Shown here piece after piece: positions 1-60,200 of a DNA stretch of 60,200 nucleotides; the stretch's first letter is position 1, and the number at the start of each line of letters is the position of its first letter. The stretch covers positions 1 through 60,200 of the forward strand of contig AKKQ01000006.1 in assembly GCA_000276965.1 (NCBI GenBank), written 5' to 3'. The notes below the pieces were generated by a model. It had not been told where the DNA came from and did no database searches. It was given only the letters and a program-made list of their open reading frames with translations. Source of the stretch: Thiovulum sp. ES (lineage in GTDB: Bacteria; Campylobacterota; Campylobacteria; Campylobacterales; Thiovulaceae). The position numbers and the translations under genes are program-made.

Positions 1-276
1 AAAAGACTTTTATTGCTTCATAAAAAACTAAAAAGCATGGGGTAAGCACCCATAGCTATTAAATCTAGCATAAGAATTTGGTTTTACTGAAATCAGCTAT
101 AAGCCCCCTTGTCATTGTCGGACTCGATCCGACAATCTTCTCAAAATGGTGAAGATTCCCGTGTCAAGCACGGGAATGACAAACAGAGTTTATGCCTTAA
201 TAATTCGGGCTTCATGCTTAAGTTAGTGGGGTAATTTAAAAATGTTAAAATTTAAAATCTTTCAAAAGGATTTTTT
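1..276. other. Intergenic leader with palindromic repeat
   Basis: No gene is supported in this stretch. It contains a 74-bp palindromic repeat (listed separately) and, just before the first gene, an AAAAGGA ribosome binding site at about 264-270 serving the ATG at 277. The first 60 bases contain a CCCATAGCTATT word partly echoed near 3006-3020. I see no tRNA or protein-coding remnant. Confidence 0.5.
110..183. repeat. 74-bp double-palindrome repeat, copy A
   Basis: Two inverted repeats in a row: ATTGTCGGA/TCCGACAAT (114-136) and TTCCCGTG/CACGGGAA (156-176), joined by a short spacer. Almost the same 74 bases recur at 55351-55424, and truncated versions lie inside the restriction-modification gene at 16601-16720 and 17101-17210. 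This is a dispersed small palindromic element. Whether it is mobile is inference. Confidence 0.85.
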
Positions 277-687
277 ATGAAAAAGTTTTTTCTCATTTTT
301 TTAGTTAGTTCTTCGCTTTTTGGTGGGGAACGATTTCAAATCTCTGGTGATCTCATCAAAGATTTCCGAACCGATTTGATGTGGCAAAGAGAAAGCAGTT
401 CCAACACGATGAATTGGAAAAGTGCCATTCAATATTGCGAAAATTTGTCTCTTGGCGGATACAGGGATTGGAGACTTCCACACATTGACGAATTGAAATC
501 AATTGTCAATTACAATGCATATAAACCAGCAACTTTTAACAGATTTAAACTAAAAACAACAGACTGGCATTGGGCTATAACAAAATATAATAATTCCAGT
601 TCTTGGATTGTCAATTTCAACGGTGGAGACGACGGTTGGGACCGTCAGGCAGACGATAGCTTTGCTGTTTGTGTCCGTGATTTATAA
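277..687 (+). CDS. Secreted DUF1566 (Lcl C-terminal, C-type-lectin-like) protein, probable diversified target
   Basis: A 136-residue protein with a signal peptide (residues about 1-17) followed by a single DUF1566 domain. Typical blocks are DLMWQ, the MNWKSA / YCENL / WRLP stretch, the DWHW motif and a terminal FAVCVRD. The same domain forms the C-terminus of the caspase gene at 1244-2926. The last 20 codons before FAVCVRD (601-660) differ from that paralogue almost only at first and second codon positions, while the following 22 nt (659-680) are identical. Domains of this fold are known variable proteins of diversity-generating retroelements, so this gene is probably such a target. No reverse transcriptase or template repeat is in the window. 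The ligand is unknown. The ATG is set by AAAAGGA upstream. Confidence 0.8.
   Translation: MKKFFLIFLVSSSLFGGERFQISGDLIKDFRTDLMWQRESSSNTMNWKSAIQYCENLSLGGYRDWRLPHIDELKSIVNYNAYKPATFNRFKLKTTDWHWAITKYNNSSSWIVNFNGGDDGWDRQADDSFAVCVRDL
601..680 (+). other. Candidate DGR variable region (VR1)
   Basis: In-frame comparison with 1254-1335 (reverse strand) shows tct tgg and gtc unchanged and ttt gct gtt tgt gtc cgt unchanged. In between, codon pairs such as ggt/aat, gac/aac, ggt/tat, cgt/ttt, gac/tac and gat/aat keep the third base and change the first two. I count 16 mismatches in 60 nt, 14 of them at codon positions 1 or 2, and every one can be explained by an adenine in a common template. The identical 22-nt tail (659-680) would be the homing-initiation side. 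Confidence 0.7.
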
Positions 688-688
688 T

Positions 689-718
689 CCCCGTATCGAG
701 TACGGGGCAAGTTTTTTT
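689..718 (+). terminator. Intrinsic terminator after the first DUF1566 gene
   Basis: Inverted repeat CCCCGTA (689-695) and TACGGGG (701-707) with a 5-nt loop, followed by a run of seven T at 712-718, one base after the stop codon. The stem also resembles the CCCGTG/CACGGG arm of the dispersed palindrome family, so the terminator may derive from that repeat. Confidence 0.7.
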
Positions 719-783
719 ATTTTTAGAATTTGATCAAGAGGAGATGACGAACTACTGAAGCAAATTAAGTATAAAAACTGGAA

Positions 784-804
784 TCCCTGAACTTGTTTCA
801 GGGA
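784..804. repeat. Short palindrome, CCTGAAC..TTCAGG family
   Basis: TCCCTGAA/TTTCAGGGA palindrome. Close relatives lie at 1135-1155 and 31123-31141, and degenerate ones at 1171-1197 and 1219-1245. These recur only in intergenic sequence here, mostly around the two DUF1566 genes. Confidence 0.7.
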
Positions 805-824
805 CTACTAAAATTAAAGTTAAT

Positions 825-1109
825 TCAGAATAAATCGTTTAAGTTGATTTCATCAAAGTTTGGATTTTTCTCTTTTATTAAATTGAATTTCCAATCTCTG
901 TGCCAATTTTTCAACTGTTTTTCTCTTTTGAAAGCATCATCAATATTTTCAAAATACTCAAAGTAAATTAATTTATCCAAATGATTTTTTGCCGTAAAAC
1001 TTGTTGGGTTTATTCTGTTTTTATGCTCTTCGATTCTTCTAAAAAGATTATTTGTTGCTCCAATATAAATCATACTGTTGTTTTGACCTGTTAAAATATA
1101 AACAAATCC
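825..1109 (-). pseudogene. GIY-YIG nuclease-like gene lacking a normal start
   Basis: From the first ATG (1073) this reads as an 82-residue protein of the small single-domain GIY-YIG family: YIGATNN, then RRIEEHK, YFEYFENIDDAFKREKQLK and a WK segment. Family members normally begin with a strand such as G-Y-VYIL a dozen residues earlier. Reading upstream in the same frame gives exactly that (GFVYILTGQNNS, codons 1074-1109), but the frame is then closed within three codons by a TGA and has no ATG, GTG or TTG. The upstream sequence is a palindromic repeat (1135-1155). The natural start therefore seems to have been lost by repeat-associated rearrangement. Either the gene is dead or a truncated product lacking the first GIY strand is made from ATG 1073. 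Confidence 0.6.
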
Positions 1110-1134
1110 CTCTCTCGTTCACTCTCCCTAGTTT

Positions 1135-1245
1135 ACCCTGAAACAAGTTCAGGGATACTGTTTTTTCAGTATATCCTGAATTAATTTCAGTATCAGGGCT
1201 TCCGTTTTCTTCATTTTTGATACATGCTGAACTTGTTTCAGTATC
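1135..1245. repeat. Cluster of three CCTGAA..TTCAGG palindromes
   Basis: Three related inverted repeats occur within about 110 bp: CCCTGAAACAAGTTCAGGG at 1136-1154, a degenerate one around 1171-1197, and GATAC..CTGAA..TTCAG..GTATC at 1219-1245. The last runs into the stop codon of the caspase gene. They could act as transcription terminators, but none has a clear T-run. Confidence 0.6.
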
Positions 1246-2926
1246 ATTTCAAGTCACGGACACAAACAGCAAAGCGATTGTATGTCTGAAATTCCAAATA
1301 GTCGTTCCCATTGTTGAAATAGACACTCCAAGAGTTGGAACTATTACTTTTTATTATGGTTTGTGACCAATGCCAATCGCTTTTCAAGTTGAAAAAGTTT
1401 GAGTCAATTGCAGGATCTCTTTTTGAACGATCCGCAAGATAATAAAGCTCTTCAATTGTTGGAAGTCGAAAATCTGAATATCCATCAATTGATAAATTTT
1501 GACAATATCTTTTGGCACTCTTCCAATTCATTTGATTTGAAGAACTCTTTTTTGTCCAAACAAGATTTGTGTAGTTGTCTTTGACAAGATTTCTTGAAAA
1601 TTTTGAATAGCTTCTTTTTCCTTTGAAAATCCGTTTGTCCCACTCACCTTTTTTTGCTTTTGAACTTTGAGAAACATAACCAGAAGAAGTGCCTCCAATT
1701 TTGTCAAGTGAAACATCAAAAGAGCTATCACTTTGTAAATCAACTGTAACCAATTTTGTGTAGTAGCCAGACCGTTTCACCTTGATTTTGTATTTTCCTC
1801 TTTCAAGCAAAATTCCATCTCGATATTTTGGTTTGATTTTCATAATATAAACTTGGCTATCTCTTGGATAGGGATTTATTGTTAAAGCTACTTTTGATTT
1901 TACAAGTTTTGCTATGAATTTTGTATCTTTGGAAATTGTGATATTTTTTGAAACTGTTTCGTATCCAGATTTTGAGACTTCCACCCGATAATTTCCACTT
2001 TCTAAAAGATCACCATTTTGGAAACGATTTCCATCAACTCGAATTTGGAAACCTGAAACATTGCTAGAAACTGTCAAGAAAAATTCATCTCGTTCCTCAT
2101 TTGAAGCTGTAAAAGTTGTTTTTCCTGAAACTCCACCAGCAGAAATAAGCTCCTCTTCACTCGGCAACTTGAAATAGAAATCACCCCGAATTAAATTGTG
2201 TGTTACGGGTGTCTGCTTTCCATCTGTTTTTTGATAAACATCTTTCCGAACTGCTTTGAAAAATCGTTCGATTGTTTGTGGAGTCTCAATATTTTTGACA
2301 AAAGCATCAGCAAATGGTGAAAGTTTTCCATCTCCATCGTGTGCAACTTTTCCACTCTCGGCAGAATAGGCTATGAAAGTTCCAGAAGCTGAAAAAGAGG
2401 CTAATCCACCTCTCTTTTTGTTTCGAGTTGATCTGTATGGATTTTCCCGACAAGCATCAATCACGGCAATATTTAGCCGTTTTCCTGTCTCATTCATCGA
2501 TTCGATAATTGGGTTGAGTGGAGTTGAACGATACGGAACATATTTTTCATCAGAAACTGAAATATCATTTGGAATTAGATAGTTGATTCCATTCACTTCA
2601 ATTCCGTGTCCTGCAAAATAGAAGAGTCCGACACCCTCTTTTTGAGAACGAAGAAGTGAATAGAATTTTCCTAGTTTCTCTTGCAATTCCAAATCTGAAA
2701 TATTGTGTGCCTCGATAACTGTGAAGTCTAAAGCTCGTAGTTTTTTTGCAACTTTTTTGACATCATTTATCGGATTTTTGAGCTTGTCAAAATAGTTGCT
2801 TTTGGAATAGGAACTGTTTCCAACAACGAGTGCCACTTTTGGCTCAGCTTTCATTTTCAACCTCATCGCACGGTCAAGTGAAAAAAGTGATGAAAAAACT
2901 AAAATAGTTAAGAGAAAAATTCTCAT
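1244..2926 (-). CDS. Secreted caspase (peptidase C14) - PEGA - DUF1566 fusion, probable diversified target
   Basis: A 560-residue protein. It has a signal peptide (about 1-16), then a caspase-like domain (about 30-255) with the YFAGHG histidine (His107) and the VIDACRE cysteine (Cys159), so the catalytic dyad is intact. Two PEGA-type beta repeats follow (about 282-335 and 347-410), then a C-terminal DUF1566 domain (about 425-560) paralogous to the protein at 277-687. The end of the gene (1254-1335) shows the adenine-limited divergence expected of a retroelement-diversified variable region. The divergent neighbour at 3137 encodes a DUF4384 protein, a domain often found with caspases. I infer an exported, ligand-triggered protease whose sensor is hypervariable. 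Substrate and location (periplasm or surface) are unknown. Confidence 0.85.
   Translation of the reverse strand: MRIFLLTILVFSSLFSLDRAMRLKMKAEPKVALVVGNSSYSKSNYFDKLKNPINDVKKVAKKLRALDFTVIEAHNISDLELQEKLGKFYSLLRSQKEGVGLFYFAGHGIEVNGINYLIPNDISVSDEKYVPYRSTPLNPIIESMNETGKRLNIAVIDACRENPYRSTRNKKRGGLASFSASGTFIAYSAESGKVAHDGDGKLSPFADAFVKNIETPQTIERFFKAVRKDVYQKTDGKQTPVTHNLIRGDFYFKLPSEEELISAGGVSGKTTFTASNEERDEFFLTVSSNVSGFQIRVDGNRFQNGDLLESGNYRVEVSKSGYETVSKNITISKDTKFIAKLVKSKVALTINPYPRDSQVYIMKIKPKYRDGILLERGKYKIKVKRSGYYTKLVTVDLQSDSSFDVSLDKIGGTSSGYVSQSSKAKKGEWDKRIFKGKRSYSKFSRNLVKDNYTNLVWTKKSSSNQMNWKSAKRYCQNLSIDGYSDFRLPTIEELYYLADRSKRDPAIDSNFFNLKSDWHWSQTIIKSNSSNSWSVYFNNGNDYLEFQTYNRFAVCVRDLK
1254..1335 (-). other. Candidate DGR variable region (VR2)
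   Basis: Counterpart of 601-680. The constant 22-nt block lies at 1254-1275 and the variable codons at 1276-1335. The variable side contains several NNY codons (AAT, TAC, TAT, AAC, TTT) that keep the third base of the paralogue. The divergence stops sharply at the constant block. Confidence 0.7.
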
Positions 2927-3136
2927 AAAACCTCCTTAAATTTGTTAAAATTATAGAATATCCAAAGTTTTTAAAGTAATACCTTTATCCTAAAAGCCTT
3001 ATATCCCCATAGCTAATAGGGGCTTTACGGCTTGTTTTGTAAAATTCATTATTCGACTTAAAACTTATTGTATGCAAAAAAATCCTTTTGGTAATATTTC
3101 AAGTATTACATCGAAAAATCAAATAAAAGGTTTAAA
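2927..3136. promoter_or_regulatory. Divergent intergenic region between caspase and DUF4384 genes
   Basis: A 210-bp gap between two divergently transcribed genes, so promoters for both must lie here. It contains a nested inverted repeat (AAGCC..CCCC..GGGG..GGCTT, about 2996-3034), which could be a bidirectional terminator-like or operator structure. I do not see unambiguous -35/-10 pairs. Confidence 0.4.
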
Positions 3137-4159
3137 ATGAAAATGCTATTTTTTGGAATCCTGTTTTTAAGTTCAATTTTTGCAAACTCATATTCTGCAA
3201 TCGGCTACGGCGAAAATTTAAATGAAGCAAAAAATGATGCTCTCTCAAATTTAAGCATGAATATTCATTCGGAAGTCGATACCACTTTCAAAAAAGTTAC
3301 CGTTGTTCTTGGTGATGATTTTGAAAAAGAGAGTGGGCAAAATATAAAAATATCTTCAAATTTACCAATTTTAAATCCGAGTTTTTCTGAACCAAAATTT
3401 AAAGATGGTGCTTGGAAAATTACGGCAAAACTCCATAAAAAAACCTCATCAAAAAAATATATTTCTGAATTGAAAAATATTCAAATTGAAATTGAAAAAG
3501 GTTTGCAACTTTCCAAAAAACGAAAAGGAGAGAAAAAAGAGCAAATTCTTTTAGAGACTTTAGAGCATTTTAATAAGTTTCAGAAATATTCACTTGTTGC
3601 CCGTCAATTGGGAATTCCAAATATTCCAATTCTCCGTATTACAAAAGTTGAGATTGAAGAGAAAATGGCTGACACAATTAATGAAACTGGAAAATTTATC
3701 ACAACAAATTTGAAAATCGATCTCAAAACAGAACCAAACAAACACGATTTTATTGTTGGTGAAGAGCTAAAACTATATATAAAATTCTCCAAAAGTTCAT
3801 ATTTTTATATTGTAAATCATTCTCTCCCAAAAAATAAAAAATCTATCTCCTATTTGATGGAGCTAAATCCTTTTGAAGATGGTCGAAAACAGTTTGTTCA
3901 AAAAGTTGAGAACGATGAGGTCGGAAAATGGATCTCTTTAGGAGAATTTGAAATTTCTGATCCAATTGGAAAAGAGTATCTTGAGATTTTTGGAAGTCCA
4001 AGAGAATTTACAAAACGAGATTTCCCACCTTACAAATATAATTCAGATGAAAATTTGTATCTTTTGACAGGAAAAGGAATTATCACTAATTTTAAGAAAA
4101 CTCGGAAAATGAGAAAAAAATTTCCCCGAGCAACTTTCTATTTTAAATCAGAAAATTAA
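3137..4159 (+). CDS. Exported LPP20-like / DUF4384 protein
   Basis: A 340-residue protein with a signal peptide (about 1-16). The N-terminal third (SAIGYGENLNEAKNDALSNL) resembles the LPP20/FlgT-type fold, where alanine-rich helices follow a short strand. The C-terminal part (about 200-335, with LKIDLKT, GEELKLYIK and SYFYIVN) matches DUF4384. DUF4384 proteins are commonly encoded beside caspase-like peptidases, and here the caspase gene is divergent and adjacent. I infer a functional pairing, perhaps substrate or regulator. AAAGGT upstream of the ATG is the likely ribosome binding site. It contains a sense GATGAGGTC word at 3914. Confidence 0.65.
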   Translation: MKMLFFGILFLSSIFANSYSAIGYGENLNEAKNDALSNLSMNIHSEVDTTFKKVTVVLGDDFEKESGQNIKISSNLPILNPSFSEPKFKDGAWKITAKLHKKTSSKKYISELKNIQIEIEKGLQLSKKRKGEKKEQILLETLEHFNKFQKYSLVARQLGIPNIPILRITKVEIEEKMADTINETGKFITTNLKIDLKTEPNKHDFIVGEELKLYIKFSKSSYFYIVNHSLPKNKKSISYLMELNPFEDGRKQFVQKVENDEVGKWISLGEFEISDPIGKEYLEIFGSPREFTKRDFPPYKYNSDENLYLLTGKGIITNFKKTRKMRKKFPRATFYFKSEN

Positions 4160-4258
4160 AAATAATTCTAAAACAATCTCAGAACTTCTCCGAGAAAAAT
4201 CAAAATCTAAAACCTGTTTTTTTACTCTCTTTTTCTGATAAAATTTGCTTAAAAAAAA

Positions 4259-5206
4259 TTGAGAACAGAGTTGAGTTTTGAGTATGCAAATAAGCTTGGA
4301 AAAGAAGGAATTCCATTTATAATTATCGTGTCCTACGACAAGAGTGAAGTTTTTGTTTCACCACTTTCTGAATTAAAAAATCACGATATTGAGTTTTTTA
4401 TTTCTCAAAATAATCTTAAACAGAGAGAAATTGAACATAAAATTTTCTCACCAGATTTCTCAGAATACAAAGAAAGATTTGAAAAAATTATCACTGGAAT
4501 CAAACGGGGACACACATATGTTTCAAATTTGACAGAAGAGAGTCGAGTAGAAATTGATAGTAATTTGAGAGAGATTTTTGAGTTCTCAAAGGCAAAATAT
4601 AGAATTCGTTTTGGTGATAAATTTGTATCTTATTCGCCAGAGACATTTATAAAAATAAAAAGTGGAAAAATAGAGACTTATCCCATGAAAGGGACACTTG
4701 ACGGTTCGATAGAAAATGGTGAAGAGATTCTGCTGAAAAATGAGAAAGAGTTTGCCGAACATGTGATGATTGTTGATTTACTGAGAAATGATTTAAATAT
4801 GGTCTCAAAAAATGTCAGAGTTGAAAAATTTCGTGAAATTGAAAAAATCGTTTCAGGAAATAAGTCGCTCTATCAAATGAGTTCAAAAATAATTGGTGAA
4901 TTGGAAATCGGTTGGGAAAGCAGAATTGGAACAATTTTAGAAAAAATCCTACCAGCAGGAAGTATAACTGGAACACCGAAAGTCAAAACACTAGAAATTA
5001 TCGATGAGGTCGAAAACCATAAACGAAATTTTTTCACTGGAGTTTTTGGAGTTTTTGATGGAAAAGAGTTTGACAGCGGTGTTATGATTCGTTATCTTGA
5101 AAAACGAAACGGAGAATTTTTCTATAAAAGCGGTGGCGGAATCACACTCGATAGCAAAGCAGAAGATGAGTTTGATGAAGTTCTAAAAAAAATATATCTC
5201 TGGTAA
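4259..5206 (+). CDS. pabB: Aminodeoxychorismate synthase component I (chorismate-binding)
   Basis: A 315-residue chorismate-utilising enzyme of the short PabB type. Landmarks are HTYVSNLT (about residue 84), YPMKGT, the MIVDLLRNDL stretch, AGSITGTPK and the terminal GGGIT. It would amidate chorismate to 4-amino-4-deoxychorismate together with a PabA glutaminase, on the way to p-aminobenzoate and folate. It lacks the N-terminal regulatory region of TrpE, which favours PabB over anthranilate synthase. The start is probably the TTG at 4259, without a strong ribosome binding site. No PabA or PabC gene is adjacent. GATGAGGTC occurs at 5003. Confidence 0.85.
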   Translation: MRTELSFEYANKLGKEGIPFIIIVSYDKSEVFVSPLSELKNHDIEFFISQNNLKQREIEHKIFSPDFSEYKERFEKIITGIKRGHTYVSNLTEESRVEIDSNLREIFEFSKAKYRIRFGDKFVSYSPETFIKIKSGKIETYPMKGTLDGSIENGEEILLKNEKEFAEHVMIVDLLRNDLNMVSKNVRVEKFREIEKIVSGNKSLYQMSSKIIGELEIGWESRIGTILEKILPAGSITGTPKVKTLEIIDEVENHKRNFFTGVFGVFDGKEFDSGVMIRYLEKRNGEFFYKSGGGITLDSKAEDEFDEVLKKIYLW

Positions 5207-5294
5207 TTTTCTCCCTTTTTGTAAAAAATTTCCCTAAAATTTTCACTTTAAAAAATTTAACGATAAAATAATTATATTTTAATTGGAGAAGTTT

Positions 5295-6653
5295 ATGAGT
5301 GCAGAGGCAAAAGTAGGTTTTTTTGTCGTTGTTGGAGCTGTTATGCTATTTTTACTAACGACACAAGTGAATACTTTTAAAAACATGAATGAAGAGGGCT
5401 ACATTGTAGAGGCTTATTTAAAAGATTCGACGGGTTTAGGGAAAAACACAAAAGTTAAAATGAACGGTATCGACATCGGCTGGATTGAATCGCTTAAAAT
5501 GGAATCTGATTTTGTTTCAGTGAAGATGTTTATCAAGAGTGTTTATAAAATTCCAGATGATTCTGAAATTATTCTTGTTCAAGAAAACCTACTCGGTAGT
5601 AAGATTGTTTTGATTCAAAGAGGAGCTAGTCAAATGACTCTAAAAGAGGGTGGGATTATTAAAAAATTCCAAACTTACTCCTCTTTTGAAGAGACAAGTA
5701 ACTCTATTTACAAAACATCTGAGGAGTTTAGAACACTTGCAAAAGAGTTAAGAGATACGGTAAATCAAGAGAGTCGAAAAGATTTTTCTGATGCGATTAG
5801 CAATTTAAATCTACTTCTTCTTGAGATTCGTGAAATTGTTGCTGAAAACAGAAATGGAATAAGAAATAGTGTTGAAAACATAGAGATTACAACCGCAAGA
5901 CTTCCTGAAGTAGTTGATGCACTTGAAAAGACTCTACAAAAATATGAGAAAGTTGGTCAAACTCTTGATGTAGAAATTGCTGATATTTCAACACAGGCAC
6001 AGAGTCTAATTCGGGAATTAAATTCAACAGTTGCGGAAAATCGAGAACCGATTAAAAATACACTGACATCAGTTGATGGATTTTTCTCAAAAGGTCAAGA
6101 GTCGATAGACAAAATTGACAAAATTATAGAATCTATTTCAGAAGCGGAACTACAATTTGCGATGAGGTCAGAATTCAACAGTTATGATAGCTCTTACTCT
6201 AGCTATGTAGATATTGCATATTTGCCAAATCCAGAAACTTATTATCTTTTTGGACTTACAGCAACAAAAGATCGTTCAGTTGAAGACAGCGGAAATATTC
6301 ATGAAAGTAGCAAAACTCTATTTTCTGTAATGTATGGAAAAAGATATTCTGATTGGCTTTTCCGAGCTGGACTTATTGAGAGTCAAGGTGGAATTGGTAT
6401 TGATAAATTTTTAATGAATGACAATTTAAAAATCTCCGCAGAGCTTTTTGACTTTAATGCCGTTAATAACCTAGCAAATGAGAGAGCAAATTTACGAACA
6501 ACAATGCGATACAGAATTTATGATCACCTCGACCTTTTTGTTGGTGGAACAAATCTCTTAAATGAACAGAGAGGCTTGACTTTTGGACTCGGATTCTACT
6601 TTATAGACAACGATTTAAAATCAATGGTTGGATTAGCAGGAACAAGATTTTAG
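5295..6653 (+). CDS. MCE/MlaD-family lipid-transport protein
   Basis: Inner-membrane-anchored protein with one N-terminal helix (about residues 5-25) and an MCE domain (about 35-125, with GLGKNTKVKMNGIDIGWI and ENLLGSKIVLI). A long helical or coiled region follows (about 140-290) and then a C-terminal segment with beta-rich, barrel-like repeats (YLFGLTA, DWLFRAGLIES, LFVGGTNLL). MCE proteins carry phospholipids between membranes. The start is placed at ATG 5295 because GGAGAAG (5285-5291) is its ribosome binding site; an upstream in-frame TTG would put that site inside the gene. No MlaE or MlaF genes are adjacent. The stop codon directly abuts the next small gene. Confidence 0.8.
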   Translation: MSAEAKVGFFVVVGAVMLFLLTTQVNTFKNMNEEGYIVEAYLKDSTGLGKNTKVKMNGIDIGWIESLKMESDFVSVKMFIKSVYKIPDDSEIILVQENLLGSKIVLIQRGASQMTLKEGGIIKKFQTYSSFEETSNSIYKTSEEFRTLAKELRDTVNQESRKDFSDAISNLNLLLLEIREIVAENRNGIRNSVENIEITTARLPEVVDALEKTLQKYEKVGQTLDVEIADISTQAQSLIRELNSTVAENREPIKNTLTSVDGFFSKGQESIDKIDKIIESISEAELQFAMRSEFNSYDSSYSSYVDIAYLPNPETYYLFGLTATKDRSVEDSGNIHESSKTLFSVMYGKRYSDWLFRAGLIESQGGIGIDKFLMNDNLKISAELFDFNAVNNLANERANLRTTMRYRIYDHLDLFVGGTNLLNEQRGLTFGLGFYFIDNDLKSMVGLAGTRF

Positions 6654-6773
6654 ATGAATAAAATTGAAACTTCAAAAATTGAAAAAGCAATCTCAACTCA
6701 AACAAAATGGCTAATTAGTAGTGCGGGAGTTCTTATTTTGTCAATGAAACTTTTAGATATTTTTGTAAAGTAG
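6654..6773 (+). CDS. Small membrane protein (39 aa)
   Basis: ATG at 6654 follows the MCE gene's TAG without any gap and reads 39 codons to TAG 6771-6773. The product has a charged N-terminus (MNKIETSKIEKAIS) and one hydrophobic helix (about 19-37). The tight junction and frame support translation by coupling. No family was recognised. It could be an accessory subunit of the MCE protein or of the permease that follows; that is inference. Confidence 0.55.
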   Translation: MNKIETSKIEKAISTQTKWLISSAGVLILSMKLLDIFVK

Positions 6774-6777
6774 TTTT

Positions 6778-7578
6778 TTGGTAGAAATTTTTCAATACGA
6801 ATTTATGCAACGAGCATTTATCGTTGGCGGAATAATTGGATTTGTCGCACCGTTTCTCGGAATTTTCATAGTTTTAAACCGATACTCGATGTTGGCAGAT
6901 ACACTCGCACACATATCACTTCTTGGTGTCGCTTCTGGAATTGCAATTGGAGTTTCACCAACAGCAACAACACTTTTTGCTGTTTTATCGCTCTCAATTT
7001 TTATCGAGTATTTAAGAACTAGATACCAATTCTATTCAGATTCTCTGCTTTCACTTTTTCTGTCAGTTTCACTTTCACTCTCAATTGTGATTGTGAGCCT
7101 AAGCGACAATTTTAATGTTTCACTACTTTCGTATCTTTTTGGATCAATTCTAACATTGAAAGAGAGTGATATTTGGATAGTCGGAATAACAGGATTTGGG
7201 ATTATATCTTTTATGCTTTTCCGAGTTCACCACTTGCTATCTTTGACTTTTGATAGTGAAATTGCAAAAGTTAGCGGAGTGAAAGTAGCGATTTTAAATT
7301 TCTCTTTTCTTTCGCTTGTTGCAATTCTCATAGCATTCAGTATAAATATAATTGGTTCGCTTCTTATTGGAGCAATGATTGTTATTCCTGTTGTTTCTGC
7401 TCTGCAATATCGACAAGGTTTTTTTGCAACACTCTTAATTGCAATAATTTTTTCAATTTTTTCAGTTTTTCTTGGCTTGATAATCTCTTTTTTCTTCTCA
7501 ATTCCTAGCGGTGCAACAATTGTTTTAAACTCAGCAATAATTTTTCTTATTTCACTTTTGATAAATCGAAAAAGGTAA
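6778..7578 (+). CDS. ABC-3 family metal (Zn/Mn) transporter permease, ZnuB-like
   Basis: A 266-residue polytopic membrane protein with about 7-8 hydrophobic helices. The N-terminus IFQYEFMQRAFIVGGIIGF and the LGIFIVLNRYSMLADTLAHISLLGVA region are typical of ZnuB/MntB permeases, as is the SFSINIIGSLLIGAMIVIPVV-like late segment. It would form the membrane channel of a zinc or manganese importer, but neither the ATPase nor the binding protein is in the window. The likely start is TTG 6778, four bases after the previous stop, because family members begin with this same segment. Confidence 0.8.
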   Translation: MVEIFQYEFMQRAFIVGGIIGFVAPFLGIFIVLNRYSMLADTLAHISLLGVASGIAIGVSPTATTLFAVLSLSIFIEYLRTRYQFYSDSLLSLFLSVSLSLSIVIVSLSDNFNVSLLSYLFGSILTLKESDIWIVGITGFGIISFMLFRVHHLLSLTFDSEIAKVSGVKVAILNFSFLSLVAILIAFSINIIGSLLIGAMIVIPVVSALQYRQGFFATLLIAIIFSIFSVFLGLIISFFFSIPSGATIVLNSAIIFLISLLINRKR

Positions 7579-7626
7579 TTTTTTAATTCTCTCTCTTTTG
7601 CCGAATATGGTTAAAAAAGAGAAAAT

Positions 7627-8760
7627 TTGAAAATTGGATTTTTAAGTAGCTTAGATTTAAATTTGTATCTATTTCGTCTTGATATTATGAAAAGACTTTT
7701 GAGAGATGGACACGAAGTTATAGCGATTGTTCCTCACGGAGACCATTTCGATAAAATTGGCGAGATAGGTGTTAAAATGGTGGATTACTCACTTTCGCGG
7801 GGTAGTCTTTCTCCCATTAGTGCGACCTCATCGATATTAGAACTTTCAAAAATTCTGAAATCCCTAAATTTAGATTTACTTCACACTTTTACAGTGAAAC
7901 CAAATATTTTTGGGACTTTTGCAGGAAAAATAGCGGGTGTTCCTAAAATAGTAAATTTGGTCGAGGGTCTCGGCTCTTTCTATATTGATAATTCTCTAAA
8001 AAGCAAAATTGTCCGAAAAATCATCGAAACATCCTATAAAATTTCATTCCGTTTCGCTCAAAAAGTTATTTTTGTAAATAGTGACGATCCAGAATATTTG
8101 GAATCAAAAGGCATTATTCCAAAAGAGAAAATTCATATTATTAAATCTGTTGGTGTTGATACTGATTTTTACCAAATGAAAAATGTAAGCGATGAGGTTC
8201 AGAGAAATCTTCGTGAAAATCTAGGGATTACAAACCAAAAAGTAATAATTATGATTGCTCGTGCAATTCTTCACAAAGGAACTCTTGATTTTTACAAATC
8301 TGCGGAAATTCTGAAAGAGCAAAATTATAAATTTCTGTTTGTTGGCGGACTTGATGAAGGAAACAAATTTGGAATGAGTCGAGATTTTATGAATTCAGGG
8401 AATGTAAATTGGTTGGATTTTCGGAATGATATTCGCGAACTTATTGCAATTTCTGATTTGGTTGTGTTGCCAAGTTATCGTGAGGGTGTTCCGCGGACAC
8501 TTTTGGAAGCATCTTCGATGGGAAAACCAATTATTGGAACTGATGTTGTCGGTGTTCGTGAAGCTGTCGATAATGGAGAAAATGGATTTCTAATTCCAAT
8601 TGAATCTCCAAAAATTCTTTCTGAAAAAATCTCACAAATTTTAGAAAATGAAAATTTGCAAAAAGAGATGTCGGATAAATCTCGACAAAAAGCTGTTTCT
8701 GAATTTGAAATTCAAAACATTGTTGAAAAGTATATAAAATTTTATTCAAACATAATTTAA
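7627..8760 (+). CDS. pglA: GT4 glycosyltransferase, PglA-like
   Basis: A 377-residue GT-B glycosyltransferase. The N-terminal half has KIGFLSS, then FRLDIMKRL, SLNLDLLHTFTVKPN and LVEGLGSFYIDN. The C-terminal half has IMIARAILHKG, FLFVGG and the LPSYREGVPRTLLEASSMGKPIIG donor-binding region with the E-x7-E motif. The pattern closely follows Campylobacter PglA, which adds GalNAc to undecaprenyl-diphospho-bacillosamine in N-glycan assembly. No other pgl genes are nearby, so the exact acceptor is uncertain. The start is TTG 7627, giving the canonical MKIGF beginning. It carries GATGAGGTC (antisense, 7824) and GATGAGGTT (8191). Confidence 0.75.
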   Translation: MKIGFLSSLDLNLYLFRLDIMKRLLRDGHEVIAIVPHGDHFDKIGEIGVKMVDYSLSRGSLSPISATSSILELSKILKSLNLDLLHTFTVKPNIFGTFAGKIAGVPKIVNLVEGLGSFYIDNSLKSKIVRKIIETSYKISFRFAQKVIFVNSDDPEYLESKGIIPKEKIHIIKSVGVDTDFYQMKNVSDEVQRNLRENLGITNQKVIIMIARAILHKGTLDFYKSAEILKEQNYKFLFVGGLDEGNKFGMSRDFMNSGNVNWLDFRNDIRELIAISDLVVLPSYREGVPRTLLEASSMGKPIIGTDVVGVREAVDNGENGFLIPIESPKILSEKISQILENENLQKEMSDKSRQKAVSEFEIQNIVEKYIKFYSNII

Positions 8761-8839
8761 AGTTGATTTAAAATAGAAGGTCACTCGAGGAAATTCTTTT
8801 CGCATTCTTCGGGTTGATTTTAAATTTAAGTTAAATAAT

Positions 8840-9298
8840 CTATTTTAGGTTTTTAATTTTTATTAAAATATTTTTATCTTTAAATCTTATTTCTTTTTTT
8901 GTAACTCTGTAATTTATATTTTCGATTTTTTGCTGAAATCCGTCATATATATTTTGACGATTTTTTCCACCAAAAATCTCTTTTCCACTAAAAATATTTT
9001 TTATAATTTGTTCTGGATATTTTTTACTTAAAAATTTAGAATTGAAAATTGAATAGGGAATTGGAGTCTCTCCATTTACTGAAACAAATGAGTCTAATTC
9101 TAATTCTAAAATTTGATTTCCAACCGAAAAAATTTCAACTTTTACACCATTTTCGCTTCTTGAAATGATTCCGATGTCAGAATATTTTAATCTGTTTGTC
9201 TTAATTGTAATTAGGTAATTTTCATGTGAAATATATTTTTGGGAACAGCCTAAATTTAGGAGGAGAATTCCCCCTAAAAAGATTTGTAAAATTTGCAA
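8840..9298 (-). CDS. Small predicted lipoprotein
   Basis: A 152-residue protein with a short hydrophobic leader ending in a lipobox-like LLNLGCSQ (Cys about 18), so probably lipid-anchored after cleavage. The rest is mostly beta-strand with many Lys, Asn and Ile residues and matches no family I recognise. It starts at TTG 9298, two bases after the dapD stop codon, and is therefore probably translated from the same transcript as dapD. Confidence 0.6.
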   Translation of the reverse strand: MQILQIFLGGILLLNLGCSQKYISHENYLITIKTNRLKYSDIGIISRSENGVKVEIFSVGNQILELELDSFVSVNGETPIPYSIFNSKFLSKKYPEQIIKNIFSGKEIFGGKNRQNIYDGFQQKIENINYRVTKKEIRFKDKNILIKIKNLK

Positions 9299-9300
9299 TT

Positions 9301-10470
9301 TTAGTTGTGAAGTTCAGAATTTAGCTCAATTTCTCGAGTGCTTCTAAAAACTTTCATTTCTCCAGTCGTGCTATCTTGTCGGAAGTGAAGTCCATTTAAT
9401 CCAGAAAGGTCTCGGCATCTCACATTTCCTGCTTCTGGTAATTTTTTACTATTTACAGTTTGTAATTTTTCTCGTTCAGTTTCAGAAAGAACAACTTTTG
9501 TTCCCGCAAGAACTGTAACACCACCATCAACAATACAGCCGTCGCCAAGAGAAATTCCAGTTGTAGAATTTGCACCAAGAAGACATTTCTCACCTACTGA
9601 AATAGGATCAGCATTTCCGCCAGAAAGAACACCAAGAATTGAAGCACCACCGCCAACATCAGAACCGTCGCCAACAATTGCCGAACTAGAAATTCGTCCT
9701 TCAACCATAGAAACACCATTTGTTCCTGCATTGAAATTGATATAACTTGCACCAGGCATAACAGTTGTTCCTGCCGAAAGTCTTGCACCAAATCGAACTT
9801 TTGAAGTTTCAAGAATTCGAGTATTGTCTTCAGGAATGATGTGTTGTAAAAATCGTGGAAATTTATCAACTGAATCTATTTCAGGATATTCGCCATCAAC
9901 TTTTAGTCTCATCTCATTTTCTCGTAACCAGTCAAGTTCGATTGGCTGATTTCCACTCCATGCAACATTGTGTAAAGCACCAAAAGCACCGCCTAAATTC
10001 AGGCTTCTCAAATCTGCTTTTTTAGTTGAAAGTGCATAGAGTTTAAGATAAGTTGCCTCGACAGATTTTAAGACCTCATCGCTGAAAATGAAAACGAGTC
10101 GAAAATTTTCTAAATCATCTCGACTGCTTAATATTTTTAACAAATCGATATTTTTATGTCCCTCTTCTCCCTCAAATGGAGCAAATTTATTTAATGCTTT
10201 ACTGATGAGGTCAGGAGTAACAGGAAATAGAGACTCGCTTTGCGAATAATCAATCTCTTTTCCAATCTCTTCTACCGCTGAAAGTAAAACAGTCGCAGAA
10301 CCAAAATTCTCATTCCAATTCGGTAGCGGATAAGTCGCTTGTAAAACTTTTGTTGAATCTTTTTGACCTAAATCAACTCGACAAATTCCAAAACCGATCG
10401 GATTTTTGTATCCATTTTGCTTTTGGAAATAGCTTATAAAATCTTTAAATTGCTCTTTTGTCTCAATCAT
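9301..10470 (-). CDS. dapD: Tetrahydrodipicolinate N-succinyltransferase
   Basis: A 389-residue enzyme that transfers succinyl from succinyl-CoA to tetrahydrodipicolinate in lysine and diaminopimelate synthesis. The N-terminal domain (about 1-215) is the long epsilonproteobacterial type. The C-terminal part is a left-handed beta-helix with hexapeptide-like repeats (FGARLSAGTTVMPGASYINF, SAIVGDGSDVGGGASILG, LLGANSTTGISLGDGCIVDGG). dapA lies 10 kb away on the same strand. Motif words occur at 10072 (sense) and 10204 (antisense, read as Asp-Leu-Ile). Confidence 0.92.
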   Translation of the reverse strand: MIETKEQFKDFISYFQKQNGYKNPIGFGICRVDLGQKDSTKVLQATYPLPNWNENFGSATVLLSAVEEIGKEIDYSQSESLFPVTPDLISKALNKFAPFEGEEGHKNIDLLKILSSRDDLENFRLVFIFSDEVLKSVEATYLKLYALSTKKADLRSLNLGGAFGALHNVAWSGNQPIELDWLRENEMRLKVDGEYPEIDSVDKFPRFLQHIIPEDNTRILETSKVRFGARLSAGTTVMPGASYINFNAGTNGVSMVEGRISSSAIVGDGSDVGGGASILGVLSGGNADPISVGEKCLLGANSTTGISLGDGCIVDGGVTVLAGTKVVLSETEREKLQTVNSKKLPEAGNVRCRDLSGLNGLHFRQDSTTGEMKVFRSTREIELNSELHN

Positions 10471-10510
10471 TTATATTCCAATTTTTTGAGATTCTAACAA
10501 GAATCATTCT

Positions 10511-12199
10511 TTAATGTCCGCTTGGTCCATTATGACAATCATAACAACCAATTTTATCGCCTTTTTGGAAAGTTTTTCCATCTAAAGTTCTCGTTTCAAA
10601 CATTTCAGAAAGTCCAGAACCACGATAATCTGAACCATGACATGCTGTACAACTGCTTGTTCCACTTCTTTCTGCCACATCTTCATGATTTCTAACCCAA
10701 CTACTACCAATTTGGTGTATTCTATGAGGACCACCATTTGCTGTGTAAATATTCTCTTCATGGCAACTAGCACAGTTTGAAAGAGTTCCGCTGTAACCTT
10801 GAATTCTCTCATTTTGTAAATTATCTTCCGCTTTAGTTGAAGGATAAATTGCATGAGTTGAACCATGACAAGCTGAACAACTTAAATCTCCGTGTCCAAC
10901 ACTCTCTTTAAAAGTTTTTCCACTATTTGTCGCAAAACGAGTATCCGAAATTAGAGTTGAACGAAGTGTCCCTGTTCCATAATCTGTAACGGCAGTTGTT
11001 TCCCGTTCTCCATCGTGGTGGCAAGATTGACAATCAGGAACATCATTCCATGGGCTTCGACTACTTGATGAAACGGCGGACATAGTTCCATGGCAACTTT
11101 GACACTCAATTTCTCCACCGCTCATAGCTCCACGAAAACAATTTGTCTCTTCACCAGGGTGGCATTTGTAACAAGTCTCTTTAGTATTTACAGTTTCAAT
11201 TTTTGCATGTTCAGAGTGAATGGCTCGAGAAAGTGAGGGGATTCCAGAAAAACCATCTTTTCCAAGTGCATTACTACTATGACAAGCAGAACACAAAATA
11301 GGAGTTCCATTTTTCACAGTTTGATAAAGTGATGTTTCATAGCTATATCCATTTTCCGCTAACTTTTCTAAATATGGAGAAATGTCATGTTTGTCATCGT
11401 GTAATTTCAAAATATTTAGTTTGTAATCAGCTTCTAAATCTGAACTATTTTCCCAACCTGCAGATGGTTTGACCTCATCGCTACCACCAGAAGCATGACA
11501 ACTTTTACAATTCATTTCGTCACTAACTGGTAGAACTGTTGTTGTTTCTGAAAGTGTTTCTCCAGTTGCAGAATCTTTTGCAACAACTCGAACCATCGGA
11601 TAGTAATTTTTTGTGCCGTCATCATTTTCTGGAACAGTCGGAATTCCGTGAGCTTCCCAAAACCCAGAATCAACATTGAGACTCATATTTTCAGGAGTAT
11701 CACTTTGGACTCGATTTCCTGTCAAACCTGTATCAGATTCTGCAGAAACTCCAAAGAGAGCAGAAAGATAATCCCAAAAATTTGTTTTTGAAGAACTATT
11801 TGAATTCACTTTTTCTTCAAGCGAATAAAAAGATTCGTATGTGAGTGAAATTCCGCTTTTGATTTTTTCAGGCTCATCACCCTTTTTTATCACCTGTGCT
11901 ACTAAATTACTGTATGGCGGAAGAATTGAAAAAACTGAAAAATCACTCCCGTCCGTACAATGCATTCCCAAATCACTCCATGCAATAACTTGATAATCTG
12001 AACCACTTGAGATTTCCCGCGAAATATCAACACTCTCTTTTTCTGTTTGAGTGTTTTCTTCTATATTTTCAGAAAGATTCGTCTCTTCTGTTTCAGAATT
12101 ATATAGTAGATTTTGATTTGTATTTTCCTCTGAATTGCTGGAATCACAACCAGTCTGAAAGAGTAGAAATGCCGTAAAAAATAAGATTTTGTATTTCAC
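10511..12199 (-). CDS. Nine-haem c-type cytochrome lipoprotein
   Basis: A 562-residue exported protein. The leader ends in a lipobox (LFQTGCDSS), then comes an acidic Asn/Glu/Ser-rich linker (about 20-65) and a segment with SDLGMHCTDG. I count nine CxxCH haem sites (CKSCH, CSACH, CYKCH, CQSCH twice, CSACH, CASCH, CTACH, CYDCH). The N-terminal 250 residues before the first haem site are unusual. The architecture suggests periplasmic or outer-surface electron transfer. Donor and acceptor cannot be named, and there is no neighbouring reductase. It has one sense motif word at 11471. Confidence 0.8.
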   Translation of the reverse strand: MKYKILFFTAFLLFQTGCDSSNSEENTNQNLLYNSETEETNLSENIEENTQTEKESVDISREISSGSDYQVIAWSDLGMHCTDGSDFSVFSILPPYSNLVAQVIKKGDEPEKIKSGISLTYESFYSLEEKVNSNSSSKTNFWDYLSALFGVSAESDTGLTGNRVQSDTPENMSLNVDSGFWEAHGIPTVPENDDGTKNYYPMVRVVAKDSATGETLSETTTVLPVSDEMNCKSCHASGGSDEVKPSAGWENSSDLEADYKLNILKLHDDKHDISPYLEKLAENGYSYETSLYQTVKNGTPILCSACHSSNALGKDGFSGIPSLSRAIHSEHAKIETVNTKETCYKCHPGEETNCFRGAMSGGEIECQSCHGTMSAVSSSSRSPWNDVPDCQSCHHDGERETTAVTDYGTGTLRSTLISDTRFATNSGKTFKESVGHGDLSCSACHGSTHAIYPSTKAEDNLQNERIQGYSGTLSNCASCHEENIYTANGGPHRIHQIGSSWVRNHEDVAERSGTSSCTACHGSDYRGSGLSEMFETRTLDGKTFQKGDKIGCYDCHNGPSGH

Positions 12200-12266
12200 A
12201 AAAAATCCTTAAACTATTATAATTTATAAAGATTTTAGCAGAAAAAATTAAATTTGTTCCGTGTGT

Positions 12267-12272
12267 TATAAT
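12267..12272 (+). promoter_or_regulatory. -10 element for atpB
   Basis: TGTGTTATAATTC gives an extended -10 (TATAAT at 12267-12272) 28 bases upstream of the atpB ATG. The upstream stretch is T-rich rather than showing a clear -35, as is usual for Campylobacterota sigma-70 promoters. Confidence 0.55.
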
Positions 12273-12300
12273 TCAAATTAAAAAGTAGGGAAAAATTCAT

Positions 12301-12978
12301 ATGAACGAACTCTTTACATTCTTTGGTGTAGTTTCTCACAATCACTATTGGATTTACTTAACTCACATGCTTTTTGCAACTGCGATTGTTATGTTCCTTG
12401 CAAAAAAAGCTATTAATTCTATGAGACTTGTTCCAGTAGGTTTTCAAAATGTGATGGAAGCTTACCTCGGTGGTGTTCTTGCAATGGGTCGAGACACAAT
12501 TGGAAAAGATGAAGCTCGACGATATTTACCACTTGTTGCAACTCTTGGTCTTTTTGTTGTTGTTTCAAACTTTATCGGTATTGTCCCAGGATTTGAGTCT
12601 CCGTCAAGTTTCTTAGATTTTACACTTGCATTGGCAATTTCTATTTTTGTATATTACAACTATGAGGGAATTCGACGAAACGGTGTTGCAAAATATTTTG
12701 GACACTTCTCTGGTCCAGTTTGGTGGTTAGCTTGGTTAATGTTCCCAATCGAAATCATTTCTCACATCAGCCGAATTATTTCACTCTCTTTCCGACTTTT
12801 TGGAAATATTAAAGGTGATGATCTTTTCTTAGCTGTTGTACTTATGTTAGCTCCGTGGTTTGCACCGTTACCAGCTTTTGCACTTCTTACATTTTCTGGT
12901 GTTCTTCAAGCTTTCATTATCATGATTCTAACTTATGTTTATTTAGCGGGTGCTGTTCATATCAGCGAGGATCACTAA
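12301..12978 (+). CDS. atpB: F1Fo ATP synthase subunit a
   Basis: A 225-residue polytopic protein that forms the proton half-channels beside the c-ring. Visible hallmarks are [26 protein letters not shown]-like helix ends, [15 protein letters not shown] with the essential arginine in the penultimate helix, and the C-terminal [18 protein letters not shown]. Length is normal for the family. It stands apart from the other ATP synthase genes, as is usual in Campylobacterota, and is followed closely by a small membrane protein gene. Confidence 0.93.
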
Positions 12979-12984
12979 AAATAT

Positions 12985-13269
12985 ATGGAATTTGTAAGCA
13001 GAGGAAAACTTGAGTCCTTGCTCAACACTCTTCTAGGTATCTCTTGGTCTCTTGCGACTTTTGGAACAATTTTTGTTGCAATTGTCACTCTCAAGAGTGC
13101 CTCAATTTTTATGGCAATAATCATAACTTTTCTATTCTTTTTCATTATTTCTATCGTGGTTCTATTTTTAGAAAATCTCAAACTAAATTTAGAACAAGAT
13201 CGAAAAATAGATTTTCTACTCAAAGAATTAAAACAAAAAAACAAAACTTCTGAATCTGTTAAAATCTGA
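12985..13269 (+). CDS. Small two-helix membrane protein downstream of atpB
   Basis: A 94-residue protein with two hydrophobic helices (about 14-34 and 39-62) and a charged, lysine-rich C-terminus predicted to be helical. It starts six bases after the atpB stop. A small integral membrane protein at this position is a conserved neighbour of atpB in Campylobacter, so co-transcription is likely. Function is unknown. Confidence 0.65.
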   Translation: MEFVSRGKLESLLNTLLGISWSLATFGTIFVAIVTLKSASIFMAIIITFLFFFIISIVVLFLENLKLNLEQDRKIDFLLKELKQKNKTSESVKI

Positions 13270-13288
13270 AAAAGCAAAAGGAGAAAAT

Positions 13289-14203
13289 ATGAAAAAAATC
13301 TTTTCTATTTTCCTATTTTTCGGAACTTCTTCACTTTTTAGTGAAATAACTCAAATGCACGGAAATTTATGGTTTGAACCAACTTCTGGTGCAATTGACG
13401 GTAGCACAATTGAGATCACTTACGATGAGGTCGGATTTTACAATACAACAGAAATGTATGATGATGGTTTCCGAACAGCGGAGGGAGAATTTGCAATCAA
13501 AATGTTTCACTACGGTTCAGGTTGGGGAATTTTTGATGTAACACCTCGACCAGACAGTTACGAAATTCTTGAAAACAATGGTTCGGTTATTGGAGGTGAG
13601 TCAAATCTTATCTATTCACAAGACGGCAAATTTTCAACAATAATTGCAAAATGGGATGAAATTCCTGAAACTTTAAATTATGAATGCGACGATTATTGTC
13701 TTGCATCAAAATTAGAGAGCGAAGTTGGAATTTGTGAAAAATCATTGACCTATGCGAAATCTCCAAAAACAGGAACTTGGTTTCCATTTCCGACTCTTTG
13801 TGATGTGCCAGAAAATTGGGAAACCTCATCGGAAAAACCAACTGATTTTAATTTAGATGATATGGGAATCCCTGAAGAAATTGAAATAACTCTTGAGAAC
13901 AGTGAAGTTTTTTCTGCGGGATTTAAAGCGGGTGTTGAAAGTTCAAATTGGACAGAAAATGATATTTTAGAAATTGGAACAGGCTGGACTCTCCATGGAA
14001 CAACAAATAAAATTACAAATTTAAATATTTTTGACTCGACTGATATTGTTTGGATTTTTGCCGATGGAAATTGGAAAGGTTGGAGTAGCGATGATGTTAA
14101 ACAAACTATTTTAAAAAATAATTATAATCTTCTTGAATCAATTCCAAAAAATAGTGGTTTTTGGATTTACAAACCTGAAATTATGATTCCAATAACAAAA
14201 TAG
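13289..14203 (+). CDS. Exported protein of unknown function
   Basis: A 304-residue protein with a clear signal peptide (about 1-18) and an AAAGGAG ribosome binding site. The mature part is rich in aromatic, Gly and acidic residues and predicted beta-strand (MHGNLWFEPTSGAIDG, FHYGSGWGIFDV, then a Cys pair near CDDYCLASKL). The C-terminal third (GTGWTLHGTTNKI, WIFADGNWKGWSSDD, NSGFWIYKP) looks like a repeated Trp-rich beta unit. No family was recognised. It may be a surface or periplasmic binding protein; this is not established. Confidence 0.6.
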   Translation: MKKIFSIFLFFGTSSLFSEITQMHGNLWFEPTSGAIDGSTIEITYDEVGFYNTTEMYDDGFRTAEGEFAIKMFHYGSGWGIFDVTPRPDSYEILENNGSVIGGESNLIYSQDGKFSTIIAKWDEIPETLNYECDDYCLASKLESEVGICEKSLTYAKSPKTGTWFPFPTLCDVPENWETSSEKPTDFNLDDMGIPEEIEITLENSEVFSAGFKAGVESSNWTENDILEIGTGWTLHGTTNKITNLNIFDSTDIVWIFADGNWKGWSSDDVKQTILKNNYNLLESIPKNSGFWIYKPEIMIPITK

Positions 14204-14268
14204 TTTTAATTTCCTCTAATATTTTTCATTAAATACCGCGATTAAGGTTTATTTTTAAAAAAAGAGAC

Positions 14269-14296
14269 TATAATTTACCTAATAAATTTTATTAGG
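14269..14296 (+). promoter_or_regulatory. Promoter and palindromic operator for the small cytochrome c gene
   Basis: TATAAT at 14269-14274 is followed after four bases by a 19-bp palindrome CCTAATAAATTTTATTAGG (14278-14296), which would overlap the transcription start. The arrangement suggests repression by a dimeric regulator. The repressor is unknown. Confidence 0.5.
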
Positions 14297-14304
14297 AATC
14301 TACT

Positions 14305-14748
14305 ATGAAATTAGGAATTGCATTAGCATCTCTTTCACTTGTAGCTGTTTCTTTCACTGCTTGTGGTGGTGAAGATAAACCAGCTGAAAAAGCTCCAGCT
14401 CCTGCTGTTGAAACAAAAGCTGAAACTCCAGCTCCTGCTGTTGAATCAAAAGCTGAAACTCCTGCACCAGTTACTGCTCCTGCTGCTGAAGAAACTGCAT
14501 CTGCTGCTCCAGATGGAAAAGCTCTTTTTGCAAAATGTGCTGCTTGTCATGGACAAAATGCTGAAAAATCAGCTCTTGGAAAATCTCAAGTTATCGCTGG
14601 TTGGGATGCTGCTAAAATTGAAACAGCTCTTAACGGATACAAAGATGGTTCTTACGGTGGTGCAATGAAAGGTCTTATGAAAGGTCAAGTTGCAACTCTT
14701 TCTGATGCTGATACAAAAGCTCTAGCTGAATACGTTTCAGGTCTATAA
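14305..14748 (+). CDS. Small class I cytochrome c with Ala/Pro-rich linker, lipoprotein-like
   Basis: A 147-residue protein. The leader ends in a lipobox-like FTACGG (Cys about 20). A tandem-repeat linker of Ala, Pro, Glu and Lys follows (about 27-70, units like PAPAVETKAET). Then comes a monohaem domain with CAACHG (about 79-84) and a distal methionine region around GAMKGLMKG. It probably shuttles electrons in the periplasm, tethered by the flexible linker. Codon use (many GCT, GAA, AAA) is more biased than its neighbours, suggesting strong expression, which fits the good promoter. Confidence 0.85.
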   Translation: MKLGIALASLSLVAVSFTACGGEDKPAEKAPAPAVETKAETPAPAVESKAETPAPVTAPAAEETASAAPDGKALFAKCAACHGQNAEKSALGKSQVIAGWDAAKIETALNGYKDGSYGGAMKGLMKGQVATLSDADTKALAEYVSGL

Positions 14749-14754
14749 TTTTTT

Positions 14755-14770
14755 GGAGGCATTTGCCTCC
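14755..14770 (+). terminator. Possible terminator hairpin after cytochrome c
   Basis: GGAGGC (14755-14760) and GCCTCC (14765-14770) form a stable stem with a 4-nt loop just after the stop codon. There is no T-run immediately downstream on the + strand, so this may be a factor-assisted terminator or a stabilising 3' end. Confidence 0.5.
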
Positions 14771-14883
14771 AGCCTCTTCTAATAACTAAGAGTTTTCCAA
14801 GAGAATTTGTTTCTCAATAAAATATATTTTTCTTATATAAATAATTTGTCAAATTATATTCAAGCAATTCAAAACTTTTTGAA

Positions 14884-14991
14884 AGTTTTTCAATCAAATC
14901 AAGAGTTTTTAAGCTCAAGTTTGTGATTTTTTTGAGAAGAGAGAGAACCTCTTTTTTGTAGTCATCAATTTTTAGGCAATTGTCGGGTCTT
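14884..14991 (-). pseudogene. Remnant of the RM gene 3' end
   Basis: The first 68 bases match 16142-16209, the 3' end of the fused RM gene, with about two mismatches. The copy then degenerates but rejoins at CAATTGTCGGGTCTT. It therefore represents roughly the last 40 codons of a second copy of that gene, now non-coding. The two copies flank the Bro-N gene and the RHH-like small gene as a long direct repeat. Confidence 0.75.
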
Positions 14992-15000
14992 AAATATTTA

Positions 15001-15738
15001 TCATAGAATTGTGGAAATTTTCCACTTTAGTTGGTTGAATTTATTTCCAATTTCTAAGCAGAATTCTTTTCCGTTTTCAGTTGGTTGCCAAACATCATTT
15101 TCATCTCGAAATTGAAAGCCTTTTTTCTCTAAAATCAAATTCACTTCTGCTCCAGACATTCCCAAAAATTTTCCGAGTTCTGTCGGCAAAAAATATGAGT
15201 TTTTGAAACTTTTTCCAAATTGTTCTAAAAGAGATTCACCATTTTTGTTTTTGTGAAAAGTATCAAGTTCGATCTGTTCGACTGGATTCAAATCACGGAA
15301 TTTTGTCAAAATTTGGATTCCATTTTCAACAATTTCTAGGCTTGTTTGTGGAACATGTTTTTCAGTTTCGGCTTTTTTCTTAATTGAGTAAGAACCAGTT
15401 TTACGGATTTGTGGAAGAACTTCTTCAAAAATCCATTTTTCAATTTTTTCAGCTTCAGGCATTTCAGACTTGATTATAAGTCTCCAAACATCTGGTTCTT
15501 GAATCAATTTAACTTTTTTGTAATTGTTTCCAAAAACATCTGATAAATTCAACTGTCGCAGATCGCTACCTTTAAAGTTTTCAACCGTCGTGCTATTTTT
15601 ACAGTGCTTTGAAACGGCATCTCTGGTGTTTTTGTATTGCAAAATTTCTGCTATATCTTTTGCAATAAAATACTCTTTTCCATTAATTAACAAAATTCTT
15701 ACTTGAAAATCGTTAAAATCCTGAGTTATTAGGTGCAT
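15001..15738 (-). CDS. Bro-N antirepressor-like protein
   Basis: A 245-residue protein. The N-terminal Bro-N/KilA-like DNA-binding domain (about 10-115) has VRILLINGKEYFIAKDIAEILQY, then DVWRLIIKSEMPEAEKIEKWIFEEVLPQIRKTGSY, a hallmark of phage antirepressors. A spacer and a C-terminal domain follow (about 190-245: YFLPTELGKFLGMSGAEVN, then GFQFRDENDVWQPTENGKEF and NQLKWKIS). The same C-terminal domain ends the three proteins in the 50.8-54.7 kb island. The gene lies between direct repeats of the RM gene end and is divergent from a small RHH-like gene, so it looks like an inserted cassette. It contains no GATGAGGTC word, unlike most core genes here. Confidence 0.8.
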   Translation of the reverse strand: MHLITQDFNDFQVRILLINGKEYFIAKDIAEILQYKNTRDAVSKHCKNSTTVENFKGSDLRQLNLSDVFGNNYKKVKLIQEPDVWRLIIKSEMPEAEKIEKWIFEEVLPQIRKTGSYSIKKKAETEKHVPQTSLEIVENGIQILTKFRDLNPVEQIELDTFHKNKNGESLLEQFGKSFKNSYFLPTELGKFLGMSGAEVNLILEKKGFQFRDENDVWQPTENGKEFCLEIGNKFNQLKWKISTIL

Positions 15739-15851
15739 AAAATTACCTTTTAAAAATATGTCTTTGGTATTTTATGCTTTTAATTATTAATTTTAACTTA
15801 AATAAGCTTATAATAATGTTTTTATAGCTATAAAAAAGAGGTAAAGAACCA
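15739..15851. promoter_or_regulatory. Divergent promoter region with 18-bp perfect palindrome
   Basis: Between the Bro-N gene and the small + strand gene lies an AT-rich region with TTATAATAATG near 15809-15818 and a perfect palindrome TTTTTATAGCTATAAAAA at 15819-15836. The palindrome lies just before the GAGG ribosome binding site of the + gene. It is a good candidate operator for the RHH-like product or the Bro-N protein. Confidence 0.5.
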
Positions 15852-16019
15852 TTGAAAGAGCAAGAAAAATATGCAACAACTTTCTACACAACAAAAGATG
15901 TAAAGACAGAAGCTTTAAAAATTGCTAAGAAAAAAGGAATTCATACTTTAAATGGATTATTAAATATTTTAATTGCAGATTTTGTTGAAAAAAATAGAGA
16001 AATTTTAGAGAGAAAATGA
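15852..16019 (+). CDS. Small ribbon-helix-helix-like protein (55 aa)
   Basis: TTG at 15852, preceded by GAGGT at 15838-15842, opens a 55-codon frame ending in TGA 16017-16019. The product (MKEQEKYATTFYTTKDVKTE, then ALKIAKKKGIHTLNGLLNIL, then IADFVEKN) has the short-strand, helix, helix layout of small RHH DNA-binding proteins, with the G-x-S/T-N turn replaced by HTLNGLL. It is divergent from the Bro-N gene and next to a perfect palindrome, so I infer that it represses the shared region. No toxin gene accompanies it. Confidence 0.55.
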   Translation: MKEQEKYATTFYTTKDVKTEALKIAKKKGIHTLNGLLNILIADFVEKNREILERK

Positions 16020-16043
16020 AATTTAAAGTTTTTCAATCGGAGT

Positions 16044-16134
16044 CAGGACTTTAGTCCTGCATTTTTGAGACGAGACTAAAGTCTCGATTTCGTGAATTTT
16101 TTATACTGAATCTTGTCCCGAATTCATTTCGGGA
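16044..16134. repeat. Three adjacent short palindromes at the RM gene end
   Basis: CAGGACTTTAGTCCTG (16044-16059), CGAGACTAAAGTCTCG (16071-16086) and TCCCGAA..TTCGGGA (16116-16134) are packed between the small + gene and the RM stop codon. The first two share an ACTTTAGT/ACTAAAGT core. They may act as terminators for the convergent genes, but they also belong to the palindromic-repeat population of this genome. Confidence 0.65.
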
Positions 16135-19100
16135 TTATTTCAGTTTTTCAATCAAATCGAGAGTTTTTAAGCTCAAGTTTGTGATTTTTTTGAGAAGAGA
16201 AAGAACCTCATCGCGATAGTCGTCAAATTTGTAGTTATCAAACATTTGTGCAATTGTCGGGTCTTTGACTTTTTTCTCTTTGTAGCCGTCAATCACCCAC
16301 TCAATTGCTGAACGATTTCCAAGTTTGTATTGGAAAGCTCGTTCGGGGAAAAAATCCAAAAACTTCTTACTTTTAGATTGTGTTTGAGAAATTTCACCAA
16401 AATCGATTTGGAATTCGGAAACATTTTCAAAATTGATATGCAAATCCAAAAGTTCTTGACCAATTTCAGCAAATTTCCAAAAATCTTCGTAAAATGGAAT
16501 TCGTGGCAAATCCTGTTTCAAATTGATTTCATACTTTTTTCGATATTCGGGAAAATGCAAAACGGCATAAACATAGTGAAAAATATCAATTCGTTCAATA
16601 ATGTCATTATCGGGCTTGACCATTTTGTCATCATCGGGCTTGACCCGTTGATCTTGCTTGACACGGACATCTTCACCATTTTGAGTAGATTGTCGGATCG
16701 AGTCCGACAATGACAAACTGGAGTATTTTTTACGGAATTTTTGCAAACCAAAATCTGTGATATTTTCAATTCTCTTTCCGTCAGAAAAAGTGTGAAGTGG
16801 GAAAGTTTGAGTTTTTTCAAGTGAATCTAAATTTGGAACATTTCCAAAAGCTAAAGCCTGAAAAGGTTTTGAATGCGAACTTCCAGAAACTCCGATAACT
16901 AAATTTTCACTTTTTGAAGTTGGAAAAAATTGTGGTTGCTGTCCTCTGACATCATTTAGCATTGAGTCAAAATATAAGTGCTTGGAAACAAAAGGACGAT
17001 AAAGAGATTTATAAATTTTATCTTTATTAAATTCTGTTTTTAGATTTCGGGCAAATTTCTTTTTTAAATCTCGACTCCATTTAATAGTTGTGTCCCAATT
17101 GTCATCATTTGGCTTGACACTTTTGTCATCATCGGGCTTGACCCGTTGATCTAAAGATTGTCGGATCGAGTCCGACAATGACACACTGGCAGAATTTGAC
17201 AATGACAGGAGAGAGTTATATTTTTCAATAAAAAATCGAACTTTCCAACTTAAAGTCTTTTCAGAAAAATCATAAACCCATTCGTCCCGATTTGTAACGA
17301 CTCCATTTGAGAAATTTCGGAAAATTGCATTTTCATCTTTTCCGTTTTTTGTCTCTTTTGTTCCAAGTGCGATGAGGTCTTCCCAATCGTTTTCCGTCTG
17401 ATTTAACCAATTATGTTTTTTATCTGGAATAATTTGGTCAAATTCCAGTTTTGAAATATCTTTTTTATTCCATTTCAACCAATTTAGTTTATTCTCTTTT
17501 GTCTCAAGTTCATCAAACGGATTTAAATATTTGAGTCGGCATTTTTGACGAGAATCTCTTTTGACTAAAATCAGAATTGCGACACCCGTCTGAATTCCAA
17601 AAACATTGTTCCGTGTTCCCGAAAGTTTGGGGTTTTTCCGAACATTTCCACCCAAATCCAAAACATAAATATCTGTGAAATTCTCAAAAACTTCGGCACG
17701 AAATCCGTCAAGACTTTTGCTATCCAAAAAGCTAGAATTTGTAACAAAACTTATAATTCCACTCTTTCCAATTCGGTCAATTGCCCACCGATAAAATCGC
17801 GAATACATGTCATACATTTTTGTCTTTTGGGCATTCGACTTTTTCACAAAAGTATCTTTTATCCGTTTGTCAATGTGTGGATAAGATTTGTTTTTATTAT
17901 TATCATTTTCGTTTTGCTGATTTGCATTGTATGGAGGATTTCCGATAATTACGGTAAAGTCGGATTCTTCCTGCTTCTCAATTCGCTCTAAATTCTCTTC
18001 AGAAAAATCAAATGCAAGTTGCCCAGCCGAATTTTGTATCAACTCCAAAGTATCCACAAAACTTATATTTTTAAACTCTGCTCCCTTTCCCATTTTCTGA
18101 AAATATAAGTATTCCAAATTCAAATTCGCAATGTAATACGGCAAAATCGAAATCTCATTTGCAAACAACTCATTTTTAAACTTAAATTCCAAATCTTTTT
18201 TCGGCAAATAGTCGATGATTTGAGTCATAAAAGTTCCCGTTCCCGTGGAAGGATCAAGAATATTCACATTCCGAGAAGCTAGAGTTTTGTCAAAATTTTT
18301 GTAAAGCACCTCATCGGTAAATTTGATCATAAAATCGACAATTTCCAACGGAGTATAGACAATTCCGAGTGTGTCTGCCCGTTTCGGATTATAAGCTTTG
18401 TAAAACTCTTCATACAAAATATTCAGAAATTTCTGTTTCTCTTTTTGCTCTTTCAACACCGACGAATGGGAACGAATTGCCGAATAATAATAATTTATAT
18501 TCTCAAAAAGTTCCTTTTTCTGAAAACGGTCAAATATCGCATTTTCCAATTCTCCAAGCTTTTTTGCAATATTGTTGCTTCCGTGAAAATCTGACTCGTC
18601 AAATACCGTTTTAAAAATATCTTCCGTCAAAATGTGCTGAATCAACATCTCAAAAATCTCATTTTCCGAAATATTTTTATCAATCGAGTTTTGACAAATC
18701 TCCAAAAATTCAGAATATTTCTTTTGGAATTCCCTATTTTCTGTTTTATTTTTTGCTATCTTTTCTCTCAAAACTTCGACAAGTTTCGGCACATCTTCCG
18801 TAAATTGCGAAAGTGCCTTTTCAAATTCTAAAATTTCCTCGTTTCTAAAATTCAGGAATTCTGAAAGCAGATTTTCCAAATTTTCCGATTTTTCCATCGA
18901 AATATCCAAAACCGTCGAACCATTCTGAATTAAAACTGCCCGTTTTGAGTCTTCAAAAATGATATTCGATGTCGGATACCCCTTTTTGATTTTTTTCTCA
19001 ATTTCTAAATCTAAATCATCTTTTTGATCTTTTGCTTCCCAAAATCCGAAATCAAATCGAAACTGATTTTTCAAAGTTCCGTCTGGCCTCACCCGACTAT

Positions 19101-19257
19101 TTTTTGAATATGGAATTTCTGCCACAAAACTTAAATTTTGCTCACTTGCCACATTTTCAACTAAAGTTTCAAATGCCCGTCGAATCGAACTCTCGTTTTC
19201 CGAAAAATGCGAAAGCTCTTCTAACTTTTTGTAATATTTTTCAATTTCTGTCTTCAT
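16135..19257 (-). CDS. Fused restriction-modification enzyme (N6-adenine methylase, type ISP/IIG-like) with palindromic insertions
   Basis: A 1040-residue protein. The N-terminal region (about 1-130) resembles RM nuclease/coupler domains (VRPDGTLKNQFRFDFGFWEAKD). The central N6-adenine methylase has the SAM-binding LDPSTGTGTFM (about 335) and catalytic VIIGNPPYNAN (about 435). The C-terminus is target-recognition-like and ends with SAIEWVIDGYKEKKVKDPTI, as in type ISP-like proteins. No helicase motifs are seen, so it would be a single-chain IIG-like enzyme. The FWEAKD stretch could supply a PD-(D/E)xK-like nuclease. Two in-frame repeats (16601-16720, 17101-17210) add low-complexity residues (SLSDSIRQS, DQRVKPDDDK). 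It carries antisense GATGAGGTC at 17371. Confidence 0.8.
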   Translation of the reverse strand: MKTEIEKYYKKLEELSHFSENESSIRRAFETLVENVASEQNLSFVAEIPYSKNSRVRPDGTLKNQFRFDFGFWEAKDQKDDLDLEIEKKIKKGYPTSNIIFEDSKRAVLIQNGSTVLDISMEKSENLENLLSEFLNFRNEEILEFEKALSQFTEDVPKLVEVLREKIAKNKTENREFQKKYSEFLEICQNSIDKNISENEIFEMLIQHILTEDIFKTVFDESDFHGSNNIAKKLGELENAIFDRFQKKELFENINYYYSAIRSHSSVLKEQKEKQKFLNILYEEFYKAYNPKRADTLGIVYTPLEIVDFMIKFTDEVLYKNFDKTLASRNVNILDPSTGTGTFMTQIIDYLPKKDLEFKFKNELFANEISILPYYIANLNLEYLYFQKMGKGAEFKNISFVDTLELIQNSAGQLAFDFSEENLERIEKQEESDFTVIIGNPPYNANQQNENDNNKNKSYPHIDKRIKDTFVKKSNAQKTKMYDMYSRFYRWAIDRIGKSGIISFVTNSSFLDSKSLDGFRAEVFENFTDIYVLDLGGNVRKNPKLSGTRNNVFGIQTGVAILILVKRDSRQKCRLKYLNPFDELETKENKLNWLKWNKKDISKLEFDQIIPDKKHNWLNQTENDWEDLIALGTKETKNGKDENAIFRNFSNGVVTNRDEWVYDFSEKTLSWKVRFFIEKYNSLLSLSNSASVSLSDSIRQSLDQRVKPDDDKSVKPNDDNWDTTIKWSRDLKKKFARNLKTEFNKDKIYKSLYRPFVSKHLYFDSMLNDVRGQQPQFFPTSKSENLVIGVSGSSHSKPFQALAFGNVPNLDSLEKTQTFPLHTFSDGKRIENITDFGLQKFRKKYSSLSLSDSIRQSTQNGEDVRVKQDQRVKPDDDKMVKPDNDIIERIDIFHYVYAVLHFPEYRKKYEINLKQDLPRIPFYEDFWKFAEIGQELLDLHINFENVSEFQIDFGEISQTQSKSKKFLDFFPERAFQYKLGNRSAIEWVIDGYKEKKVKDPTIAQMFDNYKFDDYRDEVLSLLKKITNLSLKTLDLIEKLK
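16601..16720 (-). repeat. Palindromic repeat inserted in frame in the RM gene (insert 1)
   Basis: On the minus strand this reads as the 5' half of the dispersed element (ATTGTCGGA/TCCGACAAT, then TCAAAATGGTGAAGAT) followed by repeated GGTCAAGCCCGATGATGAC-type units. It is translated without a frame break and adds a Lys/Asp/Arg-rich segment between conserved parts of the enzyme. Confidence 0.8.
17101..17210 (-). repeat. Palindromic repeat inserted in frame in the RM gene (insert 2)
   Basis: This is a second, partly different copy of the same element, again containing ATTGTCGGA/TCCGACAAT and the unit encoding DQRVKPDDDK. Both inserts lie in the C-terminal half, in predicted loop positions, and neither breaks the frame. 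This resembles the protein-tolerated palindromic elements known from Rickettsia. Confidence 0.8.
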
Positions 19258-19350
19258 GATTTCGATTTTATCAGATTTTGGGGTTCAGTTTTTAAAGAAT
19301 TGCATGAAATCTACATCTCGCAAGTTCTGGCGAACTTTAGAAAATATTCT

Positions 19351-19854
19351 TTAAAATCTCTTTTTTCCACGATCAAGAAAACGGATGTAGTTTTTTTGGA
19401 ATTCAGAAATGTCATTTTTATTTTCAGTTTTCACAACAATTCCGTAGCCGTTTTCAAAAATATCACTTTTTACAATTGGAGTTGAAAAAATATACAAAAT
19501 TTTTGAGTCAAGCAGAATTCCTGAAAAAGAGAAATTTTCTCCACGATGAGGTTCAGTTTTATAAATGTAGATGTTTTTGTAGAGTCGCAGTTTTTCAATA
19601 TCTCCGTCTAAATTTGGAGAAATCAAAAAAATTTCACCACCACGATTTAAAAATTTTCGGAAAGAGTAAAAAAAACGATCATCTTCTATTCTGTTTGAGA
19701 CAATTAGGATTTGAGAGGAGTTTTTTAAATCTCTACGAAAAGAGTCTAAAAAATATTCACTTTTCTCGGGCAAGATAAAAATCTCCCCAAAAAGAGAGAT
19801 TCCCGAAAAAAGCAAAATAAAAACTTTATGCGAAAACTGTTCCACCATCAACAA
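19351..19854 (-). CDS. Exported protein of unknown function, possibly phospholipase D-like fold
   Basis: A 167-residue product with a hydrophobic leader (about 8-24) followed by alternating strands and helices. The order (SQILIVSNRIEDDRFFYSFR, RGGEIFLISP, then ILLDSKILYIFSTPIVKSD) recalls a single PLD-like half-domain, but the HxK motif is replaced by LDSK, so catalysis is doubtful. The start is uncertain: the listed ATG overlaps the end of the FabL-like gene by 29 bp, and an internal TTG is possible. It carries GATGAGGTT at 19545. Confidence 0.5.
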   Translation of the reverse strand: MLMVEQFSHKVFILLFSGISLFGEIFILPEKSEYFLDSFRRDLKNSSQILIVSNRIEDDRFFYSFRKFLNRGGEIFLISPNLDGDIEKLRLYKNIYIYKTEPHRGENFSFSGILLDSKILYIFSTPIVKSDIFENGYGIVVKTENKNDISEFQKNYIRFLDRGKKRF

Positions 19855-20590
19855 TAAATGTTTGTCCAGTAATCCAACTAGCTTTTTCAGTTGTCAAGAA
19901 ATATGTTATTCCCGAAAGATCATCAGGTAAGCCCATTCTTGAAAGAGGCGACCGTTTTACAACTTCTGCCTTGACCTCATCATAGTTTGGAAATTTTTTG
20001 AGTGCATCTGTGTCGATTGGACCACCAGAAACTGCATTGACTCGAATTCCTTTTTCACCTAATTCTTGAGAGGCATATCGAACAACTGTTTCAACAGCAG
20101 CCTTAGAATTTCCGTGTCCTGTGTAATTTGGTGTGAAAACAAGATTTCCTGTTGAAGATAGCGAAATGACTGAACCACCTCCAACTTTTTCCATTCTTTT
20201 AACAGCTTCTTGAGTTCCAACAATGAAAGATGTTACCGTCGCTGTGTAAATATTTGTGAGTCCTTTTGGTTTGAGTCGCATAAATGGTCCAAATCCTCCA
20301 ACAACTGAACGACCCGAAATAATCGCATTTGATACAAAAAAATCTACTCGCTCAAAATCTTCATCAATTTTTTTAAATAAATCTTTGTAAGTTTCAGGCT
20401 CTAAAATATTCAACTGGTAAGCTCGGTATTTTCCGCCATGTTTTTCAGTTAAATCTTTCACCATTTCATCAGCAATTTCCGAATTACTATTGTAAGTGAA
20501 AGCGACATCAATTCCATTACTTGCAAATTCCTCTACAATTGCCCGACCAATTCCTCGAGTTCCTCCACTAATTACAAGAGTTTTTCTCAT
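19826..20590 (-). CDS. SDR oxidoreductase, FabL-like enoyl-ACP reductase
   Basis: A 254-residue Rossmann-fold enzyme with the cofactor motif SGGTRGIGRA (about 8-17), FVSNA and a C-terminal ITGQTFIVDGG. The active site reads YTGHGNSK, that is Tyr-x6-Lys, the spacing of enoyl-ACP reductases rather than the Tyr-x3-Lys of ordinary SDRs, so a FabL-type role in fatty acid elongation is likely. An SDR of this kind next to dapA is conserved in Campylobacter. Its start overlaps the end of the repeat-protein gene by four bases. GATGAGGTC occurs at 19973, read as Asp-Glu-Val. Confidence 0.8.
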   Translation of the reverse strand: MRKTLVISGGTRGIGRAIVEEFASNGIDVAFTYNSNSEIADEMVKDLTEKHGGKYRAYQLNILEPETYKDLFKKIDEDFERVDFFVSNAIISGRSVVGGFGPFMRLKPKGLTNIYTATVTSFIVGTQEAVKRMEKVGGGSVISLSSTGNLVFTPNYTGHGNSKAAVETVVRYASQELGEKGIRVNAVSGGPIDTDALKKFPNYDEVKAEVVKRSPLSRMGLPDDLSGITYFLTTEKASWITGQTFIVDGGTVFA

Positions 20591-21102
20591 CTCTCTAAAG
20601 CCTCCTTTGCTTTTTTAACAATATCTGGGTCTTCATGTTGAGCTAGTTTTTTAAGAACAAATTTAGGAACTTCCCAAGATTCCGCAATTTCACCAAGAAC
20701 TTCTAAATTTTCTCCATATTTTTCAATAATTAGATTTAAAATCTCGTTCGGCTCTTCAACTTCCAAATTATCAAAACGATTTACAATTGCTTTTAAAATA
20801 TCTGTTGTAGGACTGTTTTCAATAATATTTCGGATTGTATCTTCTGAAACTCTCGCAATATTATTACTTAATACTCTTTCAACAACTTCAGGTTCATTAT
20901 CTTTTGCTAAGAGTTCAACAACATCTTCAGGAATTTTGTCGTAATATGCAATTGCTTTTCGGACTGCGGGATTTGTGCTATTCGCTAATTTTTGGTAAAG
21001 TTCAGCAAGACTCTCATAATCACCAATTCTATCCGCAATTGTTTCAAGTAATTCATATCCAACAGGAAATTCTAAATCATCAATAACTAATTTTACTTTC
21101 AT
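20587..21102 (-). CDS. HEAT-like helical repeat protein
   Basis: A 171-residue acidic protein made of short helical pairs with a recurrent pattern of [23 protein letters not shown] and [12 protein letters not shown], typical of HEAT/ARM-like repeats. It probably acts as a protein-binding scaffold in the cytoplasm. It overlaps dapA and the FabL-like gene by about four bases on each side, so the three form one operon. The specific partner is unknown. Confidence 0.6.
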
Positions 21103-21983
21103 TTTAAAACCTCATATTTTTGTAGAGTTTTTTCAAGTTTTTTCATATTTTCTAAACTTGGTGGAGTGAGTGGAAGTCGATATTCAAGAGTTGGAAGAAG
21201 CCCAGCAAGATGCATAATTGCTTTAATTGGAATTGGATTCGACTCAACAAAAAGCACACTATTTATTTCACTCAACTCTTGATTTATATCTCGACCTTTT
21301 TGGAAATCACCATTTTGAACAGCTTTTACAAGTTCCGCCATTTTGTTTGGTAAAAGATTTGCCGTTACAGAAATCACACCATTTCCGCCAGAAGCAAGAA
21401 TTTGGTAATTTATCGCATCATCACCACTGATAATATCAAGATTTGGAATATTTCGTAATTCAACAACTCGGTGAAGCGAACCACTTGCCTCTTTGATTGA
21501 AAAAATATTTTCAACTCGTTCGTGTAATTTTTTTACAACTTCAGGGGAAATATCGCTACCTGTTCGACCTGGAACATTGTAAAGCATCACAGGAATTTTT
21601 ACAGAATCTGCAATCGCTTTGTAGTGTAAAAAGAGACCTTCTGCTGTTGGTTTGTTATAGTATGGAGAGACTGAAAGAATTGCATCAGCTCCAGCTTTTT
21701 CGGCAAATTTTGCAAGATTCATCGCTTCAATTGTGCTGTTGCTTCCCGCACCTGCAAGAACTTTTGTTTCGCTATTTTTTGTAACTTCGATTGCAATTTC
21801 AATACATCGCTGGTGTTCGTCATGTGAAAGAGTCGCACTCTCTCCAGTCGTTCCAACTGGCACAACCCAATCTGTTCCAAGTCTCATCTGTCTTTCGATG
21901 AGGTCGCCATAAGTTTTCTCATCAACTTTTCCGCCACTAAAAGGGGTAATAAGTGCGGTCATCGATCCTCTTGGTCTAATCAT
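21099..21983 (-). CDS. dapA: 4-hydroxy-tetrahydrodipicolinate synthase
   Basis: A 294-residue TIM-barrel aldolase that condenses pyruvate with aspartate semialdehyde in lysine and diaminopimelate synthesis. It has SMTALITPF at the start, [14 protein letters not shown] (about 43-56), [16 protein letters not shown] and the Schiff-base lysine in FSIKEASG. The start is placed at ATG 21983 because GGAGG (21989-21993) lies six bases upstream; an upstream in-frame ATG at 22022 would include this site. Motif word at 21897 (antisense, read as Asp-Leu-Ile). Confidence 0.93.
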
Positions 21984-22045
21984 TTTTTCCTCCAAAGAAA
22001 TTCTTTTTTTATTGTAACTCATTTGAGATTTGAAAATGAAAAAAT

Positions 22046-23593
22046 CTATAATTTTTCTAAAACTTTATGGAGTGAAGTATCCTCACCAAGAAGTCTCTTA
22101 AAAATAATGTAGTTTGCTAAAACTTTTTTTCCATATTTTCTGGTTTCACCATAAGTTAAAGTTTCGAGTGAGAGAAATGGTTCATATTTCCCTTCTTTAA
22201 ATTTTTGCCGTTTCACCCGTTTTGCATAACTTGCCCCTGCATTATAAGCATATGCAATAAGAAGTGGGTGATCGAACGATCTTTTTAAATCTTTTAAATG
22301 GTGAAGGGAATATTCGACACTCTTTTTAAATTGAAACATATCTTCATACTCAATTTTCTCACCACGATTTTTTGCAATGTCATCAACAAGAAAAGGCATC
22401 ATTTGCATACTTCCAAGAGCATAAGCAATAGAAATTACAGATGGGATAAAACGACTCTCTTGTCGAGAAATTGCTAATAGAATTGCCTGTAAATCAAGAT
22501 TTTCGCCAACCATATATTTTTGTAATTCCGTTGGAAAAGATTGAATTCTGTATCTATTTCCTCTCTGCATTAAATAGTAGTAAATTTCCCACTGATTTTT
22601 ATTTTTAAATTTTTCAGCAAGTTTGAGAATCTCATCCGAACTATTTTTTGAAATTGAGTGAAGAAATTTTTGCCACTGAAAAGGATTTGAAGAGTCTAAA
22701 TCGATTTCCCCTTTTTCTGCCAAATCAACACCAGAAAGATAGCCATCAATTTTTTTACCGAGAGTTTCGTGGGCATAAATTGTATAGATATTTATATCCC
22801 AGCTTTTTACGAGTTTTTCCAGATATTTTTTATCATTCGAGAGCATAAACATCCAAAATTTCGCTTCATCTTTATACTCTTGATAATAAGCGACCTCATC
22901 GGCAACTTTGAAAAATTGGAATGCCTTATCCTCTAAACCTTTTTGAATGTAAAAATAGGCGAGTCGCAAAAGTGCTTTTCCGCTAATATTTTTTGATGGT
23001 TCTAATTCGAGAAAACTCTTTTTAATTTTATGAAAATTTCCATAAGCAAGAACAGTCGCTACAAACTTCTCAAATCTATTTTTATCTTTTTGCAAACCTC
23101 TGAGAAAATTTGGTGAAAGTTCTGTATCAATTCGGACATCTTTTCGTTTTTGCGGTGCAATTCCTAGAAAAATATCAAGATAAATTTCTGGATATTTGTA
23201 AAGAGTCTTTGTCATACTCTGTTTGTAGTAAAAACTTTTTGTTAAATACTCTATCTTCTCATCTTTTTCAAAATGCTTCTGCATAAAATATTTTGCAATT
23301 CCTGAAGAATTGTTTGAGAGAAATCTCGGAGTTATGCACATTTTTGGCATTTCTGAGATTTTAACATCACAAGGATTACTCTTTTCTGGAAAATATTTAT
23401 CAATTCTCCAAGTTGAGCGATGAACTAAATTATAAGCCCTCTCCTTCTGATCTTTTGAGACATTTTGTTGCAAAAATTGCCAAATGTAAAAATCCCGTGC
23501 ATAACCTTTAGGATAACTCTCAATTTCGGAAAGTGTGATTTCACGACTCCAAATTGAACTTATAAACAAAATAAGAAAATATAAAACTTTCAA
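22046..23593 (-). CDS. slt: Soluble-type lytic murein transglycosylase
   Basis: A 515-residue periplasmic enzyme with a signal peptide (about 1-16), a long alpha-helical superhelix of TPR-like repeats (about 20-360) and a C-terminal SLT lysozyme-like domain (about 365-510). The catalytic glutamate lies in AISRQESRF. The supporting motifs [10 protein letters not shown] and AYNAG are present. It cleaves peptidoglycan to anhydromuropeptides. Length and layout match Campylobacter Slt70 homologues. GATGAGGTC occurs at 22892. Confidence 0.88.
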
Positions 23594-23639
23594 ATGAAAA
23601 ACTCCTTTTTTTGACTTTGTAAAATTCTAACAATTTTGT

Positions 23640-23870
23640 TTGGCAAAAAAAGTTGTTTTTTATGAATTAATAATTTCTAACTTGTTTACATGTGAAAAAA
23701 TCATATTTCCAAAAGCTTTAAAAGTTCAGGAAATTTTTTTTCAAAATAGTGCGGTTGAGACTCAAGTTGGTTTTTTGGTGAAATCAGATTTTTACAAGAT
23801 GAGAGTGAAAATTGAATTGTCGGAGAAATCCGACAATGACACGACTATTAAAAAAATCGCCAATAAATAA
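23640..23870 (+). CDS. Doubtful small open frame ending in a palindromic repeat
   Basis: A 76-codon frame from a TTG without an obvious ribosome binding site. It overlaps the end of the convergent Nramp-like gene by 23 bp. Its last 25 codons include the palindrome at 23816-23837. The product resembles no family. It may be chance coding or a decayed gene extended by the repeat. Confidence 0.2.
   Translation: MAKKVVFYELIISNLFTCEKIIFPKALKVQEIFFQNSAVETQVGFLVKSDFYKMRVKIELSEKSDNDTTIKKIANK
23816..23837. repeat. Isolated ATTGTCGGA/TCCGACAAT palindrome
   Basis: ATTGTCGGA (23816-23824) and TCCGACAAT (23829-23837) with a GAAA loop. This is the same left arm as the 74-bp dispersed element, but without its second half. 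It sits ten bases before the stop codon of the Nramp-like gene on the other strand and may serve as its terminator. Confidence 0.75.
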
Positions 23871-25071
23871 AAGCTAAACTAAAAATAGTTAAAAGAACTA
23901 AGCCTATTTTTGCATGAATTAAAAGCCAAAATGGTGGTTGGAATTCCTGCGGAACAGATTTGTGTGTAATAACTTTATAGTTTATAAAAGCGAGAATTGG
24001 TGCTGTTACAAAAGAGATTGTTGTCGCAATATCAACAAGAAATCCCATGCTTTTTGTGAAATATCCAATAATTACGAGAGAACCAAAAACAACAAAAGCC
24101 AACCAAAGATAATTTAGAATTTCCAATTTTTTGACATTTGGAAAAAGAACTTTAAAAGTTGGTTTGAAAATTCGGCTGTAAGCATCTAAACACATGAGAG
24201 TTGTGCTAAACATTGTTGTGATTGAAGCGACCGCAATTACAGGATAAGCCCAATCGCCGATGGAACTTGTGTATAAATTTACGAGTTGTTCGGCAAAAAC
24301 CGTGCCTTTTGGAGAAAAGACCTCATCGCTACCATACATAACAAAAGCACCGAGAGACAAAAATCCAATTGCAATGAAAAGAGTTCCAAAATATCCTATA
24401 TTGAAATCACGAAGTGCTTCGTGGAGAGAAATCTTTTTACCACTCTCTTTCTGTTTTGCACTTGACCAAAGTGAATGCCAAACAGAAATATCGATCGGTG
24501 CAGGCATCCAGCCGATAAATGCAATCAAAAATGCAATATGAACCGTGTTTGAGAAATCAAAATCAGCAAAAGATATTTTCTCAAATTCAAAAACCGTTCC
24601 AACCGCTATTATTGTAGAGATTGTAAGAGCAAGAATAATAAATTTGATAACTGTGTCGATGAGGTCGTATCGTCCAATTGAGACAATCGCCGTTGAAATT
24701 GCCAAAAGTCCAATACTGATTTGGAAAAGTGAAAAATCCAATCCAAAAATATACCCAACTAAACTTGCCGTTACAATTGTTACTGCCGACTGAATTGTTA
24801 GCATTGTAAGAATTGTTAAAACTCCGTAAAGAGCAACAGCCCATTTTCCAACTTTTTGATAGCCCTGAATCAAATTTTCACCCGTCGCCGAAACATACCG
24901 AGGTGCAAATTCAAAAAATGGATATTTGACAATATTTGCCAAAATCAAAACTCCGATAAGTGCAAATCCGAATTCCGCACCTGCTTTTGTCGATTGCACA
25001 ATATGAGAAACACCAACAGCAGCTCCAGCCCATAGCAGACCCGGCCCAATTGTTTGTAGAAATTTAAAAAT
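23848..25071 (-). CDS. Nramp-like divalent metal transporter with non-standard start
   Basis: A polytopic membrane protein (about 407 residues, about 11 helices) of the Nramp-related family whose first helix reads GPGLLWAGAAVGVSHIVQSTKAG. This conserved start lies upstream of the first normal in-frame codon (GTG 24999). The frame stays open to an in-frame TGA at 25075-25077 and has no ATG, GTG or TTG there. An AAAGGA site (25079-25084) precedes ATT 25071 by seven bases, so an ATT start is possible. Alternatively the ATG at 25078 was used before a one-base change in the A/T runs at about 25063-25075 put it out of frame. The latter could reflect phase variation or a sequencing error. Motif words occur at 24319 and 24658. 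Confidence 0.7.
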   Translation of the reverse strand: MFKFLQTIGPGLLWAGAAVGVSHIVQSTKAGAEFGFALIGVLILANIVKYPFFEFAPRYVSATGENLIQGYQKVGKWAVALYGVLTILTMLTIQSAVTIVTASLVGYIFGLDFSLFQISIGLLAISTAIVSIGRYDLIDTVIKFIILALTISTIIAVGTVFEFEKISFADFDFSNTVHIAFLIAFIGWMPAPIDISVWHSLWSSAKQKESGKKISLHEALRDFNIGYFGTLFIAIGFLSLGAFVMYGSDEVFSPKGTVFAEQLVNLYTSSIGDWAYPVIAVASITTMFSTTLMCLDAYSRIFKPTFKVLFPNVKKLEILNYLWLAFVVFGSLVIIGYFTKSMGFLVDIATTISFVTAPILAFINYKVITHKSVPQEFQPPFWLLIHAKIGLVLLTIFSLAFIYWRFF

Positions 25072-25082
25072 TTTTCATTCCT

Positions 25083-27410
25083 TTAAAAATTTGAATTTTT
25101 TCCAACTATTTGGAAAGATAAATTTGGATCACTATTTGCCCAAGCTTTTCCAATTTCATCTTTCTCTTTTGTGTCGTCATTTGAAATTCTGTCAGTACCT
25201 TTGTATTCAAAAACTCCAATTTTCCCATTCTGAAACTTCACAAGAAAATCGGGATAGAACTTTGCATTTGCCATTTGTAACCAGAATGAGTTTTTAAAGT
25301 CTGTACCATTTTTGAACCAAAATTTGACCTCATCGCTACTATCCAATTTTTCGGCAAATTCTTTCTCTTCACTATTCATTTTTTCAATAGTTTTACAAAA
25401 GTGTTTTCTGTAATTGTGATTTTCAAAACCTCGATAGTTTTGGCAACTCAATTCAAAAACTTCTTTGTCTGTGAAAAGTGATTTTACTTCTTGTTCAAAC
25501 AAAACCTTTTTTGAGTTTCGGACTCTTTCAATTAATTCATTTTCAATCTGTTTTGCCACTCTGTATTCATGACTTGCGATGAGGTGATTTGGAATTTCAG
25601 AATTTCTTAAAACAGAACTTACAAATTCACGAATAAATTGATTTGAAAGAGAATCTATTTTTATGTTTTGTAAAATTCGCTTAATTAACTCAAGTGAAAA
25701 ATCTCCATTTTTCTCAAAAAGTGATTTTTGATAATTTCGTTTTCCAATCTCTTTGAATTTTCCATTTTCAATATCAATAATATTTTCCGTTGAAGTGATA
25801 TTTTTCATTTTCAAAAAACCTGTATTTTTCAAAAACTCTTCTCTATCAATTTCAAAGTTTTCAAAAATAAAAGACTCTTCAAAAAGTGAATTTTTATACA
25901 TTGCCTTAGGAATTCTAAAAACTCTTTTTTCTTGTTTTGGAAATTCTCTTTTTAGTTTAAGTCCAACTTTTTCAATTTTCTCTAAAATATTTTCTGGTGG
26001 AGCTTTCAGAAGAGAAGCCTCTTTTGTTTCAAAATTGTAATTTACATAATTATCCAAATTTGAATTGTGAAATTTTTCCAAATCAAAAGTTTTCAGAACT
26101 TCCATTTTTTCTAAAAACTGATCACCAAAAAGTCCGTCTAGTTTTTCAGGATTTGTATTTGGATTTTCTGACAAAATTATTCTCGGCAATTCACTTTTTT
26201 CAAAACCATCTTTTTTCAAAGTTTCAAAAATATCATTTGCCACTCGTTCAAAAGTCTCCGAAAAAGAGAAAACATAGGAACGATTTAAATGAAAAATTTT
26301 CTTGTCTGAAATATTTGGATTTCTCAAAACTCGACCAAGAAGTTGTTCGATTGCTGTTCTTGAATTCATGTTTGAGAGAGTTGTCAAAGTGTAGGCAAAA
26401 GGACAATCCCAACCCTCTTTTAATTTATCAATGGTAATAATAAAACGGATTTGACAATTTTCATCTTTAAGATTTATATTTTCTAAATCATTGCGATTTC
26501 CACTTTGAACGGCAATTTGATCTTTTGGAATTTTAAACTCATCTATGAGGTATTTTTCAATTTTTTCAAAATTTAGAGAGGTCTCATTACGATTTTCCTC
26601 TGCCCGAATAAGTGAAATTGGTCGAATATATTCCCGTTCTGACTTTGCAATCTCCTCTAATTCCTCTCTTTTCTCAATTGTATCTTTCAAAATTTGCATG
26701 TAGTCGGGAATGGTTCGGAGAACAATTGGAAGATTTATCATTTTCTCATTTTTCAACTCTTCAGCAGAAACTGAATAGATCACATTACTTGCAAATTTTC
26801 CGACTTTTGGTTGATGAATGGAATTAGGAGTTGCCGAAAGTTCCAAAACGAAAGAGGGATTCAGATTGAAAAGAGATTGGAAACTTAAATTTGTATTGCT
26901 TTTGTGAGATTCGTCAAGAATGATTACAGGTTTCTCATTTTGCAAATATTGGGAAAGTGAAAGGTTTTGAAAGTTTCCGTTTTCTTCAAAAAATTTTCGT
27001 CCCTCTTTCGATGAGGTTCGGAAACTCTGAACTGTTGCAACAACAATATTCAAACTCTCATCTTCAAAACGATTTTGTAGAGCTTCACGAATTGAGATCG
27101 GATTTATATCAACTCGGAAATCATTCTCCAAAATTTGACGATACGGGTGAAAGAAATTTTTCAGTGCTTTCAGAGTTTGAGAAACAATCGCATCAGACGG
27201 AGCTAACCAGAAAACGGTGTGAAAATCTGAATTGAGAAAATTTTGAACAATCGGTTTTAGAGAAGAAGAAGCAATAAGGGTTTTTCCTCCACCAGTTGGA
27301 ATTTTGAAACAGAGATAGGGAAAATCATTTAAAAATTTCATCTCATCTGGATTGCTACAAAAATCATCTAATTTTTGAACTGCCTCTCTTTGATACGGTT
27401 TTAAATTCAT
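25083..27410 (-). CDS. res: Type III restriction enzyme helicase-nuclease subunit (Res)
   Basis: A 775-residue SF2 ATPase with Walker A IPTGGGKT (about 37-44), a DESH Walker B in ILDESHKSN, the SATP motif and the arginine motif QLLGRVLRNP. The C-terminus has a PD-ExK nuclease signature, YPDFLVKFQNGKIGVFEYKG (about 735-757). It would translocate and cut with the Mod protein encoded at 29332-31050. It is the last gene of the four-gene operon and overlaps the HNH gene by four bases. Unlike classical type III loci, res is not directly next to mod. GATGAGGTC occurs at 25326. Confidence 0.88.
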   Translation of the reverse strand: MNLKPYQREAVQKLDDFCSNPDEMKFLNDFPYLCFKIPTGGGKTLIASSSLKPIVQNFLNSDFHTVFWLAPSDAIVSQTLKALKNFFHPYRQILENDFRVDINPISIREALQNRFEDESLNIVVATVQSFRTSSKEGRKFFEENGNFQNLSLSQYLQNEKPVIILDESHKSNTNLSFQSLFNLNPSFVLELSATPNSIHQPKVGKFASNVIYSVSAEELKNEKMINLPIVLRTIPDYMQILKDTIEKREELEEIAKSEREYIRPISLIRAEENRNETSLNFEKIEKYLIDEFKIPKDQIAVQSGNRNDLENINLKDENCQIRFIITIDKLKEGWDCPFAYTLTTLSNMNSRTAIEQLLGRVLRNPNISDKKIFHLNRSYVFSFSETFERVANDIFETLKKDGFEKSELPRIILSENPNTNPEKLDGLFGDQFLEKMEVLKTFDLEKFHNSNLDNYVNYNFETKEASLLKAPPENILEKIEKVGLKLKREFPKQEKRVFRIPKAMYKNSLFEESFIFENFEIDREEFLKNTGFLKMKNITSTENIIDIENGKFKEIGKRNYQKSLFEKNGDFSLELIKRILQNIKIDSLSNQFIREFVSSVLRNSEIPNHLIASHEYRVAKQIENELIERVRNSKKVLFEQEVKSLFTDKEVFELSCQNYRGFENHNYRKHFCKTIEKMNSEEKEFAEKLDSSDEVKFWFKNGTDFKNSFWLQMANAKFYPDFLVKFQNGKIGVFEYKGTDRISNDDTKEKDEIGKAWANSDPNLSFQIVGKNSNF

Positions 27411-28027
27411 GCAATTACTTCTTTTAATTTTTTGTCATTTCGGATAATCCAAAGTTTAAAAGTTGAATATGACTTATCAATCTCTAACTCTTCTTTAATC
27501 TTTTTCAAAGCAACTCTTTTTAGTTTTGTTCTGTGATATTCGTCAATAACTTTATAAAAATTCTCTACTTTTTCACCAATATCATCTTTTAAATCTTCAC
27601 AGGAACTACTTTTTGAGTTTTCACCGTTATAAATTCTCTTAAGTAATTTAACTGTATTTATTGTTTTTTGATCTGGTTTTTGAGAAGTTGCTAAAATCTC
27701 TACATGACATTTTTTTGAGTTATATTTTAGAGAAATTAGATTTTCAACAGCAATATCACAAGAGTTTAAAACTTCATCTTCTGAACTTGTATTTATAGTT
27801 TTGGGCTTAATTTTATTGCACTTTTGACAACTATAAAATAGATTTTCGTAATCATTTTGGAGATGTGGAAAATCTTTTTGTGGATAGAAATGTTCAACTT
27901 CAAAATGTCGTGTTACCTCTTCACAAAGATAGCATTTTTTCTTAAAGTCAATTTTTAGAGCAGTTTTAACACTCTCTTCACTGTATTTCTGAAAAATAGG
28001 TTTCTCTTTTCTATCAATTTTGTGCAT
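27407..28027 (-). CDS. HNH nuclease, PtuB-like
   Basis: A 206-residue protein with an N-terminal zinc-finger HNH core: CYLCEEVTRHFEVEHFYPQK, then the histidine and the second Cys pair YSCQKCNKIK. The rest is helical. An HNH protein directly downstream of an SMC-like ATPase is the arrangement of Septu (PtuA/PtuB) anti-phage systems and of the PtuAB effectors of some retrons. The start codon overlaps the ATPase stop by one base and the end overlaps res by four, so all four genes are co-translated. The role as a nuclease triggered by phage infection is inferred from the family. Confidence 0.75.
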   Translation of the reverse strand: MHKIDRKEKPIFQKYSEESVKTALKIDFKKKCYLCEEVTRHFEVEHFYPQKDFPHLQNDYENLFYSCQKCNKIKPKTINTSSEDEVLNSCDIAVENLISLKYNSKKCHVEILATSQKPDQKTINTVKLLKRIYNGENSKSSSCEDLKDDIGEKVENFYKVIDEYHRTKLKRVALKKIKEELEIDKSYSTFKLWIIRNDKKLKEVIA

Positions 28028-29322
28028 TATTTATCCAAAATTTTTTCTTGTGCATTTTTAAATCGTAGATAGACCTCATCGGAGAGCATAGGAGAAATTT
28101 TATTGAGTTTAATATCCATTTCTAAAAGTTCCTCTTCTGCTTCTTCTGAAACCTCACCATTTTCAAATTGATTTACCAAATTTTCAAATTTCTCAATGTC
28201 GTTTAGGAGAATTTGAGAAAATTCACTATCAACTTCAAAGTAGTTTTTTACAATGTGAGAATATGAACTATTTTTAAATCTATCTCCACTTGTAATTTCT
28301 CTTCTCTCTAAATCACAAATTACAGAATCAGGCATTGAGTGAAGAACAAAAGGTGAATGAGTTGTAACAATAAATTGAATATTTGGAAATAGTTTTGTTA
28401 AAAATGGAAAAACTTTTTTCTGCAACTCAATATGAAGATGTGTCTCAATTTCATCAATTAAAATAATTCCCTCCATATCATAAGCTTTTACTCCATGTGC
28501 CTCCATTCTTAAAATTATCTCTGTTACGATTGCCAAAAGAGAAGAGTATCCATCAGAGAGTTCATTTAATGCAAACTCTTTATCTTCATAATTTATCTTA
28601 AAGTTTAAAGTATCATTAAAATATTTGAGTTTTAAATCTTTATGTCCAAACATATCTTTTAAAGTATTTTCAAAACTATCGAACCACTCTTTTATCTTTT
28701 TGGCTCTATTTTTATCTCCATCGAACTGTTCATTTAACATTGTATTTCGGAGACGAACAAGAAATTTTATAAACTGCATATGTAAAGTTGTAGCTGTCTG
28801 GTTCTTTTTAGGAAGATTTACATTTTCAATACTTTTTGGAACAGTTGGTTTATTCATTCGTTGAGCTTGAAAAAAAGCAAGAATAAAAGAACCATTTGAA
28901 ATTTCATTATAAACTTCGGTTTGATTGAAATTTAAATCTAAGTTTGAAAATTCTTCTACCTGTTCTTGCCAATTTTCAATAGCTCTTTTAGAATACAAAA
29001 TATTATTTTGAAGATCCGATATCCATTTTTCAATATTTTTTAGTTGCATTGGATCAGTTAAATTCTCTTTTTGCTTTTTATAATCTTTAATTTGTTTTTG
29101 AAATTTTAAAATATGCTTTTGCTTATTTTCTATAAATTGTGCAAAACTACCACTAATTAGACCATTTAAACTATTATTAAGTTCTATTAAAGTTGTGGTT
29201 TTACCACTTCCATTTTTTCCAGTAATTAGGAGATGTTTTTTGTCTGTTTTACTTAAAGGAATATGTAAGTTTTGAATTCCACGAACATTTTTAATAGTTA
29301 AGTCTGTAATAAAATTTTTCAT
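28027..29322 (-). CDS. SMC/ABC-type ATPase, PtuA-like
   Basis: A 431-residue AAA/ABC-type ATPase with Walker A GKNGSGKTTTL (about 34-44), an internal coiled coil (about 60-130), an ABC signature-like LNELSDGYSSLLAI, Walker B IILIDEIETHLH and the H-loop VTTHSPFVL. There is no TOPRIM domain, so it is closer to PtuA than to OLD nucleases. It lies nine bases after mod and is followed immediately by the PtuB-like HNH gene. GATGAGGTC occurs at 28072, read as Asp-Glu-Val. Confidence 0.78.
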   Translation of the reverse strand: MKNFITDLTIKNVRGIQNLHIPLSKTDKKHLLITGKNGSGKTTTLIELNNSLNGLISGSFAQFIENKQKHILKFQKQIKDYKKQKENLTDPMQLKNIEKWISDLQNNILYSKRAIENWQEQVEEFSNLDLNFNQTEVYNEISNGSFILAFFQAQRMNKPTVPKSIENVNLPKKNQTATTLHMQFIKFLVRLRNTMLNEQFDGDKNRAKKIKEWFDSFENTLKDMFGHKDLKLKYFNDTLNFKINYEDKEFALNELSDGYSSLLAIVTEIILRMEAHGVKAYDMEGIILIDEIETHLHIELQKKVFPFLTKLFPNIQFIVTTHSPFVLHSMPDSVICDLERREITSGDRFKNSSYSHIVKNYFEVDSEFSQILLNDIEKFENLVNQFENGEVSEEAEEELLEMDIKLNKISPMLSDEVYLRFKNAQEKILDK

Positions 29323-29331
29323 TTTTAGCCT

Positions 29332-31050
29332 TTAAAGTTTTCGGACAACAAGATTATATTCCTGTTCAATTTCTGGAGAAATCTCCTTAGCAATTGTATA
29401 GACGATGATTTTTTCGTAATCGTTTAGAGTGAGAAGAATTGAACTCAAATCTGAAAAAGTGAATTTCTTATCACCAAAAAAGTATAGGAAATTTCCACGA
29501 AATTCACCAACAAAATTACCCCGTTTTGGAGGATTTTTGAGAGGTTGTTTGAATTCAAGAAAATACAAATGTTTTGCAATTACGGAAAAAGACAAATTTA
29601 GATTTAGCTCACCAAACTCATCAAGAAGATTTTCACCAAGTTGGCAAAATTTGTAACCTCCACCAATTCCATTTTTGAACTCATCTATTTCAGTTATTCC
29701 GTTGAGAGTAATTGTATTGTTTTCAAACTTTTTTTCGATTTTTGTGAAATTATCTTTTTTGTTTTTCTCAATTTCTGCGACCTCATCGGCAATTTTTATC
29801 ATGGTTTTTGAGTTGAGAATTTGCGATGAGGTCAGTTTTTTTGTGAAAAGTTCAGTTTTCTCTTTTCCCTTAAACGAATATCCATTTATTACTCGTTTCA
29901 CTCGTTCAGCAGTAATTGGCTTTGCGATATGTTTTTCCATTTCAATGAGAATAAATTTTCGGTTACCGTTATCTTGCTGATTCATTTCTAAAACAGCTTG
30001 TGCAGTTGTTCCTGAACCAGCGAAAGAGTCCAAAATAATATCATTTGAGTTTGGATTTGTTGCTTGTAAAACTAAAAATTTAATTAAATTAGAACTTTTA
30101 GAATAATCAAAAACCTGCTTTTTAAATATATTTTTTAGCTCTTTTGTTGCTTCTGTATTTAGAAAATCTCCTAAAAGCGAACTAATAGGTTTAAATTGAG
30201 AACGAACCTCTGATTTATGTCTTTTATACATTGGAGTTCCATTCTCTTTTTTTGGAAAGAGTATTTTCCCCTCTAAAATATATTTTTCCATTCGCTCTTT
30301 TGAATAAACCCAAACCCTATTTTTATTTGCTTGATAAGTATTTCCAGTTTTTGGATCAGTAATTGGGTAATTTAAATTTGGTCTTTCTGTTGCTGTTTTA
30401 TTACAAGTTAAGTTATCAGTTATCCATTCTCCACGAGGATCATTATCTGGATTTTTATAATTTTCAAAATCTTTTTTTTCACCTTGGAAATTTTCAAAAT
30501 TTTCTTTTCCATAAACTAAAATATATTCATGATCTATCGATAAATTTGCAAGTGCATCGTTTGAACCAGTTCTTTTTCTCCAAACAAATTGACCAACAAA
30601 ATTATTTTTTCCAAAAATCTCATTCATTAAAAGTCGTAAATTTGCAACTTCATTATCATCAATTGAGATAAAAATAACTCCGTCCTCTTTTAAAAGTTTG
30701 TGAAGCAGTTTCAGTCGTGGATACATCATATTTAACCATTTGTCGGAACGATTTAAATCTTCAGCATTTACACTTTTTCCTAGCCATTTTTTGATTGTTT
30801 CACTACTAACATTATCGTTATAAACCCAACTTGTATTTCCCGTATTGTATGGCGGATCGATGTAAATCATTTTTATAGAATTTGAATAATAGGGGACTAA
30901 AGATTTCAAAGCTAACAAATTATCTCCCTCGATAATTAAGTTTTCGCTTTCAGAATCTCCAATAACCTCTTTGCAATCAATTGTTTGATACTCAACTTTT
31001 TGGTGATGAGTTTTGATCTCATCTTTTCCAACCCAATTCAAATTTGCCAA
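29332..31050 (-). CDS. mod: Type III DNA methyltransferase (Mod)
   Basis: A 572-residue beta-class N6-adenine methylase. The catalytic DPPY lies early (about 66-69, MIYIDPPYNTGNTSW) and the SAM-binding FAGSGTT late (about 340), with the target-recognition region between them. It modifies one strand of a non-palindromic site and gives specificity to Res. It is the first gene of the operon mod - ATPase - HNH - res. I see no simple-sequence repeat of the kind that makes mod genes phase-variable in Neisseria or Helicobacter. GATGAGGTC occurs at 29779 and 29825. Confidence 0.88.
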   Translation of the reverse strand: MANLNWVGKDEIKTHHQKVEYQTIDCKEVIGDSESENLIIEGDNLLALKSLVPYYSNSIKMIYIDPPYNTGNTSWVYNDNVSSETIKKWLGKSVNAEDLNRSDKWLNMMYPRLKLLHKLLKEDGVIFISIDDNEVANLRLLMNEIFGKNNFVGQFVWRKRTGSNDALANLSIDHEYILVYGKENFENFQGEKKDFENYKNPDNDPRGEWITDNLTCNKTATERPNLNYPITDPKTGNTYQANKNRVWVYSKERMEKYILEGKILFPKKENGTPMYKRHKSEVRSQFKPISSLLGDFLNTEATKELKNIFKKQVFDYSKSSNLIKFLVLQATNPNSNDIILDSFAGSGTTAQAVLEMNQQDNGNRKFILIEMEKHIAKPITAERVKRVINGYSFKGKEKTELFTKKLTSSQILNSKTMIKIADEVAEIEKNKKDNFTKIEKKFENNTITLNGITEIDEFKNGIGGGYKFCQLGENLLDEFGELNLNLSFSVIAKHLYFLEFKQPLKNPPKRGNFVGEFRGNFLYFFGDKKFTFSDLSSILLTLNDYEKIIVYTIAKEISPEIEQEYNLVVRKL

Positions 31051-31122
31051 CAGTTCTCTTTTGCTTTTGATTCAAAAATTTTAACAAAATCAAAAAAATC
31101 CAATTTGTCATTATTGGGCTTG

Positions 31123-31141
31123 TCCTGAAACAAGTTCAGGA
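31123..31141. repeat. TCCTGAAACAAGTTCAGGA palindrome
   Basis: A perfect 19-bp member of the same family as 784-804 and 1136-1154. It lies in the divergent region between mod and the HTH gene, upstream of both. Confidence 0.75.
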
Positions 31142-31199
31142 TTTGATCAGATAATTTTCTATAATTGATAAAATTTTAAAAAATTTAAAAAGGTGATTT

Positions 31200-31463
31200 T
31201 TGGAAAACAGAGAAGAAAATTTAGTTAAAAAAACTTGCCGAGAACTTGGAATCACTCAAAAAGAATTAGCTGAAAAAATTGGTGTAAAACCAGAAAGTTT
31301 AAATTCATCCTTGAGTCGTGGAAAAATAAGCAATCAAACAAAAAAATCTCTGGAAATGCTATCAGAAATTAATAATCTTTCAAGAATTATTGAAAGTTAC
31401 AATTTTATAGAGGATAAAATCTTAGACATTGTAAAAAGCAAGAAAAAAATTACAAATTATTGA
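31200..31463 (+). CDS. HTH regulator, member of the constant-N-terminus family
   Basis: An 87-residue XRE/Cro-like protein beginning at TTG 31200 after AAAGGTGA. Residues 6-26 (ENLVKKTCRELGITQKELAE) are almost identical in the HTH proteins at 51555, 53631 and 54788. The following recognition-helix region (KIGVKPESLNSSLSRGK) is different in each. It precedes a Rha-like gene and therefore fits the cassette pattern of HTH plus antirepressor-like partner. It is divergent from the type III operon and could regulate it, but that is inference. Confidence 0.75.
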   Translation: MENREENLVKKTCRELGITQKELAEKIGVKPESLNSSLSRGKISNQTKKSLEMLSEINNLSRIIESYNFIEDKILDIVKSKKKITNY

Positions 31464-31534
31464 CATTTTGATATAATTTCCCAACTCAAGTAGAAATTGC
31501 AGTTTCTATTTGTATCTTGAATTGGAAATAAAAA

Positions 31535-31990
31535 ATGAACCAAAATTCTAACACAAACCTTATTGAAATTATTGATAATGAATTAAGAATTTCACACAGA
31601 ATAATCGCCAAACAGACAGAAAATAAAGAAGAAACTATTTCTCGTTTAATCCGAAATTATCATGAAAAATTAGAACTTTTCGGACAGGTCGGATTTAAAA
31701 TCCAGACTGTGAAAAATTCGGCAGGTGCGATAAATGAGCAGAAAACTTTTTATCTTAATGAACAACAAGCAACTCTGCTTTTAACTTTTATGAGAAACAA
31801 TGAGATTGTTATTATTTTTAAAGTTAATTTAGTTAGTGAATTTTTTAATATGAGAGAAATTTTAGCTAAACAAAATTTTGACTTGCAAAAAATCCGTGAA
31901 AGAGCTGAACTTTTAGAAATTTTAGAAAAGGAATTTGGTATTTTGAGAGAGTTTTTTACAAACTTGGAATCGAGAGAAAAGAAGAATTAG
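31535..31990 (+). CDS. Rha-like phage regulatory protein
   Basis: A 151-residue protein with the layout of the Rha family (pRha): RISHRIIAKQTENKEETISRLIR, then FYLNEQQATLLLTFMRNNE and VNLVSEFFNM. A helical tail follows. It replaces the Bro-N domain found in the other cassettes. The frame of the next gene is open back into the end of this one (a GAG AGA AAA GAA GAA TTA reading near 31970-31990), so the two may once have been a single antirepressor split by a frameshift. Confidence 0.7.
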   Translation: MNQNSNTNLIEIIDNELRISHRIIAKQTENKEETISRLIRNYHEKLELFGQVGFKIQTVKNSAGAINEQKTFYLNEQQATLLLTFMRNNEIVIIFKVNLVSEFFNMREILAKQNFDLQKIRERAELLEILEKEFGILREFFTNLESREKKN

Positions 31991-32010
31991 CAATTACTGT
32001 AAATAAATCT

Positions 32011-32358
32011 GTGGCAAAAGATTCAACTGTGGATTTTTTGGAAATTGCTGAAAAAAAGGGAGTTTCCACAACTGAAAAATATTACACCGTTACGGAACTT
32101 TGTCAAATCGTGATGAACGGGGATTTTTCAGCAGAAGCAAAAAAACTTGTTTCAACAAAAAAAGGAGACAAACCACGACCACAAAATCTGAATAAATTTT
32201 TACAAGAACTCGGTTTTCAAACAAAAGATGAAGATATTTGGAAAGCAACAGAAAAAGGTCAAGAATTTTCTGATTTTGTGCAAAATAAATCGCGACATTC
32301 AGAGAAAACAGTTTTTCACACAGTTTGGAAAAAAGAGATTTTAAACAAAATTTTCTAA
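32011..32358 (+). CDS. C-terminal antirepressor-like fragment
   Basis: A 115-residue product from GTG 32011. It has the features of antirepressor C-terminal domains: YYTVTELCQI, then PRPQNLNKFLQELGFQTKDEDIWKATEKGQEF and a closing SRHS..TVWKKEIL. There is no separate ribosome binding site, and its frame continues upstream into the Rha-like gene, so it is probably the detached C-terminal half of that protein. Just after its stop lie bases encoding the tail of a different cassette (32357-32407). Confidence 0.55.
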   Translation: MAKDSTVDFLEIAEKKGVSTTEKYYTVTELCQIVMNGDFSAEAKKLVSTKKGDKPRPQNLNKFLQELGFQTKDEDIWKATEKGQEFSDFVQNKSRHSEKTVFHTVWKKEILNKIF

Positions 32359-32407
32359 TTGGAAATCAATTCAACCAATTAAAGTGGAAAATCTCAGTAA
32401 TCTTTTA
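32357..32407 (+). pseudogene. Remnant of a Bro cassette C-terminal end
   Basis: Read from the TTGGAAATC in one frame, this stretch encodes GNQFNQLKWKIS followed by a few residues and TAA. It matches the end of the Bro-N protein at 15001-15738 (GNKFNQLKWKIS) and no longer belongs to an open frame. Confidence 0.65.
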
Positions 32408-32418
32408 ATTATAAAAAC

Positions 32419-32455
32419 CTCCACTTATAACAATTTTTTAAGGTTTTAAGTGGAG
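32419..32455. terminator. Bidirectional terminator candidate between convergent units
   Basis: CTCCACTTA (32419-32427) and TAAGTGGAG (32447-32455) form a 9-bp stem around a 19-nt loop that itself contains an AT-rich run. It sits between the + strand cassette and the - strand TPR gene. Confidence 0.5.
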
Positions 32456-32460
32456 ATATT

Positions 32461-33048
32461 TCACTTCTGTTCTTCTACATTTCCGTTGAGTTTGTTAAAT
32501 AGAAATTGAAGGCTTTTATCGTTTGGAAAGGTTGATAAAGCTCCTTCAAGATAATTTAAAGCGACTCCGTAAAAGTGATTTTTAACAAGATTATTTAAAA
32601 AATCTATTAAGTCTGTTCGGTTTGTGATAATTACTTTTGTGGAAAACATAACATCTTCAAAAGCTTTTTTAAATCCTTTTTCCCGAACAGCAACATCTTT
32701 GAACTCAGAATAACTAATTCCATCTGCATAAAGCAGGTGTTCCTGTAAAGGGTCTGTTAGTTTGTCAAATTCAAGTTTTTGGTTATCTATTGATTCTAAA
32801 AGACCCTCGATAATATCTTCCGCATTTACAGTGTTTTCATCTTTTAAAATTAGGTAGTAGTCATAAAGGGCTTCAGCACCGTTCTCTTTATTCATAACCA
32901 TATCTGTTAAAACAACAAGGAGTTTTGCCTCCCTGTTTGTCGGGTCTTTTTGCAAAACTTCAGAATAATTTAGGAGAGCTTTTCCGTAATCTGCTTTGTC
33001 AAAATAGGCTCTACCGCTTTTTAAAAGTTTTTTTTCTGAAACTCTCAA
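32461..33048 (-). CDS. TPR-like protein downstream of nifU-like gene
   Basis: About 195 residues. An N-terminal tetratricopeptide unit (GRAYFDKADYGKALLNYSEV, LQKDPTNREAKLL) is followed by helical repeats and a C-terminal NHFYGVALNYLEGALSTFPND repeat. Likely a cytoplasmic scaffold. The start is placed at TTG 33048 because AAGGAGG (33054-33060) is spaced five bases from it; the in-frame GTG at 33054 would overlap that site. It lies just after the NifU-like gene and is probably co-transcribed with it. Confidence 0.65.
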   Translation of the reverse strand: MRVSEKKLLKSGRAYFDKADYGKALLNYSEVLQKDPTNREAKLLVVLTDMVMNKENGAEALYDYYLILKDENTVNAEDIIEGLLESIDNQKLEFDKLTDPLQEHLLYADGISYSEFKDVAVREKGFKKAFEDVMFSTKVIITNRTDLIDFLNNLVKNHFYGVALNYLEGALSTFPNDKSLQFLFNKLNGNVEEQK

Positions 33049-33058
33049 ATTCACCTCC

Positions 33059-33334
33059 TTAAAGTTTGTCTAATTGATTCTCCATTCCAAAAGGAACATT
33101 TACAACTTCTAGTTCAGGGTGAATATGCATTCTAATATCTCGTTCAACTCCATATTTCAATGTGTCGCCACTACTTGAACAACCAACACAAGCACCCAGA
33201 AGTTGAACAAAAACTTTAGAATTTAAAACATCTAAAAATTGTATATCTCCGCCGTCAAGAGCTAATTTAGGTCTAATTTTTTCAACCAAATCTTTTACTA
33301 CTGGTCTTAACTCTTCATCACTAAATGGTATCAA
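33059..33334 (-). CDS. NifU-like Fe-S scaffold (NFU domain)
   Basis: A 91-residue single NFU domain with DLVEKIRPKLALDGGDI and the cluster-binding VGCSSS preceded by CV (CVGCSSSGDTLKYG). Such proteins carry 4Fe-4S clusters to apo-enzymes. Length and motifs are complete. The downstream TPR gene starts within ten bases, which suggests an operon. Confidence 0.88.
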   Translation of the reverse strand: MIPFSDEELRPVVKDLVEKIRPKLALDGGDIQFLDVLNSKVFVQLLGACVGCSSSGDTLKYGVERDIRMHIHPELEVVNVPFGMENQLDKL

Positions 33335-33500
33335 ATTATCTCCAAGTTTTTTGAGTTTTTATATTTAAATTCTAAAAATTATAACAAAAGAAAAACAATT
33401 AATAACTTTTGATTAAAGAATAGCAAATTCTTTTAAATTTACTTAAAAAAAGCCGAAAAATTTTCGATAAAATCGCCAGATTTGATTAAAAAGGAGAATT

Positions 33501-34160
33501 TTGATAAAAAAATTATTAATTTTGATTTTACCATTTTTTCTATATGCTGGTGGAACTTATTCCTTGCAACTTGGAACTTTTTTTAAGAAAGATTCCGCTG
33601 AAAAATTTTTAAAAAAAAACCAAAAAAGGATAAGAGAAAAAGAACTATTTTTGTATAAAACCGATAGAGGTCTTTGGACTGTTCGCTATTTTGTCTCAAA
33701 TAATTATAGAGATGTTTTAAGAGAGAAAAAAATTTTTCCAATCAAATCAGTTATTGTTCCAACTGATATAAAAAAAGTCAAAATGCAAAAAAAAGAGAAA
33801 GCTATGATTCTTGAAATAAGTAGAGTTGATAGCAAAAAAGAGAAAGCTATGATTCTTGAAATGCAAAAATTCAACAGCCAAATAGTTGATAGCTACACTG
33901 TTTTTGTCGAAATTCGTGATATGCTTTACACTGTACAGTATATTCAAAATAACAATCCTCTCTCCGAAAAATTCTTCAAAGATACTCTTATTGATAAAAG
34001 GTTTCTAAACTCTCTCACACTAATAAAAGATAGTTCAAAAATTGTCGTTCAACTGGAAGAGCAAAATTTAGAGAGATTTAAGGAGAGAATTCTTGAAATT
34101 CTTGAACATAATGAAAAAGTAGAGAATTTAAGAATAAGGTGGAGAAGAGTTATCCGTTAG
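33501..34160 (+). CDS. Exported SPOR-like protein
   Basis: A 219-residue protein with a signal peptide (about 1-17) and a SPOR-like N-terminal part (GTYSLQLGTFFKKDSAEKFLKK, LWTVRYF), the fold that binds denuded peptidoglycan. The middle carries a tandem duplication, KKEKAMILEI then KKEKAMILEM (33790-33863). The remainder is a second alpha/beta segment that may be another SPOR-like unit. The start is TTG 33501 with AAGGAG at 33491-33496. The exact role is unknown. Confidence 0.6.
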   Translation: MIKKLLILILPFFLYAGGTYSLQLGTFFKKDSAEKFLKKNQKRIREKELFLYKTDRGLWTVRYFVSNNYRDVLREKKIFPIKSVIVPTDIKKVKMQKKEKAMILEISRVDSKKEKAMILEMQKFNSQIVDSYTVFVEIRDMLYTVQYIQNNNPLSEKFFKDTLIDKRFLNSLTLIKDSSKIVVQLEEQNLERFKERILEILEHNEKVENLRIRWRRVIR

Positions 34161-34183
34161 TGGTCGGGGAAAACCCCTACACT

Positions 34184-36319
34184 TTAATTGACTTTAAATT
34201 TTGAAAGTTCGCTGTTTAACAAGTCTGCATTTTGATTTAAATTCATTGTCTCTTCTTCGATATTTTTTACAGACTTTGTGTTTTCTGTCGCAAGTTGAGC
34301 AATCAAACTGAGTGTATGACTCATTTCAATACTCTCATTTGAAACCTCTTTTGAACTTCCAACATTGCTAACTGCCATTGAGTTTATAGAGAGAATAAGA
34401 TCAACAATCTTTCTAATATCAATTGAGACATTTTCAGAAATATCTGAAACTTTTTCTACATTGCTAACTGAATTCTCAATATTTTCGCTGAATGTTGTTA
34501 TGTTTTCAACTATTTTTTTCATCTGTTTATTTATATTCTGTAAATTATTCTCTGTATTTTCAGCAAGTTCTCGAATTTTTTCCGCAACAACTGCAAATCC
34601 TTTACCTTTTTCTCCAGCTCTTGCCGCCTCAATTCCAGCATTTAATGCGAGTAAATCTGTTTCACTTGAAATTGAAGAGATTTCATTTACAAGAATTTTT
34701 ATATCATCTATATCTTCGACTAACTGCTTCATTCTCTCTGCGATGTTTGATTCGCTTTTCACATTTTCATGAACAAAATTATCCATACTGAAAATATTTT
34801 TTTTCATATTTTCAAGAAGAGTTCTTGCACTTAAAAGCTTGTCTTGAGTTGAAGTTAGAGAAACAATATTTAGACTTATCAATTGATTAATCCTGTTGCT
34901 TTTTTCAGAAACAGCAAGAACTTTTCCTCTCTCATCAACAATCTGTTCTTTTATTTTTAGCGAATGTTCTCTTAACTCTTTTGATATATTTATGTTTTTG
35001 TTACTGCTCTCTTTTGAGTTCTCAATAATAACTCTAACTTTTTCCAGAAAACCATTGATGTATTCACTTGCTTCGGCTACCTCATCGTTAGATTTTATTG
35101 GCAATTTTTGTGTTAAATCCCCATCACCATCAACAAGGTTTTTTGCAGTTAATGATAAATTATGAATTGGATTAACAATAAATTTTGTAATTGCAAAACG
35201 AGAAACAAAAAGAGTTAATAAAAGAATTACAGAAACAACTATCACTAGACTTAATAGAATTTCCATTGTTTTTTCTGAAAATGCAACTGTAATAATGTCT
35301 AAATTCTCCTGAACATCATCAACATAAATTCCACTTCCAACAATCCAGCCCCATTTTTTAAAACCTTCTACATATGAAATTTTTAATTCTGTATCAGATT
35401 TATTATCTCTTTTCCAATAATAATCAACAAAACCAGAACCGACTCTTTTCACAACATCGTTCATCTCTCTAAAATAGAGTTTTCCGTTTTCATCTTTCAT
35501 TCCATTGATAAATTCTCCAACAAGTTGTGGCTTGGTTGGGTGCATAATCATTTTCCCATTCTTGTCGTGAATCCAAAAATAACCGCTTCTATCTTTACCA
35601 TAACGAATCGATTCAATTGTTTTTAATGCAGTTCGCTTCATATCCTCTTCTACAGATTCAACATAAATTCCCGTTCCAATAATCCAGCCAAAAGGTTTAA
35701 AAAGGGCAACATATGAAATTTTGTCTTGCGGTTCTTCAAATCCAGGTTTGCTCCATTGATAATGAACAAAACCACTCTCACTCTCTTTTACAGTTTCAAC
35801 CATCTCAATAAATAGTTTTTTTCCGTTTGGGTCTTTGATATTTGTAATATCTCTGCCATCAAGCTGTGGCTTAATTGGATGCATAATCATTTTTGGATGA
35901 TTGTCATTTATCCAAAAGTAACCAGAATTCCCGTATCGAGAATTTCTAACAATATCTTTAAGGAGTTTTTTCATTTCATTTTTTGCAATTTTCCCATTTT
36001 TTTCTTTATAAGTTCTGTTAAGAATACTTAGGAGAATTTCGCTTTTGCTTTTCAGCTCTTTCTCAACTTCATGAATAATATTCTCTGTTGAAGATTTTTC
36101 TGCATACATTTCAATAATATCTACCGCATTTGCAACTCTAACTTGGAGTGCATCTCTTTTAGATTCCATTAATCTATCTTGAAATATATAAAATACCTCA
36201 TCTTTGATTTTTTCAAATCCAAAATATACCTGCGTAAAATAGAAAAGACTTAAAGATATTAACGAAACAGCAATTATTGTTAGTATCTTTGTAGAAATAG
36301 TTATTTTTTTGTTTTTCAC
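34184..36319 (-). CDS. Methyl-accepting chemotaxis protein with two Cache domains
   Basis: A 711-residue transducer. TM1 (about 12-32) is followed by two related sensor modules: [31 protein letters not shown], then [31 protein letters not shown]. Both are typical of tandem sCache_2-type domains that bind small organic acids. TM2, a HAMP domain ([21 protein letters not shown]) and the signalling domain follow. The hairpin tip reads [21 protein letters not shown], with Gly where Ala is usual. The ligand is unknown. Confidence 0.85.
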
Positions 36320-36408
36320 AAAATAGCCTTAAATTTTGAGATATTATAGTATTTTTTTATAAATTTATGATGTTTTTATTTTTGAAAGTTTATTTAGTAT
36401 TTTTTAAG

Positions 36409-36493
36409 TGGTGCGGACGAAAGGACTTGAACCTTCACACCGTGAGGCACCAGATCCTAAGTCTGGCGTGTCTACCAATTTCACCACGTCCGC
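36409..36493 (-). tRNA. tRNA-Leu(UAG)
   Basis: Minus-strand cloverleaf with acceptor GCGGACG / CGTCCGC, discriminator A and encoded CCA. The anticodon stem CCAGA/TCTGG holds the loop CTTAGGA, giving anticodon UAG. It has the long variable arm of tRNA-Leu (GTGCCTCACGGTGT region) and a GGTTCAAGTCC T-loop. Confidence 0.95.
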
Positions 36494-36517
36494 GAAAGAA
36501 TTATTTTGATTTTAAAG

Positions 36518-36594
<77 letters not shown>

Positions 36595-36598
36595 AAAG

Positions 36599-36675
36599 TG
36601 GCACGCCTGAGAGGAATCGAACCCCTAGCCTACGGATCCGAAGTCCGTCGCTCTATCCAGTTGAGCTACAGACGC
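36599..36675 (-). tRNA. tRNA-Arg(UCG)
   Basis: Minus-strand cloverleaf with encoded CCA and discriminator G. The anticodon stem ACGGA/TCCGT holds loop CTTCGGA, giving anticodon UCG, which reads CGA directly. This fits the very frequent CGA arginine codons seen across the window. Confidence 0.95.
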
Positions 36676-36704
36676 ACTCTTTATTAAGCTCAAAATTTTA
36701 TAAA

Positions 36705-36782
36705 TGGGGTGAATGATGGGATTCGAACCCACGGCCCCCGGAACCACAACCCGGTGCTCTAACCAACTGAGCTACACTCACC
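36705..36782 (-). tRNA. tRNA-His(GUG)
   Basis: Minus-strand cloverleaf with the extra G at position -1 (36782) opposite discriminator C, as required for tRNA-His, and encoded CCA. The anticodon loop TTGTGGT gives GUG. Confidence 0.95.
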
Positions 36783-36799
36783 AGAAAACACAAAAAAAG

Positions 36800-36877
36800 T
36801 GGTCGGGGTGAAAGGACTCGAACCTTCGGCCCCTTGGTCCCAAACCAAGTACTCTAACCATACTGAGCTACACCCCG
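36800..36877 (-). tRNA. tRNA-Pro(UGG)
   Basis: Minus-strand cloverleaf with acceptor CGGGGTG / CACCCCG, discriminator A and encoded CCA. The anticodon stem CTTGG/CCAAG holds loop TTTGGGA, giving UGG. It is the first of five tRNA genes in transcription order Pro, His, Arg, Arg, Leu, with gaps of 4 to 24 bases, so one precursor transcript is likely. Confidence 0.95.
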
Positions 36878-36969
36878 CCGATTTGTGGATGGAATTGTAA
36901 TGATTTTTTTTTTAAATGTCAAGAGTAAAAGTAGAAAATATATACAATTATAGAAAAATAAGGAGAATT

Positions 36970-37518
36970 TTGAAAAGATACGCAATTAGTGATCCAAAAT
37001 ATTTTGGCAGGTCAAAAGAGAGTTTTGAAAAAGCTTTAGAAAATCTTAAAAATTTTGACTACATTCTTTATAGGGATAAAGAGAACTTAAATTATAAAAA
37101 ATCTGCTAGAATTTTTTCGGATATTTTAAAGAAAAAAGGTGTTGAAAAATATCTGATTCATGGAGATATTTTTTTGGCTAAAGAGTTGGATGCTTTTGGG
37201 GTTCATTTGACTTCAACTCAGTTTGAAGAGATAGAGCTTTCAAAAGAGAATTCTCTTTTTACCGTAATAAGTTGCCACTCTTTTAAAGATATTGAACGAG
37301 CTAAAAAGCTGGGAGCAGATGCAGTTACATACAGCCCAATTTTCGAGACTCCAAATAAGGGAAAGTCAAAAGGTGTTGAAAAATTGAAAGAGGCTGTTAA
37401 GCTATTTCATAATATAAAAATATTTGCACTTGGCGGGATTATTTCAGGAAAAGAAGTCTCTAAGCTCGGTGATATAGAGGGTATTTACGGTTTCTCTTCA
37501 ATTAGATTTTTTCTCTAA
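36970..37518 (+). CDS. thiE: Thiamine phosphate synthase / TenI family protein
   Basis: About 182 residues, a TIM barrel of the ThiE/TenI family: YAISDPKYF at the start, YRDK, LIHGDIFLAKELDAFGVHL, the LGADAVTYSPIFETPNKG phosphate-binding stretch and FALGGI. ThiE joins the thiazole and pyrimidine halves of thiamine; TenI-like members aromatise the thiazole instead. The start is TTG 36970 after AAGGAG; an upstream in-frame ATG at 36916 has no such site and adds residues foreign to the family. Assignment between ThiE and TenI is open. Confidence 0.65.
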   Translation: MKRYAISDPKYFGRSKESFEKALENLKNFDYILYRDKENLNYKKSARIFSDILKKKGVEKYLIHGDIFLAKELDAFGVHLTSTQFEEIELSKENSLFTVISCHSFKDIERAKKLGADAVTYSPIFETPNKGKSKGVEKLKEAVKLFHNIKIFALGGIISGKEVSKLGDIEGIYGFSSIRFFL

Positions 37519-37552
37519 ATGGTTATAATTAACCAAAATTTTAGGAGGTTAG

Positions 37553-39535
37553 ATGATTTCCATCAAACAGAAGTTATATGTAGTTTTTGCCTTTACTATA
37601 CTTTGGGGGGTGATGAATGCAGTTAAAGAGTTTAACTCTATCTATGAAAAGAATGAGTATCTTGAGAAGTTAGAGACGATTACACTGTTGTCTTCAGACA
37701 TTAGTCTAGCAATGGATGAGTTACAGAAGGAACGAGGAATAAGCTCTGGATATATTAGTTCAAGAGGACAAGAGTTTGTGCAGGAGTTGTCAAAACAGAG
37801 AGAACACACGGATACTCAATTAAAAAGATTAAAATTAGCAATTGAGAGTGTTGATTTATCAATTTATCCAGAAGAGTTATCAGACAAAGTTGAGATTTTT
37901 AAAAGAGGTTTAAAGAGTCTGTATAACATTAGAAATAAAGTAGAACAAGTTGGTATATCAATTGATGAGGTTGTTAGTTTTTACACTCATTTAGATGTAT
38001 CTTTACTAAATATTATTTCAATATCATCAAAAGTGAGTGATAATGCTGTTATTTCAAAGACACTTTCAGCTTATTACAATTTTTTACAGATAAAAGAGAA
38101 CGCAGCAGTTGAAAAAGTTGTTATGAGAGCAGTTTTTAAAGATGACAAATTTACAAAAGCAAATTATAAAAGATTTGTTTCACTTGTAGCAAATCAAGAA
38201 TCTTTTATAAACTCTTTTCTAGCAATTGCGGATCAAGATTCAATTGACTTTTACAATGTTTCAATTGACACAAATCCAAATGTTTTACAAGTTAGAAAAA
38301 TCAGAGATACAGTTTTTGACAAACAAGAAAAAGGTAAATTTGGTGTTTCTATATCTGAATGGGATGAGGCGATTGATGCAAAAATTACACTTTTAAAAGA
38401 CATAGATAGTTATCTTTATGAGATGAGTGTTTATAAACTTGAGGAATTAAAAAGCCAAACAGTTGATGATGCGATTCCAAGTCTTTTAATTGATATTTCA
38501 CTTTCAATTTTTGTATCACTACTTATTTTCTTTCTTGCTAGAAATATTATTTTCTCACTCAAAGTTGGTGAAAAACAGATTCAATCACTTACATCTTCTA
38601 AAGACCTTTCTGGAGAAGTCGAAGCATATAATGATGATGAGGTCGGACACATTATTGAGAGTGTAAATAAACTTATTAATGAATTCAAATATAGTGTTGC
38701 AAAATCATCAATTATTGGGCACTCAACTTTTGATAGCAGTATGAAAATTAGAGAAAATGCTAAAAATCTTTCTGTGAATATCAACACTGAAACTGCCAGT
38801 ATTGAAGCAATTTCCGAATTAACAAATGATATTGGTGTTTCTCTTGATATTATTGAAGAGATGGCTGTTACAACAACTGAAGATTTAGCTTATACAAAAA
38901 ATGTTCTTGACAAATTATCAAAACAGTTAAATATGGTTGTTACTCTTATTCAAGAGGGTGGAGCAACTCAAAGCGATCTTCGACACAAAGTTGATTCACT
39001 TACTGAACAAGCGACAGAAATTAAAAATGTTCTTACAATTATTGGAGACATTGCAGACCAAACAAATCTTCTTGCGCTTAATGCTGCTATTGAGGCATCT
39101 CGAGCTGGTGAGCATGGTAAAGGTTTTGCGGTTGTTGCTGATGAAATCCGAAAACTTGCTGAAAGAACTCAGAAATCTCTTGCTGAAATCTCTTCTACTA
39201 CGAATATTATTACTCAAAGTATTGTTGAAATTTCTGCTGAAACAGATCAAAATGCTGAAGAGAACAAGAAAATTTCAGAAAATACTTCTGTTCTTATTGA
39301 AGATACAGTTGAATCTGGTGGAAGACTCAAGAAGACTCTTCGGGTTTCAAGACAACTTGTTTCTAAAAATACTTATGTTGCAACGAAAATTCGGGAACTT
39401 ATTGACATTATTGAAGAAGTTTCTATTCTTTCAAGAGAAAATAAACATGTTGCACAAAACTCTAGCGATGTAGCAAGTAGATTGGCTCAAGATTCTGAAA
39501 ACTTACACAAAGAATTAAACAGATTTACAATTTAA
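37553..39535 (+). CDS. Chemoreceptor with NIT sensor domain
   Basis: A 660-residue transducer. A first membrane helix is followed by a nitrate/nitrite-sensing (NIT) helical bundle (about 45-300) with the hallmark [16 protein letters not shown], then a second membrane helix (about 313-333) and the signalling domain with [30 protein letters not shown] lies just before the ATG. The next genes encode a response-regulator phosphatase and a STAS protein within a few bases, so this receptor may feed a partner-switching pathway as well as, or instead of, CheA. Motif words are at 37974 (T variant) and 38636. Confidence 0.83.
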
Positions 39536-39546
39536 TAAGAGTGTAA

Positions 39547-41220
39547 ATGATAGATATAGATGAGCTAAAACGACATACTAAAACTCTAACTATCCTTTTT
39601 GCAGATGATGCTGTTGAGACCAGAGAAATGTATCACTATTTTTTCGATGGTCTTTTTAAAAGAGTCATCTCTGCCTCTGATGGCGATGAGGCTCTACAAC
39701 ACTATTTAGCTGAAGAGGATAGCATCGATCTCATTCTTACAGATCAACTCATGCCAAACATGAACGGCATTGAGATGATAAAAAAAGTTCGAGAAAGAAA
39801 CAAAAAAGTTCCAATTATTCTAGTTACAGCAACTCGAGAGCAGGGCGACCTCATCAATGCTATTAATTTAAATGTAACAAATTTTATTGAGAAGCCAATT
39901 CGATATGAAAATATCTTAACTGCTGTCGAAAACTCAATTCAAAGAGTAATTGTTGAAAATCTTATTCAAAAAACAAGAGAACAAGAATTAGAACTTCTAA
40001 AATACAAAAATGCCTACTCAAATTTCCAAGAGGGTGAAGCTTTTAAAAAGCAATTAAGCATTATTAAAAATGACATTTTCAAAAGACGAGTAAAAATCGA
40101 AGATGACCTTTTTATGATTGTTGAACACTTTTACGAGCCAAAAGATACCCTTTCTGGAGATACTTACTCAATCCACCATTTTGACAATAAGATTTTCTTC
40201 TTTATTGTTGATGCAATGGGCAAAGGTGTTTCTGCTTCTGTTTCAACTCTGATTTCCACATCTTTCATTAATTACTATTTTGAGAAAAAGCGAAATGAAT
40301 TCAGTTTTAAACAGACTCTTGATGACTACTTAAACTTTATTAAACATAGTCTGCTTGAAGATGAAATTGTCTCTGCTCTTTTTGGTGAATTAGACCTAAA
40401 AAATCTCTCCCTAAAAGTTGCCAATTTTTCAATGCCTCCTGTTCTTGCAGTTGATAAAAATAGTGAAGTGATAAAATTGGGTTCTGTTTCTCTTCCAATC
40501 ACTCCTTACAGCGATGATTTTGAAATTTCTGAAATCGATATAAGTGATATTCAAAAATTTATATTTTATAGCGATGGTTTGACTGAAAATATAACTGAAA
40601 GTGGTGTTCAATATATTGAATATGTTGCAGAAGATTTGAAAAATTCACATTCAAAAAGTCATTTTATGAAACTCTTCCGAGAAAAAGTTGAGGAGCAAGA
40701 AGATGACACAACTCTTCTATACTTTGAGAAACTTGATTTAAGAGAAAATGGTATTAAAACCGTCTCTTATCCTTCAACTCTAAATTCAGTCGATATTGCT
40801 CTCGAAGAATTTGGAATGCTTCTTGATGAAAAAAATCTTGGAATAGTTGAAAAGATGCGACTTGAATCTGGATTTACTGAACTTATTATGAATGCACACG
40901 AGCATGGGAATCTTGGAATTCTATCACCTCAAAAGCAAAAATTAATGGAGGACGGTGAATATACAGACTATCTTTTAAAGGCTGAAAAAGAGAACCCAGA
41001 CAAGAAAATTTTGATACAATACTATTCATTCAACGGATATATTGTTCTTAATATTACTGATGAGGGAGAAGGATTCGATACCAACATTTTGAAAGATTTG
41101 CTTAAAAAAGATCACAAAAGATTTCATGGTAGAGGTATTATGATGAGTAACAACGATTTCGACTTTGTTGTTTATAACGATATTGGGAACAGTGTTCTGT
41201 TCGGCAAAAAAATAAATTAA
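39547..41220 (+). CDS. Response regulator - SpoIIE/RsbU phosphatase - HATPase fusion
   Basis: A 557-residue three-domain protein. The receiver (about 12-130) has LFADD, the acceptor aspartate in DLILTDQLMP, VTA and EKP. The PP2C-type SpoIIE phosphatase (about 175-400) has KDTLSGDTYSI, FFIVDAMGKGVSAS and FIFYSDGLTE. The C-terminal HATPase of RsbW type (about 420-557) has ELIMNAHEHGNLG and DEGEGFD. It thus combines anti-sigma-type kinase and opposing phosphatase in one chain, acting on a STAS partner. That partner is almost certainly the product of the next gene (41237). GATGAGGTC at 39847 is antisense. Confidence 0.85.
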   Translation: MIDIDELKRHTKTLTILFADDAVETREMYHYFFDGLFKRVISASDGDEALQHYLAEEDSIDLILTDQLMPNMNGIEMIKKVRERNKKVPIILVTATREQGDLINAINLNVTNFIEKPIRYENILTAVENSIQRVIVENLIQKTREQELELLKYKNAYSNFQEGEAFKKQLSIIKNDIFKRRVKIEDDLFMIVEHFYEPKDTLSGDTYSIHHFDNKIFFFIVDAMGKGVSASVSTLISTSFINYYFEKKRNEFSFKQTLDDYLNFIKHSLLEDEIVSALFGELDLKNLSLKVANFSMPPVLAVDKNSEVIKLGSVSLPITPYSDDFEISEIDISDIQKFIFYSDGLTENITESGVQYIEYVAEDLKNSHSKSHFMKLFREKVEEQEDDTTLLYFEKLDLRENGIKTVSYPSTLNSVDIALEEFGMLLDEKNLGIVEKMRLESGFTELIMNAHEHGNLGILSPQKQKLMEDGEYTDYLLKAEKENPDKKILIQYYSFNGYIVLNITDEGEGFDTNILKDLLKKDHKRFHGRGIMMSNNDFDFVVYNDIGNSVLFGKKIN

Positions 41221-41236
41221 ATGAGGTAAATATTCT

Positions 41237-41527
41237 ATGAGAATTTCAAGAGAAGAGAGTTTAATTACTATCGAAGGTAATATTAAAAGTGTTTCTGACT
41301 ACACAGAAATTCAAGGAAACCTGCATTCAACAACAAATGAAGGTCATAAAACAGTAACAATCAAAATTCTTGATTCAATTTCAATTACATCTTCTGTTAT
41401 TGGGATTTTCCTAAAAGTTATCAAAAAAGATGGTATCGCACTTACTGTTGAAGTTGGAAACAAACATCTTTATGATCTTTTAAACGAACTTAATCTTCTT
41501 GCTGTCTTCAATGTTAGACAAATCTAA
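41237..41527 (+). CDS. STAS-domain anti-sigma-factor-antagonist-like protein
   Basis: A 96-residue single STAS domain: LITIEGNIKSVSDYTEIQ, then VTIKILDSISITSSVIGIFL with serine residues at the usual phosphorylation position, and DLLNELNLLAVFNVRQI. In partner switching, such proteins are phosphorylated by an RsbW-like kinase and reset by a SpoIIE phosphatase; both activities are encoded in the preceding gene 16 bases upstream. No sigma factor is nearby, so the output may be motility or another target. Confidence 0.75.
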   Translation: MRISREESLITIEGNIKSVSDYTEIQGNLHSTTNEGHKTVTIKILDSISITSSVIGIFLKVIKKDGIALTVEVGNKHLYDLLNELNLLAVFNVRQI

Positions 41528-41545
41528 GTAACTCACTTTTAACTC

Positions 41546-42610
41546 ATGGCTGCTGACGATCAAGAAAAGACGGAAGAGCCTACCCCCAAAAAAATCGAAG
41601 ATGCCCGAAAAGAGGGAAATGTTCCAAAGAGTCAAGATATTTCAGGACTTTTTACACTTTTCGTAGCATCTTTAACACTTCTCGCACTAATTGGAATTTT
41701 TCGGGATGATTTTTTTCAATTCTTTCAACATATTTTTCTCCTAAATCATGAAGATATAAATCGAGAAAATATTCTACAAATTGCATTTGAAACATTTAAA
41801 GTTTTTCTTTTAACCGCGGTAATTTTTGCCGTGCCTGTTGCAATTGCGGGTGTTCTTGGAGCGGTGGCACAATTCGGATTTATTTTCACTACAAAACCTC
41901 TAATTCCAGATCTAAAAAAGCTTGATCCGATAAAAGGTTTGGGAAATCTTTTTTCACTAAAAAAAGCGATCGAGGGTTTAAAAATCACCCTAAAATCGAT
42001 GGTAACTCTTGCGGTAGGATTTTGGCTTTTTTTTCAATTCATTCAGGAATTACCGACAGTTTCACTTTTTCCACTTTTTCAACAAATGGGCTGGTTGGCG
42101 GAGAAAGTTGTAATTATCGCTTTTACAATGATTTTTGTTACATTTGTTTTTGCAATTGCAGATTTACTAATTGTGCGAAAACAGTATTTTGACAAGTTGA
42201 AAATGAGCAAACAGGAAGTTAAAGACGAATATAAAAATCTTGAGGGAGACCCGATGATTAAGCAAAAGATTCGTCAAATCCAAATGGAGATGTCGCAAAA
42301 ACGGATGATGTCAGATATTCCAACTGCCGATGTTGTTGTAACAAATCCAACGCACTACTCTATTGCTTTGCGATATGACAAAAGCAAAGATCATGTTCCG
42401 CGAGTTGTTGCAAAAGGTGTTGATCATTTAGCATTTAAAATTCGGGAAGTTGCAAACAAACACAATATTCGGATTGTTGAAAATGTAGCTCTTGCTCGTG
42501 GTTTGTATAAAGTTGTCGAAGTCGATGAATTTATTCCAGATGAATTTTTCCAAACAGTTGCCGAGCTACTTGCTTATGTTTATCGTGAAGACAAAAAAAA
42601 TAGGAATTAA
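41546..42610 (+). CDS. flhB: Flagellar export switch protein FlhB
   Basis: A 354-residue inner-membrane protein of the flagellar type III export gate. It begins DDQEKTEEPTPKKIEDARKEGNV, has four hydrophobic helices (about 30-210) and a cytoplasmic domain with the self-cleaving NPTH motif (VVTNPTHYSIALRYD, about 265-280). The cleavage switches export from hook to filament substrates. No good ribosome binding site is visible before ATG 41546. It follows the STAS gene by 18 bases. Confidence 0.93.
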   Translation: MAADDQEKTEEPTPKKIEDARKEGNVPKSQDISGLFTLFVASLTLLALIGIFRDDFFQFFQHIFLLNHEDINRENILQIAFETFKVFLLTAVIFAVPVAIAGVLGAVAQFGFIFTTKPLIPDLKKLDPIKGLGNLFSLKKAIEGLKITLKSMVTLAVGFWLFFQFIQELPTVSLFPLFQQMGWLAEKVVIIAFTMIFVTFVFAIADLLIVRKQYFDKLKMSKQEVKDEYKNLEGDPMIKQKIRQIQMEMSQKRMMSDIPTADVVVTNPTHYSIALRYDKSKDHVPRVVAKGVDHLAFKIREVANKHNIRIVENVALARGLYKVVEVDEFIPDEFFQTVAELLAYVYREDKKNRN

Positions 42611-43261
42611 ATGGAAAAATATAATAGAAATATTCTACTTTTTGGTGATGAAAATTTTCAGAAACTTTCAAAAAAACAAGTTGTTATTTTTGGAGTTGGT
42701 GGAGTTGGTAGTTTTGCACTTGATTGTCTTTACCGAACTGGTATTACAAAAATCACAATTGTAGATTTTGATACTTATGATGAAAGTAATCGAAACCGTC
42801 AATTGTGGAGTGATAATGCAATTGGACAAAAAAAAGTCGAAACTCTCAAAAAAATATATCCAGAAATCCAAATTATTGATACGAAAATTTCACCTGAATG
42901 GGTAGAAGATTTTGACTTCTCAAACTTTGATTTGGTTTTAGATGCGATTGATGATATTCCGTCAAAAGTGGCAATTGCAAAAAAAGTTTCTGAAAAACTG
43001 ATAAGCTCGACTGGTTCAGCAAATCAAATTGATCCGACAAAAATAAGAGTGATTTCCATTTGGAAAACTGAACACGATCCACTTGCAAAAAAATTCAGAA
43101 ATGAGTTGCGGAAAAGTGGATTTAGAGGCGACTTTAAAGCAATTTGGAGTGGAGCAGAAAGAGTTGGAGAAAGAAGCGGAACTTTTGTCGGAGTTACCGC
43201 ATCTTTTGGATTAAATCTCTGCTCTGCTGGAGTTCAGTTTTTACAAAAAATTAAATTTTAA
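42611..43261 (+). CDS. tcdA: tRNA threonylcarbamoyladenosine dehydratase (E1-like)
   Basis: A 216-residue ThiF/MoeB-fold enzyme with the nucleotide loop IFGVGGVGSFALD (about 25-37), the VDFDTYDESNRNRQ stretch and DAIDDIPSK. The segment DPLAKKFRNELRKSGF is typical of TcdA/CsdL, which cyclises t6A37 of tRNA using ATP. The ATG follows the flhB stop codon directly. It converges on addA with an 11-bp overlap. Confidence 0.85.
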   Translation: MEKYNRNILLFGDENFQKLSKKQVVIFGVGGVGSFALDCLYRTGITKITIVDFDTYDESNRNRQLWSDNAIGQKKVETLKKIYPEIQIIDTKISPEWVEDFDFSNFDLVLDAIDDIPSKVAIAKKVSEKLISSTGSANQIDPTKIRVISIWKTEHDPLAKKFRNELRKSGFRGDFKAIWSGAERVGERSGTFVGVTASFGLNLCSAGVQFLQKIKF

Positions 43262-46007
43262 AGAGTTCAACCTTTTCACTCTCAAGATAGAGTAGAAATC
43301 CAGTTGCACTTTTTTTATAAACAGTTTCCAAAATATTCACATAATTTTTAACTTGCTTAATCTGTTCATGCTGAAATTTTTTGGAAGATTTAAAATCAAA
43401 AACAAGAACCTTATCTTCAAATTCAACAACTAAATCCATAAAAAAGTTTGATTTTTTTAAACGAAAACCTTTTTCGTGATATATTTTTCCGCCAGAAACA
43501 AGAATTTGGAACTCTGAATCCTCGATGAGGTTTGAAACTCTTTTTATAATTTCCTGAATATCACTCTCTGAAATTTGCAAACTATTTTTTAAGCTTTGAA
43601 TTGCTAAATTGAGAGATTCATAATCAAATCTATTCATCATTTCAAGAGTTAAGTGAAGAGCTGAACCAAAAGAGACTTTTTTATAGGCATGAAAAATCTG
43701 TTCAGGATCATCATTTTGATCGTCGATTTCCGTGTTGTCTTGGCGACCATATTTTTTCTCTTCAAAAATTGGAAAGTCTAAATCATTTTCAGCGACCTCA
43801 TCGACAATTTGAGCTTTGTAATTTTCAACAGTTTTTTGGAAATCTCCATAAATTGAAATTTTCAGATCAGAGAAATTTGATTTTTTTGTATTTTTGAGAA
43901 TTTTGAGACCAGTTTTTGCTCGAGAAAGACCAACATAAAGACGGTTTGTAATATCTTCTGTTTCGACATCAGAAATAACCTCTTTTGCTTTGATGTATCT
44001 TTCATTTATTTTATTTAAATCGCTACCAAAATTCCAGAGCAGATCTTTTGCCTCGATTCCATCATAAACATAAAGCGATTTATCGGTGTCTCTACTTTTT
44101 TGCGGAGTGTCAATAAAAATTACAAATGGATATTCCAAACCTTTGCTTTTATGAATTGTAATAATATTTACACCCCCGATATTTGTATTTCCACCTTTTC
44201 CACTCTCAAACTCATAATTAAAAATAAACTCATCAAAATCTTCGTAACTGTTTAGAGTCTGCACAAATTTTAAAATGTCTTCGTCCTCCGAAAAAATCTC
44301 AAAATGTTCAACAATTTTTAAAACTGTAAAAAATAGATTATCTTTTTTGACATCAATTTTTGGAAAAGTTTCTAATTTCTCCTCTGGCGAAATCCCAATA
44401 ATTGCACTAAAATTTTTCAAATATATAATTTCAGAAGTGTAAAGATATTTCAAATAATTTATAATTGCTTTAACTTTTGCCGACTCAAAAAGTGAAATAT
44501 TGCTTTCAGGAGAACTATTTATTTCCCGTTTTTCCAATTCAGAACTTATAAAATCAACTTCACTATTTTTCCAGCAAATCACCGCAATATCTTGTGGTGA
44601 AATTCCAGAATTTATAAAATTCACGACCTCATCAACGGCATTTTCTAGTGGAGTTTCTGTCTCATTGACAATTACAAAACCACCTTTCTGAGTTTCAAAA
44701 CCGATTTTTTGAGAAGTTCCAAAAGTCTGATTTAAAAAATTTACAATTTCACTTTTTGAACGGTAGTTGTTTGAAAGAATCTCTTTTTTAAAAACTTCAT
44801 AGCTATTTTGTAAATGGTCAAAAAGATATGGAAAAGCCCCACGAAATCGATAAAGTGATTGCATTTTATCCCCAACATAAAAGACAGATTTAAAAGAATC
44901 TTCCCGCCCTGAAAGAGTCTCTTCAATTAGTGGCTGGAGAATTTTATACTGCAAAATACTTGTATCTTGGAACTCATCAATTAAAATATGCTCAATTTGA
45001 GAATCAAGCCGAAAATAGATAAATTGTGTGTCGATATTTTTGTCAAGAATAAGTTTTGTTAAAAAATGATTTGTATCGTCAAATGAAAATTTCTGTTCTC
45101 GTTTCAAAAATTTTTCACGAATTTCTGAATATTTTTGGAAAATCAAAATCAGATTTTGAAAAATGAGAATCTCTTTTTGTGCGAAATATTCCGAAATCAA
45201 CTCTTTCATTTTTTGAAAAGTCTGTTCGAGAATTTCACTTGGTTGTGCTTTTTTAAAAAATGAGAAAGCAGACAAAGAATCTTTTGTTATCCAAGTTTTT
45301 CCTGCAAAAAAAAGTTCATCTAAATTTGAAAATTTGAGTGCTTTTTTTCCTGAAGCAGATAGTTTTGGAAACTCTAAAAGATTTTGTGCGATGAGGTCAG
45401 CGAGTTGTAAAATTGACTTCTCATATTCTCTATAATTTATATCAATTTTTGTTTGAGAAACTTGCTCTATTTTTCGCCAAATCTCAATTTCAGTTCTATA
45501 TATTTTAAAAAGTTGCTGAAGGATTTTCTCAATTTTCATACTTTTGTCAAGTTTCTCAATTTCTAAAATTGCTCGAATTTCAGAATCACCTAAATTTCTT
45601 AAAAAAAATTCATTGAACTTATCTTCGTTTATATTTTCAACAACTTTAAAATTTGGCAAAATCTCAAAATAGTGAGAGAATCGCTTTAAAATTGAGTTTG
45701 AAAAACTGTCAATTGTTGAAATCTTTATTTCAGAATTTAGTAATTTTCGGAGAATCTCTTTTGATTTCTCTTCAATATTTTCAATATTTAAATCATTTTT
45801 AATTTTTTGGATTTCGCCACTCTCTATATTTTGCAAAGATGAAATCACTCTGTCATACATCTCTTTTGTGGCTTTTTTTGTAAAAGTGAGTGCAAAAATT
45901 CGTTCTGGTTTTACTCCTAAAAAAAGGAGCGACAAATATCGAGAAACAAGAGAAAAAGTTTTTCCACTCCCTGCATTTGCCTCTAAAACTAAATATTTAT
46001 TCATCAA
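43251..46007 (-). CDS. addA: AddA-like RecB-type helicase-nuclease
   Basis: A 918-residue UvrD-type helicase with Walker A EANAGSGKT (about 9-17), LTFTKKATKEMYDR, LIDEFQDT, LSNNYRS, ITIHKSKGLEYP and the VGLSRAK motif. The C-terminus has a RecB-family nuclease (MDLVVEFEDKVLVFDFKSSK). It would process double-strand breaks with an AddB partner not present here. AddAB-type enzymes normally respond to a Chi sequence, unknown for this organism. Motif words are at 43794, 44635 and 45390, with a T variant at 43524. Confidence 0.85.
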   Translation of the reverse strand: MMNKYLVLEANAGSGKTFSLVSRYLSLLFLGVKPERIFALTFTKKATKEMYDRVISSLQNIESGEIQKIKNDLNIENIEEKSKEILRKLLNSEIKISTIDSFSNSILKRFSHYFEILPNFKVVENINEDKFNEFFLRNLGDSEIRAILEIEKLDKSMKIEKILQQLFKIYRTEIEIWRKIEQVSQTKIDINYREYEKSILQLADLIAQNLLEFPKLSASGKKALKFSNLDELFFAGKTWITKDSLSAFSFFKKAQPSEILEQTFQKMKELISEYFAQKEILIFQNLILIFQKYSEIREKFLKREQKFSFDDTNHFLTKLILDKNIDTQFIYFRLDSQIEHILIDEFQDTSILQYKILQPLIEETLSGREDSFKSVFYVGDKMQSLYRFRGAFPYLFDHLQNSYEVFKKEILSNNYRSKSEIVNFLNQTFGTSQKIGFETQKGGFVIVNETETPLENAVDEVVNFINSGISPQDIAVICWKNSEVDFISSELEKREINSSPESNISLFESAKVKAIINYLKYLYTSEIIYLKNFSAIIGISPEEKLETFPKIDVKKDNLFFTVLKIVEHFEIFSEDEDILKFVQTLNSYEDFDEFIFNYEFESGKGGNTNIGGVNIITIHKSKGLEYPFVIFIDTPQKSRDTDKSLYVYDGIEAKDLLWNFGSDLNKINERYIKAKEVISDVETEDITNRLYVGLSRAKTGLKILKNTKKSNFSDLKISIYGDFQKTVENYKAQIVDEVAENDLDFPIFEEKKYGRQDNTEIDDQNDDPEQIFHAYKKVSFGSALHLTLEMMNRFDYESLNLAIQSLKNSLQISESDIQEIIKRVSNLIEDSEFQILVSGGKIYHEKGFRLKKSNFFMDLVVEFEDKVLVFDFKSSKKFQHEQIKQVKNYVNILETVYKKSATGFLLYLESEKVELFKI

Positions 46008-46102
46008 AAATCTCTTTTTTGCATTTTAGCAAAAGTTGAAAATTTAACTATTCTGTTAAAATTCTATTATAAGAATTTTTCTACATTTACTTAGGATATA
46101 TA

Positions 46103-46543
46103 ATGAAATTTGATGAAATTAAAGAGCTAATAAAAATTTTTGATGATAGTGGAATCACAGAAATTGACATTAAAGAGGGTGATTTTGAAATCCTTTTGAA
46201 AAAAGGCGGAAGTAATACAGCTGTTACAGAACAAGTTGTTGAGCAAGTCGCTGTTCCACAAATCCCGCAACCAACAGCACCAAAACAGGTTGAACATAAA
46301 AGTGCGGTAACTATGAATTCTCCGATGGTTGGAACTTTCTACTCTGCACCAGCTCCAAATGCACAACCATTTGTAAAAGCGGGAGACAAAGTTTCAAAAG
46401 GTCAAACAATTGCAATTTTAGAAGCAATGAAAATTATGAACGAATGGGAATCAGATTTTGATTGTAAAATCGTAAAAGTTCTTGTTGAAGATGGACAGCC
46501 TGTTGAGTATGGTTCTCCAATCTTTGAAGTTGAAAGAATTTGA
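46103..46543 (+). CDS. accB: Biotin carboxyl carrier protein of acetyl-CoA carboxylase
   Basis: A 146-residue protein. A short N-terminal region (MKFDEIKELIKIFDDSGITE), a Pro/Val-rich linker (about 45-70) and a biotinyl domain with the lysine in EAMKIMNEWES (about 113-116). It carries CO2 between biotin carboxylase and carboxyltransferase at the start of fatty acid synthesis. It overlaps accC by one base. Confidence 0.93.
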   Translation: MKFDEIKELIKIFDDSGITEIDIKEGDFEILLKKGGSNTAVTEQVVEQVAVPQIPQPTAPKQVEHKSAVTMNSPMVGTFYSAPAPNAQPFVKAGDKVSKGQTIAILEAMKIMNEWESDFDCKIVKVLVEDGQPVEYGSPIFEVERI

Positions 46544-47883
46544 TGAAAAAAGAGTTAAAAAGAATTCTTATAGCAAATCGGGGTGAAATTGTTACTCGAG
46601 CTATCAGAACAATTAAGGAGATGGGGAAAGAGGCAATTGTTGTCTATTCCACAGCGGACAAAGAGGCATCGTATGTCAAAATGGCAGATATGGCAATTTG
46701 TATCGGTTCAGAAAAGAGTGCGGATAGCTATTTAAATATTCCTGCAATTATTTCGGCTGCTGAAATTACGGAAGCTGATGCAATTTTCCCTGGATACGGG
46801 TTTTTAAGCGAAAACCAATCTTTTGCGGAAATTTGCACACATCACGATATTAAATTTATTGGTCCAAAACCTGAAACAATGGTAATGATGAGCGATAAAA
46901 GTAAAGCAAAAGATGTGATGAAAGAGGCTGGAGTTCCTGTTGTTCAAGGTTCTGAAGGTGCTTTAAAAGGTGTTTCTGATGCTAAAAAAACAGCAAAAGA
47001 GATTGGATATCCTGTAATTGTAAAAGCTTCTGCTGGTGGTGGTGGTCGTGGAATGCGAGTTGTTGAGCGGGAATCCGATATGGAAAAACTATTTCTATCG
47101 GCTGAAAGTGAGGCACTGAATGCATTTGGTGATGGCACAATTTACATGGAAAAATATATCAAAAATCCGCGACACATTGAAGTTCAAGTTGTAGCAGATT
47201 CTCACGGAAATGTTTTACATGTTGGTGAAAGAGATTGTTCGCTACAAAGACGACACCAAAAACTTATTGAAGAGACTCCTGCGATGATTTTGAACGATGA
47301 GGTCAGAAAAAGACTTCACGAGTCGGCAGTTCGTGCAACTAGATATATAAAATATGAGGGTGCTGGAACTTTTGAGTATCTTGTTGATGCGGACTTGAAT
47401 TTCTATTTCATGGAGATGAATACTCGGTTACAAGTTGAGCATACTGTTAGTGAAATGGTTAGTGATTTGGACCTCATCGAGCAAATGATACGAGTTGCTG
47501 AAGGTGAAACACTCCCAAAACAGAGTGAAATCGAATTAAAAGGTCATTCAATCGAGTGCCGAATTACTGCGGAAGATCCAAAAAATTTCATGCCTTCTCC
47601 AGGTCGAATTCAAAAATGGATTGCTCCAGGTGGAAAAGATGTCCGAATTGATACTCATGTTCATTGTGATTATGTTGTTCCTCCTCACTACGATTCAATG
47701 ATTGGAAAACTTATCGTTTATGCAAAAGACCGAAACAGTGCAATTGCAAAAATGAAACGGGCTTTAAGCGAATTCCAAGTTGCGGGAATTAAAACAACAA
47801 TTGATTTTCACAGCGAAATGATGAATAATGAAGATTTTATAAACAATAATTTCGATACAAAATATCTTGAAAAAAAGATGTAA
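46543..47883 (+). CDS. accC: Biotin carboxylase subunit of acetyl-CoA carboxylase
   Basis: A 446-residue ATP-grasp enzyme that carboxylates the biotin of AccB. It starts KRILIANRGEIVTRAIRT and has VKASAGGGGRGMRVV (the glycine-rich loop), EVQVVADSHGNV and FMEMNTRLQVEHTVSE. ATG 46543 overlaps the accB stop (TGATG), giving tight coupling. Motif words at 47296 (Asp-Glu-Val) and 47470 (antisense, Asp-Leu-Ile). Confidence 0.94.
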   Translation: MKKELKRILIANRGEIVTRAIRTIKEMGKEAIVVYSTADKEASYVKMADMAICIGSEKSADSYLNIPAIISAAEITEADAIFPGYGFLSENQSFAEICTHHDIKFIGPKPETMVMMSDKSKAKDVMKEAGVPVVQGSEGALKGVSDAKKTAKEIGYPVIVKASAGGGGRGMRVVERESDMEKLFLSAESEALNAFGDGTIYMEKYIKNPRHIEVQVVADSHGNVLHVGERDCSLQRRHQKLIEETPAMILNDEVRKRLHESAVRATRYIKYEGAGTFEYLVDADLNFYFMEMNTRLQVEHTVSEMVSDLDLIEQMIRVAEGETLPKQSEIELKGHSIECRITAEDPKNFMPSPGRIQKWIAPGGKDVRIDTHVHCDYVVPPHYDSMIGKLIVYAKDRNSAIAKMKRALSEFQVAGIKTTIDFHSEMMNNEDFINNNFDTKYLEKKM

Positions 47884-47889
47884 AAAATT

Positions 47890-47902
47890 CCCCTTTTTGG
47901 GG
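47890..47902. terminator. Short hairpin between convergent accC and ispH
   Basis: CCCC-TTTTT-GGGG (47890-47902), flanked by A and T residues that extend the stem by about two pairs. It lies between two converging genes and could end transcription in both directions. Confidence 0.5.
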
Positions 47903-47909
47903 AGAAAGA

Positions 47910-48737
47910 CTATTTCAACTTCTCTATTTCTGTATAGACTTTTTCAATAATCCAATCTGGAGTTGAAGCTCCTGCCGTAATTCCGCACAACTTTTTATTT
48001 TTAAACCAACTCTCTTCTAACTCTTTTTCAGATTCAATATGAAAACATGTTTGGCACTCTTCCCGACAAATTGCTACAAGCTGTTTTGTGTTTGAAGAGT
48101 TTTTTCCACCAATAATTATCATAATATCTGCTTTTTGAGAAAGCTCTTTTGCAGAAATCTGATTTTCAAAAGTCGCATTGCAAATCGTGTTAAAAACTCG
48201 GACTTCTTTCACTCTCCCAATTAAATAAGAAGCTATATTTAGGAAGCTTGAAAATTTTCTAGTTGTTTGAGCAACAAGTGCAATTTTGTTAGACAACTCA
48301 ATATTTTCCAACTCTTTGCAACTTAAAATGACATGAGTTTTGCTATCAGAATAGCTCATAACTCCCTTTATTTCAGGGTGAGAAGAGTCTCCAAAAATCA
48401 CAATCTCATATCCATTTCTACTCATATCTCGAACAATCTCTTGCGGTTTTGTTACAAAAGGACAAGTCGCATCAACATATTCAATTTCATTATCTTTCAG
48501 ATATTGTAAATTATTTTTTTCAATTCCATGAGTTCTGATTATAAGTTTATCGCCGGTCGAAAAATTTTTTATATTCTCTTTTAAACCAACATTAAAGCTT
48601 TTTTTAAGTCGCTCGATTTCCAAATTATTATGAATAAGTGGGCCAAAAGTGTAGGAGTTTTGATACTCCTCTGCAATTTTTATTGCTCGTTTAACACCAA
48701 AGCAGAAACCGTGTTGTTTTGCCAATTCTATTTTCAA
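47910..48737 (-). CDS. ispH: 4-hydroxy-3-methylbut-2-enyl diphosphate reductase
   Basis: A 275-residue 4Fe-4S enzyme for the last step of the MEP isoprenoid pathway. The three cluster cysteines are visible in HGFCFGVKRAI (about 12), DATCPFVTKP (about 94) and ICNATFENQ (about 190). The acid-base stretch THGIEK and the closing TAGASTPDWII are also present. Length is normal. The upstream gene ends one base before it, so it belongs to the trxA transcript. Confidence 0.93.
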   Translation of the reverse strand: MKIELAKQHGFCFGVKRAIKIAEEYQNSYTFGPLIHNNLEIERLKKSFNVGLKENIKNFSTGDKLIIRTHGIEKNNLQYLKDNEIEYVDATCPFVTKPQEIVRDMSRNGYEIVIFGDSSHPEIKGVMSYSDSKTHVILSCKELENIELSNKIALVAQTTRKFSSFLNIASYLIGRVKEVRVFNTICNATFENQISAKELSQKADIMIIIGGKNSSNTKQLVAICREECQTCFHIESEKELEESWFKNKKLCGITAGASTPDWIIEKVYTEIEKLK

Positions 48738-48738
48738 T

Positions 48739-49164
48739 TTACCAAACCTCTATGTCGCTATTTTGTTTGTAAAGTTCGTCTTTCTGTTTTTTTATATAAA
48801 AAGCAGATGGCAAATCATAAATATTAAATCTTTGAATAATTTTCAACATATTGTTTGTTCCACTTCGTAACTGTTTTGTGCCATTTTTTTCACTAAAAAT
48901 ATCCACTTTTTGATAATAATCAACAAGAAGAACAGGAACTTCGCTTTTTATGCCTCTTATAAATTTTAATTTGGAATTATCTTTTGAGTTGTAAAAAATT
49001 ATAAGGTATTCGTCTTCGGTTGGTTTGAAGGAGTCTCGTTTTTCAAAAAATTGCCATTCTGAAAAATTTATAAAGTTGTATTGTGCAAAAGTGTAGTTGT
49101 AGTAAGCAAATGATGCCGCAATCATTGCAGCACCAAAAAAGGAGGCAAATAGCCTACCAATCAC
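48739..49164 (-). CDS. Membrane-anchored thioredoxin-fold-like protein, unknown
   Basis: A 141-residue protein with one N-terminal membrane helix (about 4-26). The rest has a thioredoxin-like order of strands and helices (EYLIIFYNSKDNSKLKFIRG, VPVLLVDYYQ, then YDLPSAFYIKKQK, where a cis-Pro would sit) but no CxxC. It lies between trxA and ispH, so a structural relation to thioredoxin is plausible. Function is unknown. Confidence 0.5.
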   Translation of the reverse strand: MIGRLFASFFGAAMIAASFAYYNYTFAQYNFINFSEWQFFEKRDSFKPTEDEYLIIFYNSKDNSKLKFIRGIKSEVPVLLVDYYQKVDIFSEKNGTKQLRSGTNNMLKIIQRFNIYDLPSAFYIKKQKDELYKQNSDIEVW

Positions 49165-49174
49165 GGATTTTGTC

Positions 49175-49498
49175 CTACGAGTTTAAAACAGCTTCTAATT
49201 TAGAACTGAAAACTTGTTTAGGAACAGCACCAATAATTTGATCTACTGCTTGACCATCTTTGAAAATGATAAGAGTTGGGATAGATCGGATTCCAAATTG
49301 GATAGCTGTTTGTTGCTCTTCGTCAGTATTTACTTTAGCAATTTTTGCTTTTCCGTCATACTCTTCAGCAAGTTCTTCAATGATTGGAGCGATCATTCTA
49401 CAAGGTCCACACCAAGGAGCCCAGAAATCTACAAGAGTAACACCCTCTGCAATTGTAGAAGTAAAAGTTGCATCAGTTAATGCTAAAGGTTTTGCCAT
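49175..49498 (-). CDS. trxA: Thioredoxin
   Basis: A 107-residue cytoplasmic thioredoxin with the active site WCGPCRMI (about 31-38), the buried Asp (VDFWAPW) and the cis-proline in RSIPTLIIF. Full length. It heads a group with the membrane-anchored protein and ispH. Confidence 0.95.
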   Translation of the reverse strand: MAKPLALTDATFTSTIAEGVTLVDFWAPWCGPCRMIAPIIEELAEEYDGKAKIAKVNTDEEQQTAIQFGIRSIPTLIIFKDGQAVDQIIGAVPKQVFSSKLEAVLNS

Positions 49499-49599
49499 TA
49501 CAAATCCTATAATAAATTTTGTAGCCGATTATACCAAACTTTCTTGAAACTATTTTTTAAAATTAAATTTTTTCCATCACCTTAAGTTCTAGTAAAATT

Positions 49600-50106
49600 T
49601 CACTTAGCGATGAGGTCTCGAAAAGAGAATTCTAAAATATTTAGATAGATTTTTCCATCTTTTTTTAAAATTCTATTATCATTACTCTCCTCTAAATCTC
49701 TAAGAATTCGACTCCTCTCTTTTTTTGTAAAACCATTGGAAATTAGGTATTGGTTTGCTTCAATTGGTAGATTTTTATCTTCAAATTTATCGATTTTTTT
49801 AAGAACTCTTTTTGTAAGTTCTCTATTTTCCTCTTTTAATTTGCTGTTTTCCTCAAGAAGATTTTTAAAAAGTTTTGTGTAATTCTCTAGTTCTGCAACT
49901 CGTTTTTTTAAAAAGAGAACCTCATCACTCTCTGCTGGAGTAAAAAGCTCTAATTTTTCTGGAATTTTTTCAATTTCAGAAACGACAAACTTTCTACCTC
50001 CATGAATTTCAGATTTGAGTTCGCCGTTTCTAATTTTTTTATAGATTGTTGCAGTGCTACAACCGCTCTGTTCAGCAAAATCCTTGACAGATAAAATATC
50101 TTTCAA
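49600..50106 (-). CDS. HTH excisionase/MerR-like DNA-binding protein with coiled coil
   Basis: A 168-residue protein. An N-terminal winged-helix module (LSVKDFAEQSGCSTATIYKKIRNGELKSEIHGGRKFVV) resembles HTH_17 domains. A leucine-rich coiled coil follows (about 65-110), then a helical tail. It lies nine bases after terD and could regulate it. GATGAGGTC at 49609 and a T variant at 49918 show that it belongs to the tagged core, unlike the cassettes nearby. Confidence 0.65.
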   Translation of the reverse strand: MKDILSVKDFAEQSGCSTATIYKKIRNGELKSEIHGGRKFVVSEIEKIPEKLELFTPAESDEVLFLKKRVAELENYTKLFKNLLEENSKLKEENRELTKRVLKKIDKFEDKNLPIEANQYLISNGFTKKERSRILRDLEESNDNRILKKDGKIYLNILEFSFRDLIAK

Positions 50107-50114
50107 CTTTATCC

Positions 50115-50723
50115 TTACAAATATGAACTTTGAATTGTCTCAATTGTCTCTTGTAATTTTTTATCTTTTGTTGGCTCTCCAATTGCGGAAAATTTCCACT
50201 CACCATTTTTTTTGTAGAGTTTTCCCATAATCATTGAGACAAACCCCGCAAATTTTGGATCATTCGCAATATCAAAAGATGCAATTATGTTTGTTGGACT
50301 TTTAAAACTCCCTTCAAAAATTCGTATTCTTGCAAAAGGAATTGTTGCAAAATCTTGTCCCTTAAATGAGTTTAAAACAAAAACAATTTGAGAAACTGAA
50401 CTGTTTAATCTGCTTAAATCAACTCCAATAATCTCATTGTCAATTCCATCATCACCATCAGTATCACCTGTTAAATCATCACCGCTGTGCTGAATTGAAC
50501 CATCTTTTGATTTTAAATTTCCAAAATATATAACATCAAGACGATTTCCATTTTCATCAAATGTAGCACAACTCCCGTCTAAATCAACACTCACTTTTCC
50601 AGTTCCAAAAAGTGTCTTTTTCTCAATCGCCCCCCAATTTAAACCAAGAAATATTGACGAAAGCGGTTTCCCACTCTCTTTTTCTAAGCTTATTTTTTGA
50701 CCTTTCACAAGACTGATTGCCAT
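50115..50723 (-). CDS. terD: TerD-family protein
   Basis: A 202-residue calcium-binding TerD-type domain. It starts AISLVKGQKISLEKESG, then has LGLNWGAIEK, VDLDGSC, the acidic calcium site GDDLTGDTDGDDG and EIIGVDLSRLNSSVSQIVFVLNSF. Such proteins belong to stress and tellurite-resistance ter clusters and probably act near the membrane with other Ter proteins. Only this one is present here. Confidence 0.88.
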   Translation of the reverse strand: MAISLVKGQKISLEKESGKPLSSIFLGLNWGAIEKKTLFGTGKVSVDLDGSCATFDENGNRLDVIYFGNLKSKDGSIQHSGDDLTGDTDGDDGIDNEIIGVDLSRLNSSVSQIVFVLNSFKGQDFATIPFARIRIFEGSFKSPTNIIASFDIANDPKFAGFVSMIMGKLYKKNGEWKFSAIGEPTKDKKLQETIETIQSSYL

Positions 50724-50811
50724 ATAAAATCCTTTTTTAATATTTCCTTCATTCTAGCAAATTAAAATTACAACAAATATTTTATTTTTTCCTTCTGAAT
50801 TTAATTTAGCT

Positions 50812-50831
50812 TGTTTGGAAAAGTCCGAACA
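50812..50831 (-). terminator. Cassette hairpin after Bro copy 1
   Basis: TGTTTGGA..TCCGAACA stem with a short loop just beyond the stop codon of the Bro gene at 50839. A homologous hairpin lies at 52845-52865 after copy 2, so it is part of the repeated cassette. Confidence 0.55.
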
Positions 50832-50838
50832 CAAAGAA

Positions 50839-51435
50839 TTACAAAAAGAGAACTTCGATTTTCCATTTGATTTGTGGGAAAGTTTCAGAAACATCAACTC
50901 CAAACTTTTGACCTTTTTCAGTCAATTTCCAAACTCCATCAGTTTTCATTTGCAAACCTTTTTCTTTAAAATTTTGATTCATTTCAACTGGTGAAATTCC
51001 CAAAAATTTTCCGAGTTCCGTTGGTAGAAAAAGCAAATTGTCAAAATTGATTTTCAAAGTTTCCAAAATTGAAATTCCATTTTGAGTTTTCACTAAATTA
51101 TCAAGTTGGATTTTCTCAAAAACATTTTTTGAGTTGAGAGTTTCTAAAACTTTTTCACCAAAATTGAGAGTTTTTTGAATTTCTTCAAAGTCAAGTTTTT
51201 CAGTTTTTTGTAGAGAATATGAACCAGTTTTACGAATTTGTGGAAGAACTTCTCTAGTTATCCATTTTTTAAAACTTTTTGCTGTTGGTAATTTTGAGCC
51301 AAGAATAGAACTGTAAAGACCAGATTCATTAATCAGAATGATAGAGCCTTGATTTCCAAAAAATCCTTCTGGAATAGACGATCGCCTATCACGGGCGACC
51401 GTTTTTTTCTCGTCATCGTCAAGTCTTCTAAGCAT
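50839..51435 (-). pseudogene. Bro cassette copy 1, N-terminally truncated
   Basis: The C-terminal two thirds (50839-51252) are nearly identical to the proteins at 52874 and 53961 (SYSLQKTEKLDFEEIQKTL, LPTELGKFLGISPVEMNQ, KWKIEVLFL). The Bro-N part begins only at MLRRLDDDEKK. Reading upstream gives LNYSETSK in frame and then TGA, whereas intact Bro-N domains have about 40 more residues (typically NG..WFVAKDV). The first DNA-binding strand and helix are thus missing, and an out-of-frame ATG just upstream suggests an old deletion or frameshift. A shortened protein may still be made. Confidence 0.7.
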
Positions 51436-51502
51436 TTTACTTGTTTCGCTGTAATTTAGTCATTTTGAATCTACTTTGGATTTAATTTTGGAAGAGAAGA
51501 TT

Positions 51503-51530
51503 TTTAGCCGAATTTCTCTTTTTGGCTAAA
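51503..51530. promoter_or_regulatory. Inverted repeat TTTAGCC..GGCTAAA upstream of Bro copy 1
   Basis: TTTAGCC (51503-51509) and GGCTAAA (51524-51530) are separated by 14 bases. The half-site GCTAAA also forms the operator-like palindromes at 51881-51895 and 55104-55118, so a cassette HTH protein may bind here. It could equally be a terminator for the upstream HTH gene. Confidence 0.4.
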
Positions 51531-51554
51531 TTATAGGGAAATTATAATAAATAG

Positions 51555-51803
51555 TCAAGTATATTGTTTTTGATGATATAATTTATCAACTGCTTCTTTT
51601 AAAATTAGTAATTCTGGTATTTCTTTTAATAATTTCATAAAATTAAATCCCCAATTTGGTATTGGTGTTTTTTCACTTGACCAATCATAAACTGTTTGTT
51701 TTGAGACTCCGATTTTTTCAGCAAGTTCTTTTTGAGTGATTCCAAGTTCTCGACAAGTCTTTTTAACTAAATTTTCTTCACTTTTTGCCTCTTTTTTTTC
51801 CAA
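51555..51803 (-). CDS. Cassette HTH regulator, copy 1
   Basis: An 82-residue XRE-like protein from TTG 51803 after AAAGGGG. The first 27 residues (EENLVKKTCRELGITQKELA) are shared with three other HTH genes in the window. The recognition segment (VSKQTVYDWSSEKTPIPNWG) and C-terminus are its own. It is upstream of Bro copy 1 and divergent from the zinc-ribbon gene, from which it is separated by a conserved 114-bp region. Confidence 0.8.
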   Translation of the reverse strand: MEKKEAKSEENLVKKTCRELGITQKELAEKIGVSKQTVYDWSSEKTPIPNWGFNFMKLLKEIPELLILKEAVDKLYHQKQYT

Positions 51804-51917
51804 TCAAAACCCCTTTGCAATTTAAGATATTTTATCAACTTTTTGGACTTGACAAATCTTTTTTTTTTTACAATTAGGTAGCTAAATTTTTTAGCAATTC
51901 TTCAAAAAAGGATTTTT
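51804..51917. promoter_or_regulatory. Conserved divergent cassette promoter, copy A
   Basis: This region is nearly the same as 55025-55144. Toward the + gene it has TTGACA (51849-51854), an A/T tract, TACAAT (51869-51874) and a palindrome GCTAAATTTTTTAGC (51881-51895). Toward the HTH gene it has the AAAGGGG ribosome binding site and an AT-rich promoter. The palindrome at the expected start site is a candidate operator for the adjacent HTH protein. Confidence 0.6.
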
Positions 51918-52202
51918 ATGGCTTGGTCTTGTCCAAATTGTGGATTAAATGTAGCAGGTAATCCAAACGAAACTTGGTGCTGGAAATGTGGCTATGATCC
52001 AATAAGCAAAAGTACAGTAAGGTCTTGTCAATGTGGAGACCTAGTTATAACAGAAAGAGAAGAAGTTCGGACAATAAATCCAAGAAGTGATATAAGGTGT
52101 AGTGAATGTGCTGGTGAGCCGTTAGATGAAATGGATATGATTGATGCAATTGCAAATGGAACTTATGGTGGAGATTGGGACGATATTCCAGGTTTTAAAT
52201 AA
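51918..52202 (+). CDS. Small double zinc-ribbon protein
   Basis: A 94-residue protein with a first zinc ribbon CPNCG..CWKCG (residues 5-24) and a second set CQCGD..CSEC (about 37-63), then an acidic tail. It may bind nucleic acid or protein. It is the + strand cargo gene of the first cassette, driven by the conserved promoter and followed by a hairpin like that after the small gene at 55145. No specific family was recognised. Confidence 0.65.
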   Translation: MAWSCPNCGLNVAGNPNETWCWKCGYDPISKSTVRSCQCGDLVITEREEVRTINPRSDIRCSECAGEPLDEMDMIDAIANGTYGGDWDDIPGFK

Positions 52203-52226
52203 AAAGCAAATTTACAACAAAATAAT

Positions 52227-52247
52227 TGTTCGGATTCTTTCCGAACA
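52227..52247 (+). terminator. Hairpin after the zinc-ribbon gene
   Basis: TGTTCGG (52227-52233) and CCGAACA (52241-52247) with loop ATTCTTT. The hairpin after the 48-residue gene (55306-55326) shares this loop and stem design, so the two are related by descent. Confidence 0.6.
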
Positions 52248-52251
52248 CAAT

Positions 52252-52593
52252 TCATTCTAAAATTTCATCAAACAACTCTTTAACTTTTTTTATTTCAAAA
52301 TTTTCTAGTTTTGCAACTTTTTTAACAAGTCGAGAGTTGTCAATTGCCCGAATTTGTGCCACCAAAATATCAGAATTTTGTAAAAGTTTTTCTCTTTTTG
52401 AAACACGAAATCGTAAAGGCCCAGCATTGTCGATAAGTGAAGTTGTCAAAGGCAAAATGATAGTTGTCGGATATTCACTAGAATTCAAATCATCGTTTTG
52501 AAAAATTATAACTGGTCGAGTTTTCCCAACTTCATTTGCTCTTTTGACTGGATTAAGATTTGCTAACCAAATTTCACCTTTAAATGCCGTCAT
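52252..52593 (-). CDS. MazF/PemK-type toxin
   Basis: A 113-residue endoribonuclease-fold protein. GEIWLANLNPVKRANEVGKTRPVIIFQND contains the conserved strand with the catalytic-region arginine, and PLTTSL follows. These toxins cut mRNA at short sites. It overlaps its antitoxin gene by 14 bases in the usual antitoxin-first order. It sits between two Bro cassettes. Confidence 0.88.
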   Translation of the reverse strand: MTAFKGEIWLANLNPVKRANEVGKTRPVIIFQNDDLNSSEYPTTIILPLTTSLIDNAGPLRFRVSKREKLLQNSDILVAQIRAIDNSRLVKKVAKLENFEIKKVKELFDEILE

Positions 52594-52807
52594 TGAGACT
52601 ATTTTCCATTTTTTGATTCTCTTTTAAGTCAGCTTGTAAAGTTTTTTGAATTGCATTTTGCAAACGACTTTTTTTGCTATTTTCAATATTTTGTGCATAA
52701 AATCTAATGGCTTCTCTGATAATTTCACTTTTCTGTTTGTTCATTTTTGAAACTAAATTATCAAGAGTTTCTGAAAGCTGATTATCTAATCGGACAGTTG
52801 CCACCAT
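52580..52807 (-). CDS. Ribbon-helix-helix antitoxin
   Basis: A 75-residue protein. An N-terminal RHH DNA-binding module (ATVRLDNQLSETLDNLVSKM, then KSEIIREAIRFY) is followed by a charged tail that would wrap the toxin. It neutralises the MazF-like protein and represses the operon. The start ATG is clear. Confidence 0.85.
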   Translation of the reverse strand: MVATVRLDNQLSETLDNLVSKMNKQKSEIIREAIRFYAQNIENSKKSRLQNAIQKTLQADLKENQKMENSLNDGI

Positions 52808-52844
52808 TTGAATTCCTGTAATTTTGTAATACAGTATTTTATCA

Positions 52845-52865
52845 TGTTTGGAAAAAGTCCAAACA
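52845..52865 (-). terminator. Cassette hairpin after Bro copy 2
   Basis: TGTTTGGA (52845-52852) and TCCAAACA (52858-52865). Same place relative to the stop codon and same sequence type as the hairpin at 50812-50831. Confidence 0.55.
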
Positions 52866-52873
52866 CAAAAGAA

Positions 52874-53569
52874 TTACAAAAAGAGAACCTCAATTTTCCA
52901 TTTGATTTGTGGGAAAGTTTCAGAAACATCAACTCCAAACTTTTGACCTTTTTCAGTCAATTTCCAAACTCCATCAGTTTTAATTTGCAAACCTTTTTCT
53001 TTAAAATTTTGATTCATTTCCATTGGAGAAATTCCCAAAAATTTTCCGAGTTCCGTTGGTAGAAAAAGCAAATTATCAAAATTGATTTTCAAAGTTTCCA
53101 AAATTGAAATTCCGTTTTGAGTTTTCACCAAATTGTCAAGTTTGATTTTTTCAAAAACATTTTTTGATTTGAGAGTTTCTAAAACTTTTTCACCAAAATT
53201 GAGAGTTTTTTGAATTTCTTCAAAGTCAAGTTTTTCAGTTTTTTGTAGAGAATATGAACCAGTTTTACGAATTTCTGGAAGAACTTCACGACTTATCCAT
53301 CTTTGAAAAGGCTTAGCTACTGATTTTCGACTTCTCATAATCAAGGCATAAAGACCTGATTCAGAAACAATAGTTAGTTCTTGCTCACCTCCAGAGGTAG
53401 TCATTTTAAATGACCCCCTTTCGTCTTCTTCTAAATCTACAAGAAATTGTCTATTGTTTTTAATTTCTAAAACAACAGATATATCTTTTGCAACAAACCA
53501 AGGTTCGCCATTAATTAATACGGTTCTAATTTTTACATTTTGGAAACTGAATGGTAGAATTTCATTCAT
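52874..53569 (-). CDS. Bro cassette copy 2 (Bro-N antirepressor-like)
   Basis: A 231-residue protein. It has an intact Bro-N domain (about 8-110: VKIRTVLINGEPWFVAKDIS, ESGLYALIMRSRKS, RWISREVLPEIRKTGSY) and the shared C-terminal domain (about 96-231) found in copies 1 and 3. The C-terminal DNA (52874-53287) is nearly identical among copies while the Bro-N part is unrelated beyond family level. It lies directly after an HTH gene of the cassette family. Bro-N proteins bind DNA and antagonise repressors in phages; here the partner is presumably that HTH protein. Confidence 0.82.
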   Translation of the reverse strand: MNEILPFSFQNVKIRTVLINGEPWFVAKDISVVLEIKNNRQFLVDLEEDERGSFKMTTSGGEQELTIVSESGLYALIMRSRKSVAKPFQRWISREVLPEIRKTGSYSLQKTEKLDFEEIQKTLNFGEKVLETLKSKNVFEKIKLDNLVKTQNGISILETLKINFDNLLFLPTELGKFLGISPMEMNQNFKEKGLQIKTDGVWKLTEKGQKFGVDVSETFPQIKWKIEVLFL

Positions 53570-53630
53570 AAAATTTCTTTAAGTTTTATTTCGATGGAGG
53601 GTTTTAGTGGATCACTCCGTCGATTTTGTA

Positions 53631-53894
53631 TTATACAATACTTTCAGTTAATGTATCTAGTTTTTTCTTAAATTTAATTATCTCAAAGTTTATATTTTTT
53701 AAATTTTTATTTTCTACGAGTGTTTTAAATAGAAGTTCAATATTTTTTGGAATTTGATTTTCACCTCTACTCCACCGACTAATTGAAACAGGAGCAACTC
53801 CAATTTGTTCAGCAAGTTCTTTTTGAGTGATTCCAAGTTCTCGACAAGTCTTTTTAACTAAATTTTCTTCACTTTTTGCCTCTTTTTTTTCCAA
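53631..53894 (-). CDS. Cassette HTH regulator, copy 2
   Basis: An 87-residue XRE-like protein from TTG 53894. It shares the first 27 residues with the other copies and then diverges at the recognition helix (VAPVSISRWSRGENQIPKN). It is followed by Bro copy 2. No divergent cargo gene accompanies it; the upstream DNA runs straight into the hairpin behind Bro copy 3. Confidence 0.8.
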   Translation of the reverse strand: MEKKEAKSEENLVKKTCRELGITQKELAEQIGVAPVSISRWSRGENQIPKNIELLFKTLVENKNLKNINFEIIKFKKKLDTLTESIV

Positions 53895-53939
53895 TCAAAA
53901 CCCCTTTGCAATTTAAGATATTTTATCAAAAAAGAAGAG

Positions 53940-53957
53940 TTCCCCTTTCGGGGAAAA
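53940..53957 (-). terminator. Hairpin after Bro copy 3
   Basis: TTCCCC-TTTC-GGGGAAAA (53940-53957), between Bro copy 3 and the HTH gene of copy 2. It replaces the TGTTTGGA-type hairpin found behind copies 1 and 2. Confidence 0.5.
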
Positions 53958-53960
53958 TTA

Positions 53961-54695
53961 TTACAAAAAGAGAGCTTCGATTTTCCATTTGATTTGTGGG
54001 AAAGTTTCAGAAACATCAACTCCAAATTTTTTGCCTTTTTCAGTCAATTTCCAAACTCCATCAGTTTTTATTTGCAAACCTTTTTCCCTCAAGTTTTGAT
54101 TCATTTCAATTGGTGAAATTCCCAAAAATTTTCCGAGTTCCGTTGGTAGAAAAAGCAAATTGTCAAAATTGATTTTCAAAGTTTCCAAAATTGAAATTCC
54201 ATTTTGAGTTTTCACCAAGTTATCAAGTTGGATTTTTTCAAAAACATTTTTTGAATTGAGAGTTTCTAAAACTTTTTCACCAAAATTGAGAGTTTTTTGA
54301 ATTTCTTCAAAGTCAAGTTTTTCAGTTTTTTGTAGAGAATATGAACCAGTTTTACGAATTTGTGGAAGAACTTCTTCCATGATCCACTTTTCAATTTTTT
54401 CAGCTTCTGGAAGTCTTGATTTAATAATCAATCGCCAAACATCAGACTCTGGAATTAGTTTAATTAACCTTGCTTTTGAGCTAAAATTTGCATTCGGTAT
54501 TTTACCGATCTCAAAATCAACTGCTCGTTTGCAATGTTGAGAAACTGCATCGGCTGGTCGCTTATAGCTTAAAAGTTCAGCTATATCTTTTGCCACAAAG
54601 TGTTCTATTCCATTAATTACAATAACTCTAATTTCTGAAGAGTTGAAAGAAAAAGTATTTATTTGTGGGGAAGTTGATATAATTTTATCATTCAT
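53961..54695 (-). CDS. Bro cassette copy 3 (Bro-N antirepressor-like)
   Basis: A 244-residue protein. Its Bro-N part (IRVIVINGIEHFVAKDIAELL, ESDVWRLIIKSRLPEAEKIEKW) is closest to the Bro gene at 15001, whereas its C-terminal part (53961-54374) is nearly identical to copies 1 and 2. The gene is thus a chimera that links two families, direct evidence for exchange of the N-terminal domain. It lies downstream of the HTH gene at 54788. Confidence 0.83.
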   Translation of the reverse strand: MNDKIISTSPQINTFSFNSSEIRVIVINGIEHFVAKDIAELLSYKRPADAVSQHCKRAVDFEIGKIPNANFSSKARLIKLIPESDVWRLIIKSRLPEAEKIEKWIMEEVLPQIRKTGSYSLQKTEKLDFEEIQKTLNFGEKVLETLNSKNVFEKIQLDNLVKTQNGISILETLKINFDNLLFLPTELGKFLGISPIEMNQNLREKGLQIKTDGVWKLTEKGKKFGVDVSETFPQIKWKIEALFL

Positions 54696-54787
54696 TTAAG
54701 TTTGCCTTAATTGATTTTGTTGGTTAAGAGTGCCTTTCTTTTCCAACACCATAATTTTAATGTATAATGTAATAGCATTGTCAAGTG

Positions 54788-55024
54788 CTAAAAATATTCT
54801 ATATTTACATCTTGTATTTTTTTTTCAATATCTTTGAGGTTTTTTTCATAAATTAAACCTATTAAAGCTCTTTTATGAACTTCTTCCATTCTTCCACGAA
54901 CCCAATTTGTAACAGTATGTGGTGTAACACCAAAAATTTCAGCAAGTTCTTTTTGAGTGATTCCAAGTTCTCGACAAGTCTTTTTAACTAAATTTTCTTC
55001 ACTTTTTGCCTCTTTTTTTTCCAA
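54788..55024 (-). CDS. Cassette HTH regulator, copy 3
   Basis: A 78-residue XRE-like protein from TTG 55024. Constant N-terminal part as in the other copies, then its own recognition segment (FGVTPHTVTNWVRGRMEEVH). It is divergent from the 48-residue gene across the second copy of the conserved promoter region. Confidence 0.8.
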   Translation of the reverse strand: MEKKEAKSEENLVKKTCRELGITQKELAEIFGVTPHTVTNWVRGRMEEVHKRALIGLIYEKNLKDIEKKIQDVNIEYF

Positions 55025-55144
55025 CCAAAACCCCTTTGTAATTTAAGATATTTTATCAACTTTTCGGACTTGACAAATCATTTTTTTTTTTTATAATTAG
55101 GTAGCTAAATTTTTTAGCAATTTTTCAAAGTACAAGGTTTTATT
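55025..55144. promoter_or_regulatory. Conserved divergent cassette promoter, copy B
   Basis: Nearly the same as 51804-51917: TTGACA (55070-55075), TATAAT (55092-55097, 16-bp spacer) and palindrome GCTAAATTTTTTAGC (55104-55118) toward the + gene, and AAAGGGG before the HTH start. Conservation of promoter and palindrome, while the cargo gene differs, points to a reusable expression unit. Confidence 0.65.
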
Positions 55145-55291
55145 ATGTCAAAAGATGGAAAAACTTCTCCAGCAAATAATAGTGCAAATCAACAAAATGC
55201 AAACAAAGGCACAAGTGGAACAAATAAAGCATATTCACAAACTGAAGGCAATCGTGGAAAACAGATGAATCCAAATCAAAAAGATAAATAA
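55145..55291 (+). CDS. Small Asn/Gln/Lys-rich protein (48 aa)
   Basis: ATG 55145 to TAA 55291. The product (MSKDGKTSPANNSANQQNAN, then KGTSGTNKAYSQTEGNRG, then a short KQMNPNQKDK tail) is hydrophilic, has no predicted helix or membrane segment and resembles no known family. Its status as a gene rests on the cassette promoter upstream, the start position matching the zinc-ribbon gene and the hairpin downstream. It could be a small effector of the cassette; that is speculation. Confidence 0.5.
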   Translation: MSKDGKTSPANNSANQQNANKGTSGTNKAYSQTEGNRGKQMNPNQKDK

Positions 55292-55299
55292 CTCTCTTT

Positions 55300-55326
55300 A
55301 AAAAATGCTCGGACTCTTTCCGAGCA
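55300..55326 (-). terminator. Terminator of the nuo operon (minus strand), also hairpin after the 48-aa gene
   Basis: TGCTCGG (55306-55312) and CCGAGCA (55320-55326) with a 7-nt loop. On the minus strand the stem is followed by a T6 run, so it is a good intrinsic terminator for transcription coming from nuoI. Confidence 0.65.
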
Positions 55327-55350
55327 AAACAAAAATCTGATAAATTCTGG

Positions 55351-55424
55351 TGTCATTGTCGGACTTGTTCCGACAATCTTCTCAAAACGGTGAAGATTCC
55401 CGTGTCAAGCACGGGAATGACAAA
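55351..55424. repeat. 74-bp double-palindrome repeat, copy B
   Basis: Almost the same sequence as 110-183, differing at a few positions (TTGTT for CGAT in the first loop, ACGG for ATGG in the spacer). It lies between the cassette island and the nuoI stop codon. Confidence 0.85.
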
Positions 55425-55430
55425 TTAAAT

Positions 55431-55838
55431 TTATGCTTGTGGTTGTGTAGAAGATTTCTCTTTTGCTTTTATGATAAAGTCGTTTTGACTCTTTCGGTCT
55501 CCTGCAAACATTTGATGAGTTCCTCCAGAAAGTTTTATCGCTTTTTTCGGTTTTGTTGGGCAAACATCTTCACAAAGTCCGCAGAAAATACAAATCGAAA
55601 GTGAAACTTCAGGAATTTTCGCAGGTTTCTTTTCTCCCGTTTTCACCATTTCAATAGCTTCGACTGGGCAAATTTTTCCACATGACGAACAGCCTGTGCA
55701 AATTTCACGATCGATTTCATGTTGTCCTCGAAATCTTTCAGAGTTGTGAGCTAGTTCGCTTCTTGCATCAATTTCAGCTTTTGGTTTTCCAATTGAATTT
55801 GCAACAGAAGTTAGATTTCTAAGAATTTGTAAAATCAT
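55431..55838 (-). CDS. nuoI: NADH dehydrogenase-like subunit I (two 4Fe-4S)
   Basis: A 135-residue ferredoxin-like subunit with two cluster motifs, CTGCSSCGKICPVE and CIFCGLCEDVCPTK. It passes electrons from the peripheral arm to subunit B. The start is ATG 55838, preceded by AGGAGGTG and overlapping the nuoH stop (ATGA). It is shorter than most NuoI. It is the last gene of the operon here; nuoJ-N do not follow. Confidence 0.85.
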   Translation of the reverse strand: MILQILRNLTSVANSIGKPKAEIDARSELAHNSERFRGQHEIDREICTGCSSCGKICPVEAIEMVKTGEKKPAKIPEVSLSICIFCGLCEDVCPTKPKKAIKLSGGTHQMFAGDRKSQNDFIIKAKEKSSTQPQA

Positions 55839-56797
55839 TGAACACCTCCTAAAAAGTATATTTTTGCAAAAATGACAAATGCCAAATTCATGAAAGAGAT
55901 CGGAAGAAGATATGACCATGAAAAATTAAGCATTTGTGAGACTCGAAGTCGTGGAGTTGTCGCACGAATTAAGAGCATGAACATTGCCATAATTAGAAGT
56001 TTGAGAAGCAGACACCAAAAACTATCAAAGAAAAATCCTTTTGTACCTCCAAAGAATAGTACGGAAGCCATCGCAAAGACGATCAGAAATTCAGCAAACT
56101 CGGCAAGTTTCAAAAGAAAATAGTTTGTTCCACTATATTCTGTGTAAAAACCATAGACAACTTCCTGTTCAGCATCGGGAATATTGAAAGGTGGCTGTTC
56201 CAAAACTCCGAGAACTGAAATGAAAAATAGCACAAACGACGGTAAAAGAATTAAAGCACTTATTACATTTGTTTGTTCCACAATTTCACTCAAATTCATA
56301 GTTCCAAAAAGCAGAGCTGGAGCAAGAGCTGAAAGGAAAAACGGAGTCTCCATTGAGATTGTTTGAGTTAAAATCCGAATTCCACCAAGAATAGAGTATT
56401 TGTTATTTGAACCAAAACCAGTCAAAAATAGTAAAAACGGCTCAATTCCAACAAAAACAATTAGAGCTAAAACACCAAATTCAGTTGAAACAAGTTCTGT
56501 TCCAACTCCATTCCACGGAATAAATGCGACTGGAGTAATTGCAATTACAGGTGCTAGAATTGGGATACTTGAAAAGAGAAGTGGATCGATTCCTTTCGGT
56601 GTGATACTCTCTTTCGTTAGTAGTTTTGAAAAGTCGTAAAATGTTTGCATTGTTCCCATTGGTCCATTGTAGTATGGACCAACTCTTTTATGAATAAGTG
56701 CTAAAAACTTTCTAAAAAACCAAAATACAAAAACTGCCCAAACTAAAACGAACAGAACCCCAGGGAAAACTAAAGCCCCGAAAAGTGTCTCCATCAT
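55835..56797 (-). CDS. nuoH: NADH dehydrogenase-like subunit H
   Basis: A 320-residue polytopic subunit at the foot of the quinone channel. It has LIHKRVGPYYNGPMGTMQTFYDFSKLLTKE near the start, then VFFGGTKG and the closing FSWSYLLPISF. The cytoplasmic acidic loop reads EQPPFNIPDAEQEVVYGFYTEYSG with the usual glutamates. The start is set at ATG 56797, overlapping the nuoCD stop, with AAGGAG about ten bases upstream. Confidence 0.88.
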   Translation of the reverse strand: MMETLFGALVFPGVLFVLVWAVFVFWFFRKFLALIHKRVGPYYNGPMGTMQTFYDFSKLLTKESITPKGIDPLLFSSIPILAPVIAITPVAFIPWNGVGTELVSTEFGVLALIVFVGIEPFLLFLTGFGSNNKYSILGGIRILTQTISMETPFFLSALAPALLFGTMNLSEIVEQTNVISALILLPSFVLFFISVLGVLEQPPFNIPDAEQEVVYGFYTEYSGTNYFLLKLAEFAEFLIVFAMASVLFFGGTKGFFFDSFWCLLLKLLIMAMFMLLIRATTPRLRVSQMLNFSWSYLLPISFMNLAFVIFAKIYFLGGVQ

Positions 56798-58395
56798 CTG
56801 TCTAAATCTCCTTGACAAATATACATACTTCCAAAAACAATCGGAATATCTGAAATTGTATTTCCCTCTAAAAGTTTTTCAACCATCATTGTATGAGTGA
56901 AACTTGGAGCTTTTATTTTGAGTCGGTAAGGATTTTTTCCTTTCTCTTCAGTAACAAGATGCATCATCAATTCGCCTCTTGCCCATTCAACTCGACTAAT
57001 TGCTTCACCTTTTGGTAGTTTTTTTGGAACTTTCACCATGTGGTCTTTTTCTAAATTGTAAGTTCCGTCTTCAGCACCTTTTTTGATATTTTCGATTGCC
57101 TGTTTGAGAATTTTCATACTTTCATCAAGTTCATCAAAAATCACTTCAAAACGACTTCGTGCCGAACCTTCGTCCCGAGTTACAACATCAAATTCCATTT
57201 TGTCATATCCAGCATACGGTTCATCTTTCCGAATATCAGTTTTGACTCCAGAAGCCCGAGCCACAACACCAGAAAGTGAAAACTCATGCACCTCATCGTA
57301 TTTAACAATTCCGACTGTCGAAGCTCTTTTTTGCATTGTTGGGTTTTTTACAAAGATTCCTCTAAATTGGTCTCTTTTTCCCTCATAATATGAGATTGCT
57401 TTCTCAAGAGTCTCTAAAGTTTCAAGTTTCAAAGGAAATCTAACTCCACCTGCTTCTACTGAAGCTGTCGCAATTCTTGCCCCACTGTAATCTTCAAGAA
57501 AATCTAAAAATCCTTCTCGTGTGTCCATTGCCCACATCTGTAAAGTGTGAAGTCCCATCGTTCCAAAAAAGCCACCAATTCCCATAAAGTGAGATGAGAT
57601 TCGACCAACTTCACCTAAAACGACTCTCATCATTTCAGCAAGTGGAGTGATTTTGACTCCTGCAATTTCTTCAAGAGCTTGAGCATAACAGATCATTGGA
57701 TTTGTATTGTCCATGAAACAGATTCTTTCAACAACTGTTATACAGCCGATGAAATCTTTCTTTTCAGCAAGACTCTCAAGACCTCGCCAAACAAAACCGA
57801 TGTCAGCTCGAACTTTTAAAATATCCTCACCATCAACATCAACTCGTAATCGGAGAGGCCCACTTGCTGGGTGAGTTGGACCCCAATTCAAAGTCGTTAC
57901 AGAACCATCATTTTCAGAAAATTCGTTTTCAAAATTTTCGTAGATTTCATTGATTTTTGAATTTATCTCTTTCTCATGTGCGACGGTGTCAAAATCTTTT
58001 CGATAAGGACCTTTTCCGTAAAAATCGCTAGAAATAATAATCGGTTGCAAATCGGGATGTCCGACAAAATCAATTGCATAATTTGAGAAAGTTTCCCGTT
58101 CGTGCCAATCCGCACCACCAAAAATTGGAGTAATGGAATCAACTTTTGCATCATCTCGCGGAATATCCATTTTCACCCACAAATTCTTATTGCCGATGAG
58201 GTCGGTAAAAAAGTAGTTCATCTCAAATTTATTTTCCGCAATAAAATCTGTTGCCGAAATTGTGATAACTGTTTTGTATCCAAACTTCTTGATTTTTTCC
58301 GCCGTATGTTTCAAAGTCGATGGATCAGCAATTCGTCCCTTGAGCCAATTTTTTTTGTAATCTCGTAAATCGTGTATAACTGTGCTTAAACTCAA
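56794..58395 (-). CDS. nuoCD: Fused NADH dehydrogenase-like subunits C and D
   Basis: A 533-residue fusion. The N-terminal C-like part (about 10-150) ends in the 30-kDa subunit signature region (WHERETFSNYAIDFVGHPDL). The D-like part (about 170-533) starts TTLNWGPTHPASGPLRLRVDVDGE. Where NiFe hydrogenases have CGIC, it reads ERICFMDNTNPMICYAQALE. The C-terminus is VFGSMYICQGDLDR without the DPCxxC pair, so it should not bind NiFe. The start is TTG 58395, which overlaps the nuoB stop and has AAGGAG upstream. The ERIC remnant is closer to group-4-hydrogenase-like ancestors than to standard NuoD. GATGAGGTC at 58195. Confidence 0.82.
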   Translation of the reverse strand: MSLSTVIHDLRDYKKNWLKGRIADPSTLKHTAEKIKKFGYKTVITISATDFIAENKFEMNYFFTDLIGNKNLWVKMDIPRDDAKVDSITPIFGGADWHERETFSNYAIDFVGHPDLQPIIISSDFYGKGPYRKDFDTVAHEKEINSKINEIYENFENEFSENDGSVTTLNWGPTHPASGPLRLRVDVDGEDILKVRADIGFVWRGLESLAEKKDFIGCITVVERICFMDNTNPMICYAQALEEIAGVKITPLAEMMRVVLGEVGRISSHFMGIGGFFGTMGLHTLQMWAMDTREGFLDFLEDYSGARIATASVEAGGVRFPLKLETLETLEKAISYYEGKRDQFRGIFVKNPTMQKRASTVGIVKYDEVHEFSLSGVVARASGVKTDIRKDEPYAGYDKMEFDVVTRDEGSARSRFEVIFDELDESMKILKQAIENIKKGAEDGTYNLEKDHMVKVPKKLPKGEAISRVEWARGELMMHLVTEEKGKNPYRLKIKAPSFTHTMMVEKLLEGNTISDIPIVFGSMYICQGDLDR

Positions 58396-58865
58396 AATTT
58401 CATCTCCTTCCAAAGTCCGCCTTTACTTGCTTCACTCGGTTCTCCACTTTTAATCTTCTTTTTCAGATCTTCCAACCCTGAAATAATTGCTTCTGGTCTT
58501 GGCGGACAACCTGCAATAAAAACATCTGCGGGAAGAATCTCTGTTACATTTTTGATAACTGTCATAGATTCGTTGTAAGGTCCTCCGTCATAAGCACAAG
58601 CTCCGAGTGCCACAACATAACTAGGTTCAGGCATTTGTGCATAAGTTCGTAAAAGAACAGGCAAAATCTTTTTTGATACAAGTCCTGTGATAAACATCAC
58701 ATCTGCTTGTCTTGGTGTTGGAGTCGGCAAATATCCGTATCTCTCCCAATCGTATCTTGGTCCCATTGCTGCTGCCATTTCCAGCGAACAGCATCCGCTA
58801 CAAAAATGCACCATCCACGGCGATTCACTTCGAGCATAGTCGAAAAAGTCTAAAATCTTAATCAT
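58392..58865 (-). CDS. nuoB: NADH dehydrogenase-like subunit B
   Basis: A 157-residue subunit that holds cluster N2. The ligands are visible in CSGCCSLEMA, GACAYDGG and AGCPPRPE. The extra CSG before the vicinal CC is unusual compared with the common GLACCAIE. The start ATG overlaps the nuoA stop. Confidence 0.88.
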   Translation of the reverse strand: MIKILDFFDYARSESPWMVHFCSGCCSLEMAAAMGPRYDWERYGYLPTPTPRQADVMFITGLVSKKILPVLLRTYAQMPEPSYVVALGACAYDGGPYNESMTVIKNVTEILPADVFIAGCPPRPEAIISGLEDLKKKIKSGEPSEASKGGLWKEMKF

Positions 58866-59197
58866 TTGCTTCCTTTGTTATATTCTTTCATTGCGATAGA
58901 AATTGAAATCCCCAAAATTAGAGAAAAAATTGCTAAATATGTTAGCGATTCTACACTTTCATCAAAAAGTAAAACTGAGAAAAAAAGCCCTGCTGTATCA
59001 ACTGCGATAAAGAAAATTGCAAAAACAAAATAGCTAAAGTTAATTTTTTGAGGAGTTTCACTGCTTGGCGGGAGTCCGCATTCAAAATGATCCGTTTTTA
59101 CTCGGTTCGGGCGATATGGTGCAACTGAAACACCAAGAAAATAGAGAAGAACAATTCCAACAAATGTCAGAAACATAAATATTAATAGAGTTTCCAA
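58862..59197 (-). CDS. nuoA: NADH dehydrogenase-like subunit A
   Basis: A 111-residue three-helix membrane subunit with the loop segment FECGLPPSSETPQKINFSYF, whose cysteine lies near the quinone site. The start is TTG 59197 because GGAGG (59203-59207) lies five bases upstream; the in-frame TTG at 59209 would overlap that site. Confidence 0.87.
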   Translation of the reverse strand: METLLIFMFLTFVGIVLLYFLGVSVAPYRPNRVKTDHFECGLPPSSETPQKINFSYFVFAIFFIAVDTAGLFFSVLLFDESVESLTYLAIFSLILGISISIAMKEYNKGSK

Positions 59198-59217
59198 AAT
59201 AACCTCCAATTTTTTTT

Positions 59218-59223
59218 ATTATA
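59218..59223 (-). promoter_or_regulatory. -10 element of the nuo operon
   Basis: TATAAT on the minus strand (59218-59223) lies about 20 bases upstream of the nuoA TTG, in an AT-rich tract without a clear -35. It leaves only a short leader with the GGAGG site. Confidence 0.45.
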
Positions 59224-59307
59224 TATTCTATCCTTTACAATAGAATTAATAGTAATTTTTTTTTTAAGAAAGAGTTATCCCGTCGATTTTAATATCAAAG
59301 GAGCGGA

Positions 59308-59433
59308 ATGGTTACAGAAATAACTGAAGAGTATTGTGATTTTTTAAAAGTCAGAAAAGAGTATGGTTTTTTCAAAAGTTTAAATGATTTTGAAGTTTTA
59401 AATTTTTTTGACAAGATCAATATTAGTAATTGA
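59308..59433 (+). CDS. Small protein (41 aa) upstream of the cNMP-binding gene
   Basis: ATG 59308 with AAAGGAG at 59297-59303 reads 41 codons to TGA 59433. The stop overlaps the TTG start of the next gene (TTGA). The product is acidic and aromatic-rich (MVTEITEEYCDFLKVRKEYG, FFKSLNDFEV). It may be a leader for translational coupling or a small partner protein. No family was recognised. Confidence 0.5.
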   Translation: MVTEITEEYCDFLKVRKEYGFFKSLNDFEVLNFFDKINISN

Positions 59434-59963
59434 ATTTTTTAAAAATAAGAAAGAAATTTAATATATTTCAGGGTTTGACTGATGAAGAGGCACTTAGTGT
59501 TATACAGGATATAAAAATCTCGACTTTTAAATATGGAGATTTTGTATTTTACGAGGGAGATATAACAAAAGACTTTTACTATATTTTAGAGGGTGAAGTT
59601 ACTATTGTTTTAGATAAATTTCTTGAAATGACAAATATAGAAGAGAGGAGTAAAAAAGAGGAGAGTTTTTTACCTACAAAACTAAAAAGTTCAAATATTT
59701 TAGAGAGATTTGTGGAAATCACAACTTTAAAAAAGGGAGATATTTTCGGGGAAATATCTTTTTTAGCAAACGAGCCAAGAAATGCAGGTGTTAGAATTAA
59801 AGATAAAAATCCAGTAACACTTTTGAGCTTTCAAATTAAAGAAAATGATGATGCGATTGATAATAAAAATGCACAAATTTCTCTTTACAAAAACATTACA
59901 AAACTACTTGTTAGAAAATTAAAAAATACAAATAAAATAGTTGCAGGACTAAAAATAATTTAA
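59430..59963 (+). CDS. Cyclic-nucleotide-binding-domain protein
   Basis: A 177-residue protein with a cNMP-binding beta-roll: FNIFQGLTDEEALSVIQDI, YGDFVFYEGDITKDFYYILEGEVTIVL, then LKKGDIFGEISFLANEPRNAGV with the phosphate-binding-cassette-like GEISFL and R. An insertion (about 70-95, Lys/Glu-rich) splits the roll. There is no HTH, so it is a signalling rather than a Crp-type regulator. It starts at TTG 59430. Confidence 0.75.
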   Translation: MNFLKIRKKFNIFQGLTDEEALSVIQDIKISTFKYGDFVFYEGDITKDFYYILEGEVTIVLDKFLEMTNIEERSKKEESFLPTKLKSSNILERFVEITTLKKGDIFGEISFLANEPRNAGVRIKDKNPVTLLSFQIKENDDAIDNKNAQISLYKNITKLLVRKLKNTNKIVAGLKII

Positions 59964-59971
59964 GGAAAAGT

Positions 59972-60200
59972 TTGACGGAAATTTTTAATGTTGAAAATGG
60001 CGGGAGACTTGATAAGTTTCTTGCGGAAAAATTAAATGAATCTCGAAGCCAAGTTGAAAAACTAATTGAGAATGGATTCGTAGAAGTTAATAAAAAGCGA
60101 ATTTCCAAAAGTGGATTTAAAGTTTCAAGTGGCGACGAGGTTGTTGTGGAAATTAGAGAAGCGGAAAAAAGCGAGAGTGAATTTGAGATAGATTTTGATG
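59972..60200 (+). CDS. RluD-type pseudouridine synthase, 5' part
   Basis: The frame opens at TTG 59972 after AAGGAAAAG and runs off the window. The 76 codons seen encode an S4 RNA-binding domain (GGRLDKFLAEKLNESRSQVE, NGFVEVNKKRISKSGFKV, SGDEVVVEI), the usual start of RluD/RluC enzymes that modify 23S rRNA. The catalytic domain is not in the window. Confidence 0.8.
   Translation, partial: MTEIFNVENGGRLDKFLAEKLNESRSQVEKLIENGFVEVNKKRISKSGFKVSSGDEVVVEIREAEKSESEFEIDFD

Follow-up and report, generated by a model that had tools for sequence, protein, structure and literature searches.

We provide evidence, based on sequence comparison, that the 3' ends of two DUF1566 genes near the start of a Thiovulum sp. 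ES contig are very probably variable repeats (VRs) of one cellular diversity-generating retroelement (DGR) with multiple targets. Elements of this type serve bacteria to rewrite proteins that bind ligands. It is a known kind of DGR, and the unusual part is its target repertoire. The window, which is the whole stretch of 60,200 nt that was analysed, comprises the entire contig AKKQ01000006.1 (hereafter C6) of the ES draft assembly (206 contigs, 2.08 Mb, estimated 96.7% complete). A first-pass annotation had already read a DGR from the two gene ends; this reading is now upheld by a VR pattern common to 13 ES genes and by an intact cassette in Ca. T. imperiosus, a sister species within the genus. 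The features concerned are collected in Table 1.

Table 1. Features at the start of the window (contig C6), with positions as counted from its first letter.
Feature	Position	Strand	Remarks
Contig edge upstream of VP2, expected end of the missing reverse transcriptase (RT)	1..276	.	No recognisable RT
VP2, 136-aa Lcl_C (DUF1566) protein, putative DGR target, apparent signal peptide	277..687	+	Lcl_C 92.8 bits
VR of VP2, constant block included	595..680	+	84% identity to inferred template
22-nt constant block of VP2, putative homing site (IMH)	659..680	+	20-nt core exact in 11 genome genes
Hairpin CCCCGTATCGAGTACGGGG, directly 3' of the VP2 VR	689..707	+	Single window copy
GIY-YIG domain protein	825..1073	-	PF01541 45.8 bits; similar ORF downstream of T. 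imperiosus VP2
VP1, 560-aa caspase-PEGA-Lcl_C protein, putative DGR target	1244..2926	-	Peptidase_C14 1e-31, PEGA 4.7e-11, Lcl_C 4.4e-25
VR of VP1, constant block included	1254..1339	-	Alignment with inferred template
22-nt constant block of VP1, putative IMH	1254..1275	-	

Direct reading of the window confirms that the two gene ends share an identical tail of 22 nt, and that the 20 codons preceding it differ by 16 bases, 14 of which lie at codon positions 1 or 2, as the annotation had it. Its further claim, that every mismatch can be derived from an adenine, applies to 13 of the 16. The other three are off adenine when compared to the template inferred from 13 copies, and all of them are found in the caspase gene (T/G at -53, G/T at -23 and C/A at -19 relative to the block); the latter two could represent a compensating insertion and deletion. 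The 20-nt core of the block has two exact copies in the window, where none is expected by chance. The hairpin next to the VR of VP2 is also seen 3' of the stop codon in several other targets, and may be either a terminator or a DGR cruciform.

As anticipated, a genome search with the constant block yields further DUF1566 targets, namely eleven genes besides the two in the window. The core TTTGCTGTTTGTGTCCGTGA is found 11 times exactly in the ES genome (0 matches there for a reversed control pattern) and with one or two mismatches in two more genes, which brings the total to 13 genes. All 13 copies end Lcl_C (DUF1566) domains, placing the VR at the 3' end of the target as is characteristic of a DGR. 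Across 59 related genomes the block was not found outside ES. Two truncated copies with 2 and 3 mismatches (C60:8475-8494 and C65:379-398) have no Lcl_C domain upstream and were apparently cut by insertion.

Variation in front of the block follows adenines to a striking extent. Within the preceding 66 nt, 27 columns vary in at least two of the 13 genes and each of the 27 includes A (permuted-label P = 6e-4). Three of the multiply-variable columns are third codon positions, all containing A, and the remaining third positions (including that of the degenerate codon GTC) are fixed or vary in one copy. Given that third-position variation is restricted to A-containing columns, selection at the protein level would not produce this pattern. 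The observation bears directly on an explanation without any retroelement in ES, in which diversifying selection on the lectin surface is combined with gene conversion of the conserved 3' end. The mostly non-synonymous changes in a ligand-binding domain would fit such a scenario, but the behaviour of the third positions, fixed elsewhere even in degenerate codons, makes it very improbable.

The inferred ES template consists of TCCAAATCTTGGATTGTCAATTTCAACAATGGAAACGACAATTGGAACAATCAGACAAACAATAAC followed by the constant block. Relative to it, 178 of the 189 differences in the 13 VRs are on adenines (mostly A to G) and 11 are not, a count that is not independent since these copies had also served to infer the template. 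A similar tendency is observed for the paralogues C86b and C96: their upstream 195 nt are 93% identical, and 18 of the 87 VR bases differ, 16 of these at template adenines.

In Ca. T. imperiosus the full cassette is located on one contig. It consists, in this order, of a caspase-PEGA-Lcl_C gene (VP1), a gene for a 119-aa Avd-like protein, a non-coding template repeat (TR) situated between Avd and RT, a 351-aa RT with the motifs GNLTSQ and YVDD, a 140-aa Lcl_C gene (VP2) and a GIY-YIG-like ORF. The match of the Avd-like protein to Avd models is weak and below the cut-off, and its position is the expected one. Both window genes have their counterpart here: the caspase-PEGA-Lcl_C architecture of VP1 is the same, and VP2 shares 69% identity with the gene after the RT. 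Six of the seven T. imperiosus targets are caspase fusions. With the real TR, the four clean VRs (those with an intact block) mismatch at 33 of 100 adenine sites against 1 of 164 others (Fisher P = 6e-15); for all seven VRs the numbers are 68 of 175 at adenine and 19 of 287 elsewhere (P = 2e-17). Near-identity of TR and VR except at TR adenines is therefore observed with a real TR in T. imperiosus, and in ES with the inferred template only. That the same genus has a cassette which looks functional and whose TR matches also argues against selection with gene conversion.

Related cassettes are found in Sulfurovum, Campylobacteraceae and Arcobacter MAGs (some on short contigs), where TR/VR windows of 60 nt contain 0 non-adenine mismatches; the Sulfurovum RT has a 142-aa Lcl_C gene directly behind it, as the T. 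imperiosus RT has VP2. Many DGRs are phage-borne, and the element might accordingly belong to a phage or prophage instead of the cell. We hardly give credence to this option: viral contigs were searched and none has an RT relative or the exact block, the ORFs neighbouring the T. imperiosus cassette look ordinary chromosomal by inspection, and cellular effector domains are found in the targets, whose genes are dispersed.

A comparison of the inferred ES template with the T. imperiosus TR shows 16 differing sites out of 84, of which 14 are third positions. At these 16 sites the ES state is present in all 13 ES VRs, and the T. imperiosus VRs show the state of their own species (more weakly so in three diverged copies). 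Since the constant bases of the VRs are species-specific, homing went on after the species split in both lineages. They are thus a sign of recent homing even with the RT absent from the assembly. That constant bases track the species and not the gene is again difficult to reconcile with selection and conversion.

The first-pass annotation had placed the RT and TR elsewhere. Both are intact in T. imperiosus, but the 206-contig ES assembly contains neither. No RT was found in this draft with RVT_1 or with the T. imperiosus RT, and a TR search of the ES genome with the inferred template recovered nothing beyond the 13 VRs, a partial copy of 33 nt and short matches. Avd candidates obtained with bAvd and the T. 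imperiosus protein were rejected, as these are weak matches in an unrelated 296-aa protein and a TnpB-like region. Because the ES genome is a draft, this outcome differs from a complete genome without RT or template, which had been named as evidence against a DGR.

Most likely, ES retains an RT and TR adjoining window position 1. The distance between the RT stop and VP2 is about 270 nt in T. imperiosus and C6 begins 276 nt before VP2; given that the contig starts about where the RT should end, both elements are most likely located just off it. Moreover, 8 of the 13 ES VRs are no more than 1.3 kb away from a contig end. In the ES locus VP1 and VP2 have opposite orientations with the GIY-YIG gene between them, unlike the arrangement in the T. 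imperiosus cassette. The locus has therefore been rearranged, and the argument from gene order is not proof. Within the contig edge itself, the 14 open codons at window 1-42 were considered as an RT C-terminus and discarded (the resemblance is loose and the stretch too short), and window 109-221 is a dispersed palindrome-containing repeat with about 20 places in the genome.

The main rival to a location just off the contig is a genuine and recent loss of RT and TR in ES, in which case the VRs would have been left behind by a DGR that was still working shortly before sampling. RT, TR and Avd are indeed all missing from an assembly estimated to be 96.7% complete, and T. stygium provides an example of the same kind of loss: its closed genome contains a dead cassette (L113:6788-8592, contig C1 ~722787-724591) with two Lcl_C genes flanking a broken Avd and an RT of which only the C-terminal portion is left. 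As T. stygium lost its RT, such loss does occur. Nonetheless, we consider it rather unlikely for ES. The constant positions of the VRs are almost free of drift (11 non-A against 178 template-A changes in the 13 copies that also supplied the template), the C6 sequence breaks off near the expected RT position, and the majority of VRs are close to contig ends. The best RT matches in T. stygium bear a QGGILSP motif, which is typical of group II introns rather than of retrons or DGRs. For the Movile Thiovulum, a transcript analysis described highly expressed 'retron-type reverse transcriptases' linked to phage infection (PMC9938260).

Among the ES targets are three caspase fusions, one of them the caspase-PEGA-Lcl_C protein of the window, as well as a UvrD-like helicase that has GajB-like PADLOC matches, a pair of long proteins that are uncharacterised and a protein in which the Lcl_C domain occurs twice; others are shorter or contig-cut. 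The helicase (C40, L145:1554-3644) is fused to a DGR-variable Lcl_C tip; no GajA-like ORF was seen nearby, and its neighbours include Bro-N/RhuM-type ORFs. On C25 (L134:2743-5126), a coiled-coil ORF whose Lcl_C tip is DGR-variable lies directly downstream of ZorB2-like (230 bits) and ZorA-like ORFs. An A7 run marks the break between the coiled-coil and ZorA-like ORFs; this break may be a sequencing error within one gene, and a ZorA-like motor protein is probably the fusion partner of this tip. We refrain from calling C25 a Zorya system, since strong ZorB2 matches also occur in several related genomes and such a system would need a type-specific partner gene besides ZorA and ZorB.

The proposed DUF1566 lectin scaffold is well founded: Lcl_C is present in all 13 targets, the best sequence-profile and Foldseek match of VP2 is the C-terminal domain of Legionella Lcl (8q4e), and Foldseek also matches C-type lectins. 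Although the VP2 structure model is modest (mean pLDDT 69.7, lowest over the variable stretch), these predictions support a C-type-lectin fold for the C-terminal tips of the targets. The L. pneumophila Lcl domain is regarded as a structural relative only, without claim of common function.

According to the mechanism that we propose, a DGR RT, assisted by the accessory protein Avd, would reverse-transcribe the non-coding TR (the inferred template sequence plus constant block) and make errors at its adenines. The cDNA would then replace the 3' ends in at least 13 genes dispersed over the genome, homing at the constant block and presumably acting in trans on remote targets, and residues of the C-type-lectin tips would be randomised as a result. 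The caspases, helicase and motor-like protein to which these tips are attached may use them for sensing or binding. It might even be argued, as a tentative idea that we hold with some doubt, that a single trans-acting DGR supplies one rewritable antigen-sensor tip to many effectors (among them caspases, the UvrD-like helicase and a ZorA motor protein of Zorya-like type), and that a veil-forming bacterium could thus possess a pre-diversified immune repertoire from one template. One template with 13 dispersed targets and several defence-like fusions bears on the proposal of DGRs as antigen sensors in aggregating bacteria.

DUF1566, remote, orthocaspase and conflict-system targets have already been described for DGRs (PMC6642488, PMC7517822, PMC10907252). 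Searches of the literature, with most subscription journals outside their reach, returned no paper for Thiovulum with 'diversity-generating' and a review only for Zorya with DGR. The cellular DGRs of the multicellular bacterium Thiohalocapsa PB-PSB1 (nine loci, 15 targets; PMC10907252) resemble the Thiovulum element in that C-type-lectin targets are tied to caspase-like or other conflict-system domains, loci are degenerate and targets are apparently diversified in trans; they differ from the one inferred template for 13 targets, the Campylobacterota host and the Lcl_C (DUF1566) lectin in ES. DUF1566-type DGRs (PMC4159848, PMC6642488) have the same variable domain family, and a single TR serving several VRs is known among them, whereas host lineage and attached effector domains are different. 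Cyanobacterial DGRs (PMC7517822) likewise have dispersed remote targets, caspase-type N-terminal domains (orthocaspase in cyanobacteria) and a VR that forms the 3' end of a C-type-lectin domain; apart from the host lineage, ES adds the helicase and ZorA-like fusions.

Follow-up and report, generated by a model that had tools for sequence, protein, structure and literature searches.

Caspase-like proteins have been described among the targets of diversity-generating retroelements (DGRs) in cyanobacteria, where DGR variable proteins with orthocaspase-like N-termini were reported and mostly predicted to be cytosolic (Vallota-Eastman et al. 2020, PMC7517822). In Thiohalocapsa PB-PSB1 the DGR-varied CLec domain is a putative sensor of conflict systems, and one of the targets there is a CHAT-protease (PNAS 2024, PMC10907252). 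Of the Pfam domains found in DGR targets, DUF1566 is the commonest (PMC6642488), and the DUF1566-containing C-terminal domain of the Legionella Lcl protein forms a trimer which its authors likened to C-type-lectin-like domains (PMC11162425; PDB 8Q4E/8QK8). The genome paper on Candidatus Thiovulum stygium reports highly transcribed ‘retron-type’ reverse transcriptases, and its main text does not mention caspases or retroelements (PMC9938260). We found no literature on a Thiovulum DGR or on an exported caspase target in a search whose coverage excluded most subscription journals.

The DNA studied here (the window) is a 60,200-nucleotide stretch of contig 6 (C6) of Thiovulum sp. ES, starting at the first base of that contig; the source assembly (G000), a draft of 2.08 Mb split into 206 contigs, is 96.7% complete. 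It was compared with a sister species in the same genus (G001) and with Ca. T. stygium (G004), which belongs to the same family and to a different genus. An open reading frame of 560 amino acids on the reverse strand (1244-2926; ORF list and Pfam) encodes a C14/paracaspase-like domain (Peptidase_C14, 1e-31), two stretches of PEGA (4.7e-11) and a C-terminal Lcl_C/DUF1566 domain (4.4e-25), in agreement with a preliminary description of this DNA as to the position of the gene, its two PEGA repeats and its C-type-lectin-like end. The same description had called the product an exported caspase with an intact His/Cys dyad, and this is supported by a hydrophobic stretch at residues 3-21, compatible with a signal peptide (by hydropathy only), and by the catalytic pair H107/C159, both of which align with the catalytic residues of the MALT1 paracaspase, the only PDB family that the caspase part matched in a sequence search (2e-14). 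A profile search matched the DUF1566 domain to the Lcl C-terminal domain in the PDB (1e-5), and two AlphaFold2 models covering the fusion and its variable face were both too poor to use (pLDDT 47 and 48). The fusion was sought elsewhere, as had been proposed, and it recurs in related genomes. The expectation that close homologues keep the catalytic dyad stands for nearly all of the caspase members, and the exception is a VR-bearing paralogue in the sister species (G001:C31, L121:2497-3828, reverse strand) in which DSSR replaces DACR and the catalytic Cys is lost; from its sequence this protein would be a pseudoprotease sensor. No relatives of the fusion were found in the viral contigs searched, and the plasmids searched contained caspases without any locus that matched 80% of the fusion.

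Divergently from the caspase gene lies an exported ORF of 340 amino acids (3137-4159, forward strand; Pfam) with weak similarity to LPP20 and DUF4384. The ORF is present and divergent, at the position originally given; its description as an LPP20-like/DUF4384 gene corresponds to two matches that both fall below the Pfam gathering scores (21.6 bits against 27 for DUF4384, and 19.8 bits against 25.9 for LPP20). Its pairing with the caspase was rejected, because the gene neighbourhood is not conserved in G001, G003 or G004, where no caspase was found within about 1.4 kb of the homologues of this ORF; this ORF is therefore unlikely to be the caspase's partner. The other neighbours are housekeeping genes (a chorismate-binding enzyme, MlaD, an ABC-3 permease, a glycosyltransferase, THDPS and a cytochrome) and not NTPase and adaptor genes, so a STAND/MoxR-type DGR conflict system was rejected as a description of this locus.

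The variable region (VR) of the caspase gene lies in its last ~30 codons (1253-1346, reverse strand) and has an invariant, IMH-like 3' end at 1254-1273. A second DGR target in the window is a short signal-peptide DUF1566 gene (277-687, forward strand; 136 amino acids; Pfam), the N-terminus of which is similar to that of the caspase fusion and the VR of which (587-680, forward strand) has its invariant 3' end at 661-680. The C-terminal ends of these two DUF1566 domains lie in inverted orientation and are 78% alike over 112 nt. Between these two copies alone, 15 of the 18 differences affect codon position one or two (p = 0.07), and an argument for diversification from the window's two copies only was set aside as not decisive.

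The organism's genome encodes 22 Lcl_C domains, 13 of which, distributed over 11 contigs, have in common an end of ~95 nt, the VR, which gives the genome a minimum of 13 VR-bearing sites. The invariant 3' end, TTTGCTGTTTGTGT, is present in 13/13 of them. Within the 75 columns ahead of this invariant end, A is among the letters in all 31 of the 31 polymorphic columns (relabelling test, P = 1.5e-4), and variation affects 28 of the 50 first and second codon positions compared to 3 of the 25 third positions (P = 2e-4), bearing out the preliminary view that the DUF1566 end is variable. Mean pairwise identity among the 13 VRs is 0.35-0.52 upstream, rises to 0.66-0.86 in the VR and to 0.99 in the invariant end, and is 0.43 beyond it. 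This profile, together with the A-containing polymorphism, is what copies of a single template made with adenine errors would show.

Three of the 13 VR genes are caspase fusions (in the window and on contigs C89 and C45), and the rest are genes for coiled-coil proteins, for a lipoprotein that has two Lcl_C domains and for a UvrD fusion, besides ORFs that are truncated or short and the window's short gene. The UvrD fusion joins a UvrD/REP helicase to a VR-bearing DUF1566 domain (L159:2557-4656, equivalent to G000:C40:8056-10155, reverse strand), and a DGR-varied helicase would be unusual. Long coiled-coil proteins ending in a variable DUF1566 domain are encoded at L160, L037 and L161 (G000 contigs C96, C86 and C80); VKTGTKEVQDG-like repeats occur in some of the coiled-coil VR proteins, and no other clear Pfam domain was recognised in them. 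A sequence at C60:8474-8506 (L151:1501-1533) was rejected as a template, being only a decayed VR end, an orphan without a DUF1566 frame.

A hairpin 3' of the variable region helps DGR homing in the Bordetella phage BPP-1. Directly after the VR of the short gene stands the hairpin CCCCGTATCGAGTACGGGG (689-707, forward strand), and a hairpin of the form CCCCGTATC(A/G)AGTACGGGG was found directly 3' of 8 of the 13 VRs, including this one. It is absent elsewhere in the window, its exact A form is absent elsewhere in the other loci compared, and the caspase's own VR is without the exact hairpin. A GIY-YIG ORF with a relative in the sister species (825-1073, reverse strand; Pfam; 53%) adjoins the short DUF1566 target, as does that relative in the sister (L034:9861-10100), and this adjacency is possibly linked to homing or possibly due to chance. 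Short palindromic repeats of the CCTGAAACAAGTTCAGG type recur between genes, at 773-810 and 1129-1166 of the window.

In the sister species the DGR is complete, with a gene row of caspase-PEGA-DUF1566, an Avd-like gene, the template (TR), the reverse transcriptase (RT), a short DUF1566 gene and GIY-YIG, and the short target of the window (277-687) is 68% identical to its counterpart there. The RT has the motifs YVDD and IGNLTSQ, the second of which is the DGR-type motif 4 (IGxxxSQ). The Avd-like gene matches NCBIfam DivGenRetAVD at 5.8e-7 and Pfam bAvd at 8e-5, both below cut-off, and its putative assignment as Avd is supported by these sub-threshold matches and by its position. Comparison of the TR with six VRs of this genome gave 57 changes in 150 A sites, against 10 in the 282 sites with another base (Fisher test, 2e-20), and the four closest VRs differ from the TR by 33 A changes and one other. 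Taken with the 13-VR test in the window's genome (the window alone having given p = 0.07), this upholds the preliminary claim of a retroelement-diversified sensor, and the sensor of the caspase is almost certainly diversified by a DGR. Five of the six matched VRs are carried by caspase ORFs on separate contigs of G001 (C22, C30, C5, C31 and C36), so that a single element serves several caspase genes at unlinked sites. In the proteins on C30 and C31 a transmembrane segment is predicted to separate the caspase from the sensor, and a signal peptide is lacking; others have a lipobox or a signal peptide. A KilA/BRO-like protein is encoded beside the sister species' DGR and near other VR genes, and it has a domain in common with several related genes of the window (15001-15738, 31535-31990, 50839-51435, 52874-53569 and 53961-54695).

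A relative of the G001 RT is present in 21 of the 298 Campylobacterales genomes sampled, and several of the loci have a recurring module of a large target, Avd, RT and a short exported DUF1566 gene; the large target of such a module is a surface protein of PKD, cadherin or Ig type. In a genome of a different family (G016, L200) a caspase-PEGA protein with an FGE-type lectin end is encoded beside an RT, and in the best 60-nt window of that locus 8 of 8 mismatches are at template A. Together with the DUF1566 targets, this means that within the order caspase and diversified lectin are combined using two unrelated lectin types. Elsewhere (L208:2392-3753, G082:C58) an exported protein in which the order of DUF1566 and caspase is reversed is encoded beside an RT fragment; the repeats there are not A-directed and this locus was rejected as a working DGR.

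No RT, Avd or template was found in the window's own assembly. In G001 about 270 bp separate the end of the RT from the short DUF1566 gene downstream of it, and the window's counterpart of that gene begins 276 bp from the contig end, so the RT is likely to be in the gap beyond it, positions 1-276 being on the side where the missing RT would be expected. The avd-TR-RT of this genome probably lies off the contig edge, and we infer that RT and template are present in the window's species outside the assembly. Contig C36 carries another caspase, cut at the contig end, but a join of C36 and C6 across the assembly gap was left unproven because the genes upstream of the C36 caspase show no synteny with those of the sister species. 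The failure to find RT, Avd or template in an assembly that is 96.7% complete could also mean that the DGR is dead here, its RT lost and its VRs frozen relics, and in the related Ca. T. stygium the RT and Avd have indeed decayed to fragments, which lie between two DUF1566 genes. However, silent positions are near-identical across the 13 dispersed copies despite diverged flanks, which argues for recent homing, and the contig ends at the expected RT site in an assembly whose 206 contigs leave many gaps; a dead element is thus unlikely and the DGR is likely to be still active. With 22 paralogous DUF1566 domains in one genome, gene conversion among paralogues combined with diversifying selection might vary the domain end with no retroelement involved, but neither conversion nor selection would be expected to restrict the sister changes to template A (2e-20) or to place A in all 31 polymorphic columns, and this very improbable explanation was rejected on these two results.

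The best overall explanation, and one that we consider fairly probable, is that one DGR rewrites the sensors of several effectors and that the exported caspase is ligand-gated. An Avd-assisted RT would copy the template, misreading adenines, and in 13 or more dispersed target genes the cDNA would take the place of the VR at the 3' end. After export the caspase fusion would be in the periplasm or on the cell surface, where its variable lectin-like face would bind a changing ligand, and ligand binding or clustering, the DUF1566 of Legionella Lcl being trimeric, would gather the caspase domains together as an active paracaspase-type envelope protease, probably Arg/Lys-specific; the gating, the protease specificity and the biological role are here what we infer. 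Against this explanation, RT, Avd and template are missing from the window's own assembly, the caspase VR is without the exact hairpin, one VR-bearing sister paralogue is without the catalytic Cys and many of the targets are not caspases. The retargeted protease of the preliminary description is one possible reading, for which recognition of prey, phage or kin would be a conceivable role. The variable domain might instead deliver the protease to chosen proteins, the DGR altering what is cut, in keeping with PEGA domains that tether a C-terminal binding domain to an exported protease and with the same alternative proposed by the cyanobacterial authors for kinase targets (PMC7517822). However, the same VR is also carried by non-proteases, and in C30 and C31 the caspase and sensor are on opposite sides of the predicted membrane segment, an arrangement ill suited to handing the protease straight to substrates. 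This placing of the segment, between a cytosolic caspase and the sensor, makes a receptor-like protease preferable to a steered one, and ligand gating is the favoured fit for the transmembrane sister members. Substrate targeting as an account of the whole is rather unlikely, and we put the chance that the protease is gated by ligand rather than targeted to substrate at about even. It is also conceivable that the caspase processes itself or its neighbours to display the lectin domain, as an adhesin, since other DUF1566 DGR targets in Campylobacterales are PKD/cadherin/Ig surface proteins without a protease and a Cys-to-Ser paralogue exists, but the dyad is kept in nearly all caspase members and the caspase is predicted to be cytosolic in two sister members, leaving such a maturation role quite improbable.

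To return to the ligand-gated explanation, a single template may rewrite several exported or membrane-spanning caspases to give an antibody-like, anticipatory set of ligand-triggered proteases, an extension that we offer tentatively and regard as somewhat doubtful. If true, it would be a parallel-diversified receptor-protease repertoire in a free-living unicellular bacterium, with three caspases here and five matched in the sister species. More generally, the binding specificity of the caspase can change fast while the protease part stays constant, one retroelement feeds many unlinked genes, the helicase fusion included, and the trigger of a bacterial caspase becomes directly testable, as it is known codon by codon which variable residues must bear the specificity.

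Caspase-lectin DGR targets are already known from cyanobacteria, and the exported DUF1566-PEGA form in Campylobacterota is a well-supported addition to them. The known range of DGR-caspase targets, which took in cyanobacteria and further bacteria of multicellular or filamentous form, is extended to exported proteins of Campylobacterota. Like the cyanobacterial orthocaspase targets (PMC7517822), the proteins described here have a caspase-like N-terminus and a C-terminal DGR-varied CLec, at remote loci too, but they differ in their DUF1566 type of CLec, their PEGA spacers, their export signal or lipobox and their occurrence in Campylobacterota. The use of a DGR-varied CLec as a putative sensor is common to the Thiohalocapsa PB-PSB1 targets (PMC10907252), whereas that organism uses STAND or MoxR NTPases with adaptor domains, and here the protease is exported and its neighbours are housekeeping genes. 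The known DUF1566 DGR targets (PMC6642488, PMC4159848) belong to the same Pfam family and the described cases have no fused caspase, and Legionella Lcl likewise has the same Pfam family and a C-type-lectin-like structure with no caspase fused to it. MALT1 paracaspase and bacterial C14 proteins have the same caspase core, with the H and C aligned, but the fusion differs in being exported and in its PEGA-DUF1566 tail, which stands in place of death or Ig domains.
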